Source: a virus. From it: DNA of 26,229 bases. Below, piece by piece: positions 1-26,229 of this stretch (position 1 is the stretch's first letter; each line of letters starts with the position of its first letter). The stretch is taken from positions 1-26,229 of IMG/VR virus record IMGVR_UViG_3300017987_000325. One strand, given 5' to 3'. The notes beneath the pieces are model-generated. The model worked only from the letters and a program-made list of their open reading frames with translations. It did no database searches and was not told where the DNA came from. Both the position numbers and the translations under genes were made by a program.

Positions 1-1
1 A

Positions 2-166
2 AACCTATACGACGGCTCATGCTGGACGTACCAAACGGCTAAGAATATCGAAGATAACTTCCCCTATATGACAAAAGAAAAAATTAGAAATGCTCTAGAC
101 CTGTTGACCCTTGGAAAAACTAGGGCAATGAAAGAACAGCTGATAGCTCCTATTTTAAAAAGGTAA
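2..166 (+). CDS. Phage replication initiator, N-terminal part (5' truncated, ends at an apparent frameshift)
   Basis: This frame is open from the window edge to a TAA at 164-166 and gives about 54 residues. They have the look of the winged-helix domain of phage replication (O/DnaD-like) proteins: a WTYQTAKNIEDNFPYMTKEK segment, then a recognition-helix-like IRNALDLL. The protein should continue with the family's GNYNKSSYDRT.WY segment, but that sequence lies one base further on, in the frame that opens at 159 and holds the 222-911 gene. The switch falls in the A5 run at 157-161. I infer that the two pieces are one gene split by one extra base, or by +1 slippage. The true start lies outside the window. 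The family call rests on pattern similarity only. Confidence 0.6.
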   Translation, partial: NLYDGSCWTYQTAKNIEDNFPYMTKEKIRNALDLLTLGKTRAMKEQLIAPILKR

Positions 167-221
167 TTACAACAAGTCCTCATACGATAGAACCATTTGG
201 TATGCATTCATTAATGAAGAA

Positions 222-911
222 ATGTTTATAGATAAATTCCAACAAATGCATTTGGGGGATCCAACAAATGGAAATGTGGGATCCAACACACCTATACCAG
301 ATACTATAACAGATACTATAACAAATATATATGTCGCTGATGCGACGTCTCACTCTAATGATGAATCATTCAAAAAATGTTTCAGTAACTCGCTTCCGGA
401 AGATACTCAAAACTCTTCCACACAGACAAATCGAAGCACAGTATGCCTAAAAGAGGCTGACAAGTTTGTACAAAAGGGGCAATCTCGTCATTATATAAAG
501 AAGAAACATATAAAAGAATGTGATGTCGCTAACGCTCCTTCCTCATCATCCTTTTCTTCAGCAATTAAACGTACAAACAACGTACAAAATGCTCCCCCTA
601 AAAACTTACCCTCTCAGGCTATACAACTTGCAGCTCTGCTGCTCGAACTTATTCAGGTACGATCACCTAAAGCTAAGGCTGATATCAACGAATGGGCTAA
701 GCATATCGATAAAATGAACCGTATCGATAAGTTCTCTTGGCTTGAGATAGAAAATATCATCAGATACGTCCATCAAAAGGATAAGTTCTGGTTTAAAGCT
801 GTCCTAAGCGCTAAAAAACTTCGAGAAAAGGCCTCCACGCTAGTTATATATATGAACGACTACCAAGACGATAAAGATCCTCAGAAGGAGTTTAACGACT
901 ATTTCTCATAA
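222..911 (+). CDS. Phage replication initiator, C-terminal part (helix-turn-helix replisome organiser)
   Basis: From the first ATG this frame encodes 229 residues, but it is open from 159 and the upstream codons read GNYNKSSYDRTIWYAF. That is the conserved end of the N-terminal domain in phage replication initiators. A polar, poorly conserved linker fills about residues 10-125. The last 90 residues have the classic C-terminal module, with WAKHIDKMNRIDKFSWLEIE, a middle IIRYVHQKDKFWFKAVLS and a KLREK end. In this family the module contacts the origin or recruits the helicase, which fits the DnaB-type gene starting 23 bases downstream. The ATG at 222 has no good Shine-Dalgarno and is probably not the native start; the native protein likely begins before the window. 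As drawn, the gene is split by a +1 shift near 157-161. Confidence 0.7.
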   Translation: MFIDKFQQMHLGDPTNGNVGSNTPIPDTITDTITNIYVADATSHSNDESFKKCFSNSLPEDTQNSSTQTNRSTVCLKEADKFVQKGQSRHYIKKKHIKECDVANAPSSSSFSSAIKRTNNVQNAPPKNLPSQAIQLAALLLELIQVRSPKAKADINEWAKHIDKMNRIDKFSWLEIENIIRYVHQKDKFWFKAVLSAKKLREKASTLVIYMNDYQDDKDPQKEFNDYFS

Positions 912-934
912 CACCCTCACTCAATGGAAAAATT

Positions 935-2284
935 ATGGATAAACATATCGAAGACGGCAAGGCGGAACTCTACGTCATAGGAGCCGCTATGAACCATTCT
1001 CAAGATAGAAGGCATATACTAGAGACTCTATCGGCTGATATGTTCTACGACTATAGGCATGTAGCAATATTTGAGGCTCTTAAGCTCTGTGATGAAGAAG
1101 GCCTGGAACCCGACTTCGTGGCCGTAGCTAAGGCCGTGGAGCTCAACAACCCCAAAGCTAAAGAGTGGACTTTCCTTGCCTATGACGATGGTAAGCCTGT
1201 AGATATAAACCTAGAGAAGTTCTTATGGCTGACGCAACAAGAAGGGCGTAGCGTCCTTGCGGAGCACTACGTTAAGATAGTGGCACACCACTACGCTAGG
1301 CGTTCTATCGTCGACATAGGCCTAGAGCTTGCCTCTTGTAAGAAAGATGAAGATGAAGAAAAACTTATCTTCTCATGTATCACAAAGCTGGACAAGCTAG
1401 CGACGGCACAGGCACACAACTACACGGCTACGGGGGAACAGTTGTTGGATAACTACGCTGAGGGTAAGACCTTCGATGCGTGGCTTACAGAAAAGAAGAA
1501 CAACAGGAAGCAGGGAAAATACAACCTTGAAGGCCCTTCTACGGGGTTTTACGGCTTAGACGTGATACTAGGAGGGCTAGCTCCTACAAGGCTTGTGGTG
1601 ATAGGCGCTAGGGCTGCTGTCGGCAAGACGGAGTTTGTTTGTCAGCTTGTTGCCAAGCTCATACACAACACCGTGCCGTGTTCCGTCTTCACGATGGAAA
1701 TGAGCCGCCAAGAGTACTTCTTACGTCTTCAAGGTATCTTGTTAAAGAAAAATTATGCATCTTTAAACCATGGAGACTTCACCGATGAATTTGATATGTC
1801 GAAGGATAAATTTCTTGAAGCACAACGCGAGGGGATTTCTGGGGTGTCTATCGTCGATGCTTCAGGGCTTACCGTTGATGCCTTCGGATCTATGGTTAGG
1901 CGCGAGGTCCGCAACAATAAAAGCAAAGTAATATTTCTTGACCATTTAGCCCTGTTACGCCCTGTGCGTAGTGGCATGTCGAGGTATGAGGCGGTGTCAT
2001 ACAATTCTAACGCTCTTAAGACTATAGCGATGAAGTGTGGGGTATGCATCGTCGCGGCGGCTCAACTCAACCGTGAGAGCGAGAAGCGTCCTAGCTGCAT
2101 TCCACAACTTCACGACTTGCGTGATAGCGGCGACATCGAGCAGGACGCCAATCAGGTGATATTGCTATCGAGGAACGACGTTGAGCATCTGGTGTGTGCT
2201 GATGTGAAGAAGAATAGGCATGGTGTCCTTGGTTATGTAAAGTTTAAGTATGATTTGTCAACACAGACGCTTGAAGAGGTGTAG
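935..2284 (+). CDS. dnaB: Replicative DNA helicase, DnaB family
   Basis: This 449-residue protein matches the usual length and layout of DnaB-type hexameric helicases, which unwind DNA 5' to 3' at the fork. The N-terminal domain (about 1-150) is helical and would bind initiator or primase. The RecA-like C-terminal domain starts near residue 200. Walker A is GARAAVGKT at 224-232 and Walker B is VIFLDHL at 332-338. The motif H4 region reads DLRDSGDIEQDA at 394-405, and a basic KKNRHG near 425-430 would serve as the arginine-finger region. Only weak ribosome-binding signal precedes the ATG. It follows the initiator by 23 bases and precedes rusA, so the three form a replication module. The family is secure; a phage copy normally replaces the host helicase at the phage fork, which is inferred here. 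Confidence 0.94.
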   Translation: MDKHIEDGKAELYVIGAAMNHSQDRRHILETLSADMFYDYRHVAIFEALKLCDEEGLEPDFVAVAKAVELNNPKAKEWTFLAYDDGKPVDINLEKFLWLTQQEGRSVLAEHYVKIVAHHYARRSIVDIGLELASCKKDEDEEKLIFSCITKLDKLATAQAHNYTATGEQLLDNYAEGKTFDAWLTEKKNNRKQGKYNLEGPSTGFYGLDVILGGLAPTRLVVIGARAAVGKTEFVCQLVAKLIHNTVPCSVFTMEMSRQEYFLRLQGILLKKNYASLNHGDFTDEFDMSKDKFLEAQREGISGVSIVDASGLTVDAFGSMVRREVRNNKSKVIFLDHLALLRPVRSGMSRYEAVSYNSNALKTIAMKCGVCIVAAAQLNRESEKRPSCIPQLHDLRDSGDIEQDANQVILLSRNDVEHLVCADVKKNRHGVLGYVKFKYDLSTQTLEEV

Positions 2285-2302
2285 AGACCGGGGCCTGGCG
2301 AC

Positions 2303-2340
2303 GGCAAGGCCTATCCCTAACTGATGCTTTTGTAGAGGTG
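2303..2340 (+). repeat. Decayed direct repeat of the start of rusA
   Basis: Between dnaB and rusA, bases 2303-2320 match 2427-2443 inside rusA with only one inserted base. Bases 2328-2340 match 2457-2469 with one mismatch. The two blocks are separated by 7 bases here and 13 in rusA. The rusA copy encodes the conserved GKPIP and FCRR segments; this copy is out of frame and carries stops. I read it as a remnant of a duplicated or replaced rusA 5' end. The rest of the 103-base gap (2285-2387) shows no gene. Confidence 0.65.
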
Positions 2341-2387
2341 AAAAATGTTTTACCTCTAAAAAAACTTTTGAAATCAGGTAAGAAGCT

Positions 2388-2810
2388 ATGTTCGAACACG
2401 GCAAGAGTTTCTCTATAACAATCCCTGGCAAGCCTATCCCTAAGGCGCGGCCGCGGTTTTGTAGACGTGGAGAGCACGTGGTGACGTTTGACAGACAGTG
2501 TGAAGAAGTGGACATGGTAAGGCTATTGATGAGGGCTAAGATGGAAGGGCGGGAGCCTTTTGAGGGGCCATTACGTGTTAACATGGTATTCATTTTCGAG
2601 CCTGTTAAGAGAAGACAAAAAGAATATCCTGGTTTTCATATTAAGAAGCCTGACTGCGACAATGCTCTCAAGTTTTTTCTTGACGCCGGCAATGGTATAC
2701 TATGGGGCGACGACAAGCAGATTGTTTCTCTGTCTGGTATAAAAATTTACGGTGAAAAGGCTAAGACTGTTATAACGATAGAGAAGGTAGACTCACCCTC
2801 CAAAATATGA
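2388..2810 (+). CDS. rusA: Holliday-junction resolvase, RusA family
   Basis: This 140-residue protein has the usual RusA size and landmarks. The N-terminal SITIPGKPIPKARPR begins the fold. The acidic motif KKPDCDN lies at 87-92, with D89 and D91 as likely metal ligands. The DAGNGILWGDDKQI segment at 99-112 supplies D99, D108 and D109. RusA dimers cut four-way junctions symmetrically; in phages this clears branched DNA after recombination or replication and before packaging. An AGG about 10 bases before the ATG is a weak ribosome site. The stop overlaps the next ATG in an ATGA. Upstream lies a decayed copy of its own first codons, suggesting that this locus has been rearranged. Function by family is firm. 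Confidence 0.93.
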   Translation: MFEHGKSFSITIPGKPIPKARPRFCRRGEHVVTFDRQCEEVDMVRLLMRAKMEGREPFEGPLRVNMVFIFEPVKRRQKEYPGFHIKKPDCDNALKFFLDAGNGILWGDDKQIVSLSGIKIYGEKAKTVITIEKVDSPSKI

Positions 2811-3016
2811 GTATGTGTAGTATGATAGGGACAATAGAGACAATAAAGCTGGTGACGATTGAGCTCAACCGCGCCGACGTTTATAACATCCTTAATGGGG
2901 CTGACGTGAAGGGAAGGATGAAGGAGTATGTTAAGGACGATGGACGCCCTATAGATATTCTTATATATTGCAGCGACCCGGAGGACTCAGAGATTGTTAA
3001 TAGAAAAGAAGAGTAA
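2807..3016 (+). CDS. Small hypothetical phage protein (69 aa)
   Basis: I do not recognise this protein. It begins at an ATG that overlaps the rusA stop (ATGA at 2807-2810), so translation is probably coupled to rusA. The sequence is mixed, slightly acidic and predicted soluble, with no cysteine pair, membrane segment or repeat. A segment around residues 17-60 (VTIELNRADVYNILNGADVK, then a DILIYCS strand) alternates like a small alpha/beta protein. Its last 23 bases overlap the next gene. Codon use looks like its neighbours. It is kept as a gene because the reading frames tile without gaps through this early region. Confidence 0.6.
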   Translation: MSMCSMIGTIETIKLVTIELNRADVYNILNGADVKGRMKEYVKDDGRPIDILIYCSDPEDSEIVNRKEE

Positions 3017-3209
3017 GAAGAAGCCTTTTTATGACTGGGTAAAAATGGAAGAAGGAAAGCCTCCAAAGTTTGAGCTTGTCCATATTGTTTTTGATAATGG
3101 AGTGAAGCAGCCTGCCTGGTGGACGGGAACCACGTGGGATATGGGTAAGAAGAGAAGGGGGGAGGAGGTCGTTGCGTGGAAACGTATCATGACACATGCC
3201 GCAACGTAG
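2994..3209 (+). CDS. Small hypothetical phage protein with WWTG...VVAWKR pattern (71 aa)
   Basis: The TTG at 2994 is the likely start because a GGAGGA sits 8 bases upstream (2980-2985). The next in-frame ATG, at 3045, lacks such a site. The protein has a lysine-rich start (EKKSKKK), then a central region ending in PAWWTGTTWDMGKKRRGEE and VVAWKR. Small phage proteins that end in a W-rich strand and VxxWxx are common, and this resembles the DUF551-like pattern, but I cannot confirm the family. Function unknown. It overlaps the preceding gene by 23 bases and ends 7 bases before my preferred start of the next one. Confidence 0.6.
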   Translation: MLIEKKSKKKPFYDWVKMEEGKPPKFELVHIVFDNGVKQPAWWTGTTWDMGKKRRGEEVVAWKRIMTHAAT

Positions 3210-3216
3210 GGTTTTT

Positions 3217-3843
3217 ATGGAAGATGTCAACAACTCTAAGAAAGGGATTATCTTGAGTCTATGTTCTGGTACTGGATCGTGGGAGCGTCCTTATGTTGAG
3301 GCTGGATTTCGTGTTGAGAGCGTTACATTACCTGATAAAGACGTGATGAATTATGAGCTCCCTGACGAGGAGATATACGGTATTTTAGCGGCTCCCCCAT
3401 GCACACATTTCAGCATCGCAAGGACTGTTGCTAAGACTCCTAGAGATTTGCGGGGTGGAATGGCGGTAGTTCACAGATGTTTAGAGTTAATATGGGAGGC
3501 TCAGTACAGGATAGAGCATGACCAGCAGAAGAGATCTCCTCTGAAGTTCTGGGCTCTGGAAAATCCTGCTAGTGGATTCTTGAAATGGTTCCTTGGTGAG
3601 CCCTCTTTTTGTTTTGACCCTTGGCAATTTGGGGATGGTTACAGAAAGAAGACAGCATTATGGGGTTTATTTAATAAACCACCTGTTTTATATGATGGAA
3701 AGGCTAGTGATTTTACTTCTATAAACAACATAAAGTTATCTTCCATACATTTAGAGTGTGATTTAAAGTTAGACCGTGCTGGTCGAAAGTCAATAACCCC
3801 AAAAGGTTTTGCTAAAGAGTTTTTTAAAGCTAATAGTGGATAA
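3217..3843 (+). CDS. Orphan C5-type cytosine DNA methyltransferase-like protein
   Basis: The protein reads ILSLCSGTGSWERPYVEAGF near its start, which is the AdoMet-binding motif I of C5 methyltransferases. Then comes AAPPCTHFS, the motif IV region whose Cys attacks cytosine C6, and ALENPAS, at the motif VI position (usually ENV). At about 208 residues it lacks the large target-recognition domain and C-terminal motifs of full enzymes, so sequence choice may be relaxed or the activity altered. No restriction nuclease is next to it. A phage would use it to protect its DNA from host restriction or modify host DNA; this is inference. I chose ATG 3217, preceded by AGGG at 3208-3211, over the in-frame ATG at 3196, which lacks a good site. 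The fold is fairly sure, the activity less so. Confidence 0.75.
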   Translation: MEDVNNSKKGIILSLCSGTGSWERPYVEAGFRVESVTLPDKDVMNYELPDEEIYGILAAPPCTHFSIARTVAKTPRDLRGGMAVVHRCLELIWEAQYRIEHDQQKRSPLKFWALENPASGFLKWFLGEPSFCFDPWQFGDGYRKKTALWGLFNKPPVLYDGKASDFTSINNIKLSSIHLECDLKLDRAGRKSITPKGFAKEFFKANSG

Positions 3844-3846
3844 TTT

Positions 3847-4077
3847 ATGGCCGACAAGAAAGAAGAAGTTGTTTGGATGTTCTGCGCGCAGTGCAAGCGC
3901 ACGGTGTTGCATAACAATTGTGGTCTTTGCCTAGCGTGCCAAGAGAAATACGATGAATCCACGCAGCCTGATAGCTGGGTTAACATGCATAAGTGCAAGA
4001 AATGTGGAGAAGTCGTCGTTTTCTTAGAAGAAGGGTGTCTACAGTGTCAGGAGGGTGGCGATGACGATGGTATTTGA
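3847..4077 (+). CDS. Small double zinc-ribbon protein (76 aa)
   Basis: The cysteines fall in CxxC pairs at C13/C16, C28/C31, C50/C53 and C64/C67, with an extra C25. This would make two zinc ribbons joined by a 20-residue linker, followed by an acidic tail (GGDDDGI). No catalytic motif is visible. Such small zinc proteins in phage early regions usually act by binding nucleic acid or a host protein, but nothing here fixes a target. It starts 3 bases after the methyltransferase stop and its end overlaps the next gene. Calling it a zinc protein is well supported by the cysteine spacing; its role is unknown. Confidence 0.7.
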   Translation: MADKKEEVVWMFCAQCKRTVLHNNCGLCLACQEKYDESTQPDSWVNMHKCKKCGEVVVFLEEGCLQCQEGGDDDGI

Positions 4078-4363
4078 TGAAGATATTATCATATGCGCTT
4101 TTAGGTATGCGTTGGGTCGTAACTCTTACATAGTATGTCATGTCACAGACTATCTCATCGAAACATGGCAGATGCTCAGCGACAAGCTACAAGATCTCAT
4201 CACAGAAGAGATTGTAGAGGCTATCAACGATGGAAGGGCTGGAGACGAGGTTGATGTCTCTCTTTGGAAGGATGTCCTAGCCAACTGTGATGAAGAATAC
4301 CTGAACCGAATAAACGAAACTTGCATGGAAAACGGTCGTGTCTACAAGTGGTTGGATATATAG
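4061..4363 (+). CDS. Conserved-looking phage protein, AFRYALGR type (100 aa)
   Basis: A GGAGGG at 4050-4055 lies 5 bases before the ATG at 4061, which decides that start over the GTG at 4055 and the ATG at 4067. The protein has a CAFRYALGRNSYIVCHVTDY segment near residue 12. I recall similar RYALGR...Y...V.DYL patterns in small phage and bacterial proteins of unknown role. The middle is helical (DKLQDLITEEIVEAIND). No metal-binding or membrane features are seen. It overlaps the zinc-ribbon gene by 17 bases, consistent with coupled translation. The gene is likely real; its function is unknown. Confidence 0.65.
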   Translation: MTMVFDEDIIICAFRYALGRNSYIVCHVTDYLIETWQMLSDKLQDLITEEIVEAINDGRAGDEVDVSLWKDVLANCDEEYLNRINETCMENGRVYKWLDI

Positions 4364-4390
4364 GCAAAAAGAAAAAATAATGGAGACATC

Positions 4391-4591
4391 TTGAACTATT
4401 TGATAAAACTATTTTTCATGGACGGCAAGGACTTGGACATAAGCGTTCCTGTTGAAAACATAAATATGTTTTTAAATGCTATAGGGAAGAATAACCTTTA
4501 TTTTGACGATATTAAAGAGATAGGAATATGGATTCCAATCGACAGGATTAGGTATTTTATTATAAAGAAATCAACCAATGGAGAAAGTTAA
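4391..4591 (+). CDS. Small hypothetical protein (66 aa)
   Basis: This frame starts at TTG 4391 with GGAGA at 4382-4386, a rather short spacing of 4. An ATG at 4421 is the alternative. The protein mixes hydrophobic strands (LIKLFF; IGIWIPIDRIRYFII) with charged turns and has no recognisable motif. The stop's final A is the first base of the next gene's ATG (TAATG at 4589-4593). The tight tiling is the main evidence that it is expressed. Base composition is a little more A+T rich than in the terminase genes downstream. Function unknown. Confidence 0.5.
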   Translation: MNYLIKLFFMDGKDLDISVPVENINMFLNAIGKNNLYFDDIKEIGIWIPIDRIRYFIIKKSTNGES

Positions 4592-4914
4592 TGTCTAACA
4601 TACAATGTGTTAAGTTTAGGCCTCACCAGAAGGGCTTTCTGATGGGTTTTGCCACTATTTTCGTGGAAAAGTGGGGCATAGAGATCGACGGCTTCACTAT
4701 GTGGCAGAAAGAGGGCAAAAGGTGGATAAACCTCCCCTCTACTGAGTACGTCGACAAAGAGACTGGGGAGAAAAAGTATAAAAGCGTCTTTTATTTTAGG
4801 AATAAAGACCATCTATCCATGTTTCTTGAAGGCGTGCGTCTTGCTATCGACGAGTATATTGCGCAGATAGAAGTCGAATCTACTGTTAATGACAATGAGG
4901 GAGTGCCGTTTTAA
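4591..4914 (+). CDS. Conserved phage early protein, SpoVG-like pattern (107 aa)
   Basis: The sequence runs FRPHQKGFLMGFATIFVEKW, IEIDGFTMWQKEGKRWINLP and a later STEYVDKETGEKKY. This order (strand of variable residues, a GFT-W or G-T turn, WINLPS, then a tyrosine-rich acidic loop) is one I know from many phage early proteins. It recalls the SpoVG fold, small site-specific DNA- or RNA-binding proteins, but the match is by pattern only. The C-terminal third is a helix (SMFLEGVRLAIDEYIAQIEV) with an acidic tail. It is coupled to genes on both sides by single-base TAATG overlaps. I would not assign a function beyond possible nucleic-acid binding. Confidence 0.65.
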   Translation: MSNIQCVKFRPHQKGFLMGFATIFVEKWGIEIDGFTMWQKEGKRWINLPSTEYVDKETGEKKYKSVFYFRNKDHLSMFLEGVRLAIDEYIAQIEVESTVNDNEGVPF

Positions 4915-5225
4915 TGAATATTAATGAAAAAATAAGCATAGACGATGAGTTGTTCAAAATTAGTTTTGATTACAAAGATGATTGTCTCCCTCTCCCAGAA
5001 AAGATTCACACTCCAGAAGTCATGCCTCCTGAAGATAAAAAAATAGCTCTTATTTTTAAGCAGTTGCAGGAGGTGTTAACGTTGATCTACGACACTAAAA
5101 ACAAATTGTTTGAGTCAAGGCTTGATAGCAATTACCTTGTTGAGTCTCTATGTTTGCGAACGTTAGACTCGTTGTGCGATTATAAGGATTTTTTAAAAGA
5201 AGAAATGAAGAGGATCTCTGGATAA
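4914..5225 (+). CDS. Hypothetical protein upstream of the terminase (103 aa)
   Basis: I do not recognise this protein. Residues 1-45 are acidic and proline-rich (CLPLPEKIHTPEVMPPEDKK). From about 45 it becomes helical with heptad-like leucines (FKQLQEVLTLIYDTKNKLFE and later LCLRTLDSLCDYKDFL), suggesting a helical hairpin or short coiled coil. Start and stop are each shared with neighbours through TAATG overlaps at 4912-4916 and 5223-5227. It lies directly before the small terminase gene and is probably translated with it. There is no sign of damage. The function cannot be inferred. Confidence 0.55.
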   Translation: MNINEKISIDDELFKISFDYKDDCLPLPEKIHTPEVMPPEDKKIALIFKQLQEVLTLIYDTKNKLFESRLDSNYLVESLCLRTLDSLCDYKDFLKEEMKRISG

Positions 5226-5608
5226 TGGCTGGTGTTAAGGGCATGAAGAATTTTAAAAAAGAAGATATAGAAAAAAACAGGGGTCTTGTAGAGCGTCTGG
5301 CAGCCATAGGAACTACAGATCAAGAGCTTGGTTTTGTATTGGGGATGGCTGAGAAAACTGTTCAAAACCATTACAGAGCAGAGTTAGACCGTGGCAGGGG
5401 CAATCTACGCACTGCTCTGCGTAAGGCCCAGTTTGAGAGTGCTATCGTCGACAAGAACAGTACGATGTTGATATGGCTAGGAAAGAATTATCTTGGTCAG
5501 AAAGACTGTCGCCACGATGTGAGGCATTCTGGCGATATAACCTTCCAAAAGATTCTATATGACGCCGGAGCCATCGAAGACAGTAAAGATTCCCTGCTTC
5601 TCGCCTAG
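5225..5608 (+). CDS. Terminase small subunit-like DNA-binding protein
   Basis: Residues 18-60 contain a homeodomain-like helix-turn-helix: VERLAAIGTTDQELGFVLGM, then AEKTVQNHYRAEL. After it comes a helix of the ALRKAQFESA type and a TMLIWLGKNYLGQKD segment. This order is that of small terminase subunits, which bind the packaging site as a ring and present the DNA to TerL. The length (127 residues) is within the small-subunit range. The gene overlaps the large terminase by 50 bases, the usual arrangement. The last 30 residues (acidic, AIEDSKDS) would contact TerL. I am confident of the role from domain plus context; sequence alone would leave it a generic HTH protein. Confidence 0.8.
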   Translation: MAGVKGMKNFKKEDIEKNRGLVERLAAIGTTDQELGFVLGMAEKTVQNHYRAELDRGRGNLRTALRKAQFESAIVDKNSTMLIWLGKNYLGQKDCRHDVRHSGDITFQKILYDAGAIEDSKDSLLLA

Positions 5609-6890
5609 AGACTATCAGCTGCCCTTTTTTCAGGCGATGGATAGGGGACTAAAGCGTGCTGTTCTTGTGTTTCACAGACGTGCAGGAAAAGATTTAATAT
5701 GCTGGAACTACATGATACGCGAGGCGGCTTGTTCGCGTGTTGGGACATATTGCTATTTCTTCCCAACTTCCAGGCTGGGGCGCCGTATCTTATGGGATGG
5801 TTTCAACAAAGATGGCAAGCGTTTCATCGACTACATCCCCAAGGAGGCCATCAAAGGGCAGCCTAACAGTGTAGAAATGAAGATAGAATTGCGCAACGGC
5901 TCTGTTATCCAGATAATGGGCACTGACCAAATCCTCAACGTCGGCATCAACCCCGTTGGGTGTGTTTTCTCCGAGTTCTCGTTACAAGATCCGAGAAGTT
6001 GGGACTTTATCCGACCTATACTCCGAGAGAACGGGGGGTGGGCAGTCTTCAACTTCACCCCTAGAGGTAAGAATCACGCTTACCACCTGTATATGATGGC
6101 GAAGGATAACCCTGAGTGGTTCTGCCAGCGCCTGACCATTGAAGACACCGGCGTTCTCTCTGCCGAAGATATGGAGACAGAGCGTCGGGAGGGAATGTCC
6201 GAACATCTAATCCAACAGGAATACTATACCAACTTCGACCAGGGTGTCGAGGGAGCTTTTTACGCTAAACTACTAACGACAGCAGAAAATGAGGGGAGAA
6301 TAGGCAATGTTCCGTATGATCCACATGCTCTTGTGCAAACGGCATGGGACCTCGGTGTGGCGGATAGTACGGCTATCATATTCTATCAAAACGTTGGTAA
6401 CGAAATCCATATCATCGACACCTACAGTGCAGAGGGTGAAGGTATCGACCATTATGCCCGCATTTTACAACAAAAGGCTGAAGCTGGAGGATGGAAGTAC
6501 GGCAGGCATATAGCCCCACATGATATACAGGTTAGAGAACTAGGCTCTGGGGCACAGACGCGTCTACAGATAGCCCGTAATCTTGGGATTTCGTTCGAAA
6601 TTTGCCCAAACATTTCCATCATCGACGGCATTGAGCATGTGAGGGGGGTCTTCCCGCGCTTGTGGATTGACAGGGAAAAATGCCTATATTTCATTAGGTG
6701 CGTTGAGAATTACCACAAAACGTTCAACGAACGCCTCAACGTGTATAGCGACAAACCTTGCCACGACTGGAGTTCTCACATAAACGATGCGTTACGCTAC
6801 CTTAGTGTCTCGCAAAACAGGATGCTCACGGAGCGTATGACTGAAAAAGAGGCCTTAGACCTAGAGCAGATGTATGCTAAGCGATGGTGA
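5559..6890 (+). CDS. Terminase large subunit (packaging ATPase/nuclease)
   Basis: This 443-residue protein has both terminase domains. The ATPase has a Walker A of VFHRRAGKD type at about 37-45, a Walker B region GCVFSEFS at 134-141 and a coupling motif FNFTPRG at 164-170. The RNase H-like nuclease has WDLGVADST at 263-271, an HDI at 321-323 and HINDALRY at 407-414, giving the expected metal-binding acids. TerL cuts concatemeric DNA and pumps it into the head through the portal. In Walker B the residue before the catalytic Glu is Ser rather than the common Asp, seen in some phage terminases. The ATG at 5559 lies inside the small-subunit gene and lacks a strong ribosome site; translation is probably coupled. 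Its end overlaps the methyltransferase gene. Confidence 0.93.
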   Translation: MTPEPSKTVKIPCFSPRDYQLPFFQAMDRGLKRAVLVFHRRAGKDLICWNYMIREAACSRVGTYCYFFPTSRLGRRILWDGFNKDGKRFIDYIPKEAIKGQPNSVEMKIELRNGSVIQIMGTDQILNVGINPVGCVFSEFSLQDPRSWDFIRPILRENGGWAVFNFTPRGKNHAYHLYMMAKDNPEWFCQRLTIEDTGVLSAEDMETERREGMSEHLIQQEYYTNFDQGVEGAFYAKLLTTAENEGRIGNVPYDPHALVQTAWDLGVADSTAIIFYQNVGNEIHIIDTYSAEGEGIDHYARILQQKAEAGGWKYGRHIAPHDIQVRELGSGAQTRLQIARNLGISFEICPNISIIDGIEHVRGVFPRLWIDREKCLYFIRCVENYHKTFNERLNVYSDKPCHDWSSHINDALRYLSVSQNRMLTERMTEKEALDLEQMYAKRW

Positions 6891-8031
6891 CAGTTTTTTT
6901 TCTTCTGAGTTTGATGGAATAACCGACAATTTGCTTATATATGGTGAAAATCTTCATGCCTTGAGGATTCTTGAGGATGACTATGCCGAAAAGGTTCGTT
7001 GTATATACATCGACCCGCCCTACAATACCAAAAGTCGCTTCACCCATTACGACGACAGCATGGAATCCTCCGTGTGGCTCAATATGATGAAAGAACGGAT
7101 TGAGATCTTAAGAAAACTACTTAGGGATGATGGGATAATTTTTGTATCGATTGATGATTCAGAAGATGCGTATTTGAAAGTGCTAATGGATGATATTTTT
7201 GGCCGAAAAAATTTTTGCGGTCGCTTTGTCTGGGAAAAAAAGAAAAAACCATCATTTCTTAGTTCGAGTATGGGAGTTGTTACGGAGTACATCCTCTCAT
7301 ATTCCAAAAACAGAAAATTATCGCCCTCTTTTTTAGGGGGACATACAACTGAAAATAAAAGGTACCCTTTAAATAATTCGGGCAACAATCTCAGCATTTT
7401 AAAATTTCCTGCTAATAGGATTAGATTTCATTGTGAAGATCAAACGCTCGAACCGCAAGACATGTCTTCTGAAAACATCATTACCAGGTTGTTAGACCGT
7501 GTTGTTATTAGAAACGGAATCAATGTCAATTCATTTTCTCTCGAAGGAGAATGGAGATATTCTCAAAGAAAGCTAGACGAAATCATTTCAAACGGAGAGA
7601 TTGTTACGATAAGCAAATTACCTTTTAGACCAAACCATATTAAACAAGGAAACAAACCCAAAAAAATCAGAAATCTTCTGTCAAGATCGATCGAAATACC
7701 AACATATGAAGACGCAACCCAAGAAAGCAGGCTTCTATTTGGATCTACAAAAGCCTTTGACTATCCTAAGCCGGAAAAACTAATCTACACTTTAATCAAT
7801 GCCGTAACAGAACCTGGCGACATTGTTCTAGACTGCTTTGCGGGATCGGGAACTACTGGAGCAGTAGCCCACAAGATGGGCAGGCGATGGATTATGATCG
7901 AAATGGGCGATCATGCCGTCACCCATATTATTCCTCGTCTGCAGATGGTTATCGATGGCACAGACTCGGGCGGTGTGACAGCATCAACAGGATGGCAGGG
8001 TGGAGGAGGTTTTTTTTTAATAAAGAATTAA
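6874..8031 (+). CDS. Adenine-type DNA methyltransferase, type III Mod-like, orphan
   Basis: Motif IV, IYIDPPYNTK, lies at 44-53 and motif I, CFAGSGTTGA, at 321-330. This order (DPPY before FxGxG) marks the beta class that includes type III Mod subunits. GENLHALRIL at 24-33 and the near-terminal WQGGGGF also match Mod proteins. At 385 residues it is shorter than a typical Mod (about 550-650), mainly in the target-recognition region (about 120-290) and at the end, which stops just after the GGGGF. No Res gene is near. It starts inside terL (ATG 6874) and its stop falls just after a T9 run. A T8 run sits at 6894-6901. The likely role is N6-adenine methylation of phage DNA. The region around 7200-7700 is clearly more A+T rich than the terminase genes, suggesting acquired DNA. 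Confidence 0.85.
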   Translation: MLSDGDSFFSSEFDGITDNLLIYGENLHALRILEDDYAEKVRCIYIDPPYNTKSRFTHYDDSMESSVWLNMMKERIEILRKLLRDDGIIFVSIDDSEDAYLKVLMDDIFGRKNFCGRFVWEKKKKPSFLSSSMGVVTEYILSYSKNRKLSPSFLGGHTTENKRYPLNNSGNNLSILKFPANRIRFHCEDQTLEPQDMSSENIITRLLDRVVIRNGINVNSFSLEGEWRYSQRKLDEIISNGEIVTISKLPFRPNHIKQGNKPKKIRNLLSRSIEIPTYEDATQESRLLFGSTKAFDYPKPEKLIYTLINAVTEPGDIVLDCFAGSGTTGAVAHKMGRRWIMIEMGDHAVTHIIPRLQMVIDGTDSGGVTASTGWQGGGGFFLIKN

Positions 8032-8080
8032 TACAACATGTTGCAGTGTAAATCACTACATGTTGTAGTATAGGTAAAAT
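8032..8080 (+). promoter_or_regulatory. Palindromic operator-like sites and weak promoter before the portal
   Basis: A near-perfect 14-base palindrome (8032-8045, TACAACATGTTGCA) is followed by a second palindrome at 8055-8069 with arms ACTACA and TGTAGT around TGT. The two also pair with each other as a hairpin with a TAAAT loop (8049-8053). A -10-like TAAAAT lies at 8075-8080, without a clear -35, so the second palindrome would sit at about the -35 to -15 position. This looks like a regulated late promoter; that is inference. Confidence 0.4.
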
Positions 8081-8086
8081 ATAAGT

Positions 8087-8155
8087 GCGCCTTTTGGCGC
8101 GATGTCGGGCTGATCACCCTTACCACTCTACTAAGTGGGCATCGCTTCTTTTCTT
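8087..8155 (+). ncRNA. Candidate structured RNA leader before the portal gene
   Basis: A perfect GCGCC-TTTT-GGCGC hairpin lies at 8087-8100. Overlapping its end, GCGATG (8099-8104) pairs with CATCGC (8140-8145). That stem closes over two smaller hairpins: GGG/CCC at 8107-8119 and CCACT/AGTGG at 8123-8138, giving a three-way junction. A T-rich stretch (8146-8155) follows. The two folds compete for 8099-8100, as in an attenuator or switch. It is not a tRNA. Base pairing is visible; any function is guesswork. Confidence 0.35.
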
Positions 8156-8189
8156 ATAGTAGTAAGAAAAACCACAAAGAAAGAGAGCT

Positions 8190-10244
8190 ATGCCTAAAGA
8201 CTCCGATCGCGAAATCATAGAACAATTCAACGACTCCTACAAAGAGGCGTTCGAACATTGGAACTCGTTCTTCCCGGAAGCGGAGAAGGACCTCGACATG
8301 TTCCTTGGCAATCAATGGTCTCTCGCAGAGAAGAACGCTCTAGCGCAAGAAGGCAGAAATGCTTTCGTCTTCAACAGGGTCAAACCTGTCATCAACCTCA
8401 TCACGGGATATCAACGACAACATCGTTTATCTTCTGTAGTTGTCCCGGTGGAAGATTCCGACCAAAAGACCGCAGATCAATTGTCCCAAGTCATGACCCA
8501 TGTTATGTCATATGGAGATGGCTATCATCTTATCAGTGACTGCTTCGGTGGGGCATGCAAGACAGGGTGGAACCTTGCGTCGGTATGGCTCGACTTTAGA
8601 GAAGATCCAGTCAATGGCGATATACGGTTTAATCGGGAACCGTGGAACAGTTTCATATTGGACCCTTACTTTACCAAGATGGACCTGTCGGACTGCTCTT
8701 ATATCTTAAGACGGAAATATCTTCCGGCCGACGTCGTAGCTTCACTTCTCCCCAACAAAGAAAAAGAGATATATCTGCTGCAAAAGCTTGGGAACGAAAA
8801 AGACGACAAGTTCTCGTGGATGCCCTACCAGCGTAACTCTGGGACGAACCTTCTTGCGTATAGTGAATACTATAGGGTGGGTTGGGAAGATGAAAAGATT
8901 CTCGTCGACATGGAGACAGGCATATGGCGTAAATGGGACGCCCCCAAAGAGATGTTCGATGTTTTGAAAGAGCTCAACCCCTCTTTTGAGCTGACCAAAA
9001 GACAAAAGCGTTATGTAGAGCGTAACGTCATCGTCAATGGGCAGGTGATGGCTACAGACAAAAACCCCGACGGCCTAGACTGTTACCCATTTGTTCCTTT
9101 CATTGGAATCTTCGAGCCTGAGAGCGACGACTACACGTTGAAGATACAGTCTCTTGTTCGTGCTATGCGCGACCCTCAGCGTGAGGCTAACAGACGTCGC
9201 AGCCAGATGATAGATTTGTTAGATAGCCAGATAAACTCTGGTTGGATTGCAACCGAAGGATCGGTCATCAATCCCAGGAGCCTATTCCAAGCTTCTCAGG
9301 GCAAGGTCATTTGGCGCAACCAAGATGCTCAGCCTGGCGCTATAGAGAAGATACAGCCAGCACAGATACCTCCTTCGATGTTCCAGTTGCAGCAGCAGTT
9401 CGATGCCGACGTCAAAGAAATCGCAGGGGTCAACGACGCTGCCTTCGGGGTCATGGAGTCGGGCAACGAGAGTGGCATCATGACGATGCTACGGCAGGGG
9501 GCTGCTCTCACGAACTTACAAGATGTTTTCGATAATTTAAGGTTTTCGCAGAAACATCTGTCTATGCTTGTTCTTAAGCTTATCCAGACGTGGACGCCAC
9601 AAAAAATCCAGCGCATTATCAACGAAGAGCCTACCCAAGAGTTCTACGACCAAGAATTTACCAAATACGACTGTGCTGTCCAAGAAGGTCTTCTCACGGA
9701 GACACAACGACAGGCCTTTTTCAGGCAGCTCCTTGACCTTAAGCAGCTTGGAGAGCCTATCCCTCCGATGTTGCTGGCTAAGGCAGCGCCTATTCAGGGC
9801 AAGTCTGAATACTATGAAGAGATGGAGCAATTCCAGCAGCAGCAGGCACAGGCACAGCAGTCGCAGTCTCAAGCGGAGCAAGAGCTTATTCAGGCACAGA
9901 AAGACCTCGCGATGTCTCAGTCGTTGTTGCAGGTGGCTGGTGCTAAAGAAAGGTTTACGCGTAGTGTCGCTAACATGGGTCTGGAGACAGAACGCAATTC
10001 CCAAGCAGTGGAAAATCGCACTGACGCCGTCCTCAACCATGTTAAGACTGTCAAAGAGCTTGAGCAGATGGACTTATCTACTGCTAAAGAAGAGTTGGCT
10101 CTCGCACAGATGCTGCGGGAGATGTCTAAGGCGGAAGAAGAAGACCTCGAGAAACATAATATTAGCACTTCTGAAAGTTCAGTGCTAACGGGTCAACAGG
10201 CTGCGCCGATATCTAATGATTCAGGGGGGATTGCACCAGAATGA
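8190..10244 (+). CDS. Portal protein, P22-like
   Basis: This 684-residue protein forms the dodecameric ring through which DNA enters and leaves the head. Its opening (about 1-75) has the DREIIEQFNDSYKEAFEHWN helix, FLGNQW and FNRVKPVINLITGYQR, which I recognise from P22-type portals. VRAMRDPQREANRRRSQMID and VNDAAFGVMESGNESGIMTM follow in the middle. The last third is helical and rich in Gln and Glu (EQFQQQQAQAQQ near 550), likely the barrel or coiled-coil tail; P22's portal is similar in length. It is set apart from the terminase by the methyltransferase and a regulatory gap. The site before the ATG is a weak purine run (AAAGAGAG). The last 52 bases are also the antisense end of an HNH gene. 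Confidence 0.9.
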   Translation: MPKDSDREIIEQFNDSYKEAFEHWNSFFPEAEKDLDMFLGNQWSLAEKNALAQEGRNAFVFNRVKPVINLITGYQRQHRLSSVVVPVEDSDQKTADQLSQVMTHVMSYGDGYHLISDCFGGACKTGWNLASVWLDFREDPVNGDIRFNREPWNSFILDPYFTKMDLSDCSYILRRKYLPADVVASLLPNKEKEIYLLQKLGNEKDDKFSWMPYQRNSGTNLLAYSEYYRVGWEDEKILVDMETGIWRKWDAPKEMFDVLKELNPSFELTKRQKRYVERNVIVNGQVMATDKNPDGLDCYPFVPFIGIFEPESDDYTLKIQSLVRAMRDPQREANRRRSQMIDLLDSQINSGWIATEGSVINPRSLFQASQGKVIWRNQDAQPGAIEKIQPAQIPPSMFQLQQQFDADVKEIAGVNDAAFGVMESGNESGIMTMLRQGAALTNLQDVFDNLRFSQKHLSMLVLKLIQTWTPQKIQRIINEEPTQEFYDQEFTKYDCAVQEGLLTETQRQAFFRQLLDLKQLGEPIPPMLLAKAAPIQGKSEYYEEMEQFQQQQAQAQQSQSQAEQELIQAQKDLAMSQSLLQVAGAKERFTRSVANMGLETERNSQAVENRTDAVLNHVKTVKELEQMDLSTAKEELALAQMLREMSKAEEEDLEKHNISTSESSVLTGQQAAPISNDSGGIAPE
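10162..10188 (-). terminator. Inverted repeat, possible terminator of the minus-strand HNH gene
   Basis: A perfect 8-base inverted repeat, TTAGCACT (10162-10169) and AGTGCTAA (10181-10188), with an 11-base loop, lies 4 bases after the HNH stop on the minus strand and is followed there by a weak T-rich stretch. It lies inside portal codons, so it may be coincidental or selected. Confidence 0.35.
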
Positions 10245-10783
10245 ACCCTATAATGACACGGCTGACACAAAATCCTCAGGTTATCGATGACGTTGTTGGA
10301 ATGACTCCCGTCAATATGGTGGACGAAAAGCTTTCTATCCTTTGTCTTGCACACGAAACATTCATGCGGATAGTGGTCAAAAGCTCTCTTTCTATACATT
10401 CTAGAGCCCTTTCTGTAGTTAGGATTGTCTGTGTCACTCCCCTTAAAAGAGTGAAAAACAGCCTGTTTACAATCGTAACTACAAAATTTAGACGTTTTGC
10501 TACGGGATTTCTTGGTTTCATACGATTTCCCGCAGTTTTGACAGATTTTTGTGACAAGCGTGTTGAACTTTTTACATCCATGTCTCCAGCAGTCTCGGGA
10601 ACAATAGAGAACTTTTCCAGACATATTACACGTTGCCTTACTTGGGATGCGTTTGAAGGTCTTACAACAAAATTTACACGTAAGCTGAATCTTTTTGTCG
10701 CGCGACTTATCGTAGCACTCTCTGGAGCAGAAGGTAGCTCCCCACTTTTTAAAAACAAAACCGCATGTTGGACACTTTTGCAT
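10193..10783 (-). CDS. Free-standing HNH endonuclease with three zinc fingers
   Basis: The C-terminal 60 residues are a full HNH domain: C142/C145, LFVHHIDGSHSNNVIDNLR with H155/H156 and N164/N168, then C173, C176, H177 and H181. Before it lie three Cys4 modules of the form CxxC...CxxxC: C4/C7...C19/C23, C36/C39...C61/C65 and C81/C84...C101/C105. Such modules would bind DNA. Free-standing HNH genes are typical mobile (homing) genes in phages: they cut an allele lacking them and spread by repair. It is on the opposite strand to its neighbours, fills the 587-base portal-to-10832 gap, and its last 52 bases run antisense to the portal end. It has no essential phage role that can be seen. An AGGTG precedes the start on its strand. 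Confidence 0.88.
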   Translation of the reverse strand: MQKCPTCGFVFKKWGATFCSRECYDKSRDKKIQLTCKFCCKTFKRIPSKATCNMSGKVLYCSRDCWRHGCKKFNTLVTKICQNCGKSYETKKSRSKTSKFCSYDCKQAVFHSFKGSDTDNPNYRKGSRMYRKRAFDHYPHECFVCKTKDRKLFVHHIDGSHSNNVIDNLRILCQPCHYRVHSGAIPPESLDIGAAC

Positions 10784-10799
10784 ACACCTCAGTCTAACA

Positions 10800-10813
10800 T
10801 TAACAACTGTTAA
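10800..10813. repeat. Short palindrome upstream of the HNH gene
   Basis: TTAACA and TGTTAA flank a 2-base spacer, forming a perfect palindrome between the divergent starts at 10783 (minus) and 10832 (plus). It could be an operator or an insertion scar; a chance A+T-rich palindrome is equally possible. Confidence 0.3.
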
Positions 10814-10831
10814 CGTAAATGAGAATTACGA

Positions 10832-11206
10832 ATGGTTCAAAAAATAGGCGAGACAGCGGAAGAGATGATGAGAGCCGACGCTAAAGCTGTCGAAGATATT
10901 TTAAACACAAGACCCAAAGGACATTTCTGGGTTGTCATCTGCCACAAAAACTTAAAAAGAAAGTTGGACACGGGTGAGCACGTCCTGGTCCGGCTTGTAA
11001 AAGCCTACGATAAGAAGCCACAGCCTTTATTAGGAACGATAGTTCTAGAGGTTAAGGATGGCGAGATCGTGGACACACAAGTAAACGTGCATGACATGCC
11101 CATCGATATGGAGCGCGTCTTCCCTTACCTTGGAGATAGGATATCGCCGACGGTACAGGAGAATAGACAAGACATCGCTGGAGCATACGTCTACAACAAC
11201 TTATAG
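10832..11206 (+). CDS. Hypothetical protein between portal and scaffold (124 aa)
   Basis: I do not recognise a named family. Residues 1-28 are helical (TAEEMMRADAKAVEDILNTR). A beta-rich core follows, with HFWVVICHKNLKRKLDTGEH and GTIVLEVKDGEIVDTQVNVH. The end is mixed (FPYLGDRISPTVQENRQDI). It lies where many phages with P22-like portals carry a small gene before the scaffold, so a head-assembly or virion role is plausible but only by position. Its ribosome site is poor. The gene now sits just past the HNH insertion, which may have separated it from its original upstream signals. No truncation is seen. Confidence 0.55.
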   Translation: MVQKIGETAEEMMRADAKAVEDILNTRPKGHFWVVICHKNLKRKLDTGEHVLVRLVKAYDKKPQPLLGTIVLEVKDGEIVDTQVNVHDMPIDMERVFPYLGDRISPTVQENRQDIAGAYVYNNL

Positions 11207-11241
11207 GGCCGCCGCCTTACGGGCGTATGGAGAAAATTTAC

Positions 11242-11901
11242 ATGGACAACCAGGTAGAAGACACGGGCGAAATAATAGCTTCGGACGCCGCCGGTCATGA
11301 AGATGGTAACGAGGGAGCTCTAGCGGATGCTGCTCAGGAAATGGTTCCTGTGTCGGCATTACAAGCAGAAAGAGCCAATCGCCAACAGCTTCAAGAGCAA
11401 ATAAAGATGCTTCAAGATCACATGGTGCTTATGCAGGCAAATCAACAGCAGGTTCCGCAGGAACAGTCTGGGGGTCTGTCTGACGACGATATTTTGACGG
11501 TAGGAGAGGCTAAGAAATATCTTAGCCAGATGCAACAAAACTACCAGATGAGTGTCGAAGAACTGCGTGTTCAGCAGAAGTATCAAGATTACAACGAGGT
11601 GGTATCGACATACCTCCCCGAAGTTATCAACAAAAATCCAGCACTAAAATCCACTCTTCAGAATGATCCGAACAAATATGAGCTGGCCTACTTTCTGGCT
11701 AAGAACAGTGACTCTTACAGAGATGCTAATAAGCGCACAAAGAAATCTGCCGAAGCACAACGCATGGTTGAAAATAGTAAAAGGGCAGGCAATCTTTCCT
11801 CTGTGGGTAGTTCCGCTCCGAAGTCACAAGTAACGGCATATAAGCACATGTCTGATGAGGAATTTATGAAGATGGCCAACAAAAACCTTGGGTATTTTTA
11901 G
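11242..11901 (+). CDS. Capsid scaffolding-like protein
   Basis: The protein is about 219 residues from ATG 11242, preferred because GGAGA lies 8 bases upstream; ATG 11227 is in frame but lacks a site. It has the features of scaffolds: an acidic, disordered N-terminus, then a long Gln/Glu-rich coiled coil (SALQAERANRQQLQEQIKML and on) at about 40-80. A helical middle follows (EAKKYLSQMQQNYQMSVEEL), and a Ser/Lys-rich end (KRAGNLSSVGSSAPKSQ) closes with YKHMSDEEFMKMANKNLGYF. It lies directly before the major capsid gene, the usual order. Scaffolds steer capsid subunits into a closed shell and then leave. No protease motif is visible. The call relies on position and composition, not on detectable homology. 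Confidence 0.7.
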   Translation: MDNQVEDTGEIIASDAAGHEDGNEGALADAAQEMVPVSALQAERANRQQLQEQIKMLQDHMVLMQANQQQVPQEQSGGLSDDDILTVGEAKKYLSQMQQNYQMSVEELRVQQKYQDYNEVVSTYLPEVINKNPALKSTLQNDPNKYELAYFLAKNSDSYRDANKRTKKSAEAQRMVENSKRAGNLSSVGSSAPKSQVTAYKHMSDEEFMKMANKNLGYF

Positions 11902-11919
11902 CCCATATAGGAGACAAAA

Positions 11920-12861
11920 ATGGCAATTACAGATGTAGCCACTTTGCCACCAGCAGTGCGGGAATATTATGATCGTCTATTGCTCATGACGGCGTACCCG
12001 AAGCTGATTCACACAAAGATGGCCCAAAAACGTGTTCTGCCTGCTAATAGCGGCGACACCATCGTCTTTAGACGTTATTCTAGACTGGACACAGTGCCTG
12101 TTCCTCTCGTCGACGGCGTTACCCCTCCAGGGGCCCCTCTGTCTGCGACAGATATCAAAGCACGTGTTGATTGGTATGGTAACTTCGTTACCGTCACCAA
12201 CCAGGTCGAAATGACCGTCGAGGACAAGGTCTTAAACGAAGCCTCGCGTCTTCTGTCCCAGAACATGGGCCAGACCATCGACGAGATCACCAGAGACGTC
12301 CTGGCGTCGACAGCTTCGGTTGTCAGCTGCGCTAACGGCGTCAACGGCAACACCCCTACAGAGCTTACAAAGGCTGACATCGACTCCGCAGTGTTCACAC
12401 TGCTGGGCAACGACGCTGAGATGATCTCTGAGGTTGTAACAGGTGTCAATGCTTTCGGTACAGCACCAATCAGACCCGCTTTCTGGGCCTACATTGATGC
12501 TGGCTTGCTTGACGACCTCGAGGCAGTCTCAAACTTCGTCAGCACCTCGCAGTATCCTTCGCAACAGACTGTTGTGGATAGCGAATGGGGTTCCACGGGC
12601 AACGTCCGTTGGTTGTATAGTTCCGTCGGCAGCGTCTCTGCTGCTGCAACGCCAGTATACGATAACTTCATCGTCGGTAAGGAAGCCTACGCTGTAGTAC
12701 ACCTCGGCAGCGAAGCCGGCAGCTTTTATGTAAAGCCTCTAGGTTCTGCTGGCAGTGCCGACCCTCTCAACCAGCGTGGTACGATAGGTTGGACCCAGCC
12801 TTTCTGTAGTCGTATCTTGAATGATGCGTTTATGACGAACCTACAAGCAACCCATAGCTAG
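11920..12861 (+). CDS. Major capsid protein, N4 gp56 family
   Basis: This 313-residue protein builds the head shell. I recognise the N4 gp56-type sequence: ATLPPAVREYYDRLLLMTAY near the start, SGDTIVFRRYSRLDTVPVPL and VDWYGNFVTVTNQVEMTVED in the first half. The end has RGTIGWTQPFCSRILND. A GGAG before the ATG makes a strong ribosome site, as expected for the most abundant virion protein. It follows the scaffold by 18 bases. The codon mix is even and typical of a highly expressed gene. The fold should be HK97-like, as in the wider family, which is inferred. Confidence 0.9.
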   Translation: MAITDVATLPPAVREYYDRLLLMTAYPKLIHTKMAQKRVLPANSGDTIVFRRYSRLDTVPVPLVDGVTPPGAPLSATDIKARVDWYGNFVTVTNQVEMTVEDKVLNEASRLLSQNMGQTIDEITRDVLASTASVVSCANGVNGNTPTELTKADIDSAVFTLLGNDAEMISEVVTGVNAFGTAPIRPAFWAYIDAGLLDDLEAVSNFVSTSQYPSQQTVVDSEWGSTGNVRWLYSSVGSVSAAATPVYDNFIVGKEAYAVVHLGSEAGSFYVKPLGSAGSADPLNQRGTIGWTQPFCSRILNDAFMTNLQATHS

Positions 12862-12875
12862 GAGAGTTAAATACT

Positions 12876-13472
12876 ATGGCACAGATTAGATCTTTTTCAT
12901 GGACTAACCCAGCAGCAGCCGTCGCTAAAAATCTCGACGTCGGTTTTGAAGTTGCTGAGGTGACAAGTATCAATATCACTGACGGTGGAAGTTTCTACTG
13001 GATGGATGAGATGGATGATGCGTCTTACTTAGACGTAGACGCTGGCACCATCACAACATCCAATGGATTTACTCCATATACCGACAGTGCTAACTATGGT
13101 GCTACCATCAGTGGCATCACCAACGCTAACCCTGGCGTCATCACTTGCACAGATACATCTCTGTCTGGTTTTGCCGTCGGAGACACCATTAAGGTTACTG
13201 GCATTGCCGACGATCAGTCGACTGCTTACGATCTTAATGGCTCATACGTTATCGCATCGTTGACAGCGACAACTATCACTACAGCGACAGATACGTCAGC
13301 ATACAGCGTGTATGTCAGTGGTGGCCGTGTCACACGCGTCTCTGATGCTGCTGGCGATCCAGTAGTCGTTCAGAACGTTGCCCAGCGTGGCATCACGCTA
13401 GGCACTGGCGTTGTTGGTGGTAACAATAAAGTTATGGTCGCTATTGTCAAAGGCAAAGAGTCCGTAACCTGA
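12876..13472 (+). CDS. Probable capsid decoration or head protein with FCCH-like domain
   Basis: It follows the major capsid gene by 14 bases with a GGAGAG site. The first 60 residues carry GFEVAEVTSINITDGGSFYW and an acidic WMDEMDD patch. From about 76 to 153 there is an all-beta domain with ISGITNANPGVIT, GDTIKVTGI and LNGSYVIAS. That pattern matches a domain seen three times in the 15555-17942 tail protein and resembles the FCCH domain of ubiquitin E1 enzymes, found in many phage virion proteins. The last 45 residues (VVQNVAQRGITLGTG) are beta too. Position and all-beta composition point to a shell-decorating or head protein. Confidence 0.6.
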   Translation: MAQIRSFSWTNPAAAVAKNLDVGFEVAEVTSINITDGGSFYWMDEMDDASYLDVDAGTITTSNGFTPYTDSANYGATISGITNANPGVITCTDTSLSGFAVGDTIKVTGIADDQSTAYDLNGSYVIASLTATTITTATDTSAYSVYVSGGRVTRVSDAAGDPVVVQNVAQRGITLGTGVVGGNNKVMVAIVKGKESVT

Positions 13473-13538
13473 TAAACAACCGGGAGGGGGTCTCTTTCTC
13501 CATTGAGGGGCTCCCTTCCATTGCATATGGAGAAAATA

Positions 13539-13880
13539 ATGGCAGAACTAAAGCTTTCTACAGCTATCAAAGAACGAAAAGAAGATAAAAGCCTTTCAGA
13601 AAAAAAGAAAAACGACTGGCTTGAAGAGGAAATATATATTGAGTTCTACAACCTGGAAGAACCTGGAGTCCCTTTGAAGTTTGCTTTTGGGTCCTCAAAG
13701 CGCCCAAAAACATATACTCTTATCCACGGTGGGAAATATCACCTTCCTAGAGAAGTTGTTAATCATATAGAGTCTAGAGAGACTCCTTTGTATGGTTATA
13801 AGCCTGACGGGACCGGGCGTCAGATAAGAGACCTCAAGGGCAAAAAATCACGGTTTCAATGTAGGCAGATATTCGAATAA
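13539..13880 (+). CDS. Hypothetical virion-region protein (113 aa)
   Basis: ATG 13539 is favoured because GGAG (13529-13532) lies 6 bases upstream; the in-frame ATG at 13503 lacks a site. The N-terminus is very lysine-rich (KERKEDKSLSEKKKN). After it comes a beta-rich core: EEIYIEFYNLEEPGVPLKFA and TYTLIHGGKYHLPREVVNH, ending in RFQCRQIFE. The GGKYHLPREVVNHI part is of a kind I have seen in head proteins following the capsid gene, but the family is not certain. It shares its final base with the next gene's start (TAATG). The role is probably virion assembly, from position alone. Confidence 0.55.
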   Translation: MAELKLSTAIKERKEDKSLSEKKKNDWLEEEIYIEFYNLEEPGVPLKFAFGSSKRPKTYTLIHGGKYHLPREVVNHIESRETPLYGYKPDGTGRQIRDLKGKKSRFQCRQIFE

Positions 13881-14791
13881 TGGATTGGAATTTATCAGAA
13901 ATTCGTAGCAAGGTAAGGCAGCTTAGCGGCCGCCTTTCTGTAGCAGAGAGTAGTAATGAGCAGATTGATGAGTACATAAATAAATATTTTCAATATGAAT
14001 TTCCTGCTACCGTCAAGCTCAACAGAAACTATACGATGTTTGAGTTCAATACTGAGTATGGTGTGAAGGATTATGACTTCTCGGATGAATATACAAACTT
14101 TGTCCCTGATGCCACTATAGACCGTATGACGATAGAGGTGTTCCAAGAACCTGATTCTTTCTACGCTTTGAACCCTGAGAGCGTTCAGCGTTATTCTACA
14201 TGGTCTGGTGATGGTGCTACCGTTACCTTTACCAACACATACTCTAGCAACGTTCCTATCAAAAGAGGGTCAGTTATTGTTGATGACACCGTAGAGATAT
14301 TCACTGATAGCACCTCCGGAGCATTAGGAATTTTGACTGGAAGTGAAGGTGGCGCTGGCACTGTTAACTATACCACTGGCGTTGTCTCTGTGACGTTCGC
14401 AACAGCTCCTACCGATGGTCAGGCAATACAGTGTAGCTTTATAGAGTTGTCTCTTGGACAGCCTTCAGCGGTGATGCTGTTCGATAATAAGTTCACATTC
14501 AACCCTGTTCCAGATAAAGCTTATCGCTTCAGCATCAAAGCGTGGACGCTTCTTACCGTTAAGCCATCAAGTGGTTCAAATAAATCTTCCTTTACGCTGG
14601 CTTCAGATAGACCTCTGCAAGATGAATGGGGACCGGCAATAGCCCTTGGAGCGTCTAGGCGTATCGCTAGCGACTACGGAGAGATGGAACGCTACGGAGA
14701 GCTTACGGCGCTCTACAAAGAGCAGATTAACCTTATATTAACACGGACATGTATAGACCTCGAATCGACACGTGTCCTACCAACATTTTAG
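13880..14791 (+). CDS. Head-tail connector/adaptor-like protein
   Basis: The first 45 residues (LSEIRSKVRQLSGRLSVAES, then EQIDEYINKYFQYEFP) match the helical start of phage head-tail adaptor proteins. The last 60 (PLQDEWGPAIALGASRRIAS and the EMERYGELTALYKEQINLIL helix) match their helical end. Between them, about 75-210, sits a beta-sandwich insert with GGAGTVNYTTGVVSVTFATA and IQCSFIELS, like the beta inserts of other virion proteins. The adaptor would dock under the portal ring. At 303 residues it is longer than plain adaptors (about 150-200), because of the insert. It follows the 13539 gene by a shared-base TAATG. The role is likely from pattern and position; the exact ring position is unknown. 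Confidence 0.68.
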   Translation: MDWNLSEIRSKVRQLSGRLSVAESSNEQIDEYINKYFQYEFPATVKLNRNYTMFEFNTEYGVKDYDFSDEYTNFVPDATIDRMTIEVFQEPDSFYALNPESVQRYSTWSGDGATVTFTNTYSSNVPIKRGSVIVDDTVEIFTDSTSGALGILTGSEGGAGTVNYTTGVVSVTFATAPTDGQAIQCSFIELSLGQPSAVMLFDNKFTFNPVPDKAYRFSIKAWTLLTVKPSSGSNKSSFTLASDRPLQDEWGPAIALGASRRIASDYGEMERYGELTALYKEQINLILTRTCIDLESTRVLPTF

Positions 14792-14800
14792 GTGATATAG

Positions 14801-15475
14801 ATGCCTTGGGATCCAACAACACCAGCAAACGATGAACCGATACGTAATCTTGGAGAGATTGGCAGAGACCATTGGTTGGCAATACAGAATGCTGACACAG
14901 ATGCGGCTCCTTTTTTGAACTATAGAGCACTACAGATGGCTGACAGAACAGCTATTGGTGTGGCAGTCGACCCTACGGTTGCCTCTGGAACATGCTACAT
15001 ATACAGCAAGCAAGATGGTGGAGGAATACAAGAATTATACTTTAGAGATGCTGCTAGCAAGATCATCCAGGTCACTAATGATGGAACATTAGGTTCCTCT
15101 GATACAACAATAGGTTTTGAATCTTTTACTAATGATGCTGGCACGACAACATACGATGAAAAAAATCTGGTTTCGTATTGGGCATATATCGATGATGCGG
15201 GAGGAATAGTTGCCCAGAGTGCTCCAGTAGGGCAGGCCCTTTCATGTTCTAGAATATCAGATGGAGTATATGAGATATCTTTTCATGCTTCACATCAGCA
15301 ATCTAGCGCAGATTACGGCGTTGTAGCAACTGTAAAACACTCTCCCGGTAATTCTACAACAGCGCATTATTCTGGAAACACGACAGCATTATTTTATGTT
15401 AGAATAACCAACCAGAATGGAACGTACGCTAATAGGCCTTTTACTGTTCTTGTTTTAGGGGGAAGACCTACCTAA
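14801..15475 (+). CDS. Putative tail or fibre-associated virion protein (224 aa)
   Basis: An AGGTGAT upstream provides the ribosome site. The first 35 residues are polar (TTPANDEPIRNLGEIGRDHW), as in N-terminal virion anchors. From about 45 on the protein is all-beta with Gly/Thr/Ser-rich loops: VASGTCYIYSKQDGG, YDEKNLVSYWAYIDDAGGIV, SRISDGVYEISFHASHQQSS and TALFYVRITNQNGTYANRPF. This looks like a fibre or appendage domain. No protease or lectin motif is certain. It lies between the connector and the large tail protein and its stop shares a base with the mini-gene. I do not recognise a family, so the call is by composition and place. Confidence 0.5.
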   Translation: MPWDPTTPANDEPIRNLGEIGRDHWLAIQNADTDAAPFLNYRALQMADRTAIGVAVDPTVASGTCYIYSKQDGGGIQELYFRDAASKIIQVTNDGTLGSSDTTIGFESFTNDAGTTTYDEKNLVSYWAYIDDAGGIVAQSAPVGQALSCSRISDGVYEISFHASHQQSSADYGVVATVKHSPGNSTTAHYSGNTTALFYVRITNQNGTYANRPFTVLVLGGRPT

Positions 15476-15558
15476 TGAACTACCAACCTTTTTTAATAGC
15501 TCCATATGAATGGAAGGGCCACATAAAAAAAATATGTAAGCATTTGGAGATATTATGA
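15475..15558 (+). CDS. 27-residue mini-ORF resembling the start of the next gene
   Basis: The reading frame is linked to the preceding gene by TAATG (15473-15477) and to the next by ATGA (15555-15558). Its first ten residues, MNYQPFLIAP, echo MTAYAPFLIAP of the 795-residue protein, and the underlying bases (ttttttaatagctcca) are identical. The rest is unrelated and lysine-rich (KGHIKKICKHLEIL). It may be a decayed start of a duplicated gene or a coupling leader. It is probably translated, at low certainty, because both junctions are in perfect register. Confidence 0.4.
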   Translation: MNYQPFLIAPYEWKGHIKKICKHLEIL

Positions 15559-17942
15559 CAGCTTATGCCCCTTTTTTAATAGCTCCATTTCAAATTGGCT
15601 TAGACACTGACATCGCTCCCTGGCAATTACCTGAAGACGCCTTCAGCGATATCGTCAATGGGCGTCTAAACCATGGAGTTTTACAGAAAAGGAATGGTTA
15701 TATTAAACAGGGGGACATTGTCCATCAGCATCAGACAAACTGGAAGATAACGGGTATTGCTGTTGAAGCTGTAGGTCCAGTTCCTGCTATAGGTACTGTA
15801 ACCGTAACACTAGTAGATGTTACAGGTCTTACCGCTGGAGACGTTATAGAGATACGCAACGTCACTGGAATGACAGAAGTTAACGGCGAGCGTTATACTG
15901 TTGCTAACGTTGTTGGTGGAGCTGGTGGAACCTTTGAGCTAGACAACATTATAGGAACTGGATTCACTCCTTATGCTGGCCTTGGAGACGTATATCTTGT
16001 TCCTGGCAACCCAGTGATGGGTATAGAGCGTTATATCGACAACCTAAACGTCAAAGAAGTCATAGCTTTCGACACTAAGAGAGCCTCGGCTTATGATCCC
16101 ACCAACAGAGTTTATACTCCTATAGACTCCGCAGATATTATGGCAGGCGGCGATTACAACTATATACACGCTTGCAATTGGGCCTCTACTGAAGATTCCG
16201 TCTCCACAACCTTATACAGGATGTATTTCACCAATGGACGTCCATATTCTGGAGGACTCGATGGCATACGCTATTACGACGGTGGAACAACCACAACATC
16301 GTATGTCCCATCTATTAATGGAGTTACAGATATCCTAGGATGCAAACTCATCTTTGCCTGGAAGTCTCGTCTTATATTATTGCATACCTTCGAAGGAGGT
16401 AATACCTATCCACAAAGGGCTCGTTGGTGTCAGATACAGAATCCTGACGGCGCGGAGGCTTGGTATGACAACAGGCGCGGGAGAGGTAACTTCGTTGATT
16501 GTCCTACTGGAGACCATATTATCAGTGCTCAGTTCTTGCACGACACCATCATTGTCTTCTTCACTAACAGCATATGGTCACTTACTTATACTGCTAACCC
16601 CAATGGGCCGTTTCGGTGGACGAAGATTAATGACTACCGTGCCTGTGATGGGAAGATGGCCTCTGAACAGTTTGACAATGGTGTTATATCTGTTGGGAGC
16701 CGTGGTATTGTATATGTTGATGGTGCGCAGGTACAGCGCGTCGATGAGAGAATCTCAAACTTTGTCGACGACGAGGTCAATGCTGGACAGTTTGGCAACG
16801 TCTTTATCAAGCGCAACTTCGGCAACAGAAACATCTGGACATTGTATCCTAAGAACGAATCAGACGACTCCAACGCAGCCTTAATCTTTGACGAGGATTC
16901 GAAGTCTTTTTCAAAATATCTTATAGACATGAACGTCTTGGGATACGGTGGGGCAGCTCAGGACTCTGCTATTGATGACTTCGGCAACATGACTCTTAAA
17001 GATTTTGGAGACCTTACTATTGCTGATTTCTACTTCGACGATAGCGCAGAGATACTTTTGGGTGGCAACCAGGACGGAGAGATCTTCATAATGGAGTTCG
17101 GCCCTGACGATAGGATGATACCAACTTCATATGACATCATCAACGTCAGTATTGGCTCTCCATGTACTGTGACTGTTGATGAGATAGAAGGTATTGAAGA
17201 GGGTGATATCGTAACTATAGCTGGCGTTACAGGCGTTACTGGGATTAATGACCAATCGTTTGAAGTGACAAACATCGTAGACAACAGTTTTGACCTTGTA
17301 GACTCAACATCAGTGGGCGCATATACAATAGGCGGTTTTGTCTATAAGTATGAATCAACCGAAATACCCTTCAGCATGACTTCAGCGGGGTGGAATCCTT
17401 ATATAAAAGAAGGGAAGAAGTGTCAGTTTGGTTACTTAGATATCTTTTTCGACACTAACACTACCACAGTTGTAGATGTTGATTTCTTTGTAGACGAAGG
17501 AGAGGAAAAGCTTCCCATAAGCAAGAAAAGCAATCTTCTTCCGCAACTTCATGAATTGGCTGCCATATCAGACATAACTAACGACGATCCTGGTGTTGTC
17601 TCGGCTAATAGTCATGGTCTAAGCACTGGGGATGTTGTCTATCTATACGGTGTTAACGGTATGAAATATATTAACGGCATCCCATTTACTGTGACGTTAG
17701 ACGCTGTAGACCCTGAGAATAAGTTTTCGATAGGGATTGACACCACTACATATGGTGAATACACCGGAGGAGGTGTCGTCACAGAGAATGAATTCTATGC
17801 TGACAAAGTGTGGAAGCGTTTTTACTGTGGAGCCGTCGGTTTCCAGCACAAAATCGTTATCTCGTGTGGAGGAAAGAATAATCCCTTACGCATACATGCT
17901 TTGATGCTGTGGTTTAGACCAGTAAGTTCGAGGCCGTCATGA
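15555..17942 (+). CDS. Large tail/stopper structural protein with three FCCH-like domains
   Basis: At 795 residues this is the largest protein between capsid and fibre. It starts FLIAPFQIGLDTDIAPWQLP, then DAFSDIVNGRLNHGVLQKRN, a pattern of phage tail hub or neck proteins. Its body (about 150-500) is all-beta with short repeated strands (WCQIQNPDGAEAWYDN, IIVFFTNSIWSLTYT, ISVGSRGIVYVDGAQVQRVD), like a beta-propeller. Three FCCH-like domains are inserted at about 76-148, 527-598 and 669-742; each has a GD.(I/V)...(G/N)V.GM-like core, as in the 12876 protein. No peptidase motif is visible. I infer that it closes the connector and forms the short-tail core. The ATG overlaps the mini-ORF and its end overlaps the next ATG. 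Confidence 0.7.
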   Translation: MTAYAPFLIAPFQIGLDTDIAPWQLPEDAFSDIVNGRLNHGVLQKRNGYIKQGDIVHQHQTNWKITGIAVEAVGPVPAIGTVTVTLVDVTGLTAGDVIEIRNVTGMTEVNGERYTVANVVGGAGGTFELDNIIGTGFTPYAGLGDVYLVPGNPVMGIERYIDNLNVKEVIAFDTKRASAYDPTNRVYTPIDSADIMAGGDYNYIHACNWASTEDSVSTTLYRMYFTNGRPYSGGLDGIRYYDGGTTTTSYVPSINGVTDILGCKLIFAWKSRLILLHTFEGGNTYPQRARWCQIQNPDGAEAWYDNRRGRGNFVDCPTGDHIISAQFLHDTIIVFFTNSIWSLTYTANPNGPFRWTKINDYRACDGKMASEQFDNGVISVGSRGIVYVDGAQVQRVDERISNFVDDEVNAGQFGNVFIKRNFGNRNIWTLYPKNESDDSNAALIFDEDSKSFSKYLIDMNVLGYGGAAQDSAIDDFGNMTLKDFGDLTIADFYFDDSAEILLGGNQDGEIFIMEFGPDDRMIPTSYDIINVSIGSPCTVTVDEIEGIEEGDIVTIAGVTGVTGINDQSFEVTNIVDNSFDLVDSTSVGAYTIGGFVYKYESTEIPFSMTSAGWNPYIKEGKKCQFGYLDIFFDTNTTTVVDVDFFVDEGEEKLPISKKSNLLPQLHELAAISDITNDDPGVVSANSHGLSTGDVVYLYGVNGMKYINGIPFTVTLDAVDPENKFSIGIDTTTYGEYTGGGVVTENEFYADKVWKRFYCGAVGFQHKIVISCGGKNNPLRIHALMLWFRPVSSRPS

Positions 17943-18502
17943 CGATACCTGATAGGTCAAATCTCCCATATTACAGCGAGCAGATATCCTCTGGTGGTAA
18001 AGACCTTGCTGAATATGTCAGAGAGCTCGTATCGGCCTTAAATACACAATATAATGGTATCTATCAGACAATATCTGGTTCTGTTTCCGATGACCTGGGT
18101 GTCGGCGGGTGGCAATATATTCCAACAGTCATAGGCTCTACAACGGAAGGTGTAGGGACGTATGTAGCTGACCACCAGACGTCGTATGTCATGTGGCAAG
18201 GGATATTCGTCGATGCCTACATAGACATCGGCTGGACGGCCCATACGGGCACTGGGGACCTTATCATAGAGATGCCATACCAATGTGTCACATATGACAA
18301 CTACCCATTCATCGGAACGGTTATGTCAGAAAATCTCATCTTCAGTGGATATCTCTGTGGCGTGATGGAACCTGGAACACGCAATCTGTCTATTGTCGAT
18401 GTTCAGAGCGGTGGAGCTTTTGCTCCCGTTGCTGTGTCGAACTTCGCCACGACACTACGCATACATATCAGATACCCTGGAGTGGAGGTGGAAATAGACT
18501 AA
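17939..18502 (+). CDS. Putative tail protein with beta-sandwich domain (187 aa)
   Basis: It begins with an ATG overlapping the stop of the large tail gene (ATGA). Residues 1-45 form a helical leader (LPYYSEQISSGGKDLAEYVR and VSALNTQYNGIYQ), which would attach to the tail. From 55 on it is all-beta: WQYIPTVIGSTTEGVGTYVA, SYVMWQGIFVDAYIDIGWTA, then GDLIIEMPYQC. I know this strand order from phage fibre and appendage repeats (flat G.Y..Q.G...R.G..V.V.. strands ending in ...I..LP). The function would be a tail spike or fibre head; it is a fair guess by fold and place. Confidence 0.55.
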   Translation: MTIPDRSNLPYYSEQISSGGKDLAEYVRELVSALNTQYNGIYQTISGSVSDDLGVGGWQYIPTVIGSTTEGVGTYVADHQTSYVMWQGIFVDAYIDIGWTAHTGTGDLIIEMPYQCVTYDNYPFIGTVMSENLIFSGYLCGVMEPGTRNLSIVDVQSGGAFAPVAVSNFATTLRIHIRYPGVEVEID

Positions 18503-19098
18503 TGGAGAAAAAAGACGAAGAGCCAGACTTCAGCAATCTTCGGTTCATAAGAGTGTTTACCCCTGTGCATATTCCTAAATATCTCGTGGAACAGATAAAA
18601 GGGCGCGATTATGAGGTTGATGATTGGTACAAGTATCAAGAAGTCGTATGTATGCGAGACACCCCTAACGGGCCACAACTTAATCCATTGTCGATGTTAT
18701 ATGTCCTTGCCGATGAGGGGAATAAAGTTGTTGGGATGTTATGGTGTGATGTCGAGCCTCTTTCAAAAACTCTTGTCGTGGAGATGTTCTCTATAGACAA
18801 AGAGTATTGGCACAAAGGAAAAGCTGCAATGCTTGTTGCTGACAAGGTTCGAGAAATAGGAAAAGAGTGTAAACTAAAAAAAGTCGTGTGGGTAACACGT
18901 GGTCCGAAGCATAGTGAGTACTACGGATTCAAAAAAGCTAAAGAATCAATCATGGAATATGACCTGGAGGAGGATCCTGGGTATGGGAAAAAATCCGTTA
19001 CAAGGAAGCGCAAAACAGACAGGGTCAGCACAGCTGATGGACCCGCAGATGAAAGAACAGTTGCTGGCGATGCTGGGGAATCTGGGTCCACAAGCTAA
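18502..19098 (+). CDS. GNAT-family acetyltransferase-like protein in the virion operon
   Basis: Residues about 60-150 fit the GNAT fold. MLYVLADEGNKVVGMLWCDV gives beta strands 2-4 and VVEMFSIDKEYWHKGKAAML gives strand 4 plus the acetyl-CoA pyrophosphate-binding turn (HKGKA, for the usual Q/RxxGxG/A). KKVVWVTRGPKHSEYYGFKK is the C-terminal half with the YYGF motif. GNAT proteins are found among structural genes of several phages; the target is unknown and could be a virion or host protein. Residues 161-198 are low-complexity and encoded in a second frame by the start of the next gene, so that tail may be dispensable. The ATG shares a base with the preceding stop (TAATG). Confidence 0.75.
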   Translation: MEKKDEEPDFSNLRFIRVFTPVHIPKYLVEQIKGRDYEVDDWYKYQEVVCMRDTPNGPQLNPLSMLYVLADEGNKVVGMLWCDVEPLSKTLVVEMFSIDKEYWHKGKAAMLVADKVREIGKECKLKKVVWVTRGPKHSEYYGFKKAKESIMEYDLEEDPGYGKKSVTRKRKTDRVSTADGPADERTVAGDAGESGSTS

Positions 19099-19486
19099 CA
19101 CAGTTTTAGAACAAAATCTTCAGCCATATGATGAGAAGCAGTTTCAGGGACTATTTCAAAAATCATTCGTTGACCCTGCAATGATGAGATATGAGCAAGA
19201 CCTCTTGCCAGCAATACGTGAAAGTGCGGTATCGCAGAATGCCGGTTCATCTTCTAGCCTTAACCAGGCACTAGCAGCATCAGCGCAGGACTTGGCGACG
19301 GGGCTAGGCACGCAGATGGGGCAATTTTATCAGCAACAACAGGGTCAGCAAATGGATGCTATGAAGTTACTTGCTTCATTATTTGGTGTTCAAACACAGC
19401 AGCCTATTGTACAACAAAACCAATCTCCGTTTAGTCAGGTCGCTGGATTGGTCGGAGCAGCAAGTCCTTGGAGATGGAGGAAATAA
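18983..19486 (+). CDS. Probable internal virion/ejection protein (167 aa)
   Basis: The ATG at 18983 follows a full GGAGGAGG site (18966-18973) at a 9-base spacing. This decides the start over the in-frame ATG at 18899, which would put the start deep in the GNAT gene. The protein is Gln/Ala-rich and helical: DPQMKEQLLAMLGNLGPQAN, then SFVDPAMMRYEQDLLPAIRE, ASAQDLATGLGTQMGQFYQQ and QQGQQMDAMKLLASLFGV. It ends in GLVGAASPWRWRK. Small helical Gln-rich proteins in this place are often part of the ejected core. It is not clearly in any named family. It overlaps the GNAT gene by 116 bases in another frame. Confidence 0.6.
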   Translation: MGKNPLQGSAKQTGSAQLMDPQMKEQLLAMLGNLGPQANTVLEQNLQPYDEKQFQGLFQKSFVDPAMMRYEQDLLPAIRESAVSQNAGSSSSLNQALAASAQDLATGLGTQMGQFYQQQQGQQMDAMKLLASLFGVQTQQPIVQQNQSPFSQVAGLVGAASPWRWRK

Positions 19487-19487
19487 C

Positions 19488-20873
19488 ATGCCACTAGGAG
19501 CAATAACATTCAAAGATGAGGGAATTCTTCCGGGGATGTCTATATTACAGAAGTCCCTTGACAGCTATTTCGACCAGCGTGATAAGCTGCGTGAAGAATA
19601 TAGAAAGCAAGGTATTCTAAAAAAGACTTTGGATGAAGCTGACTTTTCGACTCCTGCAGGGACAACGCAATTTGTTTTAGACTTTGTAAAAAATGGTGGA
19701 AAGGCAACAGATGCAGTTGCTATTGCGAAGCAAGCAACGCCGTCGGAATTTGATATAGCCATGAAAAATATTGAGATGGCGCGTCAACGGCAATCGTCAC
19801 AGCAACCTATAGAAAGTAATTATCAGCCAACAATTTCAGCACCTGTGCAGTCTGTTTCTAATCAGGATTTTATTTTTCAACCTGATGAAAATAAAGAAGA
19901 ACAGACATTACCCGAACAAAAACCACCAACACAACAAGAAGTCTCTGCCCCTCCCCCTATAACTCCGTTTTCTCCTCCTAGGCAGATTATGCCGTCACAA
20001 GATCCAGCGTTGCAAGGAACCGCATTTCCCGAGCTTTCTAATACAGATTTAGCTGTTTATTCTACTAGCAGTGATCCACGTCTTTCTAAGCTTGCAGAGT
20101 TTGAACAAAAGTCCAGGGAAAACGCTTATGACCGTTTTGATAGGGAGCGAAAATACGCTACGGAACAGTCTAAAGACTATATGAAGAAAATAAGAGAGTC
20201 CGATATCAGTATGCCTAAGCGCGAAGCTGGTCTCGGTGAAATAGAGTATGGTATAAAAAATCGAGATTCTGGCAAGGCTATGAGGGATAGATGGTTGACC
20301 ATGCTTCCTCTGGGTATTGGTGAAACGTGGATATCTCCCGAAGGAAACCTTTTACGTAGTGGTGTTAAAACTTTTGTTATAGGAGACCTTGGAAATGTCA
20401 CTGGTCAAAAAAACCAATATTTAGAAAGAATATCTGTAACAGCTAACCCATCGATTGAAAAAAGCCCTTTATCTAATGCTGTTCTATATTACGGAAAAAG
20501 AGCCGAATTAGATATGGAGAAAAAACGCAACGAATTAACGTTTCAAACCGCCAATGAATATCCGTTCGTACCTGCTAATATTCAGGAAATTGTAAATGAA
20601 AAGATAAAGCCATATGCAATAGACACTAGTGATAAGTTGTCGTATTTTTGGAGAGAGGCCCAAGAGCAAGAAAACGGTTTATTGTCTTTAAAAGGAGGAA
20701 AGCTGAAGGAGTATATATCTGAACCAGTTGTGAAAGGGACTGTTCTTACAACTCAGATGAAAGATAAATTTGTAGAGGTATACGGAAATAATGACGGATA
20801 TAAATTGGCCGTTCATCTTGGATATAAAATTCCTAGCAAACAAGACGTAGAAAGGTGGAAGAATGAATGGTAA
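19488..20873 (+). CDS. Putative structural/ejection protein with Pro-Gln linker (461 aa)
   Basis: ATG 19488 is the true start: a GGAGG lies 7 bases upstream (19476-19480) and the frame extends further only through the preceding gene. Residues 1-100 are mostly helical (SILQKSLDSYFDQRDKLREE). About 100-190 is a disordered Pro/Gln/Ser-rich linker (SQQPIESNYQPTISAPVQSV, then QTLPEQKPPTQQEVSAPPPI). The remainder is mixed and charged (REAGLGEIEYGIKNRDSGKA). No enzymatic motif is visible. It sits with two others between the GNAT gene and the fibre in the place of ejection proteins. Its end overlaps the next gene by 11 bases. Structural role inferred; no named family. Confidence 0.55.
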   Translation: MPLGAITFKDEGILPGMSILQKSLDSYFDQRDKLREEYRKQGILKKTLDEADFSTPAGTTQFVLDFVKNGGKATDAVAIAKQATPSEFDIAMKNIEMARQRQSSQQPIESNYQPTISAPVQSVSNQDFIFQPDENKEEQTLPEQKPPTQQEVSAPPPITPFSPPRQIMPSQDPALQGTAFPELSNTDLAVYSTSSDPRLSKLAEFEQKSRENAYDRFDRERKYATEQSKDYMKKIRESDISMPKREAGLGEIEYGIKNRDSGKAMRDRWLTMLPLGIGETWISPEGNLLRSGVKTFVIGDLGNVTGQKNQYLERISVTANPSIEKSPLSNAVLYYGKRAELDMEKKRNELTFQTANEYPFVPANIQEIVNEKIKPYAIDTSDKLSYFWREAQEQENGLLSLKGGKLKEYISEPVVKGTVLTTQMKDKFVEVYGNNDGYKLAVHLGYKIPSKQDVERWKNEW

Positions 20874-22191
20874 TGCGAAATTCGAAGAAAGTCTCTTTGC
20901 ACCACCAACAGAGGAAGAAGCAGCGATACAGGCTGAACAGACACCCACAACAAAATTCCCTCATTACGAGGAGTTGAAAAAAAAAGCTATCCGATTGGAA
21001 GCTCGTGGAGGTGAGGTTTTAAGAGGGACTCCTGGAGATATTATCCAAGCAGTTAAGAGCTTTATGCCAGAAACAGGAACTGTTGACACTGAACAACTAG
21101 GACCTATTACTAAGAAGTTGTATGGGGCTTATCAGGGAATGAAAGAAGCCTTTAATGTTTTCCCAACATCAGAGGAATATAAAGCTCGTTCTTATGAGGA
21201 TAGACCAGAAACAATTCCAGAGAATGAAGATGAAGAACTAGAAGACGAGTATTTCTCAGATTTTGTGGCACTAGCTAATCCTTTTTTTGGTAAAGCAAAC
21301 TTAGCAAGAGCGTCATTAGTTGCTCTTGTTGGAGTAACTGGGAAGGAAATAGCTAAATCTTTAGGTGCTAGCGAAAAAGTTCAGAGTTACATAAAAATGG
21401 GTTCAACTTTGCTAGCGTCATTGTTTGGAAAGGGGCGTGGAGTCAAGAGTCATATTAATAATCTATATGATGAAATGCGTGCTGTTATTCCTGAAGGTGA
21501 AAAAATAGCTTATGATTTGACAAAACTTCAAAAATTGAAGTCTGTGGTCAAACGTGGCTCAGAATCGGATCCATTAAAACAAAAAACTTTGACGTTGATA
21601 TCTGAGTTAGAGAACAAGGCTAAAGATGGAACGATGACTGTTGCTGACGCCATTGACTTTGATAAAACTATTGGAAGAGCTAGAAACGGTGTAAAAAGCA
21701 CAGAAAAGCATTATTTGGGACAGCTTGATGAGATTCATAGTTCCAATCTCAATAAATATGGAGAACAAAATCCTGAATGGAAAAAATTAAATGACGAAGC
21801 AAAGATGGCATATGCTGGGATAGCACAGAGTGAAAACATAAAAAACTTCTTTAAGAGAAATGCGTCTCTTAAAAATGCCACGTATCTTGGTGCAGCTATT
21901 GGCGCAGAGTCTGCTTTAGTTCCTGGATCTGCTTTTATTAAAATAGGAATGTTGTCATCTATAGGAGCAGCATATTTTGCTAAAGAGATGATGAAGCGCA
22001 TCTCATCTAATTCGGCTCTTAGAAAATATTATGCAAATATTCTTGTTGCCGCTGCTAATGATAATAAGGCTTCTTTTGCTAGAAATATGGCTGGATTTGA
22101 GCGCGTGGCAGAGAAAGAATTTAAGGAAAACCCATTTTCTGAAGAAGCTATGAAATTTCTTGAAGAGCATCAAGAAAAATCAGATGAATAA
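20863..22191 (+). CDS. Putative ejection/internal virion protein with hydrophobic segment (442 aa)
   Basis: The protein is mostly helical and charged, with a strongly acidic patch (ENEDEELEDE) at about 120-129. A weakly hydrophobic helix lies near 144-160 and a longer apolar stretch (GAAIGAES, then LVPGSAFIKIGMLSSIGAAY) at about 343-371. In phages with ejected cores such stretches help the protein cross the host envelope; here this is inferred from position and composition. No lysozyme or transglycosylase motif (such as a G.A..S..G fold) is clear. It starts inside the previous gene (11-base overlap) and its stop is followed by a long inverted repeat, closing the operon. The gene is real; its role is uncertain. 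Confidence 0.55.
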   Translation: MNGNAKFEESLFAPPTEEEAAIQAEQTPTTKFPHYEELKKKAIRLEARGGEVLRGTPGDIIQAVKSFMPETGTVDTEQLGPITKKLYGAYQGMKEAFNVFPTSEEYKARSYEDRPETIPENEDEELEDEYFSDFVALANPFFGKANLARASLVALVGVTGKEIAKSLGASEKVQSYIKMGSTLLASLFGKGRGVKSHINNLYDEMRAVIPEGEKIAYDLTKLQKLKSVVKRGSESDPLKQKTLTLISELENKAKDGTMTVADAIDFDKTIGRARNGVKSTEKHYLGQLDEIHSSNLNKYGEQNPEWKKLNDEAKMAYAGIAQSENIKNFFKRNASLKNATYLGAAIGAESALVPGSAFIKIGMLSSIGAAYFAKEMMKRISSNSALRKYYANILVAAANDNKASFARNMAGFERVAEKEFKENPFSEEAMKFLEEHQEKSDE

Positions 22192-22237
22192 TTAATAGTT
22201 CATTCCATTGGTGTGTCTGAATGTGAATGCTATTAAT
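22191..22237. terminator. Inverted repeat between convergent genes, possible terminator
   Basis: ATTAATAG (22191-22198) and CTATTAAT (22230-22237) pair perfectly, with TTCATTC (22199-22205) against GAATGTGAA (22219-22227) extending the stem with a bulge. The hairpin would sit right after the 20863 gene stop and before the convergent HNH gene. No clear T run follows on either strand, so the terminator call is weak. The rest of 22192-22271 shows no gene. Confidence 0.35.
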
Positions 22238-22271
22238 AGTAATATTGCTGCGCAAATCATTTATTTTGCTC

Positions 22272-22964
22272 CTAAAAGTTAAAATCCATCTGTTCGTGAC
22301 CGTCTGACGACCAGTCGTCTTCTTCAGGGGATATGTCTGTTTCTTTCCATGTTTTATTGTTAATCACCTGTGACACTAGGCCGGGACTGCAACCGAATCT
22401 TTTTGAAATCTCCTTTTGTGTTATGCGTGGGTATATAGCGCGAATCTGTCGTGCTTTCTCTAAGCTGAGAGCTTCGCCCCTTCTAGCTTTACCTTCATTC
22501 TTGTAAGCGTCTTTGTGATTCTGAGAGTGAGTTCCATATTCGAGATGGGTGGGTTCACAGCAGGACTTACAAAAACATTTGTGCATGGTGACGAGACCTT
22601 TTGGTCGAGGTCCTAGGAAGACGCGTGCTGATTGGGAGTGAGCCTTCAGGCTTTTTCCGCGGAAATGCACAACACCATAACCATTATCATATTTCGAACC
22701 AGGCCAGATACGACATCCATTTTTTTGTGGAGGAATGCGCATAATAATATTGCGCAATTCTTCATCGTTTTCAGCATGAAAGCACTGGCATGACCTGCTC
22801 TTTCCTGAGAGAAGGTCGCTTCTTCGCACAGTGGTTATTCTTCCACATTGACAAAGGCATTCGTAACGGTGAGAGCGTTTTTCATAGTGACTCCACCTTA
22901 AAACTTTTAATTTTCCGACTTCATGGCCGACAATATCATTGATGTCTATTTTAAATTTAGCCAT
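22272..22964 (-). CDS. HNH homing-type endonuclease with N-terminal zinc ribbon and C-terminal HTH
   Basis: Three parts are visible. The first 62 residues (VGKLKVLRW; ECLCQC and CQC, with C36, C38, C40, C59 and C61) are the small zinc ribbon of phage homing proteins. Residues about 80-152 are an HNH domain of the CRIWPG...YG...AHS...CCEPTHLEYGTHSQNH type, with H129 and H140 and the N..D/H end. Residues 164-207 (LEKARQIRAIYPRITQKEIS, then CSPGLVSQVINNKTW) are an intron-nuclease-type helix-turn-helix. The three together are a typical mobile phage nuclease. It lies on the minus strand, 7 bases after the RHH gene, and is likely transcribed from the promoter at 23172-23207. Family certain, target unknown. 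Confidence 0.88.
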   Translation of the reverse strand: MAKFKIDINDIVGHEVGKLKVLRWSHYEKRSHRYECLCQCGRITTVRRSDLLSGKSRSCQCFHAENDEELRNIIMRIPPQKNGCRIWPGSKYDNGYGVVHFRGKSLKAHSQSARVFLGPRPKGLVTMHKCFCKSCCEPTHLEYGTHSQNHKDAYKNEGKARRGEALSLEKARQIRAIYPRITQKEISKRFGCSPGLVSQVINNKTWKETDISPEEDDWSSDGHEQMDFNF

Positions 22965-22971
22965 CGCTATC

Positions 22972-23151
22972 TTACTTCGAAAACTTTTTTAAGAAATACA
23001 TTAATCCTTTCATTCCCAAAGCCTTCATGGAGATGTTTCGTTTGACTGCTTCCATCTTTAGGAATTGATGTTCTTCTTCGGTGATGTCCATGACAAATTT
23101 CTTTTTCTTTACTGGCATCTTTTTTTCTTTAATTATCCGTCTCTTTTCCAA
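22972..23151 (-). CDS. Ribbon-helix-helix (Arc/ParD-type) repressor-like protein
   Basis: The core KKKKFVMDITEEEHQFLKME continues VKRNISMKALGMKGLMYFLK. This is a single strand then two helices, the RHH fold of Arc, MetJ and ParD-type repressors, which bind DNA as dimers through the strand. I start it at TTG 23151 because AGAGG lies 7 bases upstream on the minus strand, giving 59 residues. ATG 23118 (48 residues) is the alternative. The long-frame ATG at 23190 is unlikely because the promoter -10 lies within its first codons. It is followed by the HNH gene 7 bases on, and a palindrome covers its promoter, so it may repress itself and the nuclease. No toxin gene is adjacent. The fold is likely; the regulatory role is inferred. 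Confidence 0.62.
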   Translation of the reverse strand: MEKRRIIKEKKMPVKKKKFVMDITEEEHQFLKMEAVKRNISMKALGMKGLMYFLKKFSK

Positions 23152-23171
23152 CTTTTTACCTCTTTCGTTAT

Positions 23172-23207
23172 ACGTATAAATATACGTCATGTGGCGATTT
23201 GTGTCAA
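23172..23207 (-). promoter_or_regulatory. Consensus promoter with palindromic operator over the -10 box
   Basis: On the minus strand, a perfect TTGACA (-35, 23202-23207) and TATATT (-10, 23179-23184) are 17 bases apart. The 16-base palindrome at 23172-23187 (arms ACGTATA and TATACGT around AA) straddles the -10. Transcription should start near 23172, about 20 bases before the TTG start of the RHH gene. Such placement of an inverted repeat over the promoter is what an RHH autorepressor uses. The promoter is convincing; regulation by the RHH protein is inferred. Confidence 0.65.
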
Positions 23208-23266
23208 AGTTAATGAATTACTATGACATACTAAATATATAAATAAACCTCGAGGAGGAGGACTTT

Positions 23267-26023
23267 ATGACTAAGAAACGACAAACATATTCTCTTGGAG
23301 GTAAACCTATCTCTGAGATTATGCCTGAGCCTATCATCGCTCAGCGCGCTCCAACAGCTAATGATACTGGGTATCCACTAGGTTCGCTTTGGATTTACCC
23401 AGGAACTGGAACATACATTCTCAACCAAGTTGCTGCTGGTTCTGCAACATGGACGACATTTACACCTGGTTCGTCAGACGTCGACACCCTTACTGGCGAC
23501 GCTGGAGGAGCTATCACCCCGACACTTGGAGATATTGTCCTTGCTGGCGGAACAAACATCACCTCGACAGGAGCTGGCAGCACTATTACGTTTGCTGTCG
23601 ACGATGCCATTACGCTAGCGACATCGGTGACCTCACCAATCTACACATCTGCTGCTGACATGGCCATCACAGCCCCAACAGGTGGAGATATTGCTATTGG
23701 TCTTGGAGATAATGCGGGAGCTAATGAGCTTTCTTTTACTAACTTCGCTGGTGCTGAGATAGCTTATTTAGCATCTACAGGAGACTTCGAAGCTGGCACT
23801 GTTACAGCGCAGACCTCGATGACGACACCTATTTTGAATGGTGAAGCAGCTTTTGACTTAGATATCAACACGCCAGCAGGTCAGGACCTTATCATCACTC
23901 TTGGCGACGCTGCTGGAGCGAACTTCATATCCATTCAAGACAGCGCATCTGTAGAGATGGCCCAGATTAACTCTGACGGTTACATTAACTGTGTAGGTAT
24001 CGACGGCATCCTTGGTAGTGCGACGCCTGCGGCTGCTGACGTGACGACCTTGGAGGCTACAACATCGGTGTTGTCTCCTTTGTATATCACGGCTGCGGCT
24101 ACAGACATGGAAATTCAGGCTACCGCTGGTCAGGACATCATCTTCACGATGGGTGATAATGGTGGTGCGAACTTTATCTATTTCAATGATTCTGATGATG
24201 CCAACGTTGCCTCGCTAGACTCCGACGGTGGTTTGACTGTTGTGGCTTTCACTTTCGCTGGGCTGCTCACGGCTTCAGCCAGTGCTACCATCGAGACGGC
24301 TGGTACTGCCCTTAACCTTGCTACTGACAACGATGCTGCTGCTGTTAATATTGGCTTAGGCAACGTCGCTAGAGCTATCAGCATTGGAACGAGCGCTGCG
24401 GCTCATACCGTTGCTATTGGTTCGGCGTCGGCAGGAGCTATCACTATTGATACTGCGGCGGGTTTCTCGTTAGATGCTGCTACTGCGTCTAACATCACAG
24501 TAACAGGTGCTGGCGTTGACCTTTCACTGCAAGGTGTTGGAGGAGCGGTAAACGTCACGTCTACTCAAACTGAAAACGATGCTATCCTTATCGAAGCTTC
24601 GGCGGGTAACGGTGGTGTTCAGATTCATGCTGGCACTGGAGGTATCCTTATCGGCGATGAGGCTGACACAACGGGTATCACCCTTGGCAACATTGCTCCT
24701 ACAGCGACAAGAAATATTACCATTGGCAGTGGAACTGTTGTAACAGCGTCTGTTACCGACACTATCTCTATCGGTGCTGGCGGAGCTACAACCAACGCAG
24801 ACTCTGTGAAGACAGTCATTATCAACACAGGCGATGTTGAAGTCGGCGAAGTAAACACCAATATCGCGACTGGAGCCTGTACTTCAGGTACACACGCCAC
24901 TGCTATTGCCACAGGGAACAGAGCGGCCGGCACGATGACCTTGAACATGTTCACAGGCACAGGAACCAAGGTTGCTAACATTGGTAATGCCGATGGCCTT
25001 ACTACTTTTAATGTCGACGCTATCACACTGATTAACGACTCTATCAACGTCGCTACCTCCATTAACACTGGAACCTCTACAGGAGCAGTGTCTATCGGTA
25101 ACGCGGCTGCTGGCACTGTCACCATTGACTCTGCCGCTCTTCTTGAGCTTAACGTCGCTGCTGCGGGAGCCATCAACATCGGTAACGATGCTGTGGCTAG
25201 CGATATCGCCATCGGAGACACCACTGGTGCCAGTTCTCTAACATTGTCGGCGGGAACTGGAGAGATCACTGTCAACGGCACCGTCAAAGAGATCGACGCC
25301 GAGTTTTTGTCGAGAAGCGGTGATGATGTCACATTCCACTGTAATCCGATATGTCTGCTCAGTGGAAACGCCCCTGCGCTTCCAACGGGAGCAACAGGAA
25401 CCGTGAACCTGCTAGGGTTCCCGGAGATGACCATGGAACAATACATCCTTGGCGCAGGACAGACGATCATCTCCCCTGTGATGGACGCCACTGGTCTTCT
25501 CGTCTCTGGAGATCTTACAGCCACCGAAGGCTTCGAATACAACTTCGGCGCTGCTTTAGCAACCAGCAGACACACTTATACCATCGGCACAAGCGCAGCG
25601 TTCTTCCTTGAGTGGAGGTTCACCGTCGCTGACGTCACTGGTGCTGAGAGTATCATGATTGGTTTTCGTAAGACGGAGGCTAACAACGCCACGCTTACCA
25701 GTTATACCGACTATGCTCTTATCGGCCTTGATAACGTTACATCTCCAGGCAATGTTGTTATTTCCACAGAGCTTAACAGTGGTGGAACGACAAATACCAA
25801 CACCACAGACGCGTGGGGAGACGGTGAGACACATACTCTTGGAGTTTATGTCTCTGCTGCTGGTGTCGTAACATACACTGTCGATGGAGCAGCTCCTTCG
25901 GTAACAGCAGCGTTTACGTTTGATAACGGAGACACTATAGCTCCCATTTTTAGACTTATGCATGGAGCTGCTGCCCCTGGTGCTATCCACTGGCAGTCGA
26001 TGAAGTGTGGCTTTCAGGCGTAA
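23267..26023 (+). CDS. Tail fibre with repeated beta region and lectin-like C-terminal domain
   Basis: A GGAGGAGGA (23254-23262) sits 4 bases before the ATG. Residues 20-66 (AQRAPTANDTGYPLGSLWIY and on) are the N-terminal anchor of phage fibres. A DIAIGLGDNAGAN-type motif recurs near 140-153, 206-219 and 289-302, with looser repeats of I.IG..A...I.I between about 360 and 660, rich in Gly, Ala, Thr and Ser: a likely beta-helix or trimeric shaft. The last 165 residues (EGFEYNFGAALATSRHTYTI, then FFLEWRFTVADV and TYTVDGAAP) resemble a concanavalin A/laminin G-type lectin fold that would bind the host surface. Length 918 is typical of fibres. It is the last large gene, followed by a hairpin. The host receptor is unknown. 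Confidence 0.82.
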   Translation: MTKKRQTYSLGGKPISEIMPEPIIAQRAPTANDTGYPLGSLWIYPGTGTYILNQVAAGSATWTTFTPGSSDVDTLTGDAGGAITPTLGDIVLAGGTNITSTGAGSTITFAVDDAITLATSVTSPIYTSAADMAITAPTGGDIAIGLGDNAGANELSFTNFAGAEIAYLASTGDFEAGTVTAQTSMTTPILNGEAAFDLDINTPAGQDLIITLGDAAGANFISIQDSASVEMAQINSDGYINCVGIDGILGSATPAAADVTTLEATTSVLSPLYITAAATDMEIQATAGQDIIFTMGDNGGANFIYFNDSDDANVASLDSDGGLTVVAFTFAGLLTASASATIETAGTALNLATDNDAAAVNIGLGNVARAISIGTSAAAHTVAIGSASAGAITIDTAAGFSLDAATASNITVTGAGVDLSLQGVGGAVNVTSTQTENDAILIEASAGNGGVQIHAGTGGILIGDEADTTGITLGNIAPTATRNITIGSGTVVTASVTDTISIGAGGATTNADSVKTVIINTGDVEVGEVNTNIATGACTSGTHATAIATGNRAAGTMTLNMFTGTGTKVANIGNADGLTTFNVDAITLINDSINVATSINTGTSTGAVSIGNAAAGTVTIDSAALLELNVAAAGAINIGNDAVASDIAIGDTTGASSLTLSAGTGEITVNGTVKEIDAEFLSRSGDDVTFHCNPICLLSGNAPALPTGATGTVNLLGFPEMTMEQYILGAGQTIISPVMDATGLLVSGDLTATEGFEYNFGAALATSRHTYTIGTSAAFFLEWRFTVADVTGAESIMIGFRKTEANNATLTSYTDYALIGLDNVTSPGNVVISTELNSGGTTNTNTTDAWGDGETHTLGVYVSAAGVVTYTVDGAAPSVTAAFTFDNGDTIAPIFRLMHGAAAPGAIHWQSMKCGFQA

Positions 26024-26036
26024 TTACTAACTGTTT

Positions 26037-26072
26037 GATGCCCAGCCCTGTTTTTAAGCAGGTCTGGGTATC
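26037..26072 (+). terminator. Hairpin after the fibre gene, likely terminator
   Basis: GATGCCCAG (26037-26045) pairs with CTGGGTATC (26064-26072), one G-T wobble included. CCTG (26047-26050) pairs with CAGG (26059-26062) above a single mismatch, closing on a T-rich loop. Only ATCTTAAC follows, so the T run is weak; it could be an mRNA end-protecting stem instead. Confidence 0.6.
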
Positions 26073-26097
26073 ATCTTAACAAAAAAAGGAGAAAACA

Positions 26098-26229
26098 ATG
26101 GAAGACAAGAACAAACTTGTTTTTAATTATGAGAAAGAAGGAAGAGTATGTAGCTTTGAGGTGGGCATTGATACCCCCTTAGGAGAGGCATACGACGCTG
26201 CTATCGCTTTTTTGATGAAGATGAAAGAG
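26098..26229 (+). CDS. Start of a hypothetical protein (3' truncated by window end)
   Basis: ATG 26098 follows AAAGGAG at 26085-26091, spaced 6 bases, a strong ribosome site. Forty-four codons are seen: a polar start (MEDKNKLVFNYEKEGRVCSF), then EVGIDTPLGEAYDAAIAFLM. The sequence is soluble and helical, without a recognised motif. It follows the fibre and its hairpin, so it could be a small fibre-assembly gene or begin the lysis region. The visible part cannot decide. Confidence 0.6.
   Translation, partial: MEDKNKLVFNYEKEGRVCSFEVGIDTPLGEAYDAAIAFLMKMKE

Follow-up and report, generated by a model that had tools for sequence, protein, structure and literature searches.

A conserved junction RNA upstream of the portal gene in phages probably infecting Chlamydiota: a candidate bistable and probably dimerising mRNA leader

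The phi29 pRNA is built from a three-way junction with complementary loops, the translational riboswitches for cobalamin and purines bring together a loop–loop contact and an alternative pairing that hides the ribosome-binding site, and the dimerisation site hairpin of HIV-1 exposes a palindrome of 6 nt that is flanked on either side by unpaired bases within a loop of 9 nt. The RNA dealt with here, referred to below as the portal RNA, lies upstream of the portal gene in the window, i.e. the whole stretch of 26,229 nucleotides of the IMG/VR virus record IMGVR_UViG_3300017987_000325, and resembles each of these in part. With pRNA it shares the three-way junction and the complementary loops, whereas it overlaps a gene start, accompanies a terminase of the general TerL type and has no Rfam match, the Rfam searches of the window and of 16 loci having found no covariance match to the phi29 pRNA family. 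Like the riboswitches, it exhibits a loop–loop contact and a predicted start-hiding pairing, but it has neither a conserved ligand pocket nor an Rfam match and carries a palindromic, putatively dimerising loop. The loop layout of the HIV-1 hairpin recurs in those members with the palindrome TAATTA (6 nt in a 9-nt loop), the two being unrelated, whereas most members have a 7-nt loop with a palindrome of 4–6 nt. OLE, ROOL and GOLLD, the latter two from phages or prophages, are described as homo-oligomers with symmetric kissing loops (PMC12286853); they are far longer, and an mRNA-leader role is not described in the accessible part of that study. Symmetric contacts between pairs of molecules were supported there by palindrome switching, the palindromic tetranucleotide of OLE L9.3 changing from GGCC to GAUC or AGCU and being taken as support for an intermolecular contact. 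The portal RNA, in comparison, measures about 75–110 nt, precedes a gene start and bears a putative start-site switch, its dimerisation being a prediction only. Among the literature matches listed, no title or abstract start describes an RNA before a portal gene and no title concerns tailed phages of Chlamydiota; the word "portal" is absent from the accessible main text of two structured-RNA surveys (PMC2864571 and PMC8040213).

All the structures in the original prediction were found, on reading the sequence, in the gap between a DNA methyltransferase gene (6874–8031; Pfam N6_N4_Mtase) and the portal gene (8190–10244, + strand; Pfam P22_portal, 2.7e-88; PHROG portal, 1.9e-84), the latter presumably being the controlled gene. 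The two palindromes described there do exist at 8033–8050 and 8055–8072, 22 bases apart, with arms that also pair with each other (8029–8041 with 8058–8070), and the -10-like AT stretch is visible by eye; no sigma-70-like promoter passed the promoter scan within this gap. These tandem palindrome-like sites (8033–8072, + strand), which also pair with each other as a hairpin and are perhaps operators, are located outside the conserved RNA. The segment 8029–8083, comprising the palindromes and then an AT-rich stretch, is changed but kept in the nearest relative, L001, and could be two operators ahead of a promoter.

The structured part, all on the + strand, starts with the hairpin P0 (8087–8100, GCGCC-TTTT-GGCGC), recognised from sequence and folding; it is the perfect GC hairpin of the original prediction, 8087–8091 pairing with 8096–8100, and its final GC doubles as the first GC of stem P1. 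By eye, several relatives have P0-like hairpins sharing the GC in the same way. The three-stem junction is exact as well. It is closed by P1, the 5' strand of which (X, 8099–8104) pairs with the 3' strand (Y, 8140–8145), as pair counts and partner swaps indicate, and it encloses HP-A and HP-B. HP-A (8107–8119, GGG-CTGATCA-CCC; stem 8107–8109/8117–8119) is defined by pair counts and palindrome types, its loop palindrome TGATCA (8111–8116) being the predicted homodimer kissing site. HP-B (8123–8138, CCACT-CTACTA-AGTGG; stem 8123–8127/8134–8138) is backed by pair counts and partner swaps. The T-rich run that had been listed as a separate feature proved to be the 5' arm of an 8-bp hairpin, HP-C (8149–8170, TTTTCTTA-TAGTAG-TAAGAAAA; stem 8149–8156/8163–8170), identified by sequence and pair counts, and it is not a terminator. 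The HP-C loop TAGTAG (8157–8162), which had been missed earlier, is exactly complementary to that of HP-B, CTACTA (8128–8133), with which it is predicted to kiss. The element does not end at 8155, as had been given, but extends to about 8194, through a region designated D-Z (8177–8194) that contains the ribosome-binding site and the portal start (ATG 8190–8192).

The segment 8032–8190 folds better than all of its 200 dinucleotide shuffles (-46.3 versus a mean of -33.8 kcal/mol; z -3.66). ARAGORN detected no tRNA in the window, Rfam gave 0 matches in the window at gathering scores, and a search of 16 loci against Rfam 15 with E up to 5 yielded 5 matches, none of them over the element; a tRNA-like or otherwise known RNA was rejected on these grounds, in agreement with the earlier remark that no known family came to mind.

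Relatives were collected from IMG/VR via the portal protein, 23 at first, after which two alignment searches with overlapping results supplied the best 80 of 157 in one case and of 230 in the other; reading upstream of their portals revealed the same fold in different letters. A covariance model (R1) built from six clean members gave 34 matches in 99 sources, and with a model rebuilt from these 34 copies (R2), 98 sources yielded 43 copies; one is truncated by a contig end and some are near-identical, leaving 38 distinct alignment rows. All 43 copies are on the portal strand and no further than 1 kb upstream of the portal gene, which most of them immediately precede; an ORF or about 0.3–0.9 kb intervenes in L005, L016, L073, L074 and L076. 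In L005 and L073, which are far apart on the portal tree, the RNA adjoins the start of the intervening ORF instead of that of the portal, the two ORFs (101 and 99 codons, respectively) looking alike by eye. The ORF of opposite orientation between RNA and portal in L016 (2041–2874, - strand) may encode a protein resembling HNH-type endonucleases.

It should be pointed out that the copy counts are taken from the covariance models, since a loose descriptor of kissing hairpins plus P1 matched 149 times on the two strands of 0.9 Mb, true matches being mixed with chance and reverse-complement ones. The model was further run on 38 additional sources—36 loci chosen for the HP-A motif, and thereby favouring the score, together with L205 and L208—among which a good score was obtained for L208 alone (8e-12), followed by an E of 0.096. 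The 17-base HP-A pattern itself occurs in 43 viral stretches, seven of them with the element, all on contigs already found by the portal search; inspection by eye revealed no matching HP-B and HP-C in the remaining 36. Portals of INPHARED phages are at most 25.3% identical among the matches listed, the one INPHARED region examined, from Burkholderia phage JC1 (L205), contains no element, and a DNA-level search in phages returned nothing useful. Among 20 whole records, none of the 15 chosen for having no element upstream of the portal had one anywhere, and each of the five positives had exactly one. The element is carried by 34 of the 77 loci with at least 190 bases upstream of the portal, and its distribution over the portal tree requires a minimum of 13 changes; judged from these two figures, phages gain or lose it easily. 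In L006, the region at about 2942–3005 upstream of the portal resembles, by eye, a remnant of the element from which the middle has been deleted.

Covariation in homologues, the test on which the original prediction had been staked beforehand, is strong. Over the 38 distinct rows, 25 of the 27 pairs, kissing loop included, have changed on both sides with 98.4% of the cells paired, and the covariation score of 0.699 compares with 0.230 after shuffling and with no more than 0.124 when the partners are slid; a smaller earlier set agrees. The count for the nested stems leans towards the model because these stems were part of the covariance model. The kissing helix was outside the model, and it is paired in 96.8% of cells with five of its six pairs changed on both sides. 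Swapping partners among elements leads to the same picture: P1 strands score 16.5 with their own partners and 8.9 with those of other elements, the kissing loops 14.1 and 6.0, each difference being reached in 0 of 10,000 permutations. Thirty-seven of the 43 elements entered these tests, L085 (cut by the contig end) and identical copies having been dropped; the permutations leave relatedness in place, and the control pairings mentioned below share it. The conserved fold—P1, HP-A and HP-B as a three-way junction, HP-C next to it and the six-base loops of HP-B and HP-C complementary and covarying—is, on this comparative evidence, virtually certain, and the stretch 8099–8170 of the window belongs, by its sequence, to a structured RNA that has no Rfam match. 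The loops of HP-B and HP-C are, as their covariation indicates, paired, in cis or in trans.

The same data bear on whether the feature might act at the level of DNA, as a cruciform or as a packaging or recombination site. The palindromes nearby would suit such a role; the kissing loops, the G-U pairs on one strand, the single orientation of all 43 copies and the overlap with the start codon speak against it to the extent that we regard it as scarcely conceivable. The relevant count on the mRNA strand is 36 G-U cells to three A-C cells, most of these pairs being model-fitted.

Besides this fold, a second one is present in the family. The P1 3' strand Y can pair as well with segment Z, which surrounds the ribosome-binding site and the start codon; strand D, located just 3' of HP-C, likewise offers a second partner to the HP-C loop. 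Across 37 elements, Y scores 16.1 with its own Z and 12.2 with swapped ones, and the HP-C loop 10.6 with its own D and 7.3 with swapped ones (0 of 10,000 in both cases); of six control pairings, five were not raised and one, the HP-C loop with Z, was slightly raised (334 of 10,000). When folded, both pairings join as one long rod, Y and the 5' half of HP-C against D and Z, the duplex energy of which is -20.1 kcal/mol with own and -13.5 kcal/mol with swapped partners in the 37 elements, and -20.4 versus -13.6 kcal/mol in 22 hand-picked representatives (0 of 10,000 each). Because close relatives share partners, the own rod partner ranks first, ahead of every other, in just 7 of 37 elements and 8 of 22 representatives. 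Start codons were chosen by script, none being found for L123. In nested energies, which do not credit the kissing helix, the rod lies below the P1 fold in 30 of 35 scorable elements by a median of 3.1 kcal/mol, two of the 37 elements without a scorable helix having been left out; since that lead leaves out the kissing helix of the other fold, the two folds may, by these computed energies, be near in energy. Family-wide, therefore, there are two mutually exclusive conserved pairings, one of them covering the start site, which points to a translational switch, with Y common to both states according to partner swaps and rod energies. It should be noted that this is weak in the window: its own rod, 8138–8155 against D-Z, is 78% complementary and, at -11.5 kcal/mol, falls short in stability of the mean for swapped partners (-13.5), the P1 form being the predicted minimum. 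A convincing rod is also absent in L001 (-11.6), L126 (-6.5) and L182 (-3.7).

With regard to the "switch or attenuator" proposed originally, it is thus the switch-like competition of stems that stands. The GC hairpin and P1 do share both bases at 8099–8100, where the competition had been placed, but it is not mainly there that the conserved competition lies: P1 competes with the pairing of the start-codon region. A transcription attenuator was rejected: no intrinsic terminator or attenuator, i.e. a GC hairpin directly followed by a T run, is found on the + strand in 7000–9500, and the T-rich stretch is a hairpin arm, for which reasons control of translation initiation is the preferred reading of the two.

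A junction and a loop–loop contact beside a start-site switch resemble, in outline, the purine and cobalamin riboswitches, so that a small-molecule riboswitch with a translational expression platform was also considered. The only conserved unpaired positions are the letters of the HP-A loop and one C, however, leaving no junction core fit for a ligand pocket, and with no Rfam match either, this explanation appears very improbable. A conserved catalytic core or an Rfam match of a self-cleaving ribozyme is likewise absent, and both the ribozyme and the ligand pocket were set aside for want of a conserved core.

The HP-A loop stands out by its symmetry. All 42 complete loops contain a self-complementary tetranucleotide—GATC in 35, AATT in four and AGCT in three—the AATT loops also holding TTAA and one AGCT loop also CTAG, and the type has changed five times on a tree of 60 selected portals (obtained by a quick method, with 16 of 57 inner branches open). 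As a 4-nt palindrome is expected somewhere in a 7-nt loop in roughly one case in four by count, a single palindrome may well arise by chance in so short a loop; this and the fact that 35 of the 42 are GATC mean that the weight rests on the five changes of type. A palindrome that is retained in every loop while switching among three types argues for a symmetric kissing loop, and a homodimer contact is the likeliest role of HP-A, one that we consider fairly probable. Mimicry of an anticodon loop (7-nt loop with U at position 2) was set aside for HP-A, without being disproved, because the AATT members have 9-nt loops.

A leader bound by a phage protein could account for part of these observations. 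The portal, terminase or scaffold protein would bind the junction or HP-A and repress or free portal translation, the palindrome forming part of a symmetric protein site; T4 gp32, acting on its own mRNA (PMC535899, accessible in part), provides the model. The position at one structural gene, the scarcity of conserved unpaired bases besides the HP-A loop and the two-state pairing at the start site would all agree with it, but the palindrome letters change (GATC, AATT, AGCT), which a base-reading protein would hardly tolerate, and we hold this explanation to be unlikely.

The loop symmetry would equally suit a trans-acting, oligomerising phage RNA that serves the packaging motor, pRNA-like by convergence, through HP-A palindromes and intermolecular HP-B/HP-C kissing. 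The RNA is indeed located between the packaging genes and the portal, its symmetric loop covariation is as in OLE, and the complementarity of HP-B and HP-C is indistinguishable from an intermolecular contact. This possibility is nevertheless quite improbable given that the fold overlaps the portal start and ribosome-binding site, no + strand terminator follows in the window, no Rfam pRNA match exists and the large terminase, by its match to phrog_2 (4.5e-17), is of the general TerL family.

Based on the pairings described, it appears rather likely that the element is a leader of the portal mRNA, bistable and probably dimerising, that would gate portal translation; the fold is near certain, whereas the switch and the dimer we infer. 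The form with P1 and the kissing loops would leave the start site free (ON), and the rod would hide the ribosome-binding site and start codon (OFF). ON would form during transcription, because X, HP-A and HP-B are made first, with OFF able to invade later. The balance might be set by the joining of two transcripts via HP-A, or by a phage protein, and setting it would limit the portal relative to the capsid protein. The portal is present in 12 copies per virion. A further idea, which we regard as tentative and rather doubtful, is that the leader counts its own transcripts in Chlamydiota phages: abundant portal mRNA would lead to HP-A dimers, possibly with an exchange of HP-B/HP-C, shifting the balance between open fold and rod, so that RNA dimerisation by itself would determine how much portal is made, no protein or ligand being involved. 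Should the leader model hold, a virion gene gated by a dimerising mRNA leader would be realised here in a compact, natural form, and the element would illustrate one way in which a phage could hold its portal at low numbers. The support from sequence is unusually large, comprising covariation in four helices, a kissing loop, a palindrome for self-contact and, as an alternative structure, the rod, and the element is small enough for full testing in vitro.

The hosts of these phages are probably Chlamydiota, and the RNA marks a little-known group of tailed phages apparently tied to this phylum. A first pattern scan of species genomes found no relative, and a second one found a single relative, in a Chlamydiae MAG, the fetched stretch of which is without the element. 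In the phylum of that MAG, the portal occurs in 11 of 232 genomes, from which it follows that the pattern scans had missed most portal carriers, and the RNA in two under strict filters. The host link is given as probable and not firmer, since bins may be contaminated and only this phylum was searched in this way. In one of these two Chlamydiota genomes, on a contig of 125 kb, the region L208:8484–9534 contains the RNA, an N-terminal portal fragment and, by eye, transposase-like ORFs, with an integrase-core ORF 4 kb away and genes having ordinary bacterial Pfam matches on both sides; it is a remnant of such a phage.

Other elements have also been seen in these phages. A second structured RNA candidate is located upstream of the portal in phages where the main element was not found (L099:2033–2100, L112:1313–1402, L114:1239–1325, L115:588–657, L117:2514–2598, L118:2854–2940, L127:2668–2737 and L129:2844–2940); it has conserved GGGAATC and CTAG and a closing stem GAGGG/CCCTC, and 7 of its 15 predicted pairs have changed on both sides among the eight sequences, the similar-looking L111:638 having been left out. 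In L078, L082, L099, L110, L114, L134 and others, a hairpin whose 5' side contains GAACCAC precedes ACACGYGAGG, at most 230 bases upstream of the portal. In phages without the junction, GAGG is found a few bases before the portal start and resembles a ribosome-binding site; in those with the junction, the P1 5' strand is formed by GCGAGG. At L116:6786–6980 and 7783–7878, two weak matches to group I introns were seen (27.1 and 32.5 bits, below the gathering threshold of 50). Finally, an operator-like palindrome, TGTAAAGCNGCTTTACA, occurs with up to three mismatches at L003:2887, L016:1919, L070:2458, L079:5288, L091:518 and 5324, and elsewhere, in several phages just upstream of the RNA.
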